Part shown: positions 1 through 64,000 of the stretch, piece by piece
How the letters are laid out: the number at the start of each line of letters is the position of its first letter
How positions within the stretch are numbered: the stretch's first letter is position 1
NCBI RefSeq assembly: GCF_001685355.1
Contig: NZ_CP016438.1
Coordinates: 1,178,001-1,242,000, forward strand
Reading direction: 5' to 3'
From: Streptomyces lincolnensis
GTDB lineage: Bacteria; Actinomycetota; Actinomycetes; Streptomycetales; Streptomycetaceae
Length of the DNA: 64,000 bases
Made by a program: the position numbers and the translations under genes
Notes under the pieces: generated by a model
The model's input: the letters and a program-made list of their open reading frames with translations, nothing else
What the model was told of the DNA's origin: nothing
Database searches by the model: none

Positions 1-527
1 GCGATCTCCGGCACGGTCAGCCGGCCCTCCAGATGGGCCTCGATGTAGGCGATGGCGGCGCTGACCGCGGGATGCGGTCCCGGCTGTCCGGTGGTGGGCG
101 CCAGTTCGGCGATGCGCCACAGCGCGGCCCAGATCTCGGCGCGGGTGCGCTCGGGTTCCCTGGGCACGGCGGCGACCGCCTCCCGCAACAGGGCGCTGAG
201 GAGGGGCAGTTCGGGTCCGGCGTCCTGGACGAGGGGGAGGGTGCGGGCGGGGCCGGTGGCCAGGATGCTCAGGTGGGCGTAGACGTGTTCGGAGCGTCCC
301 CGGTAGCGGTAGCGGACCGTGGCGCCCGGTGGCACCAGGCTGATCCGGCCGGGGCGGATGGCGTGCGTGGTGCCATCGACGACGAGGTCGGCGTCGTACT
401 CGTACAGGTGCAGCTGCCACAGTTCGGGCAGCCGGAACACGTCGGTGCGGCTCGCGACGCCGTGCACGCCGACGCCGGCGTTCACCACGACGGGCGGTTG
501 GCCCAGGTGCAGCTCCGTCTCGTGCAT
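1..527 (-). CDS. AraC-family transcriptional regulator, N-terminal part (cut by window edge)
   Basis: The reading frame runs off the left edge; about 175 residues are visible from the ATG at 527. Residues about 15-100 look like the AraC-type cupin/arm ligand-binding domain, with the segment DGTTHAIRPGRISLVPPGA typical of that fold. The last visible residues (AHLEGRLTVPEIA) look like the start of the first helix-turn-helix. A full member would need roughly 90-110 more residues to the left. There is no good Shine-Dalgarno sequence before 527, so the start is not certain. It follows the methyltransferase on the same strand with 39 bases between them. The inducer is unknown, though the neighbouring sugar genes suggest a carbohydrate signal. 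Confidence 0.75.
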   Translation of the reverse strand, partial: MHETELHLGQPPVVVNAGVGVHGVASRTDVFRLPELWQLHLYEYDADLVVDGTTHAIRPGRISLVPPGATVRYRYRGRSEHVYAHLSILATGPARTLPLVQDAGPELPLLSALLREAVAAVPREPERTRAEIWAALWRIAELAPTTGQPGPHPAVSAAIAYIEAHLEGRLTVPEI

Positions 528-566
528 GGCGGGGAGGTTACCCGGGCGGGCGTCCGGTGGCCCGTG

Positions 567-1412
567 TCACGCCGTGCCGCTCTCGCCGAAGCGGAAGAGG
601 TTCAGCCGGTACGACTCGAGGTCGCGGCGCCGGAGTACCGCCATGGCTCGCAGCAGCAGCCGCATGGACAGGGGCAGCGCGCGGCGTTCGGCGGCGGGCA
701 GGTCGGCGAAGGTGCGGGAGTCGGTGAGGCGCAGGTCCGGGCGCCAGGTCTCCAGCTGTCGGGGGTCGTCGCAGCGCCACTTCATGCGGGCGGCCATCGC
801 GCCGAGGACGTCGTGGCTGTCCTGCCGGGCGATGGCGTGGTCGTTCGCGGTCTCCAGCGCGAGGTGGGCGCCGGGCAGGCTCTCGGCGACAAGGTCGACC
901 ACCGAGCGGACCTGCCGGTCGTCAAGGTAGATCAGGACGGCCTCGGCGACGAGGAGGTACGGCCCGGGACTGGCGCGTACGGCCTCGGTCCAGGCGGGGT
1001 CGGTGACGGAGGCGGCGAGGGTGTGGCGGCGGTCGGTGTCCTCGAAGAACCGGCGCCTGAGGGCGATGACGTCCGGCAGGTCGAGGTCGAACCAGTGGAC
1101 CGTGCCGTTGTCGAGGCGCTCGAACCGGGTGTTGAGGCCGGTGCCGATCTCCACGACGGTCCCGGACGGGTGCCGGCGCAGGAAGTCGCGGACCCAGCTG
1201 TCGAACTGGAGGGTGCGCAGGTTGGCCCCGATGAGGCTCTTGGCGCCGTCGAAGCGCGAGAAGTCGTAGTCGATGGACTCGACCATCTCCACGGCTCGCG
1301 GATCCTGGAGGATGCCGTGTCGTTTGCGGGTCTCGACCGCCCGCGCGTACAGGGGGATGAGCAACGTCTCCTGGATCTCGCCGAGTTCGGGCACCCGCTT
1401 CGACTTAGGCAT
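567..1412 (-). CDS. TcmP/LCM-type class I SAM-dependent methyltransferase
   Basis: 281 residues. The SAM-binding motif I is EIGTGLNTR at residues 88-96, followed by the acidic motif FDLDLPD at 108-114. Both are characteristic of the leucine-carboxyl/TcmP-like O-methyltransferase family. The N-terminal stretch GEIQETLLIPLYARAVETRK is also typical of that family. The ATG at 1412 lies two bases after the stop of the upstream aldolase gene, so translation is probably coupled. The substrate cannot be read from the sequence. Family members methylate small acids or polyketide intermediates, and a methyltransferase is an odd last member for a sugar-aldolase operon. The stop-start junction sits inside an inverted repeat at 1403-1420. 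Confidence 0.8.
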   Translation of the reverse strand: MPKSKRVPELGEIQETLLIPLYARAVETRKRHGILQDPRAVEMVESIDYDFSRFDGAKSLIGANLRTLQFDSWVRDFLRRHPSGTVVEIGTGLNTRFERLDNGTVHWFDLDLPDVIALRRRFFEDTDRRHTLAASVTDPAWTEAVRASPGPYLLVAEAVLIYLDDRQVRSVVDLVAESLPGAHLALETANDHAIARQDSHDVLGAMAARMKWRCDDPRQLETWRPDLRLTDSRTFADLPAAERRALPLSMRLLLRAMAVLRRRDLESYRLNLFRFGESGTA

Positions 1413-1420
1413 ACCTAAGT
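1403..1420. promoter_or_regulatory. Inverted repeat over the aldolase stop / methyltransferase start
   Basis: ACTTAGG and CCTAAGT form perfect 7-base arms around a 4-base spacer. They cover the stop codon of the aldolase and the ATG of the methyltransferase. The half-sites resemble those of iron boxes, but the spacer is 4 rather than 9 bases, so a DtxR/DmdR-type site is unlikely. It could be an operator or an RNA hairpin that hides the methyltransferase start. Confidence 0.4.
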
Positions 1421-2293
1421 ATGCACATCGGCCGACGGCCGGGAAGCCTCCAGCACCCGGAGGACACCGGCGACCGTCCGTGCCATCGCTTCCCGCCCGA
1501 CGTCGAGGTACTGGCGGGAGTCGACCGCCTCGGGGTGGGCGGCGAGGAACTCCCGGATCGCGCCGGTCATGGCGATGTTGAGGGCGGTGCCGACGTTGAC
1601 CTTGGCGATGCCGCCCGCGGCGGCCGCGGCGAGTTCGCCGTCCGGGACTCCGGAGGAGCCGTGCAGCACCAGCGGCACGTCCAGGGCACCGGACAGGCGG
1701 GTGAGGAGGGCGTGGTCGAGGGTGGCGGTGCGGGTGGTCATCGCGTGCGAGCTGCCGATGGCCACGGCGAGGGCGTCGACACCGGAGGCGGTGACGAAGG
1801 CACGGGCCTCGTCGGGGTCGGTGCGGGCGCCGGGCGCGTGGGCGTCCAGCGGGGCCTGTCCGTCCTTCCCGCCGACCCGGCCCAACTCGGCCTCGATCCA
1901 CAGGCTCCGGGAGTGCGCCCAGTCGGCGGCGGCGCGGGTCGCGGCGAGGTTCTCCGCGTACGGCAGCCGGGAGGCGTCGTACATGACGGAGCTGAAGCCC
2001 GCGCCGGGGGCCTGGCGCAGCAGGTCGTCGCTCTGGACGTGGTCGAGGTGCAACGCGACGGGTACGGCGGCGCGTTCGGCCGCGGCGGCGGCCGCGCGGG
2101 CGAGCGGGAGCAGCCGGCCGTGGCGGAACCTGACGGCGTTCTCGCTGACCTGGAGGACGACGGGTGCGTCCGCGGACTCGGCGCCGGCGACGACGGCCTC
2201 GACGTGTTCGAGGGTGATGATGTTGAAGGCGGCGACCGCGGAGTGCCGGGCGGCGGCGCGGGTGACGAGTTCGCCGGTGGTGACGAGGGGCAC
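1415..2293 (-). CDS. Class II fructose/tagatose-bisphosphate aldolase family protein
   Basis: 292 residues. Class II aldolase landmarks appear in order: the zinc-ligand segment HLDH (82-85), EAELGRVGG (134-142), GSSHAM (179-184), LHGSSG (209-214) and KVNVGT (230-235). The family cleaves ketose 1,6-bisphosphates to dihydroxyacetone phosphate and glyceraldehyde 3-phosphate. GatY/KbaY-type members act on tagatose 1,6-bisphosphate. The gene follows a SIS-domain protein and a divergent DeoR regulator, the arrangement known for N-acetylgalactosamine or galactitol catabolism. That makes a tagatose-type substrate an inference rather than a reading. The RBS AAAGGAGCAGCC precedes the ATG. No sugar kinase is seen beside it. 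Confidence 0.85.
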   Translation of the reverse strand: MPLVTTGELVTRAAARHSAVAAFNIITLEHVEAVVAGAESADAPVVLQVSENAVRFRHGRLLPLARAAAAAAERAAVPVALHLDHVQSDDLLRQAPGAGFSSVMYDASRLPYAENLAATRAAADWAHSRSLWIEAELGRVGGKDGQAPLDAHAPGARTDPDEARAFVTASGVDALAVAIGSSHAMTTRTATLDHALLTRLSGALDVPLVLHGSSGVPDGELAAAAAGGIAKVNVGTALNIAMTGAIREFLAAHPEAVDSRQYLDVGREAMARTVAGVLRVLEASRPSADVHT

Positions 2294-2321
2294 GGCTGCT
2301 CCTTTCGGAAGGGTCCGTGGT

Positions 2322-3203
2322 TCAGGGCGCGAGGATCACCGAGCGGGTGAGGTGGCGGGGCCGGTCCGGGTCGAGGCCGCGGGCTGCGGCGACGGCGACC
2401 GCGAGCCGCTGGACGCGGATCAGTTCGGCGAGCGGGTCGAGGCCGCCCGCCACCCACAGCCCGCCGGTCGCGCGCACCTGGTCGGCGAGTCCTTCGGGCG
2501 CGTCGCCGAGCATCCAGGTGGCGGTGCCACGGGTGGTGATGCTGATGGGGCCGTGGCGGTACTCCATCGCCGGGTAGGCCTCGGTCCAGGCGAGGCTGGC
2601 CTCGCGCATCTTCAGTCCGGCCTCGTGGGCCAGGCCGACCGTCCAGCCGCGGCCGAGGAAGGTGAACTGCGCGCACTCCACGAGCCCGTCGGGCAGCGCC
2701 GGGCCGAGCGCGGTGCGGGCGTCGGCGACGACGGTGTCGTCGTGCAGGCCCAGGTGGGCGCGGAGCAGGGTCAGGGCGGTGGTCGCGAACCTGGTCTGTA
2801 CGACCGACCGCTCGTCCGCGAAGTCGAGGACGACGACCTCGTCGGCGGCGTCCATGACGGGGGTGTCCGGGTCGGCGGTGATCGCCGTGGTGCGGGAGCC
2901 GCCCTTCAACTCGCCGAGCAGGTCCAGCACTTCGGTGGTGGTGCCGGAGCGGGTGAGGGCGACGACCCGGTCGTAGGCGCGGCCGAGCGGGAACTCCGAG
3001 GCGGCGAAGGCGTCCGTCTCGCCCTGCCCCGATCCCTCGCGGAGCGCCGCGGCGGCCTGCGCCATGAAGTACGAGGTGCCGCAGCCGACGATCGCGACCC
3101 GCTCCCCCGGTGCCGGCAGCACTCCGCCGTGCTCCACCGCCTCGGCCGCCGCGCGGCTCCAGCACTCGGGCTGGCTCGCCAGCTCGTCCTCGACATGGGT
3201 CAT
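2322..3203 (-). CDS. SIS-domain sugar-phosphate isomerase/deaminase (AgaS-like)
   Basis: 293 residues with two sugar isomerase (SIS) halves. The first holds GCGTSY (40-45) and the serine-rich phosphosugar-binding motif SGTTTE (86-91). The family isomerises or deaminates aminosugar phosphates; AgaS converts galactosamine 6-phosphate to tagatose 6-phosphate. No glutaminase domain is present, so it is not a GlmS. The ATG at 3203 is preceded by GAGGGGTGCGGC, a good RBS. It is the first gene of the leftward SIS-aldolase-methyltransferase unit and is divergent from the DeoR regulator that probably controls it. Confidence 0.82.
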   Translation of the reverse strand: MTHVEDELASQPECWSRAAAEAVEHGGVLPAPGERVAIVGCGTSYFMAQAAAALREGSGQGETDAFAASEFPLGRAYDRVVALTRSGTTTEVLDLLGELKGGSRTTAITADPDTPVMDAADEVVVLDFADERSVVQTRFATTALTLLRAHLGLHDDTVVADARTALGPALPDGLVECAQFTFLGRGWTVGLAHEAGLKMREASLAWTEAYPAMEYRHGPISITTRGTATWMLGDAPEGLADQVRATGGLWVAGGLDPLAELIRVQRLAVAVAAARGLDPDRPRHLTRSVILAP

Positions 3204-3223
3204 GCCGCACCCCTCATCCATCG

Positions 3224-3265
3224 TGATTGTTCTTGCAAGATATAGCGAGCTTTCGAGCACAATCA
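3224..3265. promoter_or_regulatory. Candidate DeoR operator in the divergent promoter region
   Basis: The 132 bases between the SIS gene and the DeoR gene hold TGATTGT (3224-3230) and its inverse ACAATCA (3259-3265). Between them lie the palindrome TCTTGCAAGA (3231-3240) and the CTTTCGAGC motif. The stretch is AT-rich compared with its surroundings. Placement between a regulator and its likely target operon suggests that DeoR binds here. Confidence 0.5.
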
Positions 3266-3335
3266 AGCATTCGACCCAAACGGCGTGCGCTAGGGTCGCC
3301 GGGAGGCCGAGAGGCTCGGAGAACGGAGGGTGCGG

Positions 3336-4115
3336 ATGTCGCGCGACGCCCGCTGGAAGGCGCTGCTGGAGCTGCTCGTCGAGCGGGGCCGGCTGGACGT
3401 CGAGGAGGCGGCCGCCGACCTGGAGGTGTCCGCCGCGACGATCCGCCGGGACTTCGACCAGCTGGCCGAGCAGCAGATGCTGGTGCGCACCCGGGGCGGC
3501 GCGGTCGTGCACGGCGTGTCCTACGAGCTGCCACTGCGCTACAAGACGGCCCGGCACGCCTCCGAGAAACAGCGCATCGCCAAGGCGGTGGCGGATCTCG
3601 TCGCGCCCGGCGAGGCGGTCGGCCTGACCGGCGGCACGACCACCACCGAGGTGGCGCGCGCCCTGGCCGTCCGCAGCGACCTGGCCTCCGGTTCGCCCGT
3701 GCTGACCGTCGTCACCAACGCGCTCAACATCGCCAACGAGCTGGCCGTACGCCCCCAGTTCAAGATCGTGCTGACCGGTGGGGTGGCCCGTCCGCAGTCC
3801 TATGAGCTCGTCGGCCCGCTCGCGGACGGCGTGCTCGGCCAGATCACCGTCGACGTGGCGGTGCTCGGGGTGGTCGGGTTCGACGTGGCGGACGGCGCCA
3901 CCGCGAACGACGAGGCGGAGGCCGCGATCAACCGGCTGCTGTGCGAGCGGGCCGGGCGGGTGATCGTCGCCGCCGACTCCAGCAAGCTGGGCCGGCGGGC
4001 CTTCGCCCGGATCTGCCCGGTGGACGTGGTGGACACGCTGGTCACCGACGCGGCGGCCGACGCCGACACCGTACGGCGCTTCGAGGAGGCCGGGCTGCGG
4101 GTCGTGGCGGTCTGA
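3336..4115 (+). CDS. DeoR/GlpR-family transcriptional regulator
   Basis: 259 residues. The N-terminal DeoR helix-turn-helix covers residues about 6-58, with the signature ATIRRDFDQL. The C-terminal DeoRC sensor domain (about 78-235) is of the ISOCOT type that binds phosphorylated sugars, with TGGTTTTEVA and the TGG loop in VLTGGVARP. The ATG at 3336 is preferred over a GTG at 3330 because GGAGGG ends only five bases before it. It is divergent from the SIS/aldolase unit and most likely represses it until a sugar phosphate binds. Confidence 0.9.
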   Translation: MSRDARWKALLELLVERGRLDVEEAAADLEVSAATIRRDFDQLAEQQMLVRTRGGAVVHGVSYELPLRYKTARHASEKQRIAKAVADLVAPGEAVGLTGGTTTTEVARALAVRSDLASGSPVLTVVTNALNIANELAVRPQFKIVLTGGVARPQSYELVGPLADGVLGQITVDVAVLGVVGFDVADGATANDEAEAAINRLLCERAGRVIVAADSSKLGRRAFARICPVDVVDTLVTDAAADADTVRRFEEAGLRVVAV

Positions 4116-4187
4116 GGAACGCTCTTGGTGGGACGTTCCCGGGACATCCGCCGCCGGACCCGCCTAGGCTGATCCAGGGAGGCTGCG

Positions 4188-6011
4188 ATGAGCGGAACAC
4201 CGAGGGATCACACCGGCTACCTGCCGATCGCCGAGCACGGACTGATCGGCGATCTGCGCAGCGTGGCCCTGGTAGGGACCGACGGCACGATCGACTGGTA
4301 CTGCTGTCCCTCCTTCGACGCGCCGAGCGTCTTCGCGTCGATCCTGGACGCGGACAAGGGCGGCTCCTTCGAGCTGGCGGCGGCCGTGCCGGCGCGGACC
4401 AAGCAGTTCTACTTCCCCGACACGAACGTCCTGATCACCCGCTTCTTCACCGAGGACGGCGTCGGCGAGGTGCACGACTTCATGCCCGTGGACGGCGTCT
4501 CGGTGGTGGAGACCGAGCGGCACCGGCTGATCCGGCGCGTGGTGTGCGTGCGCGGTTCGATCCCGTTCCGGACGCGCGTGGCACCGCGCTTCGACTACGG
4601 CAGCCTGCCCCACACCGTCCGTATGGTCGGCGATGTCGCCGTCTTCGAGTCCGCCAAACTGTCGCTGGGGCTGACCGCGACCGTGCCGCTGGAGGTCGAC
4701 GGACTCGACGTGCGGGCCGACTTCAAGCTCGCCGAGGGCGAGTCGGCGGTGTTCGCGCTGGACCAGGTCGGCGGCGAGGTGACTCCCCGCCGCTGTGCCC
4801 GCACGGAGGCCGAGGAGCAGTTCAACTCCACGGTCGACTACTGGCGGCGCTGGCTGTCGGCGTCCAAGTACCGGGGCCGCTGGCGGGAGATGGTGCACCG
4901 CTCCGCGCTCACCCTGAAGCTGCTCACCTACGCGCCGACCGGCGCGATCGTGGCCGCGCCGACCACGAGCCTGCCCGAGGAGATCGGCGGCGAACGCAAC
5001 TGGGACTACCGGTACGTGTGGGTGCGCGACGCCGCCTTCTGCGTCTACGCGCTGCTGCGGCTCGGCTTCACCGACGAGGCCGAGGCGTTCATGCACTTCG
5101 TCACCCAGCACATCGCCCCCGGCGACGGCAAGCCCTCCGGCCCGCTCCAGATCATGTACGGCATCGACGGCCGCACCGATCTGACGGAGCGTGAACTCGA
5201 CCATCTGGAGGGCCACCAGGGCTCCGCGCCGGTCCGCATCGGCAACGCCGCCGCCGACCAGCTCCAACTCGACATCTACGGCGCGCTGATCGACTCGATC
5301 TACCTCTACGACAAGTGGGCCAAGGCGATCTCCAGCGACCAGTGGGACGACGTGTGCGCGCTGGTGGACTGGGTGTGCGAGCACTGGGACCAGCCGGACG
5401 AGGGGATCTGGGAGACCCGCGGCGGCCGCAAGAACTTCCTGTACTCGCGGCTGATGTGCTGGGTGGCGATCGAGCGGGGCATCCGCATGGCCACCCGGCG
5501 CGGACTGCCCGCCGACCTGGCCCGCTGGCAGGCCACGCGCGACACCATCTACCGGCGCATCCACAGCCGCGGCTGGTCCGAGGAGCGGCAGGCGTTCGTG
5601 CAGCACGAGGACGGCGACGTGCTGGACGCGGCCGTGCTGATGATGCCGCTGACGAAGTTCATCGCCCCCACCGACCCCAAGTGGCTGTCCACACTGGACG
5701 CGCTCACCCAGGACCTGGTGTCCGACTCCCTGGTCTACCGCTACGACCCGGTGGCCAGCCCCGACGGACTGCGCGGCGACGAGGGCACGTTCTCCATCTG
5801 CTCGTTCTGGTATGTCGAGGCCATGGTCCACGCCGGGCGGATCGACGAGGCCCGGCTCGCCTTCGAGAAGATGCTCACCTACGCCAACCATCTGGGCCTG
5901 TACGCCGAGGAGATCAGCCACACCGGTGAACAACAGGGCAACTTCCCGCAGGCGTTCACCCATCTCGCCCTGATCAGCGCCGCGTTCAACCTGGACCGGG
6001 CCCTGGGCTGA
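4188..6011 (+). CDS. GH15-family glycosidase (glucoamylase/trehalase-like)
   Basis: 607 residues. An N-terminal beta-rich domain (about 10-230, beginning IAEHGLIGDLRSVALVGTDG) is followed by an alpha/alpha-barrel catalytic domain with the family hallmark NWDYRYVWVRDAAF and the late segment GTFSICSFWYVEAM. There is no signal peptide, so the enzyme should be cytoplasmic. Actinobacterial GH15 proteins of this size include trehalases of the Mycobacterium type as well as glucoamylases; the sequence alone does not separate them. GGAGGCTGCG precedes the ATG. Its 3' end lies inside a hairpin shared with the convergent exporter gene. Confidence 0.88.
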   Translation: MSGTPRDHTGYLPIAEHGLIGDLRSVALVGTDGTIDWYCCPSFDAPSVFASILDADKGGSFELAAAVPARTKQFYFPDTNVLITRFFTEDGVGEVHDFMPVDGVSVVETERHRLIRRVVCVRGSIPFRTRVAPRFDYGSLPHTVRMVGDVAVFESAKLSLGLTATVPLEVDGLDVRADFKLAEGESAVFALDQVGGEVTPRRCARTEAEEQFNSTVDYWRRWLSASKYRGRWREMVHRSALTLKLLTYAPTGAIVAAPTTSLPEEIGGERNWDYRYVWVRDAAFCVYALLRLGFTDEAEAFMHFVTQHIAPGDGKPSGPLQIMYGIDGRTDLTERELDHLEGHQGSAPVRIGNAAADQLQLDIYGALIDSIYLYDKWAKAISSDQWDDVCALVDWVCEHWDQPDEGIWETRGGRKNFLYSRLMCWVAIERGIRMATRRGLPADLARWQATRDTIYRRIHSRGWSEERQAFVQHEDGDVLDAAVLMMPLTKFIAPTDPKWLSTLDALTQDLVSDSLVYRYDPVASPDGLRGDEGTFSICSFWYVEAMVHAGRIDEARLAFEKMLTYANHLGLYAEEISHTGEQQGNFPQAFTHLALISAAFNLDRALG

Positions 6012-6021
6012 GGGCCCGGTC
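5994..6021. terminator. Bidirectional hairpin across convergent gene ends
   Basis: GACCGGGCCCT (5994-6004) and AGGGCCCGGTC (6011-6021) make a perfect 11-bp stem with a 6-base loop. The stem overlaps the last codons of the GH15 gene and reaches the stop codon of the convergent exporter gene. There is no U tract, as is common for Streptomyces terminators. Confidence 0.65.
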
Positions 6022-7306
6022 AGTCGGCCGCCGGCGACGCCTTCGCCGCCGTGGGCTCCGAGGCGCCCGGGGGACCTTGCAGGGTGGCCCGGCGCAGACC
6101 GGGCACGGCCAGGGCCACCGCCGCCACCCCGGCCAGGCACACCACTCCCCCGACGACGGCGGCACCGGCCGACGAGCCCAACGCCCGCGCCACCAGGCCC
6201 GCTTCGAGGTTGCCCACCGAGGGCCCGGCGGTGGCCTGCGCGAGCCAGAGGCTGCCGACGCGGCCCTGGAGGCGGTCGGGGGTGTGGTGCTGGAGCAGGG
6301 CGCGGCGCAGGATCTCCGAGGCGGTGTCACCGAGGCCGGCCAGGGCGAGGAAGAGCAGCGCGAGCCACAGGTCGGGACTGAGGCCGAAGCAGGTGACGGC
6401 CAGTCCCCACAGGGCGACGGCGCCGATCAGGGCCCGTCCGGTGTGGTGCACCCGGCCCGTCCAGCCGCTGCTCAGCGCGCCGAGGAAAGCGCCGACCGCG
6501 GGAGCGGTGTAGAGCAGGCCGACGGTGGAGGGACCTGAGCCGAAGTGCTCGGTGCCCAGCTCGGGGAAGAGCGCGTACGGCATCGCGAAGACCATGGCGC
6601 AGACGTCGATCAGCAGCAGCCCGCCGACCACCGGGTTGCCGCGGACGAAGCGCAGGCCCTCGGCCATCGCGTGCAGGGGGCGCTGTGCCCCGTGCGAGCC
6701 GTCGGGGGGCAGGGCGGGCAGCGGGGCGAGCAGGGCGAGGCCCACGACGTACACGGCCGCGTCGATGGCGAAGCAGATCGCGACGCCCGGGCCGGCGGCG
6801 AGGAGACCGGCGAGCGAGGGTCCGGCCATGGCGCCGAGCTGGGCGGTGAGCGTGGTCAACGCGCCCGCGGCGGCCACCTGCCCGGGCTGCACCAGGTGCG
6901 GTGTGGCGGCCATCAGGGCCGGTGCGCCGAGCCCGTTGACGCCGCCGGCGAGGACGGCCGCGAGGAAGACGAACCACACCCGGGGCTCCGGCAGCGCCGC
7001 GTTCACCGCCAGTCCCGCGATGACGACGGCCGTGGCGGCCCGGGTGACGAGCACGATCCGGCGCCGGTCGACCCGGTCGGCGAGCAGCCCGCCCGCGATC
7101 AGTCCGACCAGCAGGGCGAGTCCCAGGACCAGGCTCATCAGGCCCACCTGGACCGAGGAGCCGGTCAGGGCGTAGACCTGGATGCTCGCCGCGACCGAGG
7201 TGAGATGGGTGCCGACCATCGAGATCGTCTGGGTGGCGAACACCAGCCGGAAGTTCCTGCTCGACCGCAGCGGCGCCACGTCGACGACCATCTCTCCCAG
7301 CCGCAC
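6020..7306 (-). CDS. MFS exporter, EntS-like, probably siderophore export
   Basis: About 428 residues and 12 hydrophobic segments. Typical features of the EntS/enterobactin-exporter branch of MFS are present: SSRNFRLVFATQTISMVGT near the N-terminus, LADRVDRRRIV after the second helix and DRLQGRVGSLW late in the protein. The GTG at 7306 has AGGGGG upstream; an ATG at 7291 is the alternative start. A close match to the actinobacterial iron box lies about 40 bases upstream, which supports iron-repressed export of a siderophore. No siderophore synthesis genes are in this window, so the cargo is inferred. Confidence 0.8.
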   Translation of the reverse strand: MRLGEMVVDVAPLRSSRNFRLVFATQTISMVGTHLTSVAASIQVYALTGSSVQVGLMSLVLGLALLVGLIAGGLLADRVDRRRIVLVTRAATAVVIAGLAVNAALPEPRVWFVFLAAVLAGGVNGLGAPALMAATPHLVQPGQVAAAGALTTLTAQLGAMAGPSLAGLLAAGPGVAICFAIDAAVYVVGLALLAPLPALPPDGSHGAQRPLHAMAEGLRFVRGNPVVGGLLLIDVCAMVFAMPYALFPELGTEHFGSGPSTVGLLYTAPAVGAFLGALSSGWTGRVHHTGRALIGAVALWGLAVTCFGLSPDLWLALLFLALAGLGDTASEILRRALLQHHTPDRLQGRVGSLWLAQATAGPSVGNLEAGLVARALGSSAGAAVVGGVVCLAGVAAVALAVPGLRRATLQGPPGASEPTAAKASPAAD

Positions 7307-7344
7307 TCCGACCCCCTGCTTCAGGTTTGGACCCGGATCACATA

Positions 7345-7363
7345 ATAGGCAAGCCTTACCTAA
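7345..7363 (-). promoter_or_regulatory. Iron box (IdeR/DmdR1-type operator)
   Basis: On the minus strand the 19 bases read TTAGGTAAGGCTTGCCTAT. This matches the iron-box consensus TTAGGTTAGGCTCACCTAA at 15 of 19 positions. It sits just upstream of the EntS-like exporter, where a ferrous-iron-loaded DtxR-family repressor would block transcription. Confidence 0.75.
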
Positions 7364-7392
7364 CAAGCAGGAGGATCGGGAGTCTGCGTCGA

Positions 7393-8361
7393 TCAGTGAC
7401 CGTGCGCGCCCGTCGACTCGTGGGCCTCCGGCCGGGTCTCCGCGGCCGAGGGCTCCGCGGCCGCCGCGGTCCCGGCGCGGACGGTGAAGGCCGCGGTGTG
7501 GACCTCACCGGCGTGCTTGAAGTCGAGGAAGAGCCGGTAACTGCCGCTGCTCGGAGCCGTGGCGGTGAACGAGATGTCCGGGCCGGGCCTGGTCGTGCCG
7601 TCGCCGGGTTCGCCGTTGGGGTGGACGTGGAGGTAGGCGAGGTCGCCGGAGCGCAGGGCGACCAGGTGGCCGTAGGCGCCCAGGTAGGGCTGGAGGTCAG
7701 TGACGGGCCTGCCGTTGCGGGAGACCTTGAGCCCCAGCTCCTCGGCCGTACCGGGGCGCAGGGCTCCGTCCAGCCGGACCTCGTAGCCGTTGATCTTCAC
7801 GGTGGCGCCGGGTGCGGGCAGGCGCTGCGGCTCGTAGGGGCCGGCGGCGGCCAGGTCGGCGCCGAGGGTGAGGTTCTCGGCGTTCTTCTGCGCCGGGGTG
7901 AAGTCGGCGAAGACGCGGTAGCCGCCCGCGCGGGGCAGGTTGACGGGGATGCTCCAGGTGCCGTCGGCGGCCCGGGTGGGATGCAGATGACGGTAAGTGA
8001 CCAGGTCGCGCGAGGCGACGATGAGGTGGAGTTCCTTCTCGTGCTCGCGCCGGTAGGAGGTGACCGCGCGGCCCTTGTCGTCGCGGATGACGAAGCGCAG
8101 CTCCGCGCGGTCCCCGGCCGTGACGCTCGGGGTCCTCAGGTCCAGGGTGTAGCCGCCCTCGGAGATCTGGAGTCCGCCGGCCGGCTCGGTCGCGTGCCCG
8201 GTGCCGCCGCCATCCTTCTCCTCGGCCTCGGTGTGGGTGTCGTGGCGCGGGGGCGTCTTCTCGTCGACGACGGGGCCGATGCCCTGGCCCACTCCGTAGG
8301 CGGTGCCGAACGTGGCGGCCAGTGCGGCGGCGAATGCGGTGATCTTCAGTCCGGTGTGCAT
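7393..8361 (-). CDS. Secreted or membrane-anchored protein of the copper locus
   Basis: 322 residues. The N-terminus ([19 protein letters not shown]) is a signal peptide or single anchor. It is followed by an acidic and His-containing linker and two beta-rich modules with repeated HLHP/HVHP segments ([12 protein letters not shown] and [11 protein letters not shown]). The C-terminus ends in AHGH. The His-rich motifs and its place opposite CopA suggest a periplasmic-side copper-binding role, but I cannot assign a known function. GGAGGAGTCGGCC precedes the ATG. It shares a regulatory region carrying three CsoR-like boxes with the ATPase gene. Confidence 0.75.
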
Positions 8362-8403
8362 GGCCGACTCCTCCGGTTCGATGGGGCCTCGTATGCACTT
8401 CAC

Positions 8404-8422
8404 CATACCCCTGGGGGGTATG
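8404..8422. promoter_or_regulatory. CsoR-like copper operator, box 1
   Basis: CATACCC and GGGTATG form 7-base inverted arms around a 5-base G-rich centre. This is the layout of actinobacterial CsoR operators. It lies about 43 bases upstream of the secreted-protein start and probably controls that leftward gene. Confidence 0.7.
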
Positions 8423-8451
8423 AAGTCAACCCGGTGGATTACTTGCTTAGA

Positions 8452-8468
8452 ATACCCTGTAGGGGTAT
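8452..8468. promoter_or_regulatory. CsoR-like copper operator, box 2
   Basis: ATACCC and GGGTAT are separated by five bases, the same geometry as box 1. It sits midway between the divergent genes and could serve both promoters. Confidence 0.7.
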
Positions 8469-8489
8469 ACCTGAGGACGCGGTTCCACA

Positions 8490-8506
8490 ATACCCCTCCC
8501 CCGTAT
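8490..8506. promoter_or_regulatory. Degenerate CsoR-like box 3
   Basis: The 17-mer ATACCCCTCCCCCGTAT keeps the left arm but only GTAT of the right arm. It lies a few bases before the RBS of copA. The identical 17-mer recurs at 34400-34416, upstream of a serine hydrolase gene. Confidence 0.5.
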
Positions 8507-8521
8507 CCCAGAGGAGCAGCG

Positions 8522-10768
8522 ATGACCACCACCGCGGGCACCGAGACCGAACTCGTCATCGGCGGGATGACCTGCGCCTCCTGCGCGGCACGCATCGAGA
8601 AGAAGCTCAACCGCATGGACGGGGTCATCGCGACGGTCAACTACGCCACCGAGAAGGCACGGGTCAGCCACGCCGGTGACGTGTCGGTGCGGGATCTGAT
8701 CGACACGGTCGAGAAGACCGGGTACACCGCGCAGGAGCCGGCACCCCCCGAGCCCGAAAGCCCGGACGCCCCACCCCGGGACGACGAACTGCGGCCCCGG
8801 CGGGAGCGGCTGATCACCGCGGTGGTGCTGGCGGTGCCCGTCATCGCCATGGCGATGATCCCCGCCCTCCAGTTCGAGTACTGGCAGTGGCTGTCGCTGA
8901 CGCTGGCGGCGCCCGTGGTGACGTACGCCGGATGGCCGTTCCACAAGGCCGCGTTCACCAACGCCCGGCACGGCGCGGCCACCATGGACACCCTGATCTC
9001 GCTGGGCACCTCCGCAGCGTTCCTGTGGTCGCTGTGGGCACTGTTCTTCGGCACCGCGGGCACACCCGGGATGACCCATCCCTTCGAGCTGACCATCGCC
9101 CGCGGCGACGGCTCCGGGAACCTCTACCTGGAAGCCGCCGCCGGGGTCACCGCCTTCATCCTGGCGGGGCGCTACTTCGAGGCCCGCTCCAAGCGCAAGG
9201 CGGGCGCCGCGCTCAGGGCGCTGCTGGAGCTGGGGGCCAAGGACGTCACCGTGCTGCGGCCCGACGGCGGCGAGCAGACGGTGCCCGTGGCGGACCTGAA
9301 GGTGGGCGACCGGTTCCTGGTCCGCCCCGGGGAGAAGATCGCCACCGACGGCACGGTCACCGAGGGCTCCTCCGCCGTGGACGCCTCGATGCTGACCGGC
9401 GAGTCGGTGCCGGTGGAGGTGCGCGTCGGCGACGCGGTCACCGGCGCGACGGTCAACGCGGGCGGCCGGCTCGTGGTCGAGGCGACCCGGGTCGGCGGCG
9501 ACACCCAGCTGGCCCGGATGGCCAAGCTGGTCGAGGACGCACAGAGCGGAAAGGCCGCGGCCCAGCGGCTCGCCGACCGGATCTCCGGGGTGTTCGTGCC
9601 GATCGTCATCGCGCTCGCGCTCGGCACCCTCGGCTTCTGGCTCGGCAACAGCGCGGGACCGACGGCCGCGTTCACCGCCGCCGTCGCCGTCCTGATCATC
9701 GCCTGCCCGTGCGCCCTGGGCCTGGCCACGCCGACCGCGCTACTGGTCGGCACCGGGCGGGGCGCCCAGCTCGGGATCCTGATCAAGGGTCCCGAGGTGC
9801 TGGAGTCGACGCGCAAGGTCGACACCGTCGTCCTCGACAAGACCGGCACCGTCACCACCGGCCGCATGACCCTGCTGGCCGTGCACACCACCCACGGCAC
9901 CGACGAGGCCGAGGTGCTGCGCCTGGCCGGCGCGCTGGAGCACTCCTCCGAGCACCCGATCGCCCGCGCGGTCGCCGAGGGCGCCCTGGCGAAGCTGGGC
10001 TCCCTGCCCACGCCGGAGGACTTCGCCAACGTGCCCGGGCTCGGCGTGCAGGGCGTCGTCGACGGTCACGCGGTCCTCGTCGGACGTCAGCGGCTGCTGG
10101 CCGACTGGGCGATGGCGCTGCCCGAGGACCTCGCGGGGGCCGCGGCGGAGGCCGAGCGGACCGGTCGTACGGCCGTCTCGGTCGCCTGGGACGGTGAGGT
10201 CCGGGCGGTGCTGGAGGTCGCCGACGCGGTGAAGGAGACCAGCCCGGAGGCGATCCGCCGGCTGCGCGACCTGGGTCTGACCCCGATCCTGCTGACCGGT
10301 GACAACGAGGCCGTGGCCCGGTCCGTCGCCCGCGAGGTCGGCATCGCGCCCGAGCACGTGATCGCCGAGGTGCTGCCGCAGGACAAGGTCGACGTCGTCA
10401 AGCGGCTTCAGGACGAGGGCCGTTCGGTCGCGATGGTCGGCGACGGCGTCAACGACGCGGCCGCCCTCGCCCAGGCCGACCTCGGGCTCGCCATGGGCAC
10501 CGGCACGGACGCCGCGATCGAGGCGGGCGACCTGACCCTGGTCCGCGGTGACCTGCGGGCCGCGGCCGACGCCATCCGGCTCGCCCGCCGGACCCTCGGG
10601 ACCATCCGGTCCAACCTGTTCTGGGCCTTCGCCTACAACGTGGCCGCCCTGCCGCTCGCCGCGGCCGGGCTGCTCAACCCGATGCTCGCCGGGGCGGCGA
10701 TGGCGTTCTCGTCGGTGTTCGTGGTGGGCAACTCACTGCGGCTGCGCTCGTTCCGGGCCGCGAACTGA
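8522..10768 (+). CDS. copA: Copper-translocating P1B-type ATPase
   Basis: 748 residues. There is one N-terminal heavy-metal-associated domain with GMTCASC (15-21). The phosphatase motif TGES is at 292-295, the transmembrane metal site CPC at 395-397, the phosphorylation motif DKTGT begins at D439, and the hinge GDGVND is at 640-645. This set defines a Cu(I)-exporting P-type ATPase in the cytoplasmic membrane. GAGGAG precedes the ATG at 8522. Longer reading through the upstream promoter boxes is ruled out by that RBS and by the operators. Copper induction through CsoR is expected from the boxes, but no csoR gene is in the window. Confidence 0.95.
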
Positions 10769-10784
10769 CCCTCCCGGCCACGAA

Positions 10785-10814
10785 AAGGGGGCGCCGCACC
10801 CGCGGCGCCCCCTT
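10785..10814. terminator. Strong bidirectional terminator hairpin after copA
   Basis: AAGGGGGCGCCGC (10785-10797) pairs perfectly with GCGGCGCCCCCTT (10802-10814) around the loop ACCC. The 13-bp stem ends in an A tract on one side and TT on the other. It separates copA from the convergent membrane-protein gene. Confidence 0.85.
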
Positions 10815-10816
10815 CG

Positions 10817-11416
10817 TCAGCTCTGGGACATGACCGTACGCCGGACATGCACGGCCGTCAGCGCCAGCGCCAACGGCCCGGGAGCGAGGAACGCCAGCGG
10901 CACCATCATCCAGGCGCACAGCACGGCCGTGGCCACCGCGAGCAGCACCAGAGCGCTCCCGCCGACATCGCGTACGGCGTCCAGGGCGGCCCCGCGCACG
11001 GCGGCCGGCCAGTCGGTGAGCGACTCTGGACGGGCACACGCCCTCAGGCCCACCACCAGGGCGGCCATGCCGATCGCGGCGGCCACCACCGCGAACAGCG
11101 GCGCCCCCGGCAGCCCGGCCCGGGCCAGCGCCAGGTCCGCCACGAACAGCAGCGCACCTGCCAGGGCCACGGCGCCCGCCGCGAGGTCACCGGGCCGCAG
11201 CCGCCGCCGTAGCACCGCGAAGTACCGCCCCGCGGTGGCGGGTTGCCCCTCCCCCGCGCCCCGCAGGACCGCGCACGCGGTGGACAGGGCGGCCGGGATC
11301 GTCACCACCGGCAGACAGACCACGGCCGTCGCCAGGCCGACGCTCAGCATGTCGGCGAACAGGGTCATCCGGGGGCCGAAGACCTCGCCGGGTTCACGTG
11401 AGGAGACGGAACGCAT
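10817..11416 (-). CDS. Membrane protein of a sugar ABC operon (YesL/DUF624-like)
   Basis: 199 residues with about four to five hydrophobic segments after a short cytoplasmic N-terminus. Small polytopic proteins of this kind often accompany CUT1 sugar transporters in actinobacteria (YesL/DUF624-like). That assignment rests on context and hydropathy, not on a clear motif. The ATG at 11416 has AAGGGGTGAGC before it and starts five bases after the permease stop. It is therefore the last gene of the leftward operon that begins with the sugar-binding lipoprotein. Confidence 0.6.
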   Translation of the reverse strand: MRSVSSREPGEVFGPRMTLFADMLSVGLATAVVCLPVVTIPAALSTACAVLRGAGEGQPATAGRYFAVLRRRLRPGDLAAGAVALAGALLFVADLALARAGLPGAPLFAVVAAAIGMAALVVGLRACARPESLTDWPAAVRGAALDAVRDVGGSALVLLAVATAVLCAWMMVPLAFLAPGPLALALTAVHVRRTVMSQS

Positions 11417-11421
11417 GCCGC

Positions 11422-12282
11422 TCACCCCTTCAGTCCGGAGCTGGCCATGCCCTCCACCAGGAACCGCTGGAAGGCCAGGAAGAACAGCACGATCGGCAGC
11501 AGCGCGATCACCGACATGGCGAACATCGGGCCGAACGCCGACGTGCTGGACGCGTCCACGAACGACCGCAGCGCGAGCGTCAGCGTGAACTTGTCCGGGT
11601 CGAAGAGGTAGATCAGCTGGGTGAAGAAGTCGTTCCAGGTCCAGATGAAGGTGAAGATCGCCGTGGTGATCAGCGCGGGCCGGGTGAGCGGCAGCACGAT
11701 CTGGAAGAAGCTGCGGAAGGGCCCGCAGCCGTCGATGCGGGCGGCCTCCTCCAGCTCGCGCGGCAGACCGCGCATGAACTGCACGATGAGGAAGACGAAG
11801 AACGCCTCGGTGGCGAGGAACTTCGGCAGGATCAGCGGCCAGTAGGTGTTCACCAGGCCCAGCTGGTTGAAGATGATGTACTGCGGGATCAGCACCGCGT
11901 GGTGCGGCAGCATGATCGTCGCGATCATGAAGGCGAACAGCGGCCCGCGGAACCTGAAACGCAGCCGGGCGAAGGCGTAGGCGGCGAGCGAGCAGCTGAT
12001 GACGTTGCCGATGACCGCGCCGCCCGCGATGATCAGCGAGTTGGACAGCAGCCGCCAGATGGAGACGTCGTTGACGCCCTCGAAGGCGGTCTCGTAGTTG
12101 GACCACTCCAGGTGCCTGGGCAGCAGGTCGAGGCTGGCGATGACCTCGTCGGCGGGCTTCAGCGAGGTCGCCAGCAGCCAGGCCAGCGGATAGAGCATGA
12201 CCAGCAGGGCGGCCAGGCAGCCGAGGTGGAGAGCGATCCGGCCCCAGCGAACCGGCTTACGGGTGACGGCGGTTGCGGTCAT
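11422..12282 (-). CDS. Carbohydrate ABC transporter permease (MalG-type)
   Basis: 286 residues, about six membrane helices. The cytoplasmic EAA loop reads ELEEAARIDGCGPFRSFFQIVLP, the coupling segment to the ATPase. The ending is typical of the second CUT1 permease. Its ATG overlaps the stop of the first permease by four bases (ATGA), indicating translational coupling. No ATPase gene lies in this operon. Streptomyces CUT1 systems commonly share the MsiK ATPase encoded elsewhere. Confidence 0.93.
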   Translation of the reverse strand: MTATAVTRKPVRWGRIALHLGCLAALLVMLYPLAWLLATSLKPADEVIASLDLLPRHLEWSNYETAFEGVNDVSIWRLLSNSLIIAGGAVIGNVISCSLAAYAFARLRFRFRGPLFAFMIATIMLPHHAVLIPQYIIFNQLGLVNTYWPLILPKFLATEAFFVFLIVQFMRGLPRELEEAARIDGCGPFRSFFQIVLPLTRPALITTAIFTFIWTWNDFFTQLIYLFDPDKFTLTLALRSFVDASSTSAFGPMFAMSVIALLPIVLFFLAFQRFLVEGMASSGLKG

Positions 12283-13217
12283 CGGTCCCCCTCGGACGCG
12301 TAGAAGACCCAGGAACGCGAGGTGCGGAACAGCACCACCGTGACGATGCCGATGACCAGCAGCAGCACCCAGGCCATGGCGGAGGCGTAGCCCATGTGGG
12401 AGGCGACGAAGCCGCGGTCGTAGAGGTACATGGTGTAGACGAGGGTGGAGTCGGCGGGGCCGCCCTTGCCGGCGCTGATCGCGAAGGCGGGTGTGAAGAC
12501 CTGGAAGGCCTGGATGGTCTGGAGCACCAGGTTGAAGAACAGCACCGGGGACAGCATCGGCACGGTGACGGACAGGAACTGCCGCCACTTCCCGGCCCCG
12601 TCGACGGCCGCCGCCTCGTAGAGCTCGGCGGGTATCTGTTGCAGGCCCGCGAGGAAGATGACCATCGGGGCGCCGAACTGCCACACCGTCAGCAGCGCCA
12701 CGGCCAGCAGCGCCCAGCCGGGTTTGTTGACCCAGCCGCCGGTGCCGAGCAGGTTGTCCACCGTGCCGCCGTCGTTGAAGACGGCCCGCCAGACCAGGGC
12801 GATGGACATGGAGGCGCCGAGCAGCGAAGGGGCGTAGAACGCGGAGCGGTAGAAGGCCTTGCCGTGCTTCATCGACTTCAGGGCGAGCGCGACGACGAGC
12901 GCGAGCGCCAGCTGGAGGGGCACGGCGATGACGACGTACGTCAACGTCGTCACGACCGAGCGCCAGTACCGCGGGTCCTCGGTGAACATCTGCGTGTAGT
13001 TGCGCAGGCCGACCCAGCGGGGCGGGTCGAAGAGGTTGTAGTCGGTGAAGGAGAGGTAGAGCGACACGGCCATCGGGAGCAGGGTGAGGACGACGGCTCC
13101 GAGGACCCACGGGGACAGGAACACCCAGGCGGCGCCCTCGCGTTCGCGTTTGGGCCGGCGCTTCGGTGCGGGGGGCGTGGCGCGCTGGGACTCGGCGGGG
13201 ATCGCGGTGGTGGTCAT
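12279..13217 (-). CDS. Carbohydrate ABC transporter permease (MalF-type)
   Basis: 312 residues with a charged N-terminus rich in Arg and Lys, then six membrane helices. The EAA loop is ELYEAAAVDGAGKWRQFLSVTVP. It is the first of two CUT1 permeases. Its start overlaps the stop of the binding-protein gene by four bases. The substrate is likely a mono- or oligosaccharide linked to the dehydrogenase/PmoA-like genes upstream. Confidence 0.93.
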   Translation of the reverse strand: MTTTAIPAESQRATPPAPKRRPKREREGAAWVFLSPWVLGAVVLTLLPMAVSLYLSFTDYNLFDPPRWVGLRNYTQMFTEDPRYWRSVVTTLTYVVIAVPLQLALALVVALALKSMKHGKAFYRSAFYAPSLLGASMSIALVWRAVFNDGGTVDNLLGTGGWVNKPGWALLAVALLTVWQFGAPMVIFLAGLQQIPAELYEAAAVDGAGKWRQFLSVTVPMLSPVLFFNLVLQTIQAFQVFTPAFAISAGKGGPADSTLVYTMYLYDRGFVASHMGYASAMAWVLLLVIGIVTVVLFRTSRSWVFYASEGDR

Positions 13218-14497
13218 GACCTCAGCTCCGCCTTCGCCTCGGTGACGTAGTTCTCGGCCGCCTCACGGGGCGACATGCGCTCGTAGGACACCTGGTCGTA
13301 GTCGCGCTGGAAAGTGGTCTGGAGGGCGTTGTCGCCGGAGGGCGGGGCCTGCGGCGGATCCTTCAACTTCCCTTCCAGGGACGCCTGGTAGTCAGAGATG
13401 GTCCTGTCGAAGTCCTTCAGGAGCGGCGCGGTCTCCTTGCGGATGGTCTCGTTGACGGGGATGCCACGGGTGGCGCCGAGGATCTTCGCCGCCTCGTCGT
13501 CGTTGATCAGGAAGTCGATGAGCTGCGCCGCCGCCTTCGGATGGCTGGTGCTCGCGCCCACGCCCAGGAACATCGACGGCTTGAAGTACTGGCCGGGTGT
13601 GCCGTCCTCGTTGGAGGGCATCGGAGCCAGTGCGACGCCGCTCGCGACGATGGCGAGGTAACCGCTGGACGGGGCGTCCCAGTTGGTGTCGCTGAGGGCC
13701 GTTCCCCGGCCGAGGGGAGTGTTCTCCACGGTGCCGTCGACCTGGGTGGTCTGCTCGGCCGAGGAGACGGCCCCCTCACGGCGGAGCTTGTCGGTGAAGG
13801 TCCACCACCGGGTGAGGTCGTCGGCGGTGAAGCCCAGTTGGCCGTCCTCGGTGTAGAGGGACTTGCCCTGTCCGCGCAGCCAGACCTCGAAGCTGTCCTC
13901 GCTCCAGCCGGGGTCGGTGGCGCCGGGCTTTCCGGTCCTCTCCTTCAGGGCGCGCATGGCCTCGGCCCAGTCGTCCCAGGTCCACCCCTGCGTCGGGAGC
14001 GGTACGCCGGAGTCCTTCCATGCCTTGACGTCGTAGACGACGGTCTCGGTGCCCCGGCCCTGCGGGACCGCGTACTGGACGCCGTCCACGCGGCCCGTGT
14101 CGAGCAGTCCGGCATCGATCTCGGAGGTGCGCAGGACAGTCTTCTGCTGGGACAGGTCGAACAGGACGCCGCCGGAGGCGTATTGGTCGATCTGGCGGTA
14201 GTCCAGCTGCATCACGTCGGGGGCGTCGCCGCCCGAGGCCTGGACGGCGAGTTTCTGTTTGTAGGCGTCGTAACCGGAGAACGAGGTCTGCACCCGTATG
14301 TCCGGGTGCTGTTTCTCGAACAGCGCGACGGCCTGCTCGGTGCGTTCCGCGCGGTCGGGGTTGCCCCACCACGTGTAGCGGAGCACGACCTTGCCGCCGC
14401 CCACCGACTCCCCGGATCCCCCGCAGCCGGCCAACACCGCACAGAGCACCAGTGCGACGGCCGACGCGCAGAACCCCTTTGTCCTGTGTCCGGGCAT
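13214..14497 (-). CDS. Sugar-binding lipoprotein of a CUT1 ABC transporter
   Basis: 427 residues. The signal peptide ends in a lipobox with Cys25 (VLAGC). The mature part has the family-1 solute-binding pattern: LRYTWWGNPDRAERTEQAVALFEKQHPDI, then FSGYDAYKQKLAVQASGG. The protein should be anchored outside the membrane and deliver a sugar to the two permeases. GAAGAGGTGACC precedes the ATG. A hairpin separates it from the upstream cupin gene, so its level could differ from that of the first three operon genes. Confidence 0.92.
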   Translation of the reverse strand: MPGHRTKGFCASAVALVLCAVLAGCGGSGESVGGGKVVLRYTWWGNPDRAERTEQAVALFEKQHPDIRVQTSFSGYDAYKQKLAVQASGGDAPDVMQLDYRQIDQYASGGVLFDLSQQKTVLRTSEIDAGLLDTGRVDGVQYAVPQGRGTETVVYDVKAWKDSGVPLPTQGWTWDDWAEAMRALKERTGKPGATDPGWSEDSFEVWLRGQGKSLYTEDGQLGFTADDLTRWWTFTDKLRREGAVSSAEQTTQVDGTVENTPLGRGTALSDTNWDAPSSGYLAIVASGVALAPMPSNEDGTPGQYFKPSMFLGVGASTSHPKAAAQLIDFLINDDEAAKILGATRGIPVNETIRKETAPLLKDFDRTISDYQASLEGKLKDPPQAPPSGDNALQTTFQRDYDQVSYERMSPREAAENYVTEAKAELRS

Positions 14498-14568
14498 GCC
14501 GAGGTCACCTCTTCTCTCCTCGGACCTTCTGTTGTCCCCCCTGGACTCCCCGTGATCTCCCCTTCAGC

Positions 14569-14586
14569 GGCCCCCTGTTGGGGGCC
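14569..14586 (-). terminator. Hairpin between cupin and binding-protein genes
   Basis: GGCCCCC and GGGGGCC make a perfect 7-bp GC-only stem with a TGTT loop. It is placed just after the cupin stop codon in the direction of transcription. It could be a partial terminator or an RNA stabiliser inside a long operon. Confidence 0.5.
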
Positions 14587-14591
14587 TGCCG

Positions 14592-15377
14592 CTACTCGCC
14601 GCCGTACGGCAGTGTCGTGCCCGGCAGGTTGTACTCGTCGCGTCGGCCGCACATCCCGAAGCCGCCGAGCCTTGTGGGCGCGGTTTCGTGGGCGGTCGCC
14701 TCGTCGAGGTAGGCCGGTTCGCCGTCGGCCAGCGCGTCCAGCTGGGCGCCGGTGCGTTCGGCGGTGGCCAGCGCGCCGGCCCGCCACAGCTCGCGCCAGT
14801 TCGGCACCTTGGCGCGCACCAGCCGGGCGGCGGCACGCTGGAACTCCCGGTAGGGACCGTTGTCCCCGGCGACGAGGGACTCGCGCAGGGCGAGATAGCC
14901 CTGGACGGCGAGGTCCCTGCGGCGCCGGGCCGCCGCCGCGGTGTCCTCGCCGGTGCCCGGGGGCAGGGCGGCGGCCGCCGCGTACCGCTCGGGGTCGGCG
15001 AGGATCTCGGGCGGGAAGGTGAAGACGGCGTCTCCCGCCTCCGGCAGCCCGCTGTTCTGCATCAGCACGGTGATCCGCAGGTCGCCGCCCTGCACCATGC
15101 GGTGCACGGTGCCCGGGGTGAACCAGGCGACGGAGCCCGCCTCCAGGGGGATGTCCCGGTAGCCGTCGGGGCTCAGCGTCTGCACCGCGCCCCGGCCGCC
15201 GGTGACGACGTACGCCTCGGTGCACACCAGATGCAGATGCGGGCTGCCGCCGCACACGCCGTCGGCGGCCTCCCAGTCGTAGGCGCTCAGGTGGGACAGG
15301 CCGATGGCGCCGGGCAGGGGGTGCGGGAGGGCGGGCTTGGGGTCGGTGGTCCGCCCGGCCCCGGGCCCCGCGCTCAC
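14592..15377 (-). CDS. Cupin-domain protein
   Basis: 261 residues. The GTG at 15377 overlaps the TGA of the PmoA-like gene (GTGA). The N-terminal half holds a cupin fold with GGSPHLHLVCTEAYVVTGG and VAWFTPGTVHRMVQGG, where the histidines could bind a metal. The C-terminal half is helical and rich in Ala and Arg with no recognised motif. In the operon it sits between a sugar-modifying pair and the ABC transporter. An isomerase, epimerase or sensor role for the same sugar is possible, but I cannot name the reaction. Confidence 0.75.
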   Translation of the reverse strand: MSAGPGAGRTTDPKPALPHPLPGAIGLSHLSAYDWEAADGVCGGSPHLHLVCTEAYVVTGGRGAVQTLSPDGYRDIPLEAGSVAWFTPGTVHRMVQGGDLRITVLMQNSGLPEAGDAVFTFPPEILADPERYAAAAALPPGTGEDTAAAARRRRDLAVQGYLALRESLVAGDNGPYREFQRAAARLVRAKVPNWRELWRAGALATAERTGAQLDALADGEPAYLDEATAHETAPTRLGGFGMCGRRDEYNLPGTTLPYGGE

Positions 15378-16300
15378 CACGGCAGGCCCTTCAGGTGCGC
15401 GTCGACGCGGTCGGTGTCCCAGGCCCCGTCGGCGAAGACCACCCGGTAGCGGTACTCGAAGGACTCCCCAGGCGGCAGCTCGAACTCCTCGAAGAACGCC
15501 CAGGAGAACGCGACCGTCGGGAAGGGCTCGGAGCGCACGAACCAGTGCGACTCGTGGATCGCGCTGTTCCCGTCGAGGTTCTCCGGAGCGTGCGCGAAGA
15601 CGATCGTGGAGTGGCCGTCGACGTCGTCGTGCTCGGTGGTGAAGGCCAGCCAGGGGCCCTGGCTGCCCATCAGCTTGTCGACGTCCCCGTCGGAGTCCGG
15701 GGCGAAGACGGTACCGCCGGTGAAGTCGCGGGGGCCGCGCCACTGGAGGCCCGTGTAGCCGGCCATCTCCCGGCCCGCGGTGGTCGGGGAGCCGAAGACC
15801 AGGGGCTCGTCGCGGACGTTGGTGAGCTTGATCGTCCAGTCCAGGGCCCAGGCGCCGGCCTCGTCGTCCACCGAGTGGACGGTGATGCCGCGCAGCTCGC
15901 TCGCCCACGGTGCGCCGCCGTTCTCCACCCAGGTGAGTTCCTCGGCGAAGGTGAGCCGGTCGTCCTCCACGGCGAACACCGGGAAGCCGTCGTGCCGCAT
16001 CGAGCCGACGCGTTCGGGCAGCGGCAGATAGCCCTGGCCGTGCACGTAGCAGTTGCCGCCCCAGAAGTTCTGGCCGGACAGATGACTCGCCGTCATCTGG
16101 AGGCCCTTGTGCCAGCGGTGGTCGTTCGGGCGGTAGCCGGTCACCGTGCGCCCGGCGAGGGTCCGCACCGGGTGGGCGTAAGGCTTCTGGGCCTCGAAGG
16201 CCTCGGGGTCGGGGCGGTAGACGTAGCGGAGGATCTCGGTGCCGTCCGGGGCCTCGACCGCGATGTGCTCGCCGTGGACGTGGCTGACGCGGATGCTCAT
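15374..16300 (-). CDS. PmoA family protein
   Basis: 308 residues. The sequence matches the PmoA-like family found in actinobacterial sugar operons, with the histidine-containing segment NDHRWHKGLQMTASHLSGQN and WFVRSEPFPTVAFSWAFFEE. Despite the name it is unrelated to the membrane subunit of particulate methane monooxygenase. It has no signal peptide and is predicted to be cytoplasmic. The biochemical function of the family is not established. Start and stop overlap both neighbours by four bases, so the dehydrogenase, this protein and the cupin are co-translated. Confidence 0.8.
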   Translation of the reverse strand: MSIRVSHVHGEHIAVEAPDGTEILRYVYRPDPEAFEAQKPYAHPVRTLAGRTVTGYRPNDHRWHKGLQMTASHLSGQNFWGGNCYVHGQGYLPLPERVGSMRHDGFPVFAVEDDRLTFAEELTWVENGGAPWASELRGITVHSVDDEAGAWALDWTIKLTNVRDEPLVFGSPTTAGREMAGYTGLQWRGPRDFTGGTVFAPDSDGDVDKLMGSQGPWLAFTTEHDDVDGHSTIVFAHAPENLDGNSAIHESHWFVRSEPFPTVAFSWAFFEEFELPPGESFEYRYRVVFADGAWDTDRVDAHLKGLPW

Positions 16301-17412
16301 GCGCGCTCCTTGGGGGCCCAGTGGGGGTGGTCTCCGTGCATGGCCGGGTAGAAGGGGTCGCCGGGGCCGATCTCGCCCGCGTGCACCGGGTTGCCGGTGA
16401 ACGCCGCCTTGTAGAGCGCGGCCGCGAACTCCAGCGTGGCGCGGGCCTCACGGCCACTGGTCGGCGGCCTGACACCGTTGTCGTACGCATCGAGCAGAGC
16501 ACCGAGCTGTGCCGTGTGCGAGCTGGGCACGTCCGAGGCGGGGGTGCGCCAGGCGTCGGCGCGTGCGGCGTCGACGTGGGGGGCAGGCGTGTAGACCCAG
16601 TCCTCGTTGCGGTGGCCGTACAGGTGGGTGAGCTCGACGGTCGCGTCCGCGCAGTCGATACGGATGCGGCTGACCTCGTCCGGGGACAGGACGCTGTTGA
16701 CGACGGTGGCGAGGGCGCCGTTCTCGAAGCGGACCAGGGCCGTCGAGACGTCCTCGCTCTCGGTGTCGTGGACCAGCCGCGCGGCCATGGCCCGGATCTC
16801 CGTCCACGGGCCGAGCAGGTGCAGCAGCAGGTCGAACTGGTGGATGCCGTGGCCCATCGTCGGCCCGCCGCCCTCGGTGGCCCACTTCCCGCGCCACGGT
16901 ACGGCGTAGTAGGCGGCGTCGCGGTACCAGGTGGTCTGGCAGTGCGCGACCCGGGGAGCGCCCAGCTCGCCGCGGGCGATCAGCTCGCGGGCGTGGACGG
17001 CGCCGGAGCCGTAGCGGTGCTGGAAGACCACGGCGGCGTAGGCGCCCGAGGCCTCCTCGGCGGCCGCGATCTCGTCGTACTCGGCGAGCGAGAGGGTCAG
17101 CGGCTTCTCGCACAGCACCCAGGCGCCCGCCTTCAGCGCGTCCACCGTCTGCTGACGGTGCAGGGACGGCGGGGTGCCGATGAGGACCAGGTCGGGGCGC
17201 ACGGCGTCCAGCATCTCGTCCATCGCCGTGTAACCGGCGATCTCCCCGCCCGCCAGTTCCCGGAAGGCGTCGAGCCGGTCGGTGTCCACGTCGACGGCGG
17301 CGACCAGCTCCACCCGGTCGGAGTGGGCTCTGAGCGCGGGCAGATGGCTGCCGCCGACAATGGCGCCAGTACCGACGACGGCCACGCGGCGGCGGGCTGC
17401 GAGCGGGGGCAT
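16297..17412 (-). CDS. Gfo/Idh/MocA-family NAD(P)-dependent oxidoreductase
   Basis: 371 residues. The Rossmann start is VAVVGTGAIVGGSHLPAL. The conserved CEKPLTLSLAEYDEI segment carries the catalytic lysine of the family, and GHGIHQFDLLLHLLG supplies the active-site histidine. These enzymes oxidise or reduce sugars and cyclitols. It is the first gene of the leftward seven-gene carbohydrate operon. CAGGAGAACCGC precedes the ATG. The upstream region carries a LacI-type operator, so induction by the transported sugar is likely. Confidence 0.9.
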   Translation of the reverse strand: MPPLAARRRVAVVGTGAIVGGSHLPALRAHSDRVELVAAVDVDTDRLDAFRELAGGEIAGYTAMDEMLDAVRPDLVLIGTPPSLHRQQTVDALKAGAWVLCEKPLTLSLAEYDEIAAAEEASGAYAAVVFQHRYGSGAVHARELIARGELGAPRVAHCQTTWYRDAAYYAVPWRGKWATEGGGPTMGHGIHQFDLLLHLLGPWTEIRAMAARLVHDTESEDVSTALVRFENGALATVVNSVLSPDEVSRIRIDCADATVELTHLYGHRNEDWVYTPAPHVDAARADAWRTPASDVPSSHTAQLGALLDAYDNGVRPPTSGREARATLEFAAALYKAAFTGNPVHAGEIGPGDPFYPAMHGDHPHWAPKERA

Positions 17413-17441
17413 GCGGTTCTCCTGGGACGGCCGACAGACGT

Positions 17442-17461
17442 GAAGAAAGCGCTTGCTCTTC
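17442..17461. promoter_or_regulatory. LacI-type operator before the Gfo/Idh/MocA operon
   Basis: The sequence centres on AAGCGCTT, extended as AGAAAGCGCTTGCT with imperfect outer symmetry. The CGC-centred palindrome is typical of LacI-family sites in actinobacteria. It is 30 bases before the oxidoreductase start. No adjacent lacI gene exists, so the repressor would be encoded elsewhere. Confidence 0.6.
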
Positions 17462-17506
17462 AGGGGTCGACCCTAGGCGCCGGAGAATGTCCGAACAACC
17501 CCCCTG

Positions 17507-17518
17507 CAATGATCATTG
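17507..17518. promoter_or_regulatory. Perfect 12-bp palindrome CAATGATCATTG
   Basis: The palindrome lies 95 bases before the oxidoreductase start and 62 bases after the methyltransferase stop. A further CATTGC at 17524-17529 pairs with GCAATG at 17506-17511. It is unusually AT-rich for this genome. A second regulator site or part of the promoter is possible. Confidence 0.4.
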
Positions 17519-17579
17519 GAAAGCATTGCCCGCCCGGCCACCGGATCCCCACACCGCAGAAGCCCGAGGTCCGGGGCGG

Positions 17580-18362
17580 TCAGGCGCCCTCCGCGCGGGT
17601 GACACGGATCTTGGACTGGCCGTGCGGCAGCCTCTCCCAGTCGTCCATGAACCGGGCCCGCAGCCCATGCTTCCCGGCCAGCGCCACGAGGGTCTCGGTG
17701 CGGTAGTAGAAGTCCTCCCGCAGCACGTGGTGCTCCTCCCCCTCGGTGCGGTCGAACGTGAAGTCGAACCAGCCGCCCGGCGCGAGCACCCGGCCGACGT
17801 GGGCCAGGCACTCCTCGATGACCGTCAGCGGCGAGTGCGAGAAGACGCTGTGCGCGTGGACGACGTCGAAGTGCGCGTCGGGCAGGAAGCGCAGCGTCAG
17901 GTCGCGTACCGGGGTGAGCGTCGGCAGCCGCTGCTGGAGGCCCATCTCCCCGATGGTGTCCTGCGCGGCGACGAGGATGTCGGGCGAGATGTCGATGCCG
18001 TAGTAGTGACCGGGCTCCAGGTGCCGGATGAACCGCCAGCCGGCCCGGAGGTTGCCGCAGCCGATCTCCAGCATGCGGTGCTCCGGGCGCAGTCCGTGCC
18101 CGAGCAGGTAGTCGAACTGCATCGCCCCCAACGCCAGCCACCGCTCCCGGTCGCGGCTGCCGACCGCCGCGTCCGGGTCGGTCCTGGTGTCCGAGCGCAT
18201 CACCGCCCGGTAGTAGGAGATGTGGTCGGGGTGACGGTGACCGAGCCACATGTCCCGGGCGGCGCGGGCCAGGTGGCGGGGTACGCGGTCGGGGTGGCGC
18301 AGGGCGTAGGCGATGCGGTGGTGGAGGGCGGCGCGGTTGGTGGTGAGGTTCTTGGCGGGCAT
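17580..18362 (-). CDS. Class I SAM-dependent methyltransferase
   Basis: 260 residues. The SAM-binding motif is MLEIGCGNLRAGWRFI, followed by YYGIDIS (acidic motif) and the family-typical FDVVHAHSVFSHSPLTVIEECLAH. The N-terminal 60 residues are Arg- and His-rich and helical. CAGGAGG lies about ten bases before the ATG. It looks like a single-gene unit. Such proteins often methylate lipids, glycans or small metabolites; nothing nearby fixes the substrate. Confidence 0.78.
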   Translation of the reverse strand: MPAKNLTTNRAALHHRIAYALRHPDRVPRHLARAARDMWLGHRHPDHISYYRAVMRSDTRTDPDAAVGSRDRERWLALGAMQFDYLLGHGLRPEHRMLEIGCGNLRAGWRFIRHLEPGHYYGIDISPDILVAAQDTIGEMGLQQRLPTLTPVRDLTLRFLPDAHFDVVHAHSVFSHSPLTVIEECLAHVGRVLAPGGWFDFTFDRTEGEEHHVLREDFYYRTETLVALAGKHGLRARFMDDWERLPHGQSKIRVTRAEGA

Positions 18363-18701
18363 GGCGTGGGTTCCTCCTGGATTTCTGGTAGGGCGGGCGT
18401 GCGGGTTTCGCCATCTGGGGGTGCCGGGTGAGGTCGTATGGCGGCTGCGGGTTCGTTGTGGCTGGTCGCGCAGTTCCCCGTGCCCCTGAGGTGGGGACGG
18501 TTGCCGTGGGGCGGGCCTGCGGTGCGAGGTGTGGTGCTGCCAGCCTCGGTGTGGGAGCGGCGGGGGCGGCTCGGTCAACCGGCTTCGCTCCGCGGGCGGT
18601 TCGGGCGACGGGCGGGTCGGCCGATCGGTTGATGCGAGGGTGCGGGGGACGCGTTAGACACGAGGGGTGGGGGATGGACGGAACGCGAGACGGGGCACTG
18701 G
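18363..18701. other. 339-bp stretch without a convincing gene
   Basis: This separates the divergent methyltransferase and histidine kinase genes. Open frames exist but lack a clear start or typical protein features. It holds a copy of a common Streptomyces dispersed sequence at 18461-18491 and otherwise G-rich DNA. The promoters of both genes should lie here, but I cannot point to clear -35/-10 boxes. Confidence 0.6.
18461..18491. repeat. Streptomyces dispersed intergenic motif (GGTCGCGCAGTTCCCC type)
   Basis: The core GGTCGCGCAGTTCCCCGTGC followed by CCCTGAG resembles a motif I recall being scattered between genes in many Streptomyces chromosomes. It appears once here. Its function is unknown; it is often found near gene ends. 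Confidence 0.5.
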
Positions 18702-20489
18702 ATGGCAGACGGGGCGGAGCGCGGGATGGAGCACGGCGCGGGGCACGGGGGCGGGCACGGGATGGAGCGCGGGTTGGGCAGGCATGCCGATCCGGACGAG
18801 CGCTGGCTGGCCGTGACCGTGCACGGCGCTTTCTTCCTGCTGCTCGGCTCCTCCTTCGCGCGCTTCCTGACCCGCGACCAGGGGGGCGGGGCGCTCACGG
18901 AGTGGGTGGTGGCGCTGTTCGCCGTCTTCTGCCTGCTCTACGTCCTCGGGAGTCTCCTGGCACCGCCCCCGCGCCCCGGCGCCGCGCCCACCGCGCGACA
19001 TCTGGTCTGGCTGGGGTCGGTCACCGCCGTCTGGGTCGCCCTCCTGGTCCTCGCGCCGAGCGCCACCTGGTGTGCGATGCCCCTGCTGTTCGCTGGTCTG
19101 CACGCGCTGCCGCCGAGGATCGCGGTGCCGGTGGCGGCCGTACTCACTGTGCTCGTCGTCGTGTCCGAGATCCGGGTGGCCGACGGTGCGCTCAACCCGA
19201 ACATGGTCGTCGCCCCACCGGCCGTCGCCGCGGTCGCCACCGCCGTACTGGTCCATCTCCAGCGGCAGGGTGTGCGGCAGCGCGTCCTGATCGAGGACCT
19301 GGTGCGCACCCGTCATGAGCTCGCGGCGACCGGGCGGCGGGCGGGTGTCCTCGCGGAGCGCCAGCGGCTGGCCACGGAGATCCACGACACGCTCGCGCAG
19401 GGCCTGTCCAGCCAGCGGATGCTGCTCCAGGCCGCCGAACGGGTCTGGGACGCGGACCCGGACGCGGCCCGTGAGCACCTCGGCAAGGCGGCCGAGATCA
19501 CCTCCCGCAACCTGGTCGAGGCCCGGCGCTTCGTCCACGACCTGGCTCCGGCCGACCTGAGCGACCAGTCCCTGCCGGACGCGCTCACCGTCCTCGCCCA
19601 TCGGGAGAGCGGTCCCGGACTGACCGTGGAGTTCCGCCTCGACGGCGAACCGGACCCGGGCCGACTGCCGGAACGGGTCGAGGCGGCCCTCCTGCGCATC
19701 GCCCAGGGGGCCCTGGCCAACATCCGCGAACATGCCGCGGCCACCCGCGCGGCGGTGACGCTGACGTTTCTGGACGATCAGGTGTCGCTGGACGTCGCGG
19801 ACAATGGGCGGGGGTTCGACGTGTGCGTACGGGTGGGTGAAGGGGGCGGAGGGGACCGGTCGGCCGAGGCCAGGTCGTCCGTCTCTGGGGAACCGGTGGA
19901 CCCCCGGGAGGCTGCGCAACCGGTAATCGGCGGGGCGGCTGGGTGGCCTGAACTCGATCCGGCGAGCGGGGAAACGGTGACGGCGCGCGCGAGCAAGGCG
20001 CTGGCAGACGGGCGCGCGAGCGGGGCGTCCGCGGACGGGCGGGAGGCAGGAGACCGGTCGGACTGGCAGGAGGCGGGAAGCCCGGCGCACGAACCGGCCG
20101 GCGCGGAAGCGGTGGACGACTCCACAACAGGAGCACTGGCCGACAGCCAGACCAGCGGGAATCCGTCGGACGAGCCGACAGCGCCAAACCCGGCGCACGA
20201 ACCGACCAGTGCGCAAGCGACCGAGCACCCCACAACCACCGCGCCAGCGGCCAGCCAAGCGACAGGAAGACCGTCGGACGAACCGGACGCGGCAAGCGCG
20301 GCGAGCGGTCGGCCGGTCGGGCGCGCGGACGGTGCGCGTGGGCATGGGCTGCCGGCCATGCGGATCCGGGCCCGGCAGTTGGGCGGTGTGATGACCGTGG
20401 AGTCCACGCCGGGTGAGGGCACCGTCGTGTCGGTGGCCGTCCCCCTGGCACCCTTGCCGTCCGTCCCGGTCGAGGAGGCCGCCCTGTGA
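18702..20489 (+). CDS. NarL-type sensor histidine kinase with a large insertion in the ATP lid
   Basis: 595 residues. A His/Gly-rich N-terminus precedes about five membrane helices (about 35-185). The HisKA_3 box has the phospho-accepting His228 in EIHDTLAQG. The ATPase domain has the N-box around NIREHAA and DNGRGFD at 367-373. The G2 segment GHGLPAMR only resumes at about 547. The roughly 170 residues between are Ala/Ser/Gly/Asp/Glu/Pro-rich, apparently disordered, and hold loose repeats of the form xGxPxxEP. In ordinary relatives the gap is some 15-30 residues. The stop overlaps the response regulator start. A start at 18726, with GCGGAG upstream, is also plausible. Confidence 0.85.
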   Translation: MADGAERGMEHGAGHGGGHGMERGLGRHADPDERWLAVTVHGAFFLLLGSSFARFLTRDQGGGALTEWVVALFAVFCLLYVLGSLLAPPPRPGAAPTARHLVWLGSVTAVWVALLVLAPSATWCAMPLLFAGLHALPPRIAVPVAAVLTVLVVVSEIRVADGALNPNMVVAPPAVAAVATAVLVHLQRQGVRQRVLIEDLVRTRHELAATGRRAGVLAERQRLATEIHDTLAQGLSSQRMLLQAAERVWDADPDAAREHLGKAAEITSRNLVEARRFVHDLAPADLSDQSLPDALTVLAHRESGPGLTVEFRLDGEPDPGRLPERVEAALLRIAQGALANIREHAAATRAAVTLTFLDDQVSLDVADNGRGFDVCVRVGEGGGGDRSAEARSSVSGEPVDPREAAQPVIGGAAGWPELDPASGETVTARASKALADGRASGASADGREAGDRSDWQEAGSPAHEPAGAEAVDDSTTGALADSQTSGNPSDEPTAPNPAHEPTSAQATEHPTTTAPAASQATGRPSDEPDAASAASGRPVGRADGARGHGLPAMRIRARQLGGVMTVESTPGEGTVVSVAVPLAPLPSVPVEEAAL

Positions 20490-21133
20490 GTACGTCGTTC
20501 CCCGCACCGCCCGTGCGGCTGCTGCTGTGCGACGACCATGCCGTGGTGCGCGCGGGTCTGCGGGCCCTGTTGTCGAGCGAGGAGGGCATCGACGTGGTCG
20601 GGGAGGCGGCGACCGGTGAGGAGGCGCTCGCGATGGCGGCGAGCCTGCGCCCCGACGTCGTCCTGATGGATCTCCAGCTCGACGGCCGTATGGACGGGGT
20701 GACGGCCACCCGGCACCTCACCTCCAGCGGGGAGGCGGGCCCCCGGGTCCTGGTGCTCACCATGTTCGACACCGACGCCGACATCACGCGTGCCATCGAG
20801 GCGGGCGCCACCGGATATCTCCTCAAGGCCGAACGCCCCGACGAACTCTTCACCGCGATCCGCGACGCCGCGGCCGGCCGCACCGCCCTCTCCGCCCCGG
20901 TCGCCGACCGCCTGCTGACCCGGCTGCGCAGCCCGAGCCCCGCCCTCTCCCCCCGCGAGCAGGACATCCTCCAACAGCTCGCACACGGCCTCGGCAACCG
21001 CGAGATCGCCCGCGCCCTGTTCATCAGCGAGGCCACCGTCAAAACCCATCTGGGCCGCATCTACGGCAAGTTGGGCGTCGAGACCCGGTCGGGCGCGGTG
21101 GCGGTCGCCAAGGAGAGACGCCTGCTGCCGTGA
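20486..21133 (+). CDS. NarL/FixJ-family response regulator
   Basis: 215 residues. The receiver domain holds CDDH (15-18), the phosphorylatable Asp62 (VVLMDLQLDG) and Lys in YLLKAERP. The C-terminal LuxR-type helix-turn-helix covers about 148-212 (LSPREQDILQQLAHG, EATVKTHLGRIYGKL). The GTG start overlaps the TGA of the kinase gene (GTGA), so the pair is made together and should act together. Targets are unknown. Confidence 0.93.
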   Translation: MSTSFPAPPVRLLLCDDHAVVRAGLRALLSSEEGIDVVGEAATGEEALAMAASLRPDVVLMDLQLDGRMDGVTATRHLTSSGEAGPRVLVLTMFDTDADITRAIEAGATGYLLKAERPDELFTAIRDAAAGRTALSAPVADRLLTRLRSPSPALSPREQDILQQLAHGLGNREIARALFISEATVKTHLGRIYGKLGVETRSGAVAVAKERRLLP

Positions 21134-21247
21134 CGTCCGGGATCCCCTGGCCGTGTCGAGAAACCGGGTGCCGCCCCGACGTCTCCTGCGTACGGACCCC
21201 AGGGCCCCCAAGGCCCCAGGTCATCGCACGGATCGAAGGAGACGGCC

Positions 21248-21808
21248 ATGCAGACACTGACTGTCGATGTGTTTCTCTCGGTGGACGGGTGGGCCGGGAG
21301 CGAGAATTCGCCGGGCTACTTCGGGTACCTCGGCCCCGAGCTGGAAGAGTGGATCACCGCCGAGTCGGCCCTGCCGCAAACGGTCGTCCTGGGGCGGCGC
21401 ACCTATGAGGCGCTCGCGGCTCTGGCCGAGGAGGCGCGCGACGCTTCCTGGCGCCGGCTGACCGAGCTGGACAAGGTCGTGTTCTCCACGACGCTGGAGA
21501 CGGCGTCCTGGCCGAACACGCGCATCCGTCGTGATCTCCTCACCGAGGTCACACGCCTCAAGAAGGACGGCGACCTCCCGCTCCGCACCATGGGAAGCCT
21601 TTCCGTGGCCCGGCAGCTTCTCGACGCTGGGCTCGTGGAGCGCCTGAGGCTCATGACGTTTCCCCTTCTCGTGGGGCGATCGGGCCGTGAGCCGTTCTTC
21701 GCGGGAGTGTCCTCCGCCGACCTGGAACCGGTCGGCCACCGAGCCCTGGACGACCGGGTGTTGCTGATCGAGTACCGGCCCACCGGTGGCGACATCCCAC
21801 GTGCCTGA
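21248..21808 (+). CDS. Dihydrofolate reductase family protein (RibD C-terminal type)
   Basis: 186 residues. The N-terminal VDVFLSVDGWAGSENSPGYFGYLGPELEEW and the nucleotide-loop segment QTVVLGRRTYEAL are typical of the small actinobacterial DHFR/RibD_C relatives. LRTMGSLSVARQLLDAGLVERLRLMTFPLLVG gives the second half of the fold. These proteins bind NADPH, but most have no proven substrate. GAAGGAGACGGCC precedes the ATG. It appears to be a single gene after the two-component pair. Confidence 0.82.
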   Translation: MQTLTVDVFLSVDGWAGSENSPGYFGYLGPELEEWITAESALPQTVVLGRRTYEALAALAEEARDASWRRLTELDKVVFSTTLETASWPNTRIRRDLLTEVTRLKKDGDLPLRTMGSLSVARQLLDAGLVERLRLMTFPLLVGRSGREPFFAGVSSADLEPVGHRALDDRVLLIEYRPTGGDIPRA

Positions 21809-21896
21809 CGGATCCGCATGACGGGGACCGGTCCCGGCGGCGTCGGCTTACACATGCCTGGCGGGAATCCCCCCACGACGACAGGAGATCCAACCG

Positions 21897-22268
21897 ATGG
21901 GTACACACATGAGCCGGCGAGCCACGACGACTGCCGTGACGCTGACCATGGCGGGCGCACTGGGGTTCGGTGCGATGGCGCCGACGGCCTACGGCGCCGG
22001 ACAGGGGCCCTGCTACGACGGGCGGTGCGAGATCACCGTGTCGAAGCCCACGACCATCAAGGTCGACAGCAGGAAGTTCGGATTCGGGAAGCTGAAGGTC
22101 ACGCACATCAGCTCCCGGGCCGTGAAGTTCTCGGCCTCCAGCGGCGGGGCGAGCCTCAGCGGCAGCACCAGCCCGGGCGGCACGGTCAAGTTCAACAACC
22201 TGAAGATCTGGGTGAAGTCGGCCTCCGGCCACAAGGCCAGGCTCGCGCTGTTCCCGACCAAGCGCTGA
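21897..22268 (+). CDS. Small secreted protein of unknown function
   Basis: 123 residues. A signal peptide (about residues 1-39, ending APTAYGA) is followed by a basic, Ser/Gly/Lys-rich beta-type domain. Two cysteines at the mature N-terminus (CYDGRC) could form a disulfide. The mature part (pattern KPTTIKVDSRKFGFGKLKV) has no recognised motif. AGGAGA precedes the ATG at 21897; an internal ATG at 21909 is a weaker alternative. Function unknown. Confidence 0.7.
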   Translation: MGTHMSRRATTTAVTLTMAGALGFGAMAPTAYGAGQGPCYDGRCEITVSKPTTIKVDSRKFGFGKLKVTHISSRAVKFSASSGGASLSGSTSPGGTVKFNNLKIWVKSASGHKARLALFPTKR

Positions 22269-22301
22269 GCATCCCGGCCGGCGTCCGGGCGTCTCGGCGT
22301 C

Positions 22302-22316
22302 CCGCCCTCCGGGCGG
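22302..22316. terminator. Short GC hairpin between convergent genes
   Basis: CCGCCC and GGGCGG form a 6-bp stem with a 3-base loop midway between the secreted-protein stop and the membrane-protein stop. It is a weak but well-placed candidate. Confidence 0.4.
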
Positions 22317-22328
22317 TCCCAGCCGGCG

Positions 22329-23522
22329 TCAGGGCCTTGGGGTCCTGACGCCGCTCGGTTCCGGCTCGGCGGGTGGGCGTCCCACGTCCGAGAGCGTCTC
22401 CCGGGCCCGGGCGTCGACGAACCGGGTCACGAGATGCTGGCCGGCACCGAAGATGACGGCCCAGGCCACGATCTGCGGACTGGAATCGAGGTCGCTCAGA
22501 CCGGGGATGAAGGCGCCCCGGATCAGCAGCACTCCGATGAACGCGGTCAGGGCACCCGTCGGGAATTTGAGCAGGGCTGCCGCGAGCGGCAGCATGTAGG
22601 GGCTGCTCGTTCCCTGGATCTGGCGGAGAGACGCTATGACCGTGAGTGCCGCGCCGGCCAGTCCTGCCGCCTCGATGACGAGAACATCGACCTGCTGTGC
22701 ATAGTCACTGGCAACATTTCCCTTCACGTGATGGATCTCTCCGGAAGGGCACGCGGCGAATTTCTTTCCCTCGGGAAGGAAGCACATGTTCAGTGAATTG
22801 GGGCAGTACCAACCCCAGGCCGCGAGCCCACCCGCGCCGAGGAGAACGAAGAAGGTCGCGATCCTCAGGATGATGCTGAGACTGCGCACTCTGCTGAATT
22901 CGGCGTCGAGTGCGTCGTACGAGGCGCCGAGGGCGAGGACGAGGAGTGCGCGGTCTCCCGGCCGTGGTCCGTTCCCCGCCACCCGTTCCGCGACCGTTTC
23001 CGCCTGCACCCGAAGCGGGTCGGCCGGGCGAAGGTGCTGTTCGACCTGGCTCAGGACATCGGTACTCCGGCCGATCAGGTCTTCGTCCGAACACAGCCGC
23101 AGCAGGAGCACGTCGGCGCCGCGCACATTGGCCCATGTCCGTTCGAGAGCCGCGGCTCCGCTGAAGGGGCGGCGCGGCGCGGAGACGGCGTTGCCGGCCT
23201 CTTCCAGTTGCCGGGCGATCCCCTCAAGCGTCCTCTCCCTCTCACACTGCTCGGCCTGGTTCGCCGCCGCTCGGCAGCTCTCGCGATCCGCCTGCTGTTC
23301 CAGAAAGAGAATGCGAGCGGCGGCGCGCTCACGCCAGGCCGTTCTGTGAGTTCTGAGGGATTTTCTGGGCAATCTCGGCGAATGAGCCACGTTCTTTCGT
23401 CCGGCCGGCTCGTACCGATGACCCAATATGAGCGAAGCCGCCCACACGAGAACGAGGAGAGCGATACTTCCTCTGGGTGTTCTCGGGCTTTCCGCACCGT
23501 TGAAAGCTTTCCCGTTGGTCAT
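22329..23522 (-). CDS. Membrane protein of unknown function
   Basis: 397 residues. One hydrophobic segment lies near residues 20-34. A charged, partly coiled-coil-like region with Arg/Glu/Gln (about 60-110) follows. Further hydrophobic segments appear at about 215-235 and in the last 130 residues. Four cysteines fall in the loop WYCPNSLNMCFLPEGKKFAACPSG. I recognise no domain. GGAGGTCTGA precedes the ATG. Base composition is somewhat less GC-rich than the neighbours, which may indicate later acquisition. A stand-alone gene, convergent with the small secreted protein. Confidence 0.65.
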   Translation of the reverse strand: MTNGKAFNGAESPRTPRGSIALLVLVWAASLILGHRYEPAGRKNVAHSPRLPRKSLRTHRTAWRERAAARILFLEQQADRESCRAAANQAEQCERERTLEGIARQLEEAGNAVSAPRRPFSGAAALERTWANVRGADVLLLRLCSDEDLIGRSTDVLSQVEQHLRPADPLRVQAETVAERVAGNGPRPGDRALLVLALGASYDALDAEFSRVRSLSIILRIATFFVLLGAGGLAAWGWYCPNSLNMCFLPEGKKFAACPSGEIHHVKGNVASDYAQQVDVLVIEAAGLAGAALTVIASLRQIQGTSSPYMLPLAAALLKFPTGALTAFIGVLLIRGAFIPGLSDLDSSPQIVAWAVIFGAGQHLVTRFVDARARETLSDVGRPPAEPEPSGVRTPRP

Positions 23523-23649
23523 TCAGACCTCCAGCAAAGACATCCCTTCCCAGCGTAGGCCGAACAGCCAACAGGTGCACGTCAAGAAGGGTGGACCTCT
23601 ATCGTGTCCGACGGCCCCCTCCGCCCGACCCTCAACCCTGGAGCCCGCT

Positions 23650-24189
23650 GTGCCGTTGTGGACACGAACGACACGCATGACACGCACCACCCGCCCGCTG
23701 TCCCTGCTCCTGTCGAGCGTGCTCGCGGCCGGAACGCTCACCGGCTGCGCGCTGCTGGACCTCGCCGAGGACTGCGAGGGAACCGACGACCGGGTGAAGG
23801 AGATGGGCGCGCTCGACATCCTCGACTCCCGGCCCGCCGGGGCGACCGTCGCCCGGGGCTTCGAGAAGGTCGACGCCGGCTGCTGGGCGGACAGCGGCGA
23901 TGTCTCGCTGTACGCCGGCCGGACCTACGCCTTCCCCGGCACACGGGCCGAAGCGGCCGCGCACTACCGGACGGCGGCAGCACGGGACGGATGGCGTCCG
24001 GACCCCGAAGCCCCGTCCGACGACCTCTGCTACACGCGGGAGAAAATGGCCCTGCGGATCGTCTTCCTCACCGCCGAACTCCTCGCGGAGGACGGCCACG
24101 GAAGCCGCCCCGACCTCACCACCGGGGCCGGCTATTCGATCACCGTCGACTCGTTCGCGAACAGCGACGCCGAGGCGGGCTGCCAGTGA
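23650..24189 (+). CDS. Putative lipoprotein of unknown function
   Basis: About 179 residues from a GTG at 23650, which has GGAG upstream; an ATG at 23677 would shorten it by nine. The Arg/Thr-rich n-region and LLLSSVLAAGTLTGC give a type II signal peptide. The mature part is acidic and cysteine-containing, with a compact region DVSLYAGRTYAFPGTRAEAAAHYRTAAARDGW. No family is recognised. It likely sits on the outer face of the membrane. Confidence 0.62.
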   Translation: MPLWTRTTRMTRTTRPLSLLLSSVLAAGTLTGCALLDLAEDCEGTDDRVKEMGALDILDSRPAGATVARGFEKVDAGCWADSGDVSLYAGRTYAFPGTRAEAAAHYRTAAARDGWRPDPEAPSDDLCYTREKMALRIVFLTAELLAEDGHGSRPDLTTGAGYSITVDSFANSDAEAGCQ

Positions 24190-24221
24190 CGGAGCGCGCA
24201 GGCGAAAGCGATTTGCCGACT

Positions 24222-24251
24222 CGGACGGCGCGTGGGTGGCGTCGCCGTCCG
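24222..24251. terminator. Hairpin between convergent lipoprotein and response regulator genes
   Basis: CGGACGGCG and CGCCGTCCG pair over 9 bp with a 12-base loop. It is located 33 bases after the lipoprotein stop. The remaining bases of this 167-bp spacer show nothing clear. Confidence 0.5.
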
Positions 24252-24356
24252 TGACCCCGGCTCCACGCACCGAGCGGCTGCTTCTGGTCGGGCATGCCGA
24301 GATCAAGCCGACCGAGGTCTGTGCCACCGTAGCCGCGCCGAACGAGGCCTCACTGA

Positions 24357-25100
24357 CTAGGCCCGCGCCTCCCCGCCCGGCCCCAGTCCGGCCCCCCGCT
24401 CCCGGAACCGGTATCGCCGCTCGGGTCGCCCCGCCGCGCCGTAGCGCAGGGAGACGTCCGCGGTGCCGATGGTGTGGAAGTGCTCCAGGTAGCGGCGGGC
24501 GCTGACGCGGGAGATGCCGGCGAGGGTGGCGCATTCGGTGGCGGAGAGGGAGCCGTCGGCGGTGCGCAGGGTGCGTTCGACGAGTCGGGCGGTCTCCGGG
24601 CTCATGCCCTTGGGGAGGGGGCCGATGTCCGGTGCCGGGACCGCCGACCTGGCCAGGACCCGGTCGATGTCGGCCTGACTGTGTACGACGGCGGTGAGGA
24701 GCCGGTCACGCTGGGCGGCGTAGCGCTCCAGGCGGGCGCGCAGGTCGTCGAAGCCGAAGGGTTTGAGGAGGTAGTCGACGACCCCCTGGCGGGCGGCGCC
24801 GCGGACCGCGTCCGCGTCACGCGCGGCGCTGACGACCATCACGTCGCAGTCGTGGCCGGCGGTGCGCAGCCGCGGGACGAGGTCCAGGCCGAAGACGTCG
24901 GGCAGATAGAGGTCCAGCAGGACGAGGTCGGGGCTCAGCTCGTCCACGGCGAGGGCGGCCTGCTCCCCGGTGTGGGCGACGCCGACGACCCGGAAGGGCG
25001 CGACGCGTTCGACGAAGGCGCGGTGGACCCGGGCCACCATGAAGTCGTCGTCGACCACGAGCACGTCGATCGTGTCGGCCGCCGCGCGCCTGCCTGTCAT
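24357..25100 (-). CDS. CitB/DcuR-type response regulator without a partner kinase
   Basis: 247 residues. The receiver has VVDDDF (15-20), the phosphorylatable Asp63 (LLDLYLPDVFGLDL) and LLKPFGFDDL. The C-terminal half carries the helix-turn-helix of the CitT/DcuR group (SATECATLAGISRVSARRYLEHF). Such regulators usually pair with a CitA/DcuS sensor that detects citrate or C4-dicarboxylates. GGGGAAGGAGCGGTCCG precedes the ATG. It is divergent from tctCBA, so it should activate tricarboxylate uptake. No sensor kinase is next to it. Confidence 0.88.
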   Translation of the reverse strand: MTGRRAAADTIDVLVVDDDFMVARVHRAFVERVAPFRVVGVAHTGEQAALAVDELSPDLVLLDLYLPDVFGLDLVPRLRTAGHDCDVMVVSAARDADAVRGAARQGVVDYLLKPFGFDDLRARLERYAAQRDRLLTAVVHSQADIDRVLARSAVPAPDIGPLPKGMSPETARLVERTLRTADGSLSATECATLAGISRVSARRYLEHFHTIGTADVSLRYGAAGRPERRYRFRERGAGLGPGGEARA

Positions 25101-25351
25101 CGGACCGCTCCTTCCCCACGGGATCCCACCCCGAGACGCTCGCAGACGAGCCGGGCCCGCGCCAGGGCTCTCACCTGCGCAAGCGGAAGCCGGGTGGGGG
25201 CATCTGTCGGCCGGTGACCGAAAAGACCACAACCTTCGTTGGTTCCGGAACGGAGACAGGCCGTTCACACCCGGGCAACATGTGGCCCACATCACCCTCC
25301 CCCACAGGGCATTCCCGTATCGCATCGACGTACCGACAGGTGGTGGCACTC

Positions 25352-26335
25352 GTGCGCCTGCGCACACTCCTCGCCCTGCTCGGGGCCGCCGTACTCGTGC
25401 TGGTGGGGCCTCCACTGCTCACGACCGGCAGCGGCGCCGAGACCGGCACCCAGATCCCCGGCCTGCGTTTCATGGTCCCCAACACACCGGGCGGCGGCTA
25501 CGACATCACGGCCCGTACGGCCGCGAAGAACGCCGAGGACGCCGGGCTCACGCACAACATCGAGGTGTTCAACCTGCCCGGCGCGGGCGGCACCGTCGGG
25601 CTGAGCCGACTGGTGAGCGAACACGGCAACGGCAAGCTCGCCATGTCGATGGGCCTCGGTGTGGTGGGTGCCGTCCGCTCCAACCACGCGCCCAAGACGC
25701 TCGCCGACACCACGCCGATCGCCCGGCTCACCGAGGAGCAGGACGTCGTCGTGGTCGCCGACGACTCTCCGTACAAGAACATCGACGAGCTGATCGAGGC
25801 GTGGAGGAAGAACCCCGGCAAGCTGCCCGTGGGCGGCGGTTCGTCGCCGGGCGGGCCCGACCATCTCGCGCCGATGCTGATGGCGCAGGCCGCCGGGATC
25901 GCTCCGAAGCAGGTCAACTACATCCCCTTCGACGGCGGCGGCGAGCTGCTCGCCTCGATCCTCGGCAGCAAGGTCGCCTTCGGGGTGTCCGGGGTCGGTG
26001 AGTACCTCGACCAGATCAAGGCGGGCGACCTGCGGGTGCTGGCCGTCACGGGCCCCGAGCGGGTCGACGAGCTCGACGCGCCCACCCTGAAGGAGTCGGG
26101 CTACGACGTGAACTTCACCAACTGGCGCGGCATCGTCGCCCCGCCCGGGCTGTCGGAGGCCGAGCGGGACAAGCTGACCCGGCTGGTCGCCGAGCTCCAC
26201 GACTCGCCCGAGTGGCAGAAGTCCATGGAGAAGAACGGCTGGGACGACGCGTTCCTGACCGGTGAGAAGTTCGGCGACTTCCTGGACGCGCAGGACAGGC
26301 GCGTGGTGTCGGTGCTGAAGGAGCTGGGACTGTGA
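25352..26335 (+). CDS. Tripartite tricarboxylate transporter binding protein (TctC)
   Basis: About 327 residues. The N-terminus (LRTLLALLGAAVLVLVGPPLL) is a signal peptide. The mature part has the TctC hallmarks: LRFMVPNTPGGGYDITART, NLPGAGGTVGLSRL and IPFDGGGELLASILGSKVAFG. The protein captures citrate-like tricarboxylates outside the membrane and passes them to TctAB. GTGs at 25340 and 25352 are both possible starts. The 251 bases upstream hold the promoter shared with the divergent regulator; I found no obvious operator in them. Confidence 0.9.
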   Translation: MRLRTLLALLGAAVLVLVGPPLLTTGSGAETGTQIPGLRFMVPNTPGGGYDITARTAAKNAEDAGLTHNIEVFNLPGAGGTVGLSRLVSEHGNGKLAMSMGLGVVGAVRSNHAPKTLADTTPIARLTEEQDVVVVADDSPYKNIDELIEAWRKNPGKLPVGGGSSPGGPDHLAPMLMAQAAGIAPKQVNYIPFDGGGELLASILGSKVAFGVSGVGEYLDQIKAGDLRVLAVTGPERVDELDAPTLKESGYDVNFTNWRGIVAPPGLSEAERDKLTRLVAELHDSPEWQKSMEKNGWDDAFLTGEKFGDFLDAQDRRVVSVLKELGL

Positions 26336-26868
26336 CGACACACACCGAATCACCCGCCGCCGAGCCGTCCGAGCGCCGGTCCTGGCTGCGCGAGCACTCC
26401 GAACTCGGTGTCTGTGTCCTGCTGTTGGCGCTCGGCGCACTCGTCCTGACCGACGCGCTCACGATGGACGTCGACATCACCCAGCGCGGCCCGGTCGGAC
26501 CGAAGACCGTGCCGGTCGTCGTCGGTGCCGGGCTGCTGGTCATCGCCGCCCTGCTCGCCGTCGACGTGCTGCGCGGCGGCCGGGGTGAGGCGGAGGGCGG
26601 TGAGGACATCGACCTGTCCGAACCGGCCGACTGGCGCACGGTGCTGCTGCTCTCGGGGGTCTTCCTCGGCGCGGCCGTACTCATCGAGCCCCTCGGCTTC
26701 CCGATCGCGGGCGCCCTGTTGTTCTGGGGGGCCGCCTTCGCGCTCGGCAGCCGTCGCTTCGACCGGGATCCGCTGATCGCGGCCGTCCTCTCCCTCGTCA
26801 CCTACGCCGTATTCAACAATCTGCTCGGAGTCCCGCTGCCCGGCGGTCCGCTGATGGGAGTGCTGTGA
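26332..26868 (+). CDS. Tripartite tricarboxylate transporter small membrane subunit (TctB)
   Basis: 178 residues with four hydrophobic segments (about 20-40, 60-80, 100-120, 140-165). The N-terminus is soluble. The [18 protein letters not shown] segment is typical of TctB. GTG overlaps the TctC stop (GTGA). It forms the small membrane component of the uptake system. Confidence 0.85.
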
Positions 26869-26869
26869 C

Positions 26870-28378
26870 ATGGACGCCCTCAACTCCCTTCTGGACGGCT
26901 TCGGTACGGCCCTGACGCCGCTGAATCTGCTGTGGGCCGCCCTCGGTGTGCTGCTCGGCACGGCGATCGGCGTGCTGCCCGGTATCGGTCCCGCGATGGC
27001 GGTCGCCCTGCTGCTGCCGGTCACCTACGGGCTCGACCCGATCGCCGCGTTCATCATGTTCGCGGGCATCTACTACGGTGCGATGTTCGGCGGTTCGACC
27101 ACCTCCATCCTGCTCAACACGCCCGGCGAGAGCGCGGCCGTGGTCGCGGCCATGGAGGGCAATCCGATGGCGAAGTCGGGGCGGGGCGCCCAGGCGCTCG
27201 CGGCCGCCGCCATCGGGCACTTCGCGGGCGGCATGATCGGCACGATCCTGCTGGTCGCGCTGGCGCCCGCGGTGGCGGAACTGGCGGTGGACATCGGCGC
27301 GCCGGACTACTTCGCCATCATGGTGCTGGCGTTCATCGCGGTGACCTCGGTGCTGGGTTCGTCGCGGATCCGCGGTCTGGCCTCCCTGCTGATCGGCCTG
27401 ACGATCGGGCTGGTGGGCCTGGACCAGATGACCGGCCAGCAACGGCTGACCTTCGGCTCCCTCCAACTCGCCGACGGCATCGACGTGGTGATCGTGGCGG
27501 TCGGTCTGTTCGCGATCGGTGAGGCGCTGTGGGTCGCGGCGCATCTGCGGCGCAGCCCGGGCGAGCCGATCCCGGTGGGCCGGCCGTGGCTGGGCCGTGA
27601 GGATGTGCGGCGGACCTGGAAGTCGTGGCTGCGCGGCCCGTTCATCGGCTTCCCCTTCGGCGCGATCCCGGCGGGCGGGGCGGAGATCCCCACCTTCCTG
27701 TCGTACGTCACGGAGAAGCGTCTGTCGAAGCACAAGGAGGAGTTCGGCAAGGGCGCCATCGAGGGCGTGGCCGGGCCGGAGTCGGCGGCGTCGGCCTCGG
27801 CGGCGGGCACCCTGGTGTCCATGCTGACGCTGGGTCTGCCGACCACTGCGGTCGCCGCGGTGATGCTGGCCGCGTTCCAGCAGTACGGCATCCAGCCGGG
27901 GCCGCTGCTGTTCGAACGCGAACCGGAGCTGGTGTGGGGGCTGATCGCCTCGCTGTTCGTCGGCATGGTGCTGCTGCTCGCGCTCAACCTGCCGCTGGCG
28001 CCGTTGTGGGCGAAGCTGCTGCGCATCCCGCGGCCGTATCTGTACGCCGGGATCCTGTTCTTCGCGGCGGTCGGTGCGTACGCGGTCGGCGGTGAGGTCG
28101 TCGACCTGGTGATCCTGCTGATCATCGGCCTGATCGGCTTCGGCATGCGGCGCTACGGCCTGCCGGTGCTGCCCGCCGTCATCGGTGTCATCCTCGGTCC
28201 GAACGCCGAGCAACAGCTGCGCCGCGCCCTCCAGATCAGCGACGGCAGTGTCTCGGGTCTGGTGAACACGCCCTTCTCGGTGACCGTGTATGCGGTGATC
28301 GTGCTGCTGCTGGTCTGGCCGCTGCTGCGGAAGGCGGTGACCCGCCGCCCCAACTCCGGTGCGGTGTCGGAGCGTTGA
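26870..28378 (+). CDS. Tripartite tricarboxylate transporter large membrane subunit (TctA)
   Basis: 502 residues and about 11-12 membrane helices. Family signatures include [37 protein letters not shown] sequence (here [17 protein letters not shown]) and [21 protein letters not shown]. It is the secondary-transport subunit, coupled to an ion gradient. It starts one base after the TctB stop. Confidence 0.93.
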
Positions 28379-28433
28379 CAGGGCGAGCCGTCCGCGTCAC
28401 GGTGAAAGACCCCGCCGTGACCGGAGGTCCGCC

Positions 28434-29618
28434 ATGGCCGACTCCTCAGCGCCGCGTTCCGATGCCGATCTGGTCGCTCGGGTCAGGGCGCTCCGCCCGC
28501 TCGTCCGGGACCACGCCCCGCGTGCCGAACAGCAGCGCAGGGTGACCGACGAGGTCGTCGCGGCGCTGACGGAGGCGGGGGTGTACCGGATGAACGTGCC
28601 CCGGCGGTACGGCGGTTACCAGAGCGGGGTGCGCACGCAGGCCGATGTGCTGGCCGAACTCGCCACCGGCTGCGGCTCGACCGCTTTCACTGCGGCGATC
28701 CAGGCGGGCTGCGCCTTCATCGCCTCGCTCTTCCCGGACGAGGCCCAGGACGAGATCTTCACCGGTCCGGACGTCCGGGTCGGCGGCACCCTCATCCCGG
28801 ACGCCACGGCGGTCGCCACGGACGACGGCTATGTCGTCAACGGCACCTCCGGTTTCGCCACCGGGTGCCGGCACGCCGACTGGCATCTGCTCACCGCCCG
28901 GGTCGAGTCCGCCGACGGGCCGCCCGAGGTGCTGTGGACCGCCGTGCCCATGGCCGAGCTGGAGATCCTCGACGACTGGCGTGTCTGCGGACTGGCCGGA
29001 AGCGGCAGCAACAGTGTCGTCGCCCGTGACGTGGTCGTCCCCGCCCACCGCGTCCTGCCCGTCGGGCCCCTGCTGGCCGGGGAGTTCCCCTCGAAGGCCA
29101 ACGCCGACGACCCCTTCTACCGGATGCCCGTCCTCCTGCTGTTCTGTGTCTGGACGGCGCCCAACGCCCTCGGTCTGGCGCGGTCGGCACTGGCCGAGTT
29201 CCGCGCGCGGATCCACCGGCGGGGCATCACCTACACCTTCCACACCCGCCAGCACGAGGCGGGCGTCACCCACCTCCAGGCCGCCGAGGCGGCGATGAAA
29301 CTCTCCTGCGCCGAACTGCTGACCGACGAGTTCGTCACCCTCATCGCATCCCGTGCCACAACCGGCGAGCCGTACACCCTGGAGGAACGCGCCCGCATCC
29401 GAGCACAGGCCGGCTACGCCACCCGCCTGTGCAAGGAAGCCGTCGACCTCCTCGCCTCCGCCTCCGGCGCCTCCTCCCTCCACCTGGACGTCCCCATCCA
29501 ACGCACAACCCGCGACCTCCACGCCCTCACCCTCCACTCCTTCGTCAACCCGACGACCAACCTGGAGCTGTACGGGCGGGTCCTGTCGGGCCTCGACGCG
29601 GGCACACCGTTCATCTAG
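28434..29618 (+). CDS. Acyl-CoA-dehydrogenase-fold flavin monooxygenase (group D)
   Basis: 394 residues. The fold is the acyl-CoA dehydrogenase type, with RMNVPRRYGGYQ near the N-terminus, GCGSTAFTAAIQAGCAF and GFATGCRHADWHLLTAR in the beta domain. It lacks the usual catalytic base context of true dehydrogenases. It looks closest to two-component flavin monooxygenases of the HsaA/DszC/ActVA-ORF5 kind, which use reduced flavin from a separate reductase. No reductase gene is adjacent. GGAGGTCCGCC precedes the ATG. Substrate unknown, perhaps aromatic. Confidence 0.75.
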   Translation: MADSSAPRSDADLVARVRALRPLVRDHAPRAEQQRRVTDEVVAALTEAGVYRMNVPRRYGGYQSGVRTQADVLAELATGCGSTAFTAAIQAGCAFIASLFPDEAQDEIFTGPDVRVGGTLIPDATAVATDDGYVVNGTSGFATGCRHADWHLLTARVESADGPPEVLWTAVPMAELEILDDWRVCGLAGSGSNSVVARDVVVPAHRVLPVGPLLAGEFPSKANADDPFYRMPVLLLFCVWTAPNALGLARSALAEFRARIHRRGITYTFHTRQHEAGVTHLQAAEAAMKLSCAELLTDEFVTLIASRATTGEPYTLEERARIRAQAGYATRLCKEAVDLLASASGASSLHLDVPIQRTTRDLHALTLHSFVNPTTNLELYGRVLSGLDAGTPFI

Positions 29619-29660
29619 GGACGAGTGTTCGGCACGTCGACGGCCGGCTTCCGAGGTGTC

Positions 29661-30821
29661 TCAGGTCGTCGGCAGATCCGCCCGGAGGCGGTCGAAAAGC
29701 TGTCGCGCCCGTGTCGCGTCCCAGCGGACCGCGCTGCCCTTGGAGGTGGTGAGGTCGGGGTCGGAGACGGGGACGTTGAGTTGGCTGCCGGTGCCGGCGG
29801 TGACGCCTCGTAGGGCGTCGAAGAGGGACGTGAGCTGGGGCAGGCCGGTGTTGTCGTCGACGACGAGGGTGTCGAGGCCGGCGGTGACGGTGGGGAGGGA
29901 CTTGGTCGGGTCGAGGAGGGTGCCGGGGGTGGCGGCCTTGGCGGCGAGGGCGGCGAGGAACTTCTGCTGGTTGCGGGTGCGGCCCAGGTCGCCCGCGGCT
30001 TCCTGTTTGCGCTGGCGTACGAAGGCCAGTGCCTCGGCGCCGTCGAGGGTCTGGCAGCCCTTGCCGAGGTTCGCGCCCGAGTCCTTGTCCCTGACGGCCT
30101 TCTCCAGGCACAGGTCGACGCCGCCGACGGCGTCCACCACGCCGACGAAGCCCGCGAAGCCGATCTCGGCGTAGTGGTCCACGTGCAGCCCGGTGTTGCG
30201 CTCCACGGTCCTCACCAGCAGCTCCGGCCCGCCCAGGGAGAACGCGGCGTTCAGTTTGTCCGGCGTGGCCGGGTAGCTCCGGCCGGTGTCGGGATCGACG
30301 TAGGGCGGGATCGTCACCCATGAGTCGCGCGGCAGGCTCATCATCGTGGTGCCACGGGTGCCGGTGTGCAGCAGGATCACCGAGTCCGTGCGCCGGCCCT
30401 CGGCGGAGCCGGTGCGCAGGTCTTCGCGGTCCTGCGGGGACAGTCCCTCGCGGCTGTCGGAGCCGACGACGAGGTAGTTGGTGCCCTTGCCCTGCGGTGC
30501 CCGGGCGGTGAGCGTGTCCAGGTCCACCGCCTTGTCGAGCTCGGTGTCGGCCCACACGTACGAGCCGACGCCGAAGGCGAGCAGCCCGCCGAGCAGCAGC
30601 GCCAGCCCCCGCACAACCCGGCGGCGCCGGGTCGGGCGGGGCCGCGGTGCTCTGCTGCCGCGCTCGGGCGGGCCGTGACGCCGCCCCTCGCCGGTGCGGC
30701 CGGGAGGAGCGGGTGAGGGCATACCGGGCAGGGGCGCCGTGCGGATCGACGGCGGAGGCGCGTAGGGCACCGCCCGCCCGGTCGTGCGCTCGCCCCGCGG
30801 GCGGTCGGTCCAGTGGTCCAT
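29661..30821 (-). CDS. LytR-CpsA-Psr (LCP) family glycopolymer transferase
   Basis: 386 residues. A Pro/Arg-rich cytoplasmic N-terminus (1-70) precedes one membrane helix (about 72-92). The LCP domain then shows GTNYLVVGSDSREGL, RRTDSVILLHTG, MMSLPRDSWVTIP and LGRTRNQQKFLAAL. LCP enzymes move glycopolymers from lipid carriers to peptidoglycan outside the membrane. The neighbouring glycosyltransferase gene ends 30 bases upstream on the same strand, which suggests that its polymer is the substrate. Confidence 0.93.
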   Translation of the reverse strand: MDHWTDRPRGERTTGRAVPYAPPPSIRTAPLPGMPSPAPPGRTGEGRRHGPPERGSRAPRPRPTRRRRVVRGLALLLGGLLAFGVGSYVWADTELDKAVDLDTLTARAPQGKGTNYLVVGSDSREGLSPQDREDLRTGSAEGRRTDSVILLHTGTRGTTMMSLPRDSWVTIPPYVDPDTGRSYPATPDKLNAAFSLGGPELLVRTVERNTGLHVDHYAEIGFAGFVGVVDAVGGVDLCLEKAVRDKDSGANLGKGCQTLDGAEALAFVRQRKQEAAGDLGRTRNQQKFLAALAAKAATPGTLLDPTKSLPTVTAGLDTLVVDDNTGLPQLTSLFDALRGVTAGTGSQLNVPVSDPDLTTSKGSAVRWDATRARQLFDRLRADLPTT

Positions 30822-30851
30822 CGGCCTGTTCAGTCCCTCAACGCATCGGGA

Positions 30852-32933
30852 TCACCTCGTCGGCAGACTCTTGTACGGCGCCGGACCGCCGATCTGTTCA
30901 GCCGCCGACCCGGATCGCTTCATGCGCTGCCACGTCAGCCTGCTGCCGAACAGCAGGGCCACGACCGACTGGATGACGACCAGGTACATCAGCTGCCGGT
31001 AGACGAGGATCTGCAACGGCATCGACCACAGGGTCCGCCGCCGCTCCCCGTCGAGACGCAACGCGTAGGCCGCGCTGGCCAGTTGGACTCCAAGGAAGGC
31101 GAACCACACCCCGGCGGACTGCCACGGGTCGCGGAACAGCACGCCGTACAGGGCGTAGACGTCGATGACCGGGGCGAGCAGCGGAAGCAGGACCTGGAAG
31201 AGCGCGAGATAGGTCAGTCCGCGGCGGCCGAAGCGCCCGGAGGTGCCGACGTCCAGGACGGCGCCGCGGTGCTTCCACATCGCCTGGATGGTGCCGTAGC
31301 ACCAGCGGTAGCGCTGCCGCCACAACTGGCGCAGGGACGTGGGTACTTCGGTCCAGGCGACGGCGGACTCCTCGTAGAGCACCCGCCAGCCCGCCCGCCA
31401 CAGGGCCATCGTGAGGTCGGTGTCCTCGGCGAGGGTGTCGTCGCCGATCCCGCCGACGCCCAGCAGCGCGTCCCGGCGGAAGGCGCCGATGGCGCCGGGC
31501 ACGGTCGTGATGCACTCCAGGACCTCGAACATACGGCGGTCGAGGTTGAACCCGAAGCAGTACTCCAGGTGCTGCCAGGTGGCGAGCAGACCGCGCCGGT
31601 TGCCGACCTTGGTGTTGCCGCTGACCGCTCCGACGGCGGGGTGCGCGAGCGGCTGGACGAGCTGGTGGACGGCGTCCGGCTCGAAGACGGTGTCGGCGTC
31701 CACCATGACCACGATCTCGTACCGGGCGTGCGCCAGACCGGTGTTGAGGGCGGTGGCCTTGCCCCCGTTGGGTGTGCGGATCACTTCCACGCGCGGGTCG
31801 GAGATCCCCGCGGCGATCTCCGCGGTGCGGTCCGTCGACCCGTCGTCGATCACGACGATCTGAAGGTGTCTGTGGGTGGAGTCGAGCAGCGAGTGCACGG
31901 TGGAGGCGATGCCGGCCTCCTCGTTGTACGCCGGGACGAGCACCGTCACCGGTTCGGTCACCTCCCGCATCCAGGGCGCGCCCGGCCGGAAGCGCTCCAG
32001 CCTGCGGACGTGGGCGCGGGCGAAGACGGCGAGCAGGGCCAGCCGGAGCACGCCGAGGCCGCCGGCGATGCCGAGCACCCAGGTCATGGCGCCGGAGAAG
32101 GTGCGTCCGAGGCCGGTGACGCCGATCAGAGCGGTGCCTTCCCAGCGCGCGAGGGTGGACACCGGGGTGTACGGGGTGAGGTCGAGTCCGTCGGACACGG
32201 TGGTGAAGCGGTCGACGCCGCGGGCGGTGAGGAGCTTGGCCGTCTTCTGGTAGGCGGTCGCCGTCTGGCTGAACTGCCGGACCAGCCCCTGTGCGGGCTT
32301 GCGGGAGGCCTTGTCGGCGGCGACCAGCACGTAACCGCGGGCGGTGGCCTGCCGGGCCGCCTGCCACTCCTTGCCGCACAGGGTGTCCGGCGAGGTGGTG
32401 CGCGGCATCCGCAGCAGGGTGGTGTTCAGGTCGGCGGCACCGGCCAACGCGGCCTGGGTCAGGTCGAGTTCGCTGGAGAAGCGGGGTGCGGAGGCCTCGC
32501 CGAGGGCGGCGCCGGTGTAGGTGTTGGAGCCGATTTCGTGGCCCTCGGCGCGGATCCGCCGCACCAGCTCCGGGTGCCGGGCGGCCTGGGAGCCGAAGAG
32601 GAAGAAGGTGGCGCGCGCCTGATGGCGGCGCAGCAGGTCGAGCAGGCGGGGCGTCCACACCGGGTCGGGTCCGCCGTCGAAGGTGAGCGCGACCGTGCGG
32701 GCGGGCATCGAGGCGGTCTGGATCCCGCCGCTGTTGATGCCGACGACGGGGCCGTCACCGTAGGCCACCGCGTCCGGCGCGGGTTCGGTGCAGGGGGAAC
32801 GGGACTTGGCGGCGTCGACCTCGTGGTCGGTCCAGCCCTCGAAGAGCAGGACCGCGAACATGGCGGGGAGGACGAGGAGCAGTAACAGCCAGTGTCCGCG
32901 CGGGTCTCGGGACTGCTTGTGCCGGGCTTTCAC
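30852..32933 (-). CDS. Fused deacetylase-like domain and processive GT2 glycosyltransferase
   Basis: 693 residues from a GTG at 32933, with AAGGAGG upstream. One membrane helix (about 15-33) leads to a NodB-type polysaccharide deacetylase fold, then more helices and a GT2 domain. The GT2 part keeps its key features (VIDDGSTDRT, VMVDADTVF, LAEDTDLTM, RQRYRW) and resembles PgaC/hyaluronan synthases. The deacetylase part has TFDGGP at 84-89 where active enzymes have TFDDGP, and SNTYTG at 136-141 in place of SHTYTH. All three metal ligands are therefore replaced and this half is probably inactive. The domain order resembles MatB of streptomycetes. Confidence 0.85.
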   Translation of the reverse strand: MKARHKQSRDPRGHWLLLLLVLPAMFAVLLFEGWTDHEVDAAKSRSPCTEPAPDAVAYGDGPVVGINSGGIQTASMPARTVALTFDGGPDPVWTPRLLDLLRRHQARATFFLFGSQAARHPELVRRIRAEGHEIGSNTYTGAALGEASAPRFSSELDLTQAALAGAADLNTTLLRMPRTTSPDTLCGKEWQAARQATARGYVLVAADKASRKPAQGLVRQFSQTATAYQKTAKLLTARGVDRFTTVSDGLDLTPYTPVSTLARWEGTALIGVTGLGRTFSGAMTWVLGIAGGLGVLRLALLAVFARAHVRRLERFRPGAPWMREVTEPVTVLVPAYNEEAGIASTVHSLLDSTHRHLQIVVIDDGSTDRTAEIAAGISDPRVEVIRTPNGGKATALNTGLAHARYEIVVMVDADTVFEPDAVHQLVQPLAHPAVGAVSGNTKVGNRRGLLATWQHLEYCFGFNLDRRMFEVLECITTVPGAIGAFRRDALLGVGGIGDDTLAEDTDLTMALWRAGWRVLYEESAVAWTEVPTSLRQLWRQRYRWCYGTIQAMWKHRGAVLDVGTSGRFGRRGLTYLALFQVLLPLLAPVIDVYALYGVLFRDPWQSAGVWFAFLGVQLASAAYALRLDGERRRTLWSMPLQILVYRQLMYLVVIQSVVALLFGSRLTWQRMKRSGSAAEQIGGPAPYKSLPTR

Positions 32934-33135
32934 GGGTCTTCGGACCTCCTTCCCGAGGGGGCCTCGCGAAGGACGTGCGGCTCCCGCGCGGCGCCTGTTC
33001 TGCCTCCCTGGGCGCCGGAGGGCGAAGAGGTGTGCCGCCGCTGACTCATGGGGTTCGAGGTACGCATGGGGCGCGAGTGTAGCCACGGCTGCCTGCCTTG
33101 CGTGGCGTCACAGAGGACCTCACACTGGTGAACTC

Positions 33136-34368
33136 ATGGATGAGCCAGGGCCGTTATGGCGCAACCGGGACTTCGTGCTCCTGTGGAGCGGTCAGGTCGT
33201 CTCGACGGTGGGCATGCGCGTGACGGCGCTGGCGTACCCGCTGCTGGTGCTCGCGCTGACGGGTTCGCCGTTCCAGGCCGGGCTGGTCGGCTTCGCCCAG
33301 AGTCTGCCGTTCCTGGTGCTGTATCTGCCGGCCGGGGCGCTCATCGACCGCTGGGACCGCAGACGTGTGATGCTCGCCGCCGACGGTCTCCGTGCGGTGC
33401 TGCTGGGGCTGGTGGTGCTGGGGCTGGCCGTGGACGTGTTCTCGGTACCGGCGCTGCTGGTGATCGTGTTCCTGGACGGCGCGTGTTTCGTGTTCTTCCA
33501 GCTCGCCGAGTCCGCCGCGCTGCCGCACATCGTCCCGACGTCCCAACTGCCCACCGCGCTGGCCCAGAACCAGGCCCGCGAACTGGGCGCGGACCTGGCC
33601 GGAGGCCCGCTCGGCGGCGCGCTGTACGCCGCCGGCCGGACCCTGCCCTTCGTGTTCGACATGCTGTCCTACGCCATCGGGTTCGTCACCCTGCTCTTCG
33701 TGCGCCCCGGCCTCCAGGACGCCCGACCGCGTGAGCGGCCCCGGAGTTTGCGTGCCGAGATCGCCGAGGGCCTGGTGTGGCTGTGGCGGCAGCCTCTGCT
33801 GCGGGCCACGGTGGTCCTCATCGGCGCGGCGAACCTGGTGCTGACCGCGCTGCCCCTCGTGCTGATCGTCCGCGCACAGGAGCTGGGCGTCTCGCCGTCG
33901 CTGATCGGGGCGATGCTGGCGATGCCCGGCGCGGCGGGCATCGCGGGCGCCGTCGCCGCTCCCTGGCTGGAGCGGCGCCTGTCGCCCCGGGCGGTGATGA
34001 TCGGGGCGACCTGGCTGTGGGTCGCCTGCACGGCGACCCTGGTCTGGCTGCCCTGGCCGTTGGCGCTCGGCGCGGTGGTCGCGGCGTGCGCCCTGCCCGA
34101 GCCGGTCTTCAACGTGATCGCCATGTCCTACCGGTACGCCCTCACCCCCGACCGGCTCCAGGGCCGGGTGCTGGGCGCGGCCCGGCTGGTCACCTGGGGT
34201 TCGCTCCCGGTGGGGTCCCTGGCCGCCGGCTCCCTGCTCCAAGCCCTGGGCGCGCGGGGTGCGTTGGCGGTGTACGCCGTCTTCACGATCGCACTGGCCT
34301 CGGTGGCCACCTCCGTCCCCGTGCTACGGCGGGCTCCGCGCATCCAGGATGTGAAGCGCCCCGAGTGA
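33136..34368 (+). CDS. MFS transporter
   Basis: 410 residues, about 12 hydrophobic segments. WRNRDFVLLWSGQVVSTVGMRVTALAYPLLVLAL near the N-terminus and LIDRWDRRRVMLAADGLRAV after the second helix mark a drug-exporter-like member of the TetV/EntS-type branch. DRLQGRVLGAARLVTWGSLPVGSL occurs late. The cargo is unknown. Only a weak GGTGAA precedes the ATG at 33136. Divergent from the glycosyltransferase gene, with about 200 bases of promoter region between. Confidence 0.85.
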   Translation: MDEPGPLWRNRDFVLLWSGQVVSTVGMRVTALAYPLLVLALTGSPFQAGLVGFAQSLPFLVLYLPAGALIDRWDRRRVMLAADGLRAVLLGLVVLGLAVDVFSVPALLVIVFLDGACFVFFQLAESAALPHIVPTSQLPTALAQNQARELGADLAGGPLGGALYAAGRTLPFVFDMLSYAIGFVTLLFVRPGLQDARPRERPRSLRAEIAEGLVWLWRQPLLRATVVLIGAANLVLTALPLVLIVRAQELGVSPSLIGAMLAMPGAAGIAGAVAAPWLERRLSPRAVMIGATWLWVACTATLVWLPWPLALGAVVAACALPEPVFNVIAMSYRYALTPDRLQGRVLGAARLVTWGSLPVGSLAAGSLLQALGARGALAVYAVFTIALASVATSVPVLRRAPRIQDVKRPE

Positions 34369-34399
34369 CCCCCGAGTGACCTCACACCCATTGCCTCGC

Positions 34400-34416
34400 A
34401 TACCCCTCCCCCGTAT
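34400..34416. promoter_or_regulatory. Second copy of the copA-leader 17-mer
   Basis: ATACCCCTCCCCCGTAT is identical to 8490-8506 in front of copA. It lies 80 bases before the serine hydrolase start and 32 after the MFS stop. It may be a degenerate copper-regulator site or simply a shared promoter-like motif. Confidence 0.4.
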
Positions 34417-34495
34417 TGTCCGGGGCGGGGAAACAAGCCCATGGTCCAGGGGGGCGGCCGCGTCGGACGCGGCGACTATCGGGATGGAGGGGCAC

Positions 34496-35590
34496 ATGCG
34501 CGTCAACGGATTCACCGAGGACGGCTACGAGCACATATGCCTGGTCTTGCAGGAGCTGGTGGACAGCGGGCTGGAGACCGGGGCGGGTGTGTCGGTCTGG
34601 CGGGAGGGGCGCGAGGTCGTCCGGCTGAACGCCGGCTGGGCCGACGCCGCGCGGACCCGTCCCTGGCGGGACGACTCCCTGGTCATGACGTACTCCCTGT
34701 CCAAGGCGTTCGTCACGCTGGCGGCCCTGGTGGCCGTCCGCGACGGCGCGTTGACGCTCGACCGGCCGGTCGCCGCCCACTGGAAGGAGTACGGCGTCCG
34801 CGGCAAGGAGCGCACCACCCTGCGCCACATCCTCACCCACCGGGCGGGCCAGCCGCGCTTCCCGGCCACCGCCGCAGACCTCGACCTGCTGGACGAGGGC
34901 GGTCTGCGCGACAGCCTCGCACAGGCCGCACCGGAGTACGCGCCCGGCACCTCCCTCGGCGAACACACCCTGACCTACGGCCACTTGGTCGACGGCGTGC
35001 TGCGCGCGGCGGCCGGCACGACCCTGGGGGCGGTCTTCCACGACGTCGTACGGCCCGCCCTGGACCTCGATGCCTGGTTCGGGGTGCCGGACCGGGCGCT
35101 GCACCGCGTCGCCGACCTCGAACACGCCCACCCCGAGTGGCCCGAGCGGCTGCACGCCGCGCCCTGGCTCCAGGTCCCCCACGGAGCCCTGGACCTCGGC
35201 CGGACCAACTCCCGGGCCCTTCGGCAGTCGGTGTTCGGCGCGATCAACCTGCACACCACGGCGACCACGACGGCCGCGTTCTTCTCCCGCCTCACCGCCG
35301 AGGACGGCCCGGTCCGCCGTCTGCTCGGCCCCGAACTCCACTCCGAGCTGCTGACCTCCCAGGTCACCGACAACGACGAGGTCTTCGGCACCCGTCTGAC
35401 CTGGACGCTGGGCTTCGTCCGCGACAAGGGAAAAATCGCCAAGGGCGGCATCGGCGGCTCCGCCGCCTGGTGGTCACGACGGCACAATCACGCCTGCGCC
35501 TACCTCACCCGCCGCATGGACGACCACTCCCGCGCCGCCCGAATAGCCGCCGCCCTCGGCGACGACCTGTCCGTGGTGGGCGAGGACTGA
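34496..35590 (+). CDS. Serine hydrolase, class C beta-lactamase/esterase family
   Basis: 364 residues. The nucleophile motif SxxK is SLSKAF, the tyrosine motif is LTYGHLVDG, and a final KGG triad equivalent occurs in AKGGIGGSAAWWS. These belong to the penicillin-binding/beta-lactamase-fold esterases such as EstB. There is no signal peptide, so an intracellular esterase or amidase is more likely than an antibiotic-resistance enzyme. GGAGGGG precedes the ATG at 34496; an upstream ATG at 34484 would add four residues. Confidence 0.87.
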   Translation: MRVNGFTEDGYEHICLVLQELVDSGLETGAGVSVWREGREVVRLNAGWADAARTRPWRDDSLVMTYSLSKAFVTLAALVAVRDGALTLDRPVAAHWKEYGVRGKERTTLRHILTHRAGQPRFPATAADLDLLDEGGLRDSLAQAAPEYAPGTSLGEHTLTYGHLVDGVLRAAAGTTLGAVFHDVVRPALDLDAWFGVPDRALHRVADLEHAHPEWPERLHAAPWLQVPHGALDLGRTNSRALRQSVFGAINLHTTATTTAAFFSRLTAEDGPVRRLLGPELHSELLTSQVTDNDEVFGTRLTWTLGFVRDKGKIAKGGIGGSAAWWSRRHNHACAYLTRRMDDHSRAARIAAALGDDLSVVGED

Positions 35591-35610
35591 CCGTCCCCCA
35601 GGGCCCCGCA

Positions 35611-36279
35611 TCAGATCAAATGGGCGAAGACCACCAGGTTCGCGGTGTAGTCCTTGACCCGGCGGTCGTAGTCGCCCGCGCAGGTGATGAGGCGGACCTG
35701 GGCGCGGGGGGTGTCGGCGTAGACGCGGTCGCTGGGGAAGTGGTCCTTGTCGAAGGTCTCGACGCTGTCGACGGCGAAGGTGGCCTTGCGCCGGTCGGCC
35801 CGTAGGACGTGGAAGCGGTCGCCCTTCTCCAGCTCGCCGAGGTCGGCGAAGACGGCGGCGGAGGTCGCGGTGTCCACGTGCCCGGCGATGATCGAGGTGC
35901 CCGCCTGGCCCGGGGACACGCCCTCGGCGTACCAGCCCACGAGGTTGGTGTCGTCGGCGGGAGGCGGTTGCAGCTGGCCGGATCGGCCGATGGCGAGGGC
36001 GGTGAAGGGGGCGTCGACCGAGATGTCGGGGATGAGTAGGCGGACGGGGCGGGACCGCGGCAGGTGCTTGCCGAGGGGGCGCGCGGGCGGTGAGGCGGAT
36101 GCGGCGGCCGGCGCGGCATGCGGGGCGGGTCCGCCGTCGGAGGACTCGTCCTCGCCGGCGAACAGGCTCACCACCAGCAGCAGGGCGAGCGCGCTCCAGA
36201 GGACCGTCGCGACGGTGCGGGATCTGCTCCGCGCGGGTGTGGGGTCGGTAGCGGTCGGGGAAGGAGGGCTGGCTGCCAT
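35611..36279 (-). CDS. Class F sortase
   Basis: 222 residues. One membrane helix (about 22-41) is followed by a Pro/Ala linker and the sortase beta-barrel. His134 (AGHVDT), Cys200 (RLITCAGDY) and Arg206 or Arg207 form the expected transpeptidase triad. The short length and the CAGDYD context fit class F. GAGGTGGTGTCCG precedes the ATG. The protein next door ends in an LASTG-type sorting signal and is likely its substrate. Confidence 0.88.
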   Translation of the reverse strand: MAASPPSPTATDPTPARSRSRTVATVLWSALALLLVVSLFAGEDESSDGGPAPHAAPAAASASPPARPLGKHLPRSRPVRLLIPDISVDAPFTALAIGRSGQLQPPPADDTNLVGWYAEGVSPGQAGTSIIAGHVDTATSAAVFADLGELEKGDRFHVLRADRRKATFAVDSVETFDKDHFPSDRVYADTPRAQVRLITCAGDYDRRVKDYTANLVVFAHLI

Positions 36280-36394
36280 CGGACACCACCTCGCTCGGGC
36301 ACGGCAGCGGACACAACACGGGCAGGACGAGCGGGGCCGCCGCGACGCGCGGTGCACGTGCGGCGGCCGTGGCTGCTATGTCGTCGGGCATCGG

Positions 36395-36904
36395 TCAGGC
36401 CACGCCTTCGGCGGCCTTCTTGCGCCGCAGGGCGTACACGCCGGTGCCTGCTACGGCGAGCACGGCCAGCCCGCCGGCGGTGACCCCGGTCGAGGCGAGG
36501 CCGCCGCCCCCGGTGTGCATGCCGCCGCGCGGCTTGTCGTGCTCGCCCTTCCATTCCTCGTTGTCATGCTTGTCCTGCTTGCCGCTCCACTCGTCCTTGT
36601 CGTGCTTGCCGCCGTTCCAGGGCTCCTCGTAGCCCCCGTCGCCCTTGTCCCGGTAGGTCTCCGGGTCGTGCTTGGGGTCCTTGGCCACACCCCAGTCGTC
36701 CTCGTTCACCGCGGTCAGCGCTCCGCCACCGGTGTGGATCCCGCCGCGGGGCGTGTCGTGTCCGCGGTCGTTGTCGTGCTCCTTGCTGTAGGAAGAGTTT
36801 TCGTGGTCCCAGTCGCCCGTCGCGGCGGCATGGGCGGCGGGCGCGCCGAGCGCGAGAGCCGCGGTGGCCGTCGCGGTGGCGAACATCATGCGGGCAGAAC
36901 GCAT
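36395..36904 (-). CDS. Secreted LASTG-anchored surface protein with internal repeat
   Basis: 169 residues. A signal peptide (1-26) is followed by a highly charged, Asp/Lys/His/Gly-rich, probably unfolded region. It ends with LASTG (136-140), a hydrophobic helix and a basic tail RRKK, a complete cell-wall sorting signal. HDTPRGGIHTGGGAL (49-63) and HDKPRGGMHTGGGGL (122-136) are near-copies flanking the acidic middle. GGAAGGACTCTCGG precedes the ATG. It lies 115 bases upstream of the sortase gene on the same strand, so the two may be co-transcribed. Function unknown. Confidence 0.8.
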   Translation of the reverse strand: MRSARMMFATATATAALALGAPAAHAAATGDWDHENSSYSKEHDNDRGHDTPRGGIHTGGGALTAVNEDDWGVAKDPKHDPETYRDKGDGGYEEPWNGGKHDKDEWSGKQDKHDNEEWKGEHDKPRGGMHTGGGGLASTGVTAGGLAVLAVAGTGVYALRRKKAAEGVA

Positions 36905-37112
36905 CCGAGAGTCCTTCCGTCGCCCCGGGCAGCTGACGCGTCGCCAGCTGATGTGACCCGGTTCTGACGTGATCCACCGTCAGCCATGCCCGCCGCTCCC
37001 ACCATCCGGAGCGTTCACACGGGTTAAGCCGGCACCCGGACGGCGGCACCTTCCGGCGTGTGAGATCCCTTGACGCTGAACCGTTTCATTGCTTCTCTCG
37101 AAAGGCTGCCTC

Positions 37113-37126
37113 TGGGAGCGCTCCCA
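37113..37126. promoter_or_regulatory. CebR-type operator, perfect palindrome
   Basis: TGGGAGCGCTCCCA matches the known CebR box of streptomycetes exactly. It ends 23 bases before the esterase start, a position suited to block transcription until cellobiose or cellotriose binds CebR. No cebR gene is in this window. Confidence 0.88.
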
Positions 37127-37149
37127 CCCCACTCCTGAAGGGAATCCCC

Positions 37150-39162
37150 ATGCAGACCACCCCCCACGTCCTCTCCCCACACCACATCAGACGCACACTG
37201 CCGGCCCTCCTCACCGCCGCCCTCCTGGCCTGCCTGCTGTCCCTGACCGGCGGCTCCCCGGCCCGGGCCGCGGTGGGCGACGGGTCGGTGTCCGACCCCA
37301 ACATCGCCTACGTCGGACGCTGGGACACCGGCTCCGGCACCGCCGCGGTGCCCGGCTGGACCGGCGCCTATCTCCAGACCTCGTTCACCGGAACCACCGT
37401 CAAGGTCAAGGCCAGGGACGCGGTCAACCTGTACGTCAGCATCGACGGCGGGCCCGAGGTGTTCCACGCGGGCGTGCGCGGCACGGTGAACCTCACTCCC
37501 CGGCCGCTGTCCTCCGGCACCCACACCCTGCGGATCTCCTACCGTTCGGGCGACACCGTCTTCCAGGGGCTGGTCCTGGACTCCGGTGCGCGCACGGTCG
37601 CCCCTGCCATGCCCTCCGGGCTGGTCGAGTTCGTCGGCGACTCCATCACCGCCGGCGCCCTCACCGACCGGCTGGCCCTGGACTCGTACGCCTGGAAGGC
37701 CGGCGAGCGGCTGGGCATGCGGCACACGCAGATAGCCCGCTCCGGCTACTGTCTCGTCGCGCAGTCCGGCTGCACGGGGCTGAGCGGCCAGTTCTTCAGG
37801 AACGCCAGCGCGGGCGGCACGAACTGGGACTTCTCCCGCTACCGGGCCGACGCGGTCGTCATCAACCTCGGCACCAACGACATCGGGCACGGGGTGACCG
37901 GCGCCGCCTTCCAGTCGTCGTACACCAGGCTCCTGGCCGATGTGCGGGCCGTGTACCCGGGCGCCCACCTCTTCGCGGTGCAGACGCTCAAGAAGCGCTA
38001 CGTCAACGAGACCAAGGCCGCCGTCACCGCGCGCGCCGCCTCCGGTGACGCGAAGGTGCACTTCGTCGACACCACCGGCTGGCTCGCCGACGGCACGGAC
38101 TACGAGGACGGCAACGGGCATCCCAACGAGGCGGGCCACACCAAGTTCGCGAACCGTCTGGCCCCGGTGATCAGCGCTCGCCTCGGTGTCACCGCCACCG
38201 CCCGGGCCGCCGCGTCGGCCGAGGCGGCCGCTCCCGGCCAGCCCGGCGACCCCAACATCAAGCTCGTCGGCCGCTGGGACACCCAGAGTTCCAGCACCGC
38301 CTACACGCCGTACTGGGCGGGGGCGTACTACCGCGCCGGGTTCACCGGCCGGACCGTGAAGCTCAAGCAGCGGAACACCATCGACCTCTGGGCTCGCATC
38401 GACAACGGGCCCGTGACCTTCTTCAACGACGTCAAGGGGACGGTGAACCTGACGCCGGCGCCGCTGGCGGCCGGCAACCACACCCTCCAGGTCAACTACC
38501 AGGTGGTCGCGGGTTCTTACCGCGGTGACGCCGTCTTCCAGGGGCTGGTCCTCGACAGCGGGGCGACGACGTTCGCACCACCGGCGCCCACCAAGCTGGT
38601 GGAGTTCGTCGGCGACTCCATCACGGTGGGGACGACGACCTCACAGAACGCCCGCACCGCGTACGGCTGGTTGATCGGGGAACGCCTCGGTGTCGAGCAC
38701 ACCCAGATCGCCCAGGGCGGCGCCTGTCTGGTCGCGGCGGCGGACGGCTGCGTCGGCCTTGAGCAGCAGTTCGGCAGGCTCAACCCGAACGCGGCCACGC
38801 CCGACTGGAACTTCTCCCGCTACCGGGCGAACGCGGTCGTCATCAACCTCGGCACCAACGACGTCGGCCACGGGGTGAGTTCCCCGCAGTTCCAGACGGC
38901 GTACAGCAGTCTGCTGCGCAAGGTCCGCGCGGCCTACCCGCAGGCGTGGATCTTCGCCCTGGAGACCTTCCGGGGTCGGTACGTCCCGCAGACCGAGGCG
39001 GCGGTGAAGGCGGCCGTCGCGGGCGGGGACTCCCGGGTCTCCTTCGTCGACACCACCGGGTGGCTCGGCTCCGGCGACCTGTCGGACTCGGTCCATCCCA
39101 ACGACCAGGGCCATCGCGTGATCGCCGACCGGCTCGCGCCGATCATCTCGGCGCGGATCTGA
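37150..39162 (+). CDS. Secreted two-copy SGNH esterase (CE2-like acetyl-xylan esterase)
   Basis: 670 residues. After a signal peptide (1-41) the protein has two full copies of the same unit: a beta-sandwich beginning GRWDT, then an SGNH hydrolase. The first catalytic block is FVGDSITAG (GDS at 163-165), with NLGTNDIGHG and HPNEAGH. The second has GDS at 488-490, NLGTNDVGHG and HPNDQGH. Both copies keep Ser, Asp and His. The two-domain unit resembles the CE2 family that removes acetyl groups from hemicellulose. GAAGGGAA precedes the ATG. A CebR box lies just upstream, so it should respond to cello-oligosaccharides. Confidence 0.88.
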   Translation: MQTTPHVLSPHHIRRTLPALLTAALLACLLSLTGGSPARAAVGDGSVSDPNIAYVGRWDTGSGTAAVPGWTGAYLQTSFTGTTVKVKARDAVNLYVSIDGGPEVFHAGVRGTVNLTPRPLSSGTHTLRISYRSGDTVFQGLVLDSGARTVAPAMPSGLVEFVGDSITAGALTDRLALDSYAWKAGERLGMRHTQIARSGYCLVAQSGCTGLSGQFFRNASAGGTNWDFSRYRADAVVINLGTNDIGHGVTGAAFQSSYTRLLADVRAVYPGAHLFAVQTLKKRYVNETKAAVTARAASGDAKVHFVDTTGWLADGTDYEDGNGHPNEAGHTKFANRLAPVISARLGVTATARAAASAEAAAPGQPGDPNIKLVGRWDTQSSSTAYTPYWAGAYYRAGFTGRTVKLKQRNTIDLWARIDNGPVTFFNDVKGTVNLTPAPLAAGNHTLQVNYQVVAGSYRGDAVFQGLVLDSGATTFAPPAPTKLVEFVGDSITVGTTTSQNARTAYGWLIGERLGVEHTQIAQGGACLVAAADGCVGLEQQFGRLNPNAATPDWNFSRYRANAVVINLGTNDVGHGVSSPQFQTAYSSLLRKVRAAYPQAWIFALETFRGRYVPQTEAAVKAAVAGGDSRVSFVDTTGWLGSGDLSDSVHPNDQGHRVIADRLAPIISARI

Positions 39163-39290
39163 GCCTGGGCAAGCGGTCGGGGCAGGGGCATCGGTCGTAC
39201 GCCGATATCCCTGCCGTACGCCGTGGCCAGTACCCGTGGTTACTCCCGCCGTCAGATGTCCGGTGGCATCCCGCGGGGCACGGTGGTCGG

Positions 39291-39839
39291 GTGAAACTCA
39301 GCCGACCCGCACGCCGGGCCTTCCTTGTCGTCCATGTCGCCGCCTCCGCGAGCTGGCTCGGGCTCACGCTCGGGCTGCTCGCCCTCGGGGTCACCGCGGC
39401 CACCACCGGCTCCGCGGTGACCGTCGATGCCTCCGTCCGGGCCATGCAGCTGTTCGCCGACTGGCTCCTGCTGCCCGTCGCGTTCCTCACGCTGCTCAGC
39501 GGTGTCGTGCTGTCCCTGGGCACGCCGTGGGGGCTGGCGCGGCACCGATGGGTCTGGACGAAGTTCTGGCTGACCCTCGCCACCATCACCGCCACGGTCT
39601 TCGCCCTGCGTCCCGGAGTGAACTCCGCGGTCGCGGCCGTCGCCGCGAGCGGGCCGCTGCCCGACGCCGGTGACGTGCTGTTCGGGCCCGTCGTCTCGCT
39701 GTCCGCCTACGTGTTCATGACCGTCATCTCGGTCCTCAAGCCGTGGGGACCGACCCGGCGCGGCCGCAGGCTGCGCGAGTCGGCGCGAGGGCCCGCGGGC
39801 CGTGCCGCCGCCGACGACCGCCCGCTGGCCTCTCGGTGA
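39291..39839 (+). CDS. Small integral membrane protein, function unknown
   Basis: 182 residues with four membrane helices (about 10-32, 48-70, 82-100, 125-150) and a basic C-terminal tail. The GTG at 39291 follows GGTGG. The layout (FLVVHVAASASWLGLTLGLL) is reminiscent of DUF2269-type proteins, but no firm family could be assigned. Single gene. Confidence 0.65.
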   Translation: MKLSRPARRAFLVVHVAASASWLGLTLGLLALGVTAATTGSAVTVDASVRAMQLFADWLLLPVAFLTLLSGVVLSLGTPWGLARHRWVWTKFWLTLATITATVFALRPGVNSAVAAVAASGPLPDAGDVLFGPVVSLSAYVFMTVISVLKPWGPTRRGRRLRESARGPAGRAAADDRPLASR

Positions 39840-39862
39840 TCAAGCCCCCCTAGGGTGCTGTC

Positions 39863-40954
39863 ATGTCCGAACTCCCCGACGACGCCTCGCTCAAGGTGTA
39901 CGCGGCCACCGATCCCGAACGCCTCCACGACCTGGCACGGGCGGCCGACAGCGCCCGTGCCATCGGCAAGCTGTCCGAGTTGCTGGCCGACCAGCAGTCG
40001 CGGGAGGCCACCGACTGGGCGATACGCCTGGCGGAGCGGCTGGGCGAGGAGCGGGAGCCCGGCGTGTGGCGGCCGGTGGTGCGGCGGATCGCCTGGCAGC
40101 TCGCGCAGCGGCCCAGCATCGTGCATCTCAAGCCGCAGTTCGAGAAGCACGTACCCGTGTCCCTGGACGATCCGGGCACCGAGGTGCGGGCCTGTCTGCT
40201 GTACGAGATGGCGTTGCGCTTCGGCCTGGGACGCCGTCACGACGAGGTCTACGTCGCCTACGGCGAGGCGCTGCGTATCCTCGGGCATCCGCTGGCCTGG
40301 CTGCCGCTGGGCTCGCTGTACTTCGAGAGCCGGTTGCGCCGGGGGGCGTCCATGGAGGGGCTCATGCTCGGCTCCCGCACTCCGGAGCAGTTGCGGCTCG
40401 CCTACCCAGAGCCCCCTCCCACCGACGGCGGTGCCCGCGCCGGCCGCACGGCCCGGCGGGTGCCGGACGAGACGCGCGCCGCGGCGGCCACCGAGGCGTT
40501 CGCTCCGCTCGGCCAGTACGAGGCGGCGTTCTACACGCTGCCCGAGCCGCTCGACCCGGCCGACTTCAACGCCGCGCTGCTCGCCGAACTCGACGCCGAG
40601 TGCCTGGAAGCCGTCACGAGCGACACGATCACCGCGGTGCACACCACCGCCGACGATCTCGCGGACGACTTCTTCACGGCCGCCTTCGGCGGCGGCCTGT
40701 GGACCGAGCCCCTGCACGGCGCCTACGCCCGGCTGCTCACCTGGCGCAGCCTGTACGCCGTTATGGACCTCGACACCGGGGCCTCGCACTACGACGCCGT
40801 ACGTCTGGCCTCCGACCATCGCTGGCTCCGCTTCGCCCTGTCCCGGTACACCGCCAACCGGTGGTTCCACGGCGACTTCACGGACGCCGGTTTCGCCTGC
40901 CTCGACCCCACCCGCACCCGCGTCGCCGTGATCGCGGTGACCGAGACGGACTGA
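39863..40954 (+). CDS. Cytoplasmic protein of unknown function (DUF6183-like)
   Basis: 363 residues, no signal peptide or membrane segment. The first 200 residues are helical and Arg/Leu-rich (pattern EATDWAIRLAERLGEE). The second half has FGGGLWTEPLHGAYARLLTW and RFALSRYTANRWFHGDFTDAGFACLDP, which I associate with DUF6183. No catalytic motif is visible. AGGGTGCTGTC precedes the ATG; the gene lies 23 bases after the small membrane protein on the same strand. Confidence 0.65.
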   Translation: MSELPDDASLKVYAATDPERLHDLARAADSARAIGKLSELLADQQSREATDWAIRLAERLGEEREPGVWRPVVRRIAWQLAQRPSIVHLKPQFEKHVPVSLDDPGTEVRACLLYEMALRFGLGRRHDEVYVAYGEALRILGHPLAWLPLGSLYFESRLRRGASMEGLMLGSRTPEQLRLAYPEPPPTDGGARAGRTARRVPDETRAAAATEAFAPLGQYEAAFYTLPEPLDPADFNAALLAELDAECLEAVTSDTITAVHTTADDLADDFFTAAFGGGLWTEPLHGAYARLLTWRSLYAVMDLDTGASHYDAVRLASDHRWLRFALSRYTANRWFHGDFTDAGFACLDPTRTRVAVIAVTETD

Positions 40955-41033
40955 CCGCCTTCGCCGCGGGGTCGGAAGACCCGGTTCCGTGCTATCGACT
41001 GTCCAGTCGTGGCGGTCGAGGGGCGGAGGCGTG

Positions 41034-41594
41034 GTGCGCGGTAGACGTGCGGTCGTGGTGGCGGGCCTGGTCGGTGTTCTCGGTCTGGCCGGGTGTTCGC
41101 CCGGGGACGACGGGGGTTCGGCGAGGCCGACGGACGCGGTGACGGCCTCGTCCGCGGCGTCGTCGCCCGGCTCCCCCACTCCCGAGCCTTCTTCTTCGCC
41201 CTCGCCCTCCGTCTCGGCCTCGCCGTCCGCACGTCCGTCGCCCGTGCCCGTCACCGGACCGGACCAGAAGCTGGTGACCATGACGGTCAGCGGCGGCTAC
41301 GCCGGGGTCAGCAAGAAGGTGGTCCTCCGCGGTGACGGCACCGTCCGGGCCACGGACGAGGGCAGAACCGTCGTACGGCGTACCGGCGCCGCCCAGTTCA
41401 CGAAGCTGCGCACACTGCTCGGGGACCCCGCGCTGGACGAGGTCCCCGAGTTCACGATCGACATGGGGGCGGCCGACATGTTCCAGTACACGCTCCAGTT
41501 CGACGGCCGTACGGTCATGACGGACCGCTCCGCCGGGCAGCCCGCGCTGGATCGCCTCATCGGCGCCCTGGAGGCCTGGCTGCCGAAGGGCTGA
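41034..41594 (+). CDS. Putative lipoprotein
   Basis: About 186 residues from GTG at 41034, with GGAGG upstream (GTG at 41031 is too close to it). The lipobox has Cys21 (GLAGC). A Ser/Pro-rich spacer (about 28-70) follows, then a compact domain including VTMTVSGGYAGVSKKVVLRGDG and FTKLRTLLGDPALDEVPEF. Exported lipoproteins with this arrangement are common in Streptomyces; function unknown. Confidence 0.72.
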   Translation: MRGRRAVVVAGLVGVLGLAGCSPGDDGGSARPTDAVTASSAASSPGSPTPEPSSSPSPSVSASPSARPSPVPVTGPDQKLVTMTVSGGYAGVSKKVVLRGDGTVRATDEGRTVVRRTGAAQFTKLRTLLGDPALDEVPEFTIDMGAADMFQYTLQFDGRTVMTDRSAGQPALDRLIGALEAWLPKG

Positions 41595-41614
41595 CGGCGC
41601 CGGTGCACAACCCC

Positions 41615-42880
41615 CTAGTGGCGCAGTCGGTCGTAGCGGAAGGGGGCGAGGGTGTCGGGGCGGTGGCCGGTGCGGACGTACTCGGCCAGGCGGTGGCCGG
41701 TGACGGGGCCGAGGGTGACGCCGAGCATGCCGTGGCCGGTGGCGGCGTAGGCGTTGTCGTGACCGGGGACGCGGTCGATGACCGGAAGGCCGTCGGGAAG
41801 GAAGGGGCGTCCGCCGACCCAGGGGTCGCGGATCAGGCCGACCAGGTCATCGGGGTCGTCGAACCAGCGGCCCAGGTAGTGCCGGCTGGCGAGGGCGACG
41901 GCGACGATGCGGCGCCAGTCGAGGCGGTTGTTGTTGCCGCTGAGTTCCATGGTGCCGCCGATGCGTGTGGTGGTGCCGATCGGTGAGGCGACGGCCCGGC
42001 GCTCGCCGAAGTACAGCGTGTGCCGGGGAGCCGGGTCCAGGTCCACGGAGAAGCTGTAGCCCTTGCCGGCCTGGAGCGGCAGCGGGTGTCCGAGGGCGCC
42101 GAGCAGAGCGGAGGAGCGCATGCCGGCCGCGACGACGACGGCCGAGCAGGGGATCTCGCCCTGAGCGGTGCGCAGCGCGGCGACATGCCCGCCGGAGGTG
42201 CGGAACCCGGTGGCCTCGACGTTCTCGTGGACCTTCACGCCCGCGGCGGCCAGTGCCTCGCCGAGCCCGACGGCGAAGGCTTCCGGATCGACCACACCCT
42301 CGCCCTCGACGAGGTAGGCCGCCCGCACCCCGGACGACAGGGCGCCGTCCAGCAGCCGGGCCTCGTCCCCGGTGACCACGTCGTCGGGCAGCGGATAGTG
42401 GCCGTCGGCCATCTCCCGTTGCAGGGCGAGGTGGTGGCGTGCCTCGGCCGGGGACAGGAAGGCGTGGACCATGCCGGGGCGGGTCAGGGTGGTCTCGACG
42501 CCGGCCGCGCGCAGGCCGTCGAAGAGGTCGAAGGTGGTGCGGTTGAGTTCGGCGACGGCGGCGTAGCCGTGCCGGAAGGCGGCCGGTGTGCTGCTGCGCC
42601 AGAACCGCCACAGCCAGCGCACGAACGCCGGGTCGGGAAGGGGCCGTAGATACAGCGGTGAGTCCGGGCGTCCCAGCGAGCGCAGCGCGTACCGGACGAC
42701 GCCGGGCGCGGGAACCGGCGTCGAGTGGCTGAGGCAGACCCAGCCGGCGTTGCCGCGGGAGGCCCCGGAGCCCAGGCCGCGCCGTTCGACGACCTCGACC
42801 TCCAGGCCCGCCTCGGCCAGGTAGTAGGCGGTGCACAGTCCGACCACCCCGCCGCCGACCACCACCACGGGGGCACTCAT
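41615..42880 (-). CDS. FAD-dependent D-amino-acid dehydrogenase-like oxidoreductase (DadA family)
   Basis: 421 residues. The FAD-binding motif VVVGGGVVGLCTAYYLAEAG is at the N-terminus. The C-terminal GHDNAYAATGHGMLGVTLGPVTG is typical of the DadA branch. These enzymes oxidise D-amino acids and feed electrons to the respiratory chain. Its ATG overlaps the stop of the ABC ATPase gene by four bases (ATGA), so it is the last gene of the amino-acid uptake operon. A D-amino acid or related imino acid is a reasonable inferred substrate. Confidence 0.87.
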   Translation of the reverse strand: MSAPVVVVGGGVVGLCTAYYLAEAGLEVEVVERRGLGSGASRGNAGWVCLSHSTPVPAPGVVRYALRSLGRPDSPLYLRPLPDPAFVRWLWRFWRSSTPAAFRHGYAAVAELNRTTFDLFDGLRAAGVETTLTRPGMVHAFLSPAEARHHLALQREMADGHYPLPDDVVTGDEARLLDGALSSGVRAAYLVEGEGVVDPEAFAVGLGEALAAAGVKVHENVEATGFRTSGGHVAALRTAQGEIPCSAVVVAAGMRSSALLGALGHPLPLQAGKGYSFSVDLDPAPRHTLYFGERRAVASPIGTTTRIGGTMELSGNNNRLDWRRIVAVALASRHYLGRWFDDPDDLVGLIRDPWVGGRPFLPDGLPVIDRVPGHDNAYAATGHGMLGVTLGPVTGHRLAEYVRTGHRPDTLAPFRYDRLRH

Positions 42881-43683
42881 GACGCCGTCCCGTAGGAGGA
42901 GAGGAACTCACGGGTGCGGGCCTGGGCGGGGTTGTCGAGGACGTCCCGCGGGTGTCCCTCCTCGACGATCCGGCCGCCGTCGACGAAGACGACGTGGTCG
43001 GACACGTCCCGGGCGAAGGGCAGTTCGTGCGTGACCAGCAGCATCGTCATACCGTCGGCGGCGAGTTCGCGCATCACGCTGAGCACCTCCCGGGTGGCCT
43101 CCGGGTCCAGGGAGGAGGTGGGTTCGTCGAAGAGCAGGACCTCGGGCCGCAGGGCGAGGGCGCGGGCGATGGCGACGCGTTGCTGTTCGCCGCCGGAGAG
43201 CTGTTCGGGCTGGGCGAGGCCGCGGTGGGCCACTTTGACCCGGCGCAGCAGCGCGACGGCCCGCTCCAGCGCCTCCTGTTCGCCGATGCCCGCCTTGCGC
43301 TGCGCGAGGACGATGTTCTCCACGGCCGTCAGATGCGGGAACAGGTTGAACCGCTGGAAGACCATGCCGACGGTGCGGCGCAGCCGGGGCAGGTCGCGGC
43401 AGACCGTACGGCCGCCCTCGTGCACCACTTCGCCGGCGACCTCGACCGTGCCGCGGTCGGGGCGCTCCAGCAGGTTGACGCAGCGCATCAAAGTCGTTTT
43501 GCCGCCGCCGCTCTGTCCGATGACGCTGACGATGCGGCCGCGGGCGACCTCCAGGTGCACGTCGTCGAGGACGAGCCGGCCGTCGAAGGACTTGCTGAGC
43601 CCCTCGATCCGTACGACCGCCTCGGTGGGCGTCGGCGCATCGGCCGATGCGGTTGTCTTCTCCGTGATGACGGGCTCGGTCAT
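42877..43683 (-). CDS. Amino-acid ABC transporter ATP-binding protein
   Basis: 268 residues. Walker A is GQSGGGKT (56-63), the signature is LSGGEQQRVAIARAL and Walker B is VLLFDEPTSSLDPE. The first 22 residues are a short Thr/Ala-rich extension. It is the GlnQ type that energises polar amino-acid uptake. Start and stop overlap both neighbours by four bases. Confidence 0.95.
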   Translation of the reverse strand: MTEPVITEKTTASADAPTPTEAVVRIEGLSKSFDGRLVLDDVHLEVARGRIVSVIGQSGGGKTTLMRCVNLLERPDRGTVEVAGEVVHEGGRTVCRDLPRLRRTVGMVFQRFNLFPHLTAVENIVLAQRKAGIGEQEALERAVALLRRVKVAHRGLAQPEQLSGGEQQRVAIARALALRPEVLLFDEPTSSLDPEATREVLSVMRELAADGMTMLLVTHELPFARDVSDHVVFVDGGRIVEEGHPRDVLDNPAQARTREFLSSYGTAS

Positions 43684-44465
43684 ACCGCCGCCTCCTTCCG
43701 CTCGGGGTCCGTCCTGAAGCCGCTGCCCGTCTTGGTGTCACCGCTGAGGTCGGCCGCGAGCAGGGCGCGGGCGGCCCGCACCCGGCGCCGGCGCCACGGG
43801 GACAGCGGCACTCCGGCCCGCACCTTGCGCTCCAGCAGCAGGAGGAGTTGGGAGAGCGGGTAGCACAGCGCGAAGTAGATCGCCGAGATGACCAGATAGA
43901 CCTCCAGTGCCCGGAAGGTGGCCGAGGTGATGAGCCGCCCTTCGGACATCAGCTCGGCGGCGGAGACGGTGACCAGCAGCGAGGTGGACTTCAGCAGGTC
44001 GACGAGCATGGTGTTGGTGCCGGGCAGCGCCTGCCGGACGGCCTGGGGCAGGACGACGTGGCCGAAGATGCCCACCTTGCCGATGCCCAGGGCCTCGCCC
44101 GCCTCCGTCTGTCCCGCGTGCACCCCGCTGATCGCGGAGCGGAAGATCTCGGAGAGGTAGGCGGCGTAGAAGACGACGAGGCTGAGGCAGCCGGCCGTGA
44201 ACACGTCCAGCCGGATCCCGGCCGAGGCCAGGCCGAAGTAGGTCAGGAAGATGATGGCGAGGAGGGGGACGTTCTTGAAGACCTCGGTGTAGACGGCGGC
44301 CACCGCCCGCGCGGGCCATGCCTTGCTCAGCCGCAGCAGCGCCACCGCCAGTCCGAGCAGGACCGCGCCGGCGAAGCTGACGGCGGTGTAGGAGACGGTG
44401 CGCCCGAGGGCGTCGAGCAGGTCGGACCGGTAGTCGGACCAGGGGACTTGGAAGAGACCGGACAT
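43680..44465 (-). CDS. Amino-acid ABC transporter permease
   Basis: 261 residues, about five membrane helices. The coupling loop is QTEAGEALGIGKVGIFGHVVLPQAVRQALPG. It is a HisM/GlnP-type permease, probably working as a homodimer because no second permease gene exists. GGAGGAACAGAC precedes the ATG. Confidence 0.93.
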   Translation of the reverse strand: MSGLFQVPWSDYRSDLLDALGRTVSYTAVSFAGAVLLGLAVALLRLSKAWPARAVAAVYTEVFKNVPLLAIIFLTYFGLASAGIRLDVFTAGCLSLVVFYAAYLSEIFRSAISGVHAGQTEAGEALGIGKVGIFGHVVLPQAVRQALPGTNTMLVDLLKSTSLLVTVSAAELMSEGRLITSATFRALEVYLVISAIYFALCYPLSQLLLLLERKVRAGVPLSPWRRRRVRAARALLAADLSGDTKTGSGFRTDPERKEAAV

Positions 44466-44481
44466 GTCTGTTCCTCCCTTC

Positions 44482-45414
44482 TCACTGTGCGATGGACGGG
44501 GGCGTCCAGTCCTGCGGCCGGTCCACTCCGCGGCGCGCGGTGGCGACGTCGGCGGCGGGCTTGAGGAACTGGTCGGGGTCGCCGCCGTACTTCTCGACGA
44601 GCTTCTTCAACTCGCCGTCCGCGTACATGGCGTCGATCTGCCCGGAGATGGCCCGCTCCAGCTTGGTGGCCTGCTTGGGGAGGTAGAAGCCGGTCTGGTA
44701 CGGCTGGAAGTACGCGTAGGCGGGCTCGGCCTTGACCTCGGCGGCAGTCGGCGGGGTGAGGTACTCCGTGCTGATCCTCAGCTCCGGACGTTCCTTCTGC
44801 GCCGCGATGATGATCAGCGGGTCGAGGAAGCCGACGTCGACACGGCCCGCGCCGAGGTCGTCGAAAACGCCGGTGGCGTCCGGGTAGGCGTGCAGTTTCG
44901 CGCCGGGTACGGCCTGGATGGACTTCACCCAGACATAGCCCTCGACCGTGCCGAGGTCGCGGTTCCTGAGATCGTCGACCGTCTTGTACGTCTTGCCGCT
45001 ACGGACGGCCATCGCCGGTGGCGAGTAGTAGGGCGGGTCGGTGAACAGGCCCTGTTTCTGCCGCTCGGCGGACCAGGCGACACCGCCGACGGTGATGTCC
45101 ACGCGGCGGGACTGCACCCCGGCGAGCATGCCGGCGAAGTCGGTGACCTCGGGCTCGATCCGGAGCCCCAGCTTCTTGGACACGGCGGCGAGGATGTCGC
45201 CGTCCAGGCCGACGATCTTTCCGTCCTGGACGCTGGTGTAGGGCGCGTACGGCTGGACGGCCACCTTGATGACGCCGGGGGTGAGCGTGCCCAGGGCAGC
45301 GGTCCTGGCGGACACGTTCTTCGGGGCCTCCTCGTCGTCGGAACCGCAGGCGGCGACGGAGGAAAGCAGCAGGATCGCGGACAAAGCGGATATGAGAGAC
45401 CGCATACGGGTCAT
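44482..45414 (-). CDS. Amino-acid-binding lipoprotein of an ABC transporter
   Basis: 310 residues. The lipobox has Cys23 (SSVAAC). The mature protein has the family-3 solute-binding layout with VIKVAVQPYAPYTSVQDGKIVGLDGDILAAV near its start, and VDITVGGVAWS. It delivers the substrate to the permease. GGAAGG lies nine bases before the ATG. Upstream is the divergent regulator gene, with 198 bases between. Confidence 0.9.
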   Translation of the reverse strand: MTRMRSLISALSAILLLSSVAACGSDDEEAPKNVSARTAALGTLTPGVIKVAVQPYAPYTSVQDGKIVGLDGDILAAVSKKLGLRIEPEVTDFAGMLAGVQSRRVDITVGGVAWSAERQKQGLFTDPPYYSPPAMAVRSGKTYKTVDDLRNRDLGTVEGYVWVKSIQAVPGAKLHAYPDATGVFDDLGAGRVDVGFLDPLIIIAAQKERPELRISTEYLTPPTAAEVKAEPAYAYFQPYQTGFYLPKQATKLERAISGQIDAMYADGELKKLVEKYGGDPDQFLKPAADVATARRGVDRPQDWTPPSIAQ

Positions 45415-45529
45415 CGGCTCGGGCCTTCCGTAGGGCGCTGAGGGGCCCGCCGTTCACCGCGTTGTGCCCCCGGCGGGGTGGGATTGGGCCCATACGCTAG
45501 GGATCAACCGGTCGCGAGTCACCGTTCAC

Positions 45530-45539
45530 TTCGTACGAA
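45530..45539. promoter_or_regulatory. Palindrome TTCGTACGAA in a divergent promoter region
   Basis: The 10-base perfect palindrome is flanked by GTTCAC on the left. It lies between the amino-acid operon and the CdaR-type gene, where that activator might bind. Confidence 0.4.
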
Positions 45540-45612
45540 CTTGTGGCCGGAATCGCTCGGTCCCCTGTACGGTGCGTCCAACCCGGCCCGCCCGCGACGG
45601 GAGGAACCAGTC

Positions 45613-46791
45613 GTGCTGAGCCCGTCACTCGCGCAGGAGATCGCCGGGGACACCTCCGCCGTCATCGGCTTCAACGTGCTGATCACCGACGCGGAGGGCA
45701 TGGTCATCGGCAGCGGGGACAGCAGCCGGGTCGGGACCTTCCACGAGGCCTCCGTCGAGGTCGTCCGCACCCAGGAGGCCGCCACCCACAGCGCCCCGGA
45801 GGCCCAGCGGCTGCGCGGGGTGCGCCCCGGGGTCACGCTGCCGCTGGTCACCGACGGCCGCGCGGTGGGGACCGTCGGGATCACCGGTACGCCCGCCCAG
45901 GTACGCCGTTTCGGCCTGCTGGTCAAACGCCAGACGGAGATCCTGCTCCGGGAGTCCGTCATGCTGCGCTCCCGGCTGCTCTCGGAGCGGGCCGCGGAGA
46001 AGCTGCTGGCCGACATCGCCGCCTACGACCCGCAGGTCGTCGAGGGCGATTTCCTGCTGTTCCGGGCCGCCGAACTCGGTTTCGACCTGCGGCTGCGGCG
46101 GGTCGCGGTGGCCTTCGAGGTGACCGTGCCCGACCCGGCCGCGCGTCGGCGGGGAGCGCCCACGCAGGACATGGCCCTGATCCGTTCGGAGCTGCTGCGC
46201 AGTGTCCGCGAGGTCTTCGCCGACCCCCAGGACATCGTGGCCGGCACGGCCCCGGGCTGGATCGGCGTCCTGCACCGGCTCCCGGCCCGTCGCCCCACCA
46301 CCGCCCTGGTCGCCGACTGCCGCCGGGCCGCCGACGTCATCGCCGCGCAGGACGGGCTCACCGCCCGCGTCGGCATCGGCGAGCCGGCCGCCTCCGTGAG
46401 CGGTCTGCACGACTCCTACCAGGACGCCTGTGACGCGCTGCGGCTGGGCGCCCGGTCGACCGACGACTCCCCCGTGCACCTCATCACCGACCTGCGGGTC
46501 CACCAGGTCGTCGCGGCGGTGGGCCAGTCCGCCCGCAGGCGGCTCCTCGACCTCACGGCCGCGGAACTGCGCGCCCAGCCGGACTGGCCGGCCCTCCGCG
46601 ACACGGTCACCGCGTGGTGCGAGAACGGCTTCAGCCTCGTCCGGGCCTCCGCCGCCCTGCACATCCACCGCAACACCGTCGTCTACCGCATGCAGAAGAT
46701 CGAGCAGATCACCGGCCGCCCGATGCGCGACCACCGGGCCACCATGGCCCTGTACCTGGCGTGTCTGGCGGACCGGCTGGGCGGCGGGTGA
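45613..46791 (+). CDS. CdaR/SdaR-family transcriptional regulator
   Basis: 392 residues. The N-terminal sugar-diacid-recognition domain begins LSPSLAQEIAGDTSAVIGFNVLITDAEGMVIGSGDSSR. A GGDEF-like/PucR middle region and a C-terminal helix-turn-helix follow (WCENGFSLVRASAALHIHRNTVVYRMQKIEQITG). The GTG at 45613 has GGGAGG upstream. Related regulators respond to diacids such as glycerate or glucarate. It is divergent from the amino-acid uptake operon and may control it. Confidence 0.88.
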   Translation: MLSPSLAQEIAGDTSAVIGFNVLITDAEGMVIGSGDSSRVGTFHEASVEVVRTQEAATHSAPEAQRLRGVRPGVTLPLVTDGRAVGTVGITGTPAQVRRFGLLVKRQTEILLRESVMLRSRLLSERAAEKLLADIAAYDPQVVEGDFLLFRAAELGFDLRLRRVAVAFEVTVPDPAARRRGAPTQDMALIRSELLRSVREVFADPQDIVAGTAPGWIGVLHRLPARRPTTALVADCRRAADVIAAQDGLTARVGIGEPAASVSGLHDSYQDACDALRLGARSTDDSPVHLITDLRVHQVVAAVGQSARRRLLDLTAAELRAQPDWPALRDTVTAWCENGFSLVRASAALHIHRNTVVYRMQKIEQITGRPMRDHRATMALYLACLADRLGGG

Positions 46792-46805
46792 CGATTCCGG
46801 TACGG

Positions 46806-46826
46806 GACCGAGGGGCGCCCCTGGTC
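46806..46826. terminator. Hairpin between convergent CdaR-type and ThDP-enzyme genes
   Basis: GACC and GGTC surround AGGG-GCGC-CCCT, forming a stem of eight pairs with one bulged G. It fills the 54-base gap between the two convergent stops. Confidence 0.5.
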
Positions 46827-46845
46827 TCCATGGGCAGCCCCGGTC

Positions 46846-48486
46846 TCAGTGCCCGCGGAACGCCTCTTCCAGCCACCAGGAACCCCGGTCCTTGACCACC
46901 TTGGCGTCGATGAGGAGAGGCGCGGAGCGGGGCCCCGCCACCCAGTCGGCGACCGCCTTCAGATCGGTGCGGGTGCGGACGGTCACCGCCTCGAAGCCGT
47001 AGCCGCGGGCCACGGCGGCGATGTCCGTCGGGGGGAACTCGACCGTGTCGAGGGGGTGGCCGTCGGGGCCGAAGTGGTGCACCTCGGCGCCGTAGCCGTC
47101 GTCGTTGTAGACGACGGCCACCAGGGGGAGGCCGAGTCGGCGTACGGTGTCGAGGTCCGCGGCGCCCATCAGTGCGCCGCCGTCGCCGAGGGCGGCCACC
47201 GGGAGCCGGTCCGGGCGGGCCAGGGCCGCGCCGATGGTGGTGGCCAGGCCCAGGCCGATGGACTGGAACGCCTGGGTGAAGCAGAAGCCGTTCTCGTCCG
47301 GCACCGACAGGTACATGCTCGGGTGGCCCATGAAGTTGCCGGAGTCCACGCCGACCACCCGCTCCGCGGGGAGGATGTCGTCGAGCGCGATGCTCAGCGT
47401 GCGGGGGTCGATCCGGTCACGGGTGCTCGTGTCGTCGTAGGCGAGGTCGCGCCACCGCACGCGGGCGGCGATGGCCTCGGCGATGTCGGGCGTCCGGCGG
47501 CCCCGGCGTGGTTCGCCGGCCGTCTCCAGCGCGCGTCGTGCCGTGAGTTCGACGTCTCCGGTGACGGCGAGGTGGACGTCGCGGTGTGCGCCGAGCGCCG
47601 ACGGGTCGTCGTCGATCTGGGCCACGGTCGCGTCGGGGGCGATCAGTTGGCCGTGCCGCATGGTCCACATGTTCAGCGCGCAGCCCCAGCCGACGATCAG
47701 GTCGGAGTCCCGGACCAGTTCGGCCGTCAGGGGTGAGGCGAAGCCGCCGGAGACGTCGAGGGACCAGGGGTTGCCGTGGAAGAGGCCGTTGGCCACGGCG
47801 GAGGTCGCGAGCAGGGCGCCGTGGTGGTCGGCGAGCGCCTCGATCGCGTCCCGGGCGCCGGGTGAGCGGGAGCCCCGGCCGGCCACGAAGACGGGGCGCC
47901 GGGCCCGGTCGAGGGCCTGTGTCAGGGCCGTCACGTCGGCCCGGGTGGGCTCGACGGCGGCGCGGGGCGGGGGTGGTGCGGCCCGGTCGAGGGCGCCGTC
48001 GGGTACGTCCAGGGCCTGCACCGGCAGCGGGAGGTTGAGCAGCACGGTCCGGCGTTCGTGCACGGCCCGGTGCACCGCGGTGAGGGCCTCGGCCACCGCG
48101 TCCCCGGCCGAGGTGACCCGCAGCGGCAGCGCGCCCACCGCCCGCGCCAACGCCTCCTGGTCGACGAAGAAGTTGGACCGCGGCTCGGTCACCTCGGCGG
48201 CCAGGACGAGAAGCGGCGTACGGCTCTTGGCCGCCTCGGCCAGACCTGTCATCGCGTTGGTGAGTCCCGGCCCCTGGTGGACGCTGAGTGCGGCGACGGT
48301 GCCGCTGGTGCGCGCGTACGCGTCGGCCATCGTCGCGGCACCGCCCTCGTGTCGGGCGGCGACGAACCGCGCACCGGCCGCGACCATGGCGTTGGTCAGA
48401 TGGAAGTTGCCCGATCCGACCACGCCGAAGACCTGCGTGATCCCGGCGTCGACCAGGGCCCGCCCGACCGCCTCGGCGACCTTCAC
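46846..48486 (-). CDS. Thiamine-diphosphate-dependent enzyme (acetolactate-synthase-like)
   Basis: 546 residues. The catalytic glutamate is Glu47 in RHEGGAA. The central FAD/DHS-like domain is followed by the ThDP/Mg motif GDGGALMG...NDDGYG. The family covers acetolactate synthases, decarboxylases and carboligases; the substrate is not readable here. The GTG at 48486 overlaps the cyclase stop (GTGA). The protein makes a two-gene unit with the cyclase, which suggests that it acts on the product of that hydrolase or the reverse. Confidence 0.85.
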   Translation of the reverse strand: MKVAEAVGRALVDAGITQVFGVVGSGNFHLTNAMVAAGARFVAARHEGGAATMADAYARTSGTVAALSVHQGPGLTNAMTGLAEAAKSRTPLLVLAAEVTEPRSNFFVDQEALARAVGALPLRVTSAGDAVAEALTAVHRAVHERRTVLLNLPLPVQALDVPDGALDRAAPPPPRAAVEPTRADVTALTQALDRARRPVFVAGRGSRSPGARDAIEALADHHGALLATSAVANGLFHGNPWSLDVSGGFASPLTAELVRDSDLIVGWGCALNMWTMRHGQLIAPDATVAQIDDDPSALGAHRDVHLAVTGDVELTARRALETAGEPRRGRRTPDIAEAIAARVRWRDLAYDDTSTRDRIDPRTLSIALDDILPAERVVGVDSGNFMGHPSMYLSVPDENGFCFTQAFQSIGLGLATTIGAALARPDRLPVAALGDGGALMGAADLDTVRRLGLPLVAVVYNDDGYGAEVHHFGPDGHPLDTVEFPPTDIAAVARGYGFEAVTVRTRTDLKAVADWVAGPRSAPLLIDAKVVKDRGSWWLEEAFRGH

Positions 48487-49271
48487 GACCGCTCCACCAG
48501 GGCGAGCACCCGGGCGGGCGATCCGGATCCGGCGACGATGGGCAGCGGTCCGGCGACGACGACGGAGCCGGTGGCCGGCAGCTCCCCCAGGTTGCGGAGC
48601 TGGGTGAGTCCGTACTTGTCGCTGCCCATGAGGTAGGAGTGGCAGGGGAAGGCCGGGTCGAAGGCGTGTCCGCGCCCGGCGTCGGTCCCCACCGTCTCGA
48701 CTCCGAGGCCGATCACGGGCGCCTCCTGGGCCACCCAGCGGGCGCACTCCGGCGACAGGCCCGGGGTGTGGGGGCCGTTCTCGTCCGCGTTCAGGAAGGT
48801 CTCCTGGGAGTGCGCTCGGGCGTCCCAGCCGGTGCGCAGCAGCAGCCAGCCGCCGTCGGGCAGCGGCCCGTACTTCGCCTCCCAGGCCTGTATGTGCTCC
48901 ACCTCGACGAGGAAGTCCGGGTCCTGCTCCGCCTCGGCGGTGAAGTCCAGTACGGCGGCCGGGGCGATCAGCCGGGAGGCCGGTACCGACGCCACGTCGG
49001 CGAGATCCTTGCCGGTCACCCAGTGGTTCGGGGCGTCGAAGTGGGTGCCGGTGTGCTCGCCGCTGCGGAAGTTGTTCCAGTACCAGGCCGGTCCCCGGTC
49101 GTCGTACCTGCTGATCTCCTCCAGCTCGAACACCGCCGTCTGGCCGAACTGCGGCGGCAGTTGGATCACCGGGGTCGCGGACGACAACGGCGAGGTGAGG
49201 TCGACGACTTCGACCGACCCCCCTCGCAGTGCGGACACCAGCGAAGCGAGTACCGACGGCTGCGCGGACAT
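48483..49271 (-). CDS. Cyclase/kynurenine-formamidase-type metal hydrolase
   Basis: 262 residues. HTGTHFDAPNH (His73, His77, Asp79) is the metal-binding signature of the cyclase family, which includes kynurenine formamidase and isatin hydrolase. FPCHSYLMGSDKYGLTQLRNLGELP lies near the C-terminus. GGGAGGCCGTC precedes the ATG. It is the first gene of the pair with the ThDP enzyme. The substrate is probably a cyclic or acyl-amide aromatic compound; it is not defined. Confidence 0.88.
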   Translation of the reverse strand: MSAQPSVLASLVSALRGGSVEVVDLTSPLSSATPVIQLPPQFGQTAVFELEEISRYDDRGPAWYWNNFRSGEHTGTHFDAPNHWVTGKDLADVASVPASRLIAPAAVLDFTAEAEQDPDFLVEVEHIQAWEAKYGPLPDGGWLLLRTGWDARAHSQETFLNADENGPHTPGLSPECARWVAQEAPVIGLGVETVGTDAGRGHAFDPAFPCHSYLMGSDKYGLTQLRNLGELPATGSVVVAGPLPIVAGSGSPARVLALVERS

Positions 49272-49362
49272 GACGGCCTCCCGGGCGTATGCGGAACTCA
49301 CAGCATGGCAGCAGGAGGTGACGGTCTTTCAAGTGTCGGGGCAGGAGGGCGGGCAAGCGAGA

Positions 49363-49388
49363 GGCCCCGGATCGGATGATCCGGGGCC
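49363..49388 (-). terminator. Terminator hairpin behind the leader peptide gene
   Basis: GGCCCCGGATC (49363-49373) and GATCCGGGGCC (49378-49388) pair perfectly over 11 bp with a GGAT loop. It lies 17 bases after the peptide stop in its direction of transcription. It separates the peptide gene from the cyclase operon. Confidence 0.75.
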
Positions 49389-49404
49389 CGTGGAGCACGC
49401 CGCG

Positions 49405-49602
49405 TCAGTGAGCGCCGAGGTGCAGGTTCGCGCCCGCCTTGACGCCGTCGGCCGAGAGGACGGCACCGGCGTCGGCGCAGACGGTGATCCCCGCGAGGTC
49501 GACGTGGAGGTCGACGGCGACGCCGCCCGCGAGGCCGCCCGAGATGGTGTCCAGGTCGGCGTCGAGGATTTCGGCCGTCTCAATCGGGGAAATGGAGTTC
49601 AT
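49405..49602 (-). CDS. Small double-glycine-leader peptide, possible RiPP or bacteriocin precursor
   Basis: 65 residues. The start at 49602 has the RBS GAAAGGAA. The first 23 residues read like a double-glycine leader, with TAEILDADLDTISGG at 9-23 and Gly22-Gly23. The remaining 42 residues (AGGVAV, single Cys42, Ala/Gly/Val-rich, ending HLGAH) would be the core. It has its own terminator and no modification enzyme or transporter beside it. Such peptides are often exported and cleaved after GG by an ABC peptidase. An alternative start further up would add nine residues. That it is a precursor is inference. Confidence 0.65.
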   Translation of the reverse strand: MNSISPIETAEILDADLDTISGGLAGGVAVDLHVDLAGITVCADAGAVLSADGVKAGANLHLGAH

Positions 49603-50146
49603 GGCGCGCGGTTCCTTTCGCAGCAGCAATTCTTGAAAGCGGCTTACGCCGTGCGGAGGATCGAAGCACGTCGTAGCCGTGCTGGCCAGTCGCCCGGCGG
49701 CGATCCGGGGGATGCTCCGACAACCTGCTTCACCAGCGTTGCAGTGTGCTCACCGAATACACCGAATCCTTCACACGAATTCCCTTCGCGCTGCCCGCGC
49801 GGACGTGTCGGCGCGGCGGCTTCCCGGTTTCCGTATGACCCCGCGGTGAACGGTGTGCAGGTTTGCCGATTTTTTCTGCCGCCGTGCGACCGACCGACCC
49901 CGCTTCCGGCGAACTGCCCGTCACTCAGGTGACGTTCACGTCACTGCGCAGGACGTACCCTCCCTCGGTCCGGCCGCCACTGCACAGCTGCCCGCCCGGG
50001 ACGACGGCCTGGAAGTTGCCGGCCGAACCGTTGCGCCACTTTCCGACTGACGCATCCGAAAAACGTTTCACGTGTGGCCGGGGTAGACTTGCGTCGCCCA
50101 TGCCGGATCACATCGTGCCTGGTCGCACGGCTGCCACAGCGAGGGG
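49603..50146. other. 544-bp region between the peptide and LacI genes
   Basis: No ORF here has a convincing RBS and typical codon pattern. The left part should hold the peptide promoter. Three CACCGAAT-like direct repeats begin at 49751, 49760 and 49772. The right part holds a LacI operator at 50056-50069. The rest shows nothing clear. Confidence 0.5.
50056..50069. promoter_or_regulatory. LacI operator CCGAAAAACGTTTC
   Basis: The 14-mer lies 77 bases before the lacI start and centres on AAACGTTT. The reverse complement of 59387-59400 matches it at 13 of 14 bases, and 59272-59285 shares the core AAAAACGTT. It probably marks autoregulation and a shared regulon. Confidence 0.7.
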
Positions 50147-51166
50147 GTGGACGACATTCCGGTTCGCCCCGCCCGCATCCAGGACGTCGCGGCAGCCGCC
50201 GGGGTCTCGGTGTCCACGGTGTCGAACGTCCTGAACCGGCCCGAGCGCGTCAACGAGCGCACGGCCGCACGGGTCCGCGACGCGGTCGCCGCCCTCGACT
50301 ACGTGCCCCACCCGGGAGCCGCCGGCCTGCGCACCGGCCACTCGTCCTCGATCGGCCTGGTGCTCCCCGACATCACCAACACCTTCTACTCGCGCATCGC
50401 CCGGGGTGCCGCCGACGCGGCCTACGACCACGGCTACTCCCTGGTGCTCTGCCACAGCGCGGACGCGCCGGAGCGGGAGCAGGGCTACTTCACCATGCTC
50501 GTCGAACAACGGGCCGTCGGGGCCGTGGTGGTGCCGCTCAGCGCCGACCCCACCCGGCTCTCACGCCTGCGGGAGCGGGGCATTCCCCTGGTCCTGGCCG
50601 ACCGTGCCATGTCGGCCGAGGACGGCTGTTCCGTCTCCGTGGACGACATCGCCGGCGGCCGCATAGCCGTGCAGCACCTCCTGGAGCGCGGAGCGCGCGA
50701 CATCCTCGTGGTCAACGGCGAGCGCGCGATCCGGCAGTGCGCCGACCGCTACCAGGGCGCCCGGCAGGCCGTCCGCAGCCGGCGCGAGGCGCGGGTGGAA
50801 CAGGTCGTCGCCAAGGAGATGACCGTGGCCTACGGCCTGGAGATCGCCCGCCGGCTCGACGACCTCCCCGACGGGGTCTTCTGCACCAACGACTTCCTCG
50901 CCGCCGGCCTCTGCCACGGCCTGGCCGAGCGCGGCGTACGCATACCCGACGAGGTCCAGGTGGTCGGCTACGGCGATCTCGACATCGCCAGCTTCGTCGG
51001 CACCCCCCTGAGCACCGTCCACCAGCCGGTCGAGGATCTCGGCCGGGCGGCCGTGGAGATGCTGCTCGACGAGGTCGAGGCCCGCGCCGAACACGCCCAC
51101 GAGGCGCGGGTGTTCGCACCCGGACTCGTCGTACGCGACTCCACGCGGCCCGCCTCCGGCGGCTGA
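50147..51166 (+). CDS. LacI-family transcriptional regulator
   Basis: 339 residues. The helix-turn-helix is at about 9-30 (RIQDVAAAAGVSVSTVSNVLNRP). The C-terminal periplasmic-binding-protein-like domain binds a sugar effector (SSIGLVLPDITNTFYSRIARG). The GTG at 50147 is preferred; GCGAGGG precedes it closely. It is not next to a sugar operon: a convergent aldo/keto reductase follows. Its likely target is the glycosidase/MFS/isomerase locus at 59 kb, which carries the same operator. Confidence 0.9.
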   Translation: MDDIPVRPARIQDVAAAAGVSVSTVSNVLNRPERVNERTAARVRDAVAALDYVPHPGAAGLRTGHSSSIGLVLPDITNTFYSRIARGAADAAYDHGYSLVLCHSADAPEREQGYFTMLVEQRAVGAVVVPLSADPTRLSRLRERGIPLVLADRAMSAEDGCSVSVDDIAGGRIAVQHLLERGARDILVVNGERAIRQCADRYQGARQAVRSRREARVEQVVAKEMTVAYGLEIARRLDDLPDGVFCTNDFLAAGLCHGLAERGVRIPDEVQVVGYGDLDIASFVGTPLSTVHQPVEDLGRAAVEMLLDEVEARAEHAHEARVFAPGLVVRDSTRPASGG

Positions 51167-51209
51167 CCGTCCGGCAGCTGTTCCGTCTGTCCGTGGCGGG
51201 CCGCGGCTG

Positions 51210-52336
<1,127 letters not shown>

Positions 52337-52339
52337 CTC

Positions 52340-53254
52340 ATGGTGGACCGACTCGCCCGCGCCGTCGAAAGGCACTGTGAGGGGCTGTGGTCCGAGACCG
52401 CCGTGCCCCGGCTCTCGCTGGTCGCGCTCGACGAGTTCATCGAGCCGACCGAGATGATGTACGAACCGATGGTCTGCTTCATCGCCGAAGGCTCCAAGCG
52501 CACCGCGGTGGGAGATCGCTGCTGGGTCACGCCCCGCGGCGAAATGGCCCTGATCACCCTCGACATGCCGGTCACCGCCGCCTTCGAGAAGGTGCCCTAC
52601 CGCGCGGCGGTGATGCGGCTCGACAGCCGGGCACTGGCCGCCGTACAGATGGAACTGGAGGAGACCGGCCCGCCGTCCCCGCCGGACGTGTCCGCGGCGG
52701 TCACCGCCTCGATGGCGCCGGAACTCGTCGACGCGGTCACCCGGTGGGTCCAGCTCCTCGACGCCCCGGCGGACATCCGGCCCCTGGCCTCCGGTATCGA
52801 GAGCGAGATCCTCTACCGGCTGCTGCGCGGCCCGCTCGGCCCCGTCCTGAGCCACTGGTCCATGGCCGACTCCGCCGCGTCCCGGATCCGCACGGCGGCC
52901 CGCTGGATCTGCGACCACTACACCGAATCGCTCAGCATCGGCGAGATCGCCGCGGTCGCCGGGATGAGTCCGGCCACGCTGCACCGGCACTTCAAGGCGG
53001 CCACCGGCATGAGCCCGCTCAGGTTCCACAAACGCCTGCGGTTGCAGGAAGCGCGACGGCGGCTGTTCACCGGCGACATGACAGCGGCCCAGGCCGCCCA
53101 GGCGGTCGGCTACGTCAGCGCCACCCAGTTCAACCGTGAATACCGCAGCGCCTACGGCCTGCCGCCCGGCCAGGACGCGGCACGGCTGCGCGCCCGGCTC
53201 GCCGACGGCGGGGAGAGTCAGGTCCTGCTCGACGGATCGGGCGCGAAGCCGTGA
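52340..53254 (+). CDS. AraC-family transcriptional regulator
   Basis: 304 residues. The AraC-type N-terminal domain (AraC_N) begins around residue 20 with PRLSLVALDEFIEPTEMMYEPMVCFIAEGSKRTAVG. The two C-terminal helix-turn-helix motifs (about 200-285) include SIGEIAAVAGMSPATLHRHFKAATGMSP and AAQAAQAVGYVSATQFNREYRSAYG. It is divergent from the aldo/keto reductase, which it likely activates. The leader contains three tandem 17-bp repeats. Confidence 0.9.
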   Translation: MVDRLARAVERHCEGLWSETAVPRLSLVALDEFIEPTEMMYEPMVCFIAEGSKRTAVGDRCWVTPRGEMALITLDMPVTAAFEKVPYRAAVMRLDSRALAAVQMELEETGPPSPPDVSAAVTASMAPELVDAVTRWVQLLDAPADIRPLASGIESEILYRLLRGPLGPVLSHWSMADSAASRIRTAARWICDHYTESLSIGEIAAVAGMSPATLHRHFKAATGMSPLRFHKRLRLQEARRRLFTGDMTAAQAAQAVGYVSATQFNREYRSAYGLPPGQDAARLRARLADGGESQVLLDGSGAKP

Positions 53255-53310
53255 CGGAGATGGCGTGACGGTGATGCCGTCGTCCGCCGGGGCACAACGC
53301 GGCCGGTCGG

Positions 53311-53994
53311 TCACCGGCGCGCGGCGATCCCGGTGAGGATGAGGTCGATGCCGGCGAGGAACTCCTCCCGGTCGTCGTGGGTGCGCAGTTGTCCGGCGAC
53401 GGTTCGGGTGAAGGGGTACTGGGCGGGGTCGAGCTGTGCCCAGGTGGACGCCACGGCGTCGAGGAACTCGCCCCGGTCGGCGCCCGGTTGGGCCGTCCGG
53501 GCGTTGGCGGCGTTCTGGCCCGCCACGCCGAGGATGTAGTTCAACAGCGTGCAGGCCGCGGTGAACTGGGCGGCCTCGGGCACGTGGAGCGCCTGGACCC
53601 GACCCCCGATGCGTTCCAGGACGCGCAGCAACGGTGGCGGCGCGGGGGCACGGTTGAGTTGCGCGCCGACCCAGGGATGGTCGTCGATCGCGTCGAACAG
53701 GTCGCCCGCGAGGGTCCGGATCGCCTCTTGCGGCGTCGCGTCGGCTGCGTCGGCCGCGTCCAGGGTGGGGGCGACGACGGCGTCGGTGGCGGCGACCAGG
53801 AGTTCGGTCTTGCCCGCGATGTGCCAGTAGATCGCCCCGGGCCCGGTCGCGAGGCGCTCGGCCAGCGCGCGGAAGGTGAGACCGCTCTCGCCCACCGCGT
53901 CGAGGAGTTCGACGGCGGCGCCGACGATGCGCTCCCGGGAGAGCGGTTCCTGTCGTCGTTCCGGATGACGTGCCCTGGTGGCCATGGTCCGCAT
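53311..53994 (-). CDS. TetR-family transcriptional regulator
   Basis: 227 residues (224 if the ATG at 53985 is used). The helix-turn-helix is at about 20-60 (SRERIVGAAVELLDAVGESGLTFRALAERLATGPGAIYWHIAGKTELL). The C-terminal ligand domain has LLNYILGVAGQN. It is divergent from the TetX-like monooxygenase, and the promoter region contains three palindromes that it should bind. An inducing drug or metabolite is likely. Confidence 0.92.
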   Translation of the reverse strand: MRTMATRARHPERRQEPLSRERIVGAAVELLDAVGESGLTFRALAERLATGPGAIYWHIAGKTELLVAATDAVVAPTLDAADAADATPQEAIRTLAGDLFDAIDDHPWVGAQLNRAPAPPPLLRVLERIGGRVQALHVPEAAQFTAACTLLNYILGVAGQNAANARTAQPGADRGEFLDAVASTWAQLDPAQYPFTRTVAGQLRTHDDREEFLAGIDLILTGIAARR

Positions 53995-54005
53995 TCTAGC
54001 CAGCT

Positions 54006-54076
54006 TGGAACATCGTTCCAGCTTGACAAGCTCTGGAACGGCGTTCCACTCTGAGGCTTGCTGGAACGTCGTTCCA
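54006..54076. promoter_or_regulatory. Three TetR operators spaced 28 bp apart
   Basis: TGGAACATCGTTCCA (54006-54020), TGGAACGGCGTTCCA (54034-54048) and TGGAACGTCGTTCCA (54062-54076) have centres at 54013, 54041 and 54069. The 28-bp spacing is exact. A TTGACA at 54023-54028 could be the -35 box for the monooxygenase gene. The arrangement suggests cooperative or graded repression. Confidence 0.85.
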
Positions 54077-54127
54077 GATGGCCTGACGGGTGTCCGCCCG
54101 GCGGTCCACGATCAGGAGGGAACTCCC

Positions 54128-55261
54128 ATGACCACTGACGTCACGATCATCGGCGCGGGGCTCGGAGGACTGACGCTCGCCCGCGTCCTGCACGTCCACG
54201 GCATCCCGGCGACGGTCTACGAAGCGGAGACGTCGGCGACCGCCCGCTCCCAGGGCGGCATGCTCGACATCCACGACTACAACGGGCAGCTCGCCCTGAA
54301 GGCCGCCGGCCTCTTCGAGGAGTTCCTCGGCATCGTCCACCAGGGCGCCCAGGCGTCGCGGGTGCTCGACAAGGACGGAAAGGTGCTGCTGGACGAGCCC
54401 GACGACGATACCGGCGCGCGGCCCGAGGCTCCCCGCGGCGCCCTCCGGCAGATCCTGCTCGGCTCGCTGCCCGCCGGCACGGTCCGATGGGGGCGCAAGG
54501 TCACCGCGGTCCGGCCTCTCGGGGATGGCCGGCACGAGGTGACGTTCGCGGACGGGGCGCGTGTGACGACCGGTCTGCTGGTCGGCGCGGACGGCGCGTG
54601 GTCACGCGTCCGTCCCCTGCTGTCCGGGGCGCGGCCCGAGTACGTCGGCACGGTGTTCGTCGAGACCTACCTGTACGACGTCGACCAGCGCCATCCCGCC
54701 AGCGCCAAGGCGGTCGGCGCGGGTGCCATGTCCGCGCTCGCCCCCGGCAAGGGCATCTCCGCCCACCGTGAACCGAACGGCGTCCTGCACACCTACGTCC
54801 AGCTCAGCAAGCCCCAGGAGTGGATCGACGCCATCGACTTCACCGACGCCGGTGCGGCCGCGGCCCGCGTCGCCGAGGAGTTCGACGGCTGGGCGCCGGA
54901 ACTCACCGCGCTCATCACCGACGGCGAGACCGCGCCGGTCCGGCGGACCGTCCATGCCCTGCCGGGCGAACACCGCTGGAACCGCGTGCCCGGCGTCACC
55001 CTGCTCGGCGACGCCGCCCACCTGATGGCACCCTCCGGCGAAGGCGCCAATCTCGCCATGTACGACGGCGCGGAACTCGGCGACGCCCTGGCCGCGCACC
55101 CGGACGACGTCGAGGCCGCGCTCACCGCGTACGAACAGGCCCTGTTCCCGCGCAGCGCCGCCGCTGCCGCCGAGTCGGCCCGCATCCACGCGATGTGCCT
55201 CGACGCCGACGCCCCGTACAGCCTCGTCGACTTCTTCACCCGCCACGCCCGTACGCCCTGA
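54128..55261 (+). CDS. TetX-like FAD-dependent monooxygenase
   Basis: 377 residues. The FAD motif is GAGLGG (9-14). The motif with Gly294-Asp295 in LLGDAAHLMAPSGEGANLAMYDGAELG, which binds FAD ribose, is clear. The overall pattern is like Tet(X) and related flavin monooxygenases that hydroxylate drugs or aromatic polyketides. AGGAGGGAACTCCC precedes the ATG. It is divergent from and probably repressed by the TetR gene. Substrate not established. Confidence 0.88.
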   Translation: MTTDVTIIGAGLGGLTLARVLHVHGIPATVYEAETSATARSQGGMLDIHDYNGQLALKAAGLFEEFLGIVHQGAQASRVLDKDGKVLLDEPDDDTGARPEAPRGALRQILLGSLPAGTVRWGRKVTAVRPLGDGRHEVTFADGARVTTGLLVGADGAWSRVRPLLSGARPEYVGTVFVETYLYDVDQRHPASAKAVGAGAMSALAPGKGISAHREPNGVLHTYVQLSKPQEWIDAIDFTDAGAAAARVAEEFDGWAPELTALITDGETAPVRRTVHALPGEHRWNRVPGVTLLGDAAHLMAPSGEGANLAMYDGAELGDALAAHPDDVEAALTAYEQALFPRSAAAAAESARIHAMCLDADAPYSLVDFFTRHARTP

Positions 55262-55298
55262 CCCGCGGCGGGCGGCCACGGGCCTCCGTCGGTCGTCG

Positions 55299-58200
55299 CT
55301 ACCTGCCCCGCGTCCACAGCGTCACCGGCCCCAGCAGTCCGGACGGCAGCTGGGAGGGGAACGCCCAGGCCGTCGGGGTGGCCTCGGCGAGATACGGGGC
55401 GAGGGTGTTGTGGACGGTCACCTCGATACGGACGGTACGGCCCGCGGCGCCGGGCAGCGCGAAACGGTACGGCGCGCAGAACGCCTCGCCGACGGGCTCG
55501 CCGTCGAGGCGGACCGTGACGCCGCCCCGGACCCGCCCGAGGTCGAGTACCGGGTCCGGCCCGGCCGGTACCGTCACGGAGCGGGCGTAGGTCACTCCCC
55601 CGCTCCAGCCTCCCAGTCCCAGCGAGCACCAGTCGCCCAGCGCCACCGGGGCCGGCACGGTGCGCACCCGCACGGGGCCGCGCCAGGCGGAGCCGCCGCG
55701 CAGCACGGCGGTGGGCTCGGTGACGACCTCGATCTCGATCGGCTCACGCGGCACCTGATCCAGCGTCAGCACCTGCCCGTCGAGCGGCCGTTCCGCGCCC
55801 TGCCCGACGCGCACCCGCGCGGGCAGCTCCAGCGGCAGTTCGACCGACACGGTTCCCGACGGCACGGTGAAGCGGAAGCGCTGCGCGGCCTCGTGGACGT
55901 CGTCGGTGGACCGCAGGGGCAGTACGGGGGCGCCGAGCACCGGCGCGCCCGTGAGCCACTCGGTGTCCGGCAGCGGATGCGGCCGGACGGCGGCGTAGCA
56001 GTGCTGCAACTCGCCCCAGCGGCCCTCGTGTTCGACGGTACGGCCGTGCCAGGTGCCCGTCTCGGCCTCCCAGCCGGGGCCGCTGACCAGCGCGGTGGAC
56101 TCCGCGCCCGCCACGAGGTCGACGAAGACCGCGTCCTGGGCGTGCACGCTGTCGGCCACGACCTCCAGGACGTGCTCCCCCGCCCCGAGGGTCAGTGCGT
56201 GGCGGAAGAACATCGGCACCGCGCCCCAGTCGGACGCGTAGTACTCCACCTTCTCCTGGCGGGCCACCACGGCGCCGTCGAGCGACACGGTGAGGCCGGT
56301 CGCGGCGCCCACGACGAGCGCCGCCTCCACCTCGTCGCCCGTGACCCGCAGCCGCCCGCGGTAGGTCACGCGGCCGTCCGGCCGTACGCCCTCGGGCAGG
56401 CGCATGAACCGTGGGCGCGGCGCGAAACCGTCGGGGCGGGACAGGCAGAAGTAGCTGCCCAGCGGAGTGCCCGCGGCGCCCGAGATCAGCAGGGGCCGGT
56501 CCTGGGCGTCGGCGAGTTCGTACTCCAGGACGTTGCGGGAGCCGGTCACGTCCACCCGGGCGGAGGCCTGGCAGCCACCGCTCGTCTCCAGTCGCTCGCC
56601 GTTCCACCACACCCGTTTCACCGCCGCCGCGCCGATGTGCAGATCGGCGGGGCCGCGGTGGCCGGTCTCCACGATCGCGCGGATCCTGGCGACGGTGCCG
56701 GGTCCGGGCACCGGCACGCGGACGAACTCCTCGGGGACGAGGCCCTTGTTGCCGAGCAGGCCGTCGGGGTCCGGGATGCCCCGGCTCGACGAGTACAGCG
56801 AGACTCTCCAGCCCGCGTCCGGCGGGACGAGCGGCTGCTCCCCGGCCAGGATCCGTTCCACCGAGGCGCTGTCCAACGGGTCGGGTGCCTGCTTGGAGGG
56901 CACGGGAGGCAGGACGCGCACCCGGTTGCCGTAGGTCGCCCGTGTCCGTTCCCGGTCGGCGCCCGGCTCGGTCCACTCCATCGTCCAGATCTGCGGCTCG
57001 TCCACGGCCGCCCCGGCGGGCAGGGCCAGGTCGCCCCAGGTGTTGTCCAGGGTGGGGACCAGGCGCCCTTCCCAGCCGGTGGAGATGTCGACCGTCTCCA
57101 CGGAGGTGGTCGGTGGCGATGCGGTCGCCGGGGGCGGGGTGCCTTCGCGCCATACGACGAGGGCCGCCGGGGCACCGTCCAGGGGGACCTCGATGGTCGA
57201 GACGCCGTCGGTGACCGTGACCCGGGCGGGGCGGCGGGCGCCGGTCGCCGGGTTCCAGCACTCGGCCTCGGCGACCGGGGCGTTCACGGTGACGGACGAG
57301 GTGGAGGCGTAACGCGCCGGGTCGCTCTCGTGCCGGCCCTCGGCCGGATCGACGCGGGCGTCGGGGAAAGTGCCCGTCACCAGGGCGGCCGCCATGTCGT
57401 CCTTCCGCCGCACGAGCAGCGGCACATCGCCGGTCGCGTATCCGGCGAGGTCGGCCACCGCCGCCGCGCCGCCCTCGGCGTCGTCGGCCCGTTCCAGCCG
57501 CGGATGGGACATGAGCGCGGTGACGGCACGGTCGTCGCCGGCCAGGCCGGCCGCCGCGGCGGGTGGGCGGCCCACGACCACGACCCGGCCGCCGGCGTCG
57601 AGCAGGTCGGTCAGCCGGCGTGCCGTCTCCTCCTCCAGGACGCTCGCCGAGGGCAGCAGCACCGCGCTGTAGGCCAGGTCCCCGACGCGCAGCGTGGCGT
57701 CGGCGGCCTTGGCGCGCTGCACCGAGGCGTCGTCGATGACGTCGAAGGAGATCCGGTGCCGGTCCAGGGTTCCGATCCGGGGCCCGAGCCAGTTGTTCGT
57801 GCCGCACAGGTCCAGGTAGTGGCGCTGGGTCTCGTCGACGTCGGCGTGTCCGGCGCCGAGACGGCCGTCCCCGAAGTGCTTGACGGGGGCGTCCAGCGGG
57901 ATGAGGGACTGCATGGTCGTGGTGGGGTGCAGGACCGCGACGTCGGCGCTGTAGGTGCCCCAGGACATGATCGAGCAGATCCGGGCGACGGCCCGGGAGA
58001 ACGCCGGGTACTGGCCCCAGTAGGGCTGGCGCCAGTCGGTGGACGGCGGCGCCCACTCGAACCAGCCGCCCGCGGTGCCGAAGTAACTGGCGTGCGGGTT
58101 GTACAGGTTGGCGCCGCTGCGCAGGAACGGCAGGAGCCAGTCGTAGGTGTCCTCCAGGGTGCCGCCCCAGCCGGAGGAGTGGAACGCCTCGATCCAGACG

Positions 58201-59231
58201 CGCTCGTGGCCGTAGAGGTGGGCCATGGAGGAGTGGACCTTGGCGTCGCCGTGGTGGTCGCTGCCGGCCGCGCTGTACCAGCGGTGGGTGCGGAAGTAGT
58301 CCGAGTAGATCTGCGTCGACTGGGCCGGGTAGCCGGAGCGGGCGGGATGGCTCTGGTCGCAGCCCAGGAGCAGGCCGCGCTCGTCGTGCCAGGCGGCGAG
58401 CGGCCGGAACAGGGCCTCCTCGGCGAGCTCGGCGCGGACGGCGTAGTAGTCGGCGCGGATCCGGGGCGCACGGGGGGCGTCGCCGAAGAGGGCGGGGAGG
58501 TGGTCGAGGAGGTCGTAGCCGCGCCTGGCCCGGAACGCGTCGGGGAAGCGGTGGCTCCAGGAGTTGGTGTTCGGCAGCTCGTCCTGGAAGCTGCCCGCGA
58601 CGACGTTGCCCAGGTACTGGGGGACGCGGCGGTCGAACTCGTGGTGGACGGCGTCGAGGAGCAGTCCGACGGCCCGCGGGTCCAGATAGTCGAACGCGGT
58701 GGGCACGGCGACCACGAGGTGCGCCTCGCTGCCGTCGGCGGCCTCGATCCGGTCGGGCGCGCTCGTCCGCAGCCGCGCGCCCGCCCCGTCGTAGGCGGCC
58801 ACCAGCGTCTCGGAGCCGCTCAGGGCGACCGTGCCGCCGGACACGACGGTGCGGCGCGAGCGCAGGGCCTGTCCGGCCACCTCGGGGTGACGGCGCGTCA
58901 CGCTGCCCTGGATGTTGGCGCCGGAGAAGCCGATCTGGTCGTAGAACCACAGCCGCATGCCCAGGTCCCCGGCGAGTTCGCAGGCGTCGGTGAAGCGGGC
59001 CCACCACTCCTCGCCGAACCAGGCCGGTTCGTCGGTGCGCGCGCCGAAGGTCGGTCCGGCCGGGGCCAGGTTGATCACGACGAGGTTGTGGACGCCGCCC
59101 TCCGCGAACCGGCGCATCTGCCAGGCGAGACGCTCGCGGGTGACCCTCGCGCCCGACCACCACCACAGCGGGGTGGGGCCGAAGTCCCGGGGTGGGTCGT
59201 CGAACAGGTGCTGAAGCGCGGGAGAGATCAC
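55299..59231 (-). CDS. Large glycoside hydrolase (alpha-L-rhamnosidase/GH106-like)
   Basis: 1310 residues from a GTG at 59231 with GGAAGGA upstream; a GTG at 59261 is the alternative. The N-terminal barrel begins FGPTPLWWWSGARVTRERLA, with WFYDQIGFSGANIQGSV later. A domain like the beta-galactosidase trimerisation fold contains SWGTYSADVAVLHPTTTMQSL. Two or more beta-sandwich modules in the C-terminal half include LDGAVVARQEKVEYY. There is no signal peptide, so it acts on imported oligosaccharides. The rhamnosidase/GH106 assignment is by overall pattern. A LacI operator overlaps its start. Confidence 0.78.
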   Translation of the reverse strand: MISPALQHLFDDPPRDFGPTPLWWWSGARVTRERLAWQMRRFAEGGVHNLVVINLAPAGPTFGARTDEPAWFGEEWWARFTDACELAGDLGMRLWFYDQIGFSGANIQGSVTRRHPEVAGQALRSRRTVVSGGTVALSGSETLVAAYDGAGARLRTSAPDRIEAADGSEAHLVVAVPTAFDYLDPRAVGLLLDAVHHEFDRRVPQYLGNVVAGSFQDELPNTNSWSHRFPDAFRARRGYDLLDHLPALFGDAPRAPRIRADYYAVRAELAEEALFRPLAAWHDERGLLLGCDQSHPARSGYPAQSTQIYSDYFRTHRWYSAAGSDHHGDAKVHSSMAHLYGHERVWIEAFHSSGWGGTLEDTYDWLLPFLRSGANLYNPHASYFGTAGGWFEWAPPSTDWRQPYWGQYPAFSRAVARICSIMSWGTYSADVAVLHPTTTMQSLIPLDAPVKHFGDGRLGAGHADVDETQRHYLDLCGTNNWLGPRIGTLDRHRISFDVIDDASVQRAKAADATLRVGDLAYSAVLLPSASVLEEETARRLTDLLDAGGRVVVVGRPPAAAAGLAGDDRAVTALMSHPRLERADDAEGGAAAVADLAGYATGDVPLLVRRKDDMAAALVTGTFPDARVDPAEGRHESDPARYASTSSVTVNAPVAEAECWNPATGARRPARVTVTDGVSTIEVPLDGAPAALVVWREGTPPPATASPPTTSVETVDISTGWEGRLVPTLDNTWGDLALPAGAAVDEPQIWTMEWTEPGADRERTRATYGNRVRVLPPVPSKQAPDPLDSASVERILAGEQPLVPPDAGWRVSLYSSSRGIPDPDGLLGNKGLVPEEFVRVPVPGPGTVARIRAIVETGHRGPADLHIGAAAVKRVWWNGERLETSGGCQASARVDVTGSRNVLEYELADAQDRPLLISGAAGTPLGSYFCLSRPDGFAPRPRFMRLPEGVRPDGRVTYRGRLRVTGDEVEAALVVGAATGLTVSLDGAVVARQEKVEYYASDWGAVPMFFRHALTLGAGEHVLEVVADSVHAQDAVFVDLVAGAESTALVSGPGWEAETGTWHGRTVEHEGRWGELQHCYAAVRPHPLPDTEWLTGAPVLGAPVLPLRSTDDVHEAAQRFRFTVPSGTVSVELPLELPARVRVGQGAERPLDGQVLTLDQVPREPIEIEVVTEPTAVLRGGSAWRGPVRVRTVPAPVALGDWCSLGLGGWSGGVTYARSVTVPAGPDPVLDLGRVRGGVTVRLDGEPVGEAFCAPYRFALPGAAGRTVRIEVTVHNTLAPYLAEATPTAWAFPSQLPSGLLGPVTLWTRGR

Positions 59232-59271
59232 GAGTGCGGTCCTTCCGGGTACGGCGGACACCCTGACGGAT

Positions 59272-59285
59272 CCAAAAACGTTTTA
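59272..59285. promoter_or_regulatory. LacI operator upstream of the glycosidase gene
   Basis: CCAAAAACGTTTTA shares the core AAAAACGTT with the site before the lacI gene at 50 kb. It lies 40 bases upstream of the glycosidase start. Confidence 0.65.
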
Positions 59286-59386
59286 CATCCGCCTCACCGT
59301 AAGCGACCTGGGGCGCGAGAGGCCAGGTCCGCGACACGCGACACGGTTGGCTCCTCTTTCCGCGGATGTGCGCGAGAACTATTGTT

Positions 59387-59400
59387 GGAACGTTTTTCGG
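59387..59400. promoter_or_regulatory. LacI operator upstream of the MFS/isomerase operon
   Basis: GGAACGTTTTTCGG, read on the minus strand as CCGAAAAACGTTCC, matches the operator at 50056-50069 in 13 of 14 bases. It lies 65 bases upstream of the MFS start, within the divergent 233-bp promoter region. Confidence 0.7.
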
Positions 59401-59464
59401 CTCCTATAGTCACCGTCGATCGAGGACCGCCCCAAGGCCAATCCCCAGCCGACGGAGTCTCATC

Positions 59465-60763
59465 ATGGCCCGAATCCCCTCTGCCCCGGTCCACCCGGAA
59501 CAGCCCATTCCCAAGCGCCTGTGGAAGGTCGCGGCGCTGTCGGGGATGGCCTCCTACCTGGATGCCGCTCTCATCGTCAGCATCGCCGTCAACCTGGCCA
59601 TCTACCGGGACAGTTACGACATGGGCGTGTGGATGGCCGGTGCGATCAGCGCGATCGTCACCGGCTGCATCGCCGTCGGCTCCCTGGTCGGCGGCCGGCT
59701 CGCCGACATGTTCGGCCGCCGCCGTGTCTACAACCTGGACATCTTCTGCTTCGCGCTGGGCGCGATCGTCATCACCCTGGCGCCCAACGACATCGTGCTC
59801 TTCGCCGGCGTCCTCATCGCCGGGCTGGCCGCGGGCGCCGACCTGCCGACGTCCCTGGCCGTGGTCTCGGACGCCGCGCCTCCCGCGGCCCGGGCGCGTC
59901 TGGTGTCCTTCACACAGGTCATGTGGGTGGCCGGCATCGTCGTCGTGATCTTCCTCGGCTACCTCCTGTCGGACGCGGGCATGACCGGAGCGCGGCTCAT
60001 CACCGGCCATCTGGCCGTCGCCGCACTGGTCACCTGGCAGCTGCGCGCCCGTCTGGAACTGGCCGCCGAGCCGTCGAAGGAGGAGCTGGCGGCCGAGGCG
60101 GCGGCGCTGGACGCCCCGCGGGGCAACGAGCTGAAGAACGTGTGGAACCGTGCCGCGTTGTTGCCGATGGCCGCGACCTTCGTCTACTACGTCACCTGGG
60201 GCATCGGCGCCAACACCTTCGGGCAGTTCGGCACCTATCTGCTGGTCACCGTCAGCGGCGCCTCGCAGAGCCTGGCCACCGGGATCAACCTGGCCTTCCT
60301 GCCGATCGCGCTGGTGCTGACCTTCGTCTTCGTCCGGATCGCCGACACCCCCTGGCGCGACCGGATGTTCTACGTGTTCACCGTCGTGCAGATCGTCGCC
60401 TTCTGCATCGCCTCCCTCACCGCCGGCGCCCTCGTCGGCATGCTCGTCTTCTTCGTGCTCTACCAGATCTCCAACCCCTTTGCCGGGGAGGCGAGTTACA
60501 AGGTGTGGTCGCAGCTCACGCTGCCCCCGGACACCCGCGGTACCACCCAGGGCCTCACCTACGCCCTGTCGCGAGGCGTCTTCGCGGGCGTCGCCTTCGT
60601 CACGCCCGCCCTGATGGAGTACAGCGCGTCGCTGCTGCTCTGGTCGATCACCCTGTGCATGGCGGCCTCGGCGGTCGCGGGCATCTACATCATCCGTGTC
60701 CTCATCCAGCGTTCCCCGGATCCCGCCACCGCGCCCGCGGATCTGGGAGTGGCCAGGGCCTGA
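59465..60763 (+). CDS. MFS sugar transporter
   Basis: 432 residues, 12 hydrophobic segments. GGRLADMFGRRRVY and FLPIALVLTFVFVRIADTPWRDR occur in loops. The N-terminus has a helical soluble start. The gene forms an operon with the isomerase (41 bases apart) and is divergent from the glycosidase, suggesting uptake of its oligosaccharide or monosaccharide product. CGGAG precedes the ATG. Confidence 0.87.
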   Translation: MARIPSAPVHPEQPIPKRLWKVAALSGMASYLDAALIVSIAVNLAIYRDSYDMGVWMAGAISAIVTGCIAVGSLVGGRLADMFGRRRVYNLDIFCFALGAIVITLAPNDIVLFAGVLIAGLAAGADLPTSLAVVSDAAPPAARARLVSFTQVMWVAGIVVVIFLGYLLSDAGMTGARLITGHLAVAALVTWQLRARLELAAEPSKEELAAEAAALDAPRGNELKNVWNRAALLPMAATFVYYVTWGIGANTFGQFGTYLLVTVSGASQSLATGINLAFLPIALVLTFVFVRIADTPWRDRMFYVFTVVQIVAFCIASLTAGALVGMLVFFVLYQISNPFAGEASYKVWSQLTLPPDTRGTTQGLTYALSRGVFAGVAFVTPALMEYSASLLLWSITLCMAASAVAGIYIIRVLIQRSPDPATAPADLGVARA

Positions 60764-60804
60764 ACGCGTACCGGACCTCGGAACTCCTAAGGAGCACACC
60801 GACC

Positions 60805-62274
60805 ATGGCAACGACCGAACCCACCACCCTGGCCGCGGACCGTGCTGCCGCCCTGCGCGATCTGCTGCCGCCGGTGACCCGCCGCCGCACGCGCGTCGGG
60901 CTGGTGGCCGGCGGGCTCGGCACCTACTGGCCGCAGTTCCCCGGGCTCCTCCCGCAGTTGAAGGAGTCGGCCGCTTACGTCACGGAGCGCCTCCAGCAGC
61001 TGGACGCCGAGGTCGTCGACGTCGGGTTCGTCTCCGACGCCCAGGACGGGGCGGCCGCCGCCGAGCAGCTGCGCCGCGCGGACTGCGATCTGATCGTGCT
61101 GTTCCTGACGACCTATCTGACCTCGTCGATGGTGCTGCCGATCGCGCAGCGCTCGCACACCCCCGTCCTGGTCATCGACCTCCAGCCGTCGGAGCGGATG
61201 GACCACCCCTCCTTCGACACCGGCGCCTGGCTGGCGTACTGCGCGCAGTGCTCGGTGCCGGAGGTCGGCAACGTCTTCCGGCGGGCCGGTATCCCCTTCC
61301 GGTCGGTGTCGGGCTGGCTGCGTCAGGAGTCGGCCTGGCGGCGCATCGAGCAGTGGGTGCGCGCCGCGCATGTGCGGGCGGCGCTCCGGCACGCCCGGCA
61401 CGGCCTGATGGGGCATCTGTATCCGGGCATGCTCGACGTGTCGACCGATCTGACGCTGCTTCCGGCGACGTTCGGCTCGCATGTCGAGGTGCTGGAGTTC
61501 GACGACCTGCGGCATCGGGTGGAGCGGGTGACCGAGGCGGAGACGCGTGAGCGCATGGCGCTCGCCCGCAAGGTCTTCACCCTCGACGACAGCGTGGTGG
61601 ACGAGGACTTCGCCTGGGGGGCGACGGTGTCGGTCGGCCTGGACCGGCTGGTGGAGGAGTTCGGCCTCGACACCCTCGCCTACTACCACCGCGGACTCGA
61701 CGGCGAACTGCACGAGCGGCTGGGCGCCGGCATGATCCTGGGTGCCTCCCTGCTCACGGCCCGGGGCGTGCCGGCGGCGGGCGAGTACGAACTGCGCACG
61801 AGCCTCGCCCAGCTGGTCTCCCAGAGTGTGGGCGGCGGGGGCTCCTTCACGGAGATCCAGGCCCTCAACTTCGAGGACGGCGTGGTGGAGATGGGCCATG
61901 ACGGTCCCGCCCATCTCGCCGTCTCCGCCCGTGATCCGCTGCTGCGTGGCCTGGGCGTCTACCACGGCAAGCGGGGCTGGGGCGTCAGCGTGGAGTTCGA
62001 CGTGCAGCCCGGCCCCGTCACGCTCCTCGGTGTGGGCCAGGACGCCGACGGCAGTCTGTCGTTCATCGCCTCCGAGGGGACCGTGGTCCCCGGCCCGCTG
62101 CTGGAGATCGGCAACACCACCAGCCGGGTCGACTTCGGCCGGGACCCGGGCGAGTGGGTCGACGAGTGGAGCGCCACGGGCGTCGGTCACCACTGGTCCC
62201 TGGCTCTCGGCCGGCACGCGGCCGACTTCAGGGCCGCGGCGAGTCTGCTCGGCATCGACTACCGGGAGGTGTGA
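60805..62274 (+). CDS. L-arabinose/L-fucose isomerase family protein
   Basis: 489 residues. The N-terminal Rossmann-like domain starts VGLVAGGLGTYWPQFPGLLPQL. The rest follows the L-arabinose/L-fucose isomerase fold, with FTEIQALNFEDGVVEMGHDGPAHLAV near the C-terminal active-site domain. The family interconverts aldoses and ketoses of L-arabinose, L-fucose or L-rhamnose types. AAGGAGCACACCGACC precedes the ATG. It is in operon with the MFS transporter and, with the glycosidase, makes an L-sugar utilisation module. Confidence 0.82.
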   Translation: MATTEPTTLAADRAAALRDLLPPVTRRRTRVGLVAGGLGTYWPQFPGLLPQLKESAAYVTERLQQLDAEVVDVGFVSDAQDGAAAAEQLRRADCDLIVLFLTTYLTSSMVLPIAQRSHTPVLVIDLQPSERMDHPSFDTGAWLAYCAQCSVPEVGNVFRRAGIPFRSVSGWLRQESAWRRIEQWVRAAHVRAALRHARHGLMGHLYPGMLDVSTDLTLLPATFGSHVEVLEFDDLRHRVERVTEAETRERMALARKVFTLDDSVVDEDFAWGATVSVGLDRLVEEFGLDTLAYYHRGLDGELHERLGAGMILGASLLTARGVPAAGEYELRTSLAQLVSQSVGGGGSFTEIQALNFEDGVVEMGHDGPAHLAVSARDPLLRGLGVYHGKRGWGVSVEFDVQPGPVTLLGVGQDADGSLSFIASEGTVVPGPLLEIGNTTSRVDFGRDPGEWVDEWSATGVGHHWSLALGRHAADFRAAASLLGIDYREV

Positions 62275-62277
62275 CGT

Positions 62278-62321
62278 GATCTCCCACCGGCCGTACGGGG
62301 CCGGGCGGACGGTGGGAGATC
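62278..62321. terminator. Strong bidirectional terminator between convergent genes
   Basis: GATCTCCCACCG (62278-62289) and CGGTGGGAGATC (62310-62321) form a perfect 12-bp stem. The 20-base loop itself can fold (GGCC at 62289-62292 and 62299-62302). It exactly fills the gap between the isomerase and GntR genes. Confidence 0.85.
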
Positions 62322-62322
62322 C

Positions 62323-63039
62323 TCAGGCCGGCTCCTCCCCGCGGACCCGGGCCAGCACCTCGCGGATCATCTCGGCGCTGATCATGAAGTGAGACCGTGC
62401 GATCTCCTCCGCGCGTTCGGGCTCGCCCGCCGCGACGGCCTCGTACAGGGCCGTGTGGCCCTCTCCGGCGCGGTGGTGGTGGGACCGCTCGCCCTTGCCC
62501 CAGGGCTCGATCGGGAAGCCGAGGCTGATCCGGGAGAGCAGATCTCGGCTCAGCCGGGCGATCTGCGGGTTGTGCGTGGCCGCGCAGACGGCCTGGTGGA
62601 ACGCGCTGTCGGCGGCCTGCTCCTCGCGGGGCGTGCTCGCGCCGAGGTGCGCGGCCAGGGCCTCGCGCATCGGTTCGAGGTCCTCGGGCCGGCGGCGCCG
62701 GGCGGCCGTCGCGGCCACCATGCCCTCCACCAATCCGCGCAGGTCGAAGAGCTGCTCGAACTCCGCCCTGCGGGGCAGCAGCGTACGGCGTACGGCGGCC
62801 GCGGAGGACTCGCTCCAGCTGTCGCGGACAAAGGCTCCGCCGTTGCGGCCCCGGCGGATGTCGATGACACCCAGGGCCTGCAGACGCCCGACGGCCTCGC
62901 GCACGGTGGGGCGGCTCACCCGCAGCAGCCCGGTGAGCTCACGTTCGGTGGGCAGCCGTTCGCCCGGCAGGAAGTCCCCGACGGCGATCGCGGTGAGCAG
63001 CCGGTCGGAGACCTCGTCGACGGCCGAGGCCACGCGCAC
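62323..63039 (-). CDS. GntR-family (FadR subgroup) transcriptional regulator
   Basis: About 238 residues from the GTG at 63039. The winged helix-turn-helix is in the first 70 residues (PGERLPTERELTGLLRVSRPTVREAVGRLQALGVIDI). The FCD effector domain (about 90-215) has FEQLFDLRGLVEGMVAATAARR and the histidine pattern DSAFHQAV. No Shine-Dalgarno precedes 63039. The reading frame stays open and coding-like up to a CTG at 63138 with GGGGAGGA just before, so the true protein may be about 33 residues longer. Divergent from a peptidase. Confidence 0.88.
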   Translation of the reverse strand: MRVASAVDEVSDRLLTAIAVGDFLPGERLPTERELTGLLRVSRPTVREAVGRLQALGVIDIRRGRNGGAFVRDSWSESSAAAVRRTLLPRRAEFEQLFDLRGLVEGMVAATAARRRRPEDLEPMREALAAHLGASTPREEQAADSAFHQAVCAATHNPQIARLSRDLLSRISLGFPIEPWGKGERSHHHRAGEGHTALYEAVAAGEPERAEEIARSHFMISAEMIREVLARVRGEEPA

Positions 63040-63219
63040 CGGGTGCAGCGACGGCGACGCGGTGCCGCCGAGGAGGACGCGGTCGAGTACGCGTGAGAAC
63101 TCGTCCCCCGGTTCGGGTGCCTCAGGTACGGATGTCAGTTGTCCTCCCCTTCACATGCCGCTGCGGTAAACGAGCGGGGGCCACGTGAACGCGCCGTTAC
63201 GTCTTGCGCCGACCCCACC

Positions 63220-63244
63220 AAAAGGTCTTGTGCGCTGACCTTTT
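63220..63244. promoter_or_regulatory. Inverted repeat AAAAGGTC-N9-GACCTTTT, candidate GntR operator
   Basis: Perfect 8-base arms lie between the divergent GntR and hydrolase genes. The surrounding direct repeats GTCTTG...GACC at 63201 and 63225 add structure. Location suggests binding by the GntR protein. Confidence 0.55.
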
Positions 63245-63330
63245 TCCCCTTCACCATCTCATCCATCCGTCACACCCATCCAGTTTCAGACATCGGCCGG
63301 CTGTTCCCAGCCGCTCCGGGAGGCTTCCCC

Positions 63331-64000
63331 GTGGCGATCCCCGAACCGAACCACACCGGAACCGTCGACTTCAACGGCTGGTCCACCTGGTACCGGATCA
63401 CCGGCGAACCGGGCAGGACACCGCTGGTGGTCCTGCACGGCGGTCCCGGCGCCGGCCACCAGTACACCCTGAGCATCGCGGGCATCGCCGAGCAGGGGCG
63501 CCCGGTGGTGCACTACGACCAGCTCGGCACCGGACTGTCCACCCACCTGCCCGACAAAGGCGCGGACTTCTGGACCGTCCAGCTCTTCCTCGACGAACTC
63601 GACCATCTGCTCAAGACGTTGGGCATCGCCGACGCCTACCACCTCCTCGGCCAGTCCTGGGGCGGCATGCTCGCCGCCGAGCACGCCGTGCGCAGGCCGC
63701 CCGGGCTGCGCGGGCTGGTCATCGCCGACTCCCCCGCGTCGATGGAGCTGTGGCTCACGGCGGCCGCCGAACTGCGCGCCGCGCTTCCCGCGCAGGTCCA
63801 GCAGACCCTGCTCGCCCACGAGGCGGCCGGGACCACGGACCACCCCGACTACCGGGCGGCCGAACAGGTCTTCAACGAGCGCCATGTCTGCCGTCTGACA
63901 CCCAACCCGCCCGAGGTGCAGGCCACTTGGGCCAACATCGAGGCCGATCCGACCGTGTACCACACGATGAACGGCCCCAACGAGTTCCATGTCGTCGGCA
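63331..64000 (+). CDS. Proline-iminopeptidase-like alpha/beta hydrolase (cut by right edge)
   Basis: 223 residues are visible from a GTG at 63331, which has GGGAGG seven bases before it; no stop is reached. HGGPG (36-40) forms the oxyanion region and GQSWGG (107-112) carries the nucleophile Ser109. NGPNEFHVVG near the edge is typical of the proline iminopeptidase (S33) family. The catalytic Asp and His should lie beyond the edge. It releases N-terminal proline or related residues from peptides. Divergent from the GntR regulator, which likely controls it. Confidence 0.85.
   Translation, partial: MAIPEPNHTGTVDFNGWSTWYRITGEPGRTPLVVLHGGPGAGHQYTLSIAGIAEQGRPVVHYDQLGTGLSTHLPDKGADFWTVQLFLDELDHLLKTLGIADAYHLLGQSWGGMLAAEHAVRRPPGLRGLVIADSPASMELWLTAAAELRAALPAQVQQTLLAHEAAGTTDHPDYRAAEQVFNERHVCRLTPNPPEVQATWANIEADPTVYHTMNGPNEFHVVG

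Follow-up and report, generated by a model that had tools for sequence, protein, structure and literature searches.

In this study, we show that a small reading frame in a 64,000-nt window of the Streptomyces lincolnensis chromosome (NZ_CP016438.1, positions 1,178,001 to 1,242,000; coordinates are those of the window unless stated otherwise) is a real gene for a double-glycine (GG) precursor peptide of 65 residues. As can be read from the sequences, it carries a GG leader, it shares an upstream element with a paralog that adjoins the only C39 peptidase-containing exporter of the genome, and its family co-occurs with such exporters. We refer to the exporter-linked family peptide as the hub and to an unlinked member, such as the one in the window, as a satellite. 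The reading that we favor, and regard as fairly probable when taken as a whole, is that the gene is a satellite of this remote exporter. The gene would encode an unmodified secreted peptide precursor and would probably be activated together with the hub through the shared element. The exporter, composed of an HlyD-like adaptor, a C39-ABC protein and a second ABC subunit and lying 8 Mb away, would serve the satellite, its C39 domain binding the leader and cutting after Gly23, and the anionic core of 42 residues would be exported. Outside the cell, the core would most likely be an amphipathic beta-sheet acting at the hyphal surface (through surface activity, adhesion or morphology) rather than killing.

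The gene lies on the minus strand at 49405..49602, stop codon included, and its product reads MNSISPIETAEILDADLDTISGG / LAGGVAVDLHVDLAGITVCADAGAVLSADGVKAGANLHLGAH, that is, a leader of residues 1-23 (49534..49602, minus strand) and a core of residues 24-65 (49408..49533, minus strand). The classical double-glycine leader follows the pattern LSxxELxxIxGG. The leader MNSISPIETAEILDADLDTISGG conforms to it, with the glycines at residues 22-23 and Ile, Leu and Ile at -4, -7 and -12, and is conserved in both family alignments; cleavage of the precursor would be expected after Gly23. The core is rich in Ala, Gly and Val, has a net charge of -3 and contains a single Cys at residue 42. Although a TTG start is open nine codons upstream of the ATG, the ATG is preferred because the ribosome-binding site CGAAAGGAACC (49610..49620, minus strand) and the starts of the relatives agree with it; the site is identical or CGAAGGGAA in the relatives. 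Both the GG leader and the strong ribosome-binding site put forward in an earlier, sequence-only reading of this DNA are thus borne out. That reading also gave the gene its own terminator, of which the 11-bp perfect hairpin 3' of the stop codon stands (GGCCCCGGATC-ATCC-GATCCGGGGCC, 49363..49388, minus strand; one of four distinct places in the window with such a hairpin), and the 68-nt stretch containing it folds at -35.5 kcal/mol. The hairpin has no U tract and does not appear in the output of the terminator scan, and its identity as a transcription terminator is likely rather than demonstrated.

Neither Pfam nor NCBIfam gave a match to the window peptide, even at E<=10, and a single-sequence search of 5.8 billion proteins returned one relative, which on its own would have implied a rare gene. 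A profile search, which scored the 7982 candidates with the most shared words, returned 1014 relatives (120 of them listed) and therefore reveals a large family. The closest named record, from S. lincolnensis L4 (L045), has 100% protein identity and three base differences in the gene, all of them synonymous; together with the family found by the profile search, these purely synonymous changes rule out a chance ORF and confirm that the gene is real. Matches to the window peptide at E<=0.01 occur in 201/392 Streptomyces genomes, and a profile of 30 relatives (alignment A1) has matches at E<=1e-4 in 259/392, a count that is possibly low since 15 candidates were scored per genome. At least two family matches occur in 121 genomes and at least three in 25, as counted from a hand-typed list in which some matches may be fragments. 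Paired matches with starts 0.5-0.6 kb apart (G757:C1:3854669-3855360 and G233:C4:95806-96582) suggest that tandem satellites exist. Outside Streptomyces the family is nearly absent: in a class-level sample it was found in 20/296 genomes, all from one of 114 genera, and in an order-level sample in 120/197 genomes from two of six genera, one genome being from the other genus. A formerly nameless ORF of 65 codons now belongs to a peptide set that some two thirds of the sampled Streptomyces genomes contain; it is an orphan by position, as the sequence-only reading had it, and not a lone gene.

The family shares the consensus MNxTPQVETAEISDADLDNVSGG, followed by widely differing cores. D14, L17, D18, G22 and G23 are invariant in alignment A1 (30 rows), and one of V, I, L, M or F stands at each of -4, -7 and -12 in 78 of 79 relatives (all but L051). 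Relatives without a GG site, or contained in larger proteins, had been named beforehand as evidence against a GG precursor; in neither family alignment (30 and 64 rows) does either glycine vary, and the relatives examined are free-standing small ORFs. Over 32 non-independent pairs of other satellites, which do not include the window gene, pN/pS was 0.43 in the leader vs 0.63 in the core, i.e., fewer amino-acid than silent changes in both, and the leader appears to be more constrained than the core.

The source genome, a single contig of 10.3 Mb, contains one Peptidase_C39 domain (contig positions 9,263,121-9,263,516). It forms the N-terminal part of an ABC protein of 728 aa that scores 1020 bits to TIGR03796 (cut-off 853), and its putative catalytic Cys, His and Asp were located by eye in ECGAAS, NHYVV and NDPGKG. 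An HlyD-like adaptor precedes the C39-ABC protein (TIGR03794, 145 bits, under the cut-off of 156) and a second ABC protein follows it (TIGR03797, 893 bits, cut-off 709). With two of three proteins over curated cut-offs, the trio is by its model scores of the NHLM/NHLP type. Alignments of the C39-ABC protein with the ABC-type bacteriocin transporter 4ry2 and with ComA (8hf4) cover its residues 21-726 and 23-726, respectively; multidrug exporters outscore both, by virtue of the ABC part only. The gene immediately 5' of the adaptor gene, 8.0 Mb from the window gene, is that of the hub, a paralogous peptide of 71 aa with the leader MNSTPQVETVEISDAELDNVSGG and the sole other family member found in the source genome. 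The earlier suggestion of distant machinery, and of an ABC transporter with a C39 peptidase to be sought in the genome, thus led to exactly one candidate, beside a paralog with the same type of leader and the same upstream element. Substrates of NHLM/NHLP systems typically carry a nitrile-hydratase-like or Nif11-like leader. Pfam and NCBIfam gave neither for the window peptide, and the hub peptide has no NCBIfam match at E<=0.001; these peptides therefore have no leader of the kind those libraries describe. The interval between hub and adaptor genes contains, by eye, a GC-rich hairpin and then CTTTTG (L042:14440-14500), an arrangement that may raise the level of the peptide above that of the exporter.

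Separation of peptide and exporter is common in the genus. Among the best 80 of 327 loci from named genomes, compared with the three exporter proteins as queries, 43 adjoin an exporter and 37 do not, the locus sequence being short on one side in some of the 37 (e.g., L077). A C39 protein lies 1.1-1.4 kb downstream of the peptide start in 41 of the linked loci, and in L066 and L067, counted with them, the adaptor is present before the contig ends. One locus without a start codon (L072) was left out of peptide counts, leaving 79. The distance between satellite and exporter was compared in the 12 of the 16 best-scoring genomes for which the place of C39 was listed (G000, G022, G122, G140, G141, G153, G222, G235, G239, G292, G295 and G376, as distinct from G342, G242, G201 and G189, for which it was not); in all 12, the satellite is either on another contig than the listed C39 or separated from it by 151 kb to 8.6 Mb, and G022, G122, G153 and G239 each contain at least two C39. 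Over 392 genomes, peptide and C39 occur together in 256, the peptide alone in 3, C39 alone in 42 and neither in 91 (Fisher p 8e-52, a statistic that ignores shared ancestry). The three genomes with the peptide and no C39 are G001 (79% complete), G316 and G352 (both 99% complete), and all three had no match to the adaptor model and no TIGR03796 protein over the cut-off. As G316 and G352 keep the peptide, a satellite can persist without the exporter. Their satellite genes (L036 and L133 in G316, L024 in G352) represent a natural case of exporter loss.

Hub and satellite are also joined by an upstream element. The sequence GTGCTTTGATCC is found upstream of most family members, preceded by a second box (GATTGG or CTGGCC) some 16-18 nt before it. 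At the window gene, the element is TGCTTCGATCC (TGCTTYGATCC; 49658..49668, minus strand), and the second box, identified by eye 5' of it, is GCGACTGGCC (49684..49693, minus strand). The distance from the element to the ATG varies from 55 to 164 nt (55 sites), which points to a DNA element (promoter or operator) over an RNA element. The sequence TGCTTYGATCC has four sites in the 10.3-Mb genome vs 0 for the reversed control, and two of the four precede the window gene and the hub gene. The sites at L043:7530 and L044:7217 were taken as chance, with no GG peptide seen by eye after either; one appears by eye to lie in a transposase remnant and the other behind a cold-shock-like gene. A looser form, TG[CG]TT[CT][GC]ATC, occurs within 220 nt upstream in 70/79 loci and at 7 sites in the 2.81 Mb of remaining sequence (both strands), and the frames after those seven showed no GG peptide. 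Seven of the nine loci without the looser form have variants of one or two bases by eye, and L075 and L090 have none. The enrichment is descriptive and partly circular because the motif was derived from the same family, and a bipartite pattern in the TTT form matched the hub paralog only, the TTC of the window gene falling outside it. We infer from the shared element that hub and satellite may be co-regulated. Because of the leader, the uniqueness of the exporter, the co-occurrence and the shared element, processing and export of the window peptide by the remote exporter would seem well supported, if unproven; the window gene now has a specific candidate exporter, a predicted cleavage site and an upstream element.

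As the sequence-only reading had noted, no maturation enzyme, transporter or immunity gene adjoins the window gene. The neighbors scanned in the window are a cyclase-family enzyme, a thiamine-pyrophosphate enzyme, a LacI regulator and an aldo-keto reductase, all metabolic or regulatory, and no candidate for a modifying enzyme, exporter or immunity protein was found among them. The thiamine-pyrophosphate enzyme, the cyclase-family hydrolase and the LacI-type regulator beside the peptide gene (46849-51166) possibly form a small catabolic cluster. Across the 37 orphan loci, no gene is common to all, and the largest neighbor cluster covers 8/37, the clusters having been built with a simple GC3-based gene caller and including antisense frames; therefore no modification, immunity or receptor gene accompanies the satellites as a rule. 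Several satellite groups, each at a conserved place unrelated to those of the others, can be told apart by gene names assigned by eye: one near a phosphoglycerate-mutase-like gene (L054, L062, L064, L065, L070, L078 and L079), one among Tad-pilus-like genes, not all of which are present in all loci (L052, L053, L056, L058, L087, L114 and L122), and one among sugar-related genes (L046-L050). With the last group, the window type (L045) has in common just a frame antisense to the peptide gene.

These neighborhoods bear on the main rival, which the sequence-only reading had also raised, that the core is a bacteriocin, exported remotely to kill competing actinomycetes, with immunity encoded at an unlinked place or the target absent. 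The exporter models are those of bacteriocin systems, the cores diverge faster than the leaders, and the types of satellites differ between species. Moreover, unlinked GG bacteriocins that use one exporter are described for pneumococcus in the accessible part of PMC7595303, and SCO0753 of S. coelicolor was earlier predicted to be a bacteriocin-like lanthipeptide (van Keulen and Dyson 2014, as cited in the accessible part of PMC6629963). However, class II bacteriocin genes have an adjoining immunity gene, and none was found at the window neighbors or across the 37 orphan loci, which have no possible immunity neighbor in common. In addition, every one of the 200 scored core entries carries a net negative charge, with a mean of -2.9; the entries comprise 79 loci and 121 proteins, with some identical ones among them, and the proteins represent the best-scoring members of the family. 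The hub peptides also show conservation across species (mean column identity 74% over 36). We consider a bacteriocin role possible, though so far unsupported and rather improbable.

The favored satellite reading gives the core a role at the surface, and the predicted structure is consistent with this. Hydrophobic and polar residues alternate along the window core (beta moment z 4.0, alpha z -1.8), whereas the periodicity of the hub core is that of a helix (alpha z 3.4, beta z -0.9). Beta z exceeds 2 in 51 of the 121 proteins and alpha z exceeds 2 in 4; beta alternation is thus not family-wide, and the class-B satellites L054, L062 and L064, and also L080, have neither periodicity. The best of five models of the window peptide has strands at residues 24-36, 39-50 and 53-64 with a pLDDT of about 90 there, the other four having mean pLDDT values of 53-64, and the hub prediction is helical with a mean pLDDT of 59.8. 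The fold search of solved structures (PDB) gave no match at E<=0.001. These models are weak but agree with the residue patterns: the window core looks like a three-stranded amphipathic beta-sheet and the hub core like a helix. We prefer a surface or morphogenetic role, as a conjecture, because the amphipathic cores are anionic, because the loci share no immunity-like neighbor, and because of the expression of SCO0753 described below.

It could also be that the exported core is a signal sensed by other hyphae, reporting density or state as the GG pheromones of streptococci do, and the route by GG leader and C39 exporter is indeed that of CSP and BriC according to the accessible part of PMC7595303. 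However, the satellites have no sensor kinase or regulator as a common neighbor, 42 residues are long for a pheromone, and there are several satellite types with unrelated cores, which makes signaling an unlikely role. We find it still harder to regard the gene as a leftover, i.e., a duplicated precursor whose export or use has been lost. Satellites do persist in the exporter-less genomes G316 and G352, but the leader, the GG site, the ribosome-binding site and the upstream element are all intact, the three changes relative to S. lincolnensis L4 are all synonymous, and the satellite cores of other species have the pN/pS of 0.63 given above. Finally, a lanthipeptide precursor, as would follow from the database name 'type A2 lantipeptide' borne by several relatives and by an S. 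melanosporofaciens peptide whose region also has a Peptidase_C39 (accessible part of PMC13047742), is very improbable: class II lanthipeptides have several Cys plus Ser/Thr in the core and the window core has one Cys, no modifying enzyme was found among the inspected neighbors of the window gene or the hub gene, and lanthionine chemistry is disfavored as a family property because Cys is absent from 43/43 hub peptides and from 20/36 orphan peptides (present in 16/36). This suggests that the label is misleading for the peptide family.

The satellite reading also ties the peptide set to a strongly regulated and unexplained locus of S. coelicolor. According to the accessible part of PMC6629963, SCO0753 is a Cys-free hydrophobic peptide of 77 aa encoded upstream of the exporter genes SCO0754-0756 and the exopolyphosphatase gene SCO0757. 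When a dispersed-growth strain carrying an activated SCO5282 kinase was compared with the sco5282-5283 null strain, no gene was more over-expressed than SCO0753 (log2 6.3), which was almost silent in the null strain; SCO0753-0756 were strongly induced in the dispersed-growth strain, and the authors suggest export of SCO0753 and an effect at the surface. Other reports, of which parts were likewise accessible, describe SCO0753 as up in an aor1 mutant (PMC5733086), sco0756 as up in a ppm1 mutant (PMC5882110) and SCO0756 as slightly down in a copper-related mutant (PMC6414726). SCO0753 is probably the counterpart of the source-genome hub, on the basis of gene order and length: the hub locus has the same order (peptide, HlyD-like, two ABC genes), a 77-aa frame from an upstream ATG, and a Ppx/GppA gene, of the exopolyphosphatase type, 3' after one extra MFS gene. 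The difference is that SCO0753 would be an exporter-linked hub, whereas the window gene lies apart from the exporter, as a satellite whose core is another one. More tentatively, we envisage a distributed secretion regulon across the genus, in which an NHLM-type exporter, a helical hub and scattered satellites with a common leader and promoter element and different anionic cores, many of them amphipathic beta-sheets, might cover or alter the surface of the hyphae and govern pelleting, as a peptide layer separate from SapB and the chaplins. Our analysis also suggests that mining restricted to the surroundings of exporters will miss satellites.

Our literature search, with most subscription journals outside its reach, found no earlier description of Streptomyces satellites in the texts available to it. 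That one C39 exporter can serve remote GG peptides is already known from pneumococcus: ComAB/BlpAB handle several GG peptides from different loci (accessible part of PMC7595303), and a common leader with different cargos is what the Streptomyces set shares with them. However, the pneumococcal cargos are known bacteriocins and pheromones, whereas on the Streptomyces side the exporter would be of the NHLM type and the cargos are anionic peptides with putative roles. The exporter trio of the source genome resembles the NHLM/NHLP systems (TIGR03794, TIGR03796 and TIGR03797), which differ in that the peptides described here are without a library-described leader and in that most of what is described here concerns unlinked satellite genes. 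The same idea has been proposed from the side of the exporter, in that orphan LanT/C39 exporters may handle bacteriocins whose genes lie at other genomic places (PMC3951391); the accessible part of that paper gives lanthipeptide clusters and names no satellites of the window family, for which our analysis starts from the peptide.
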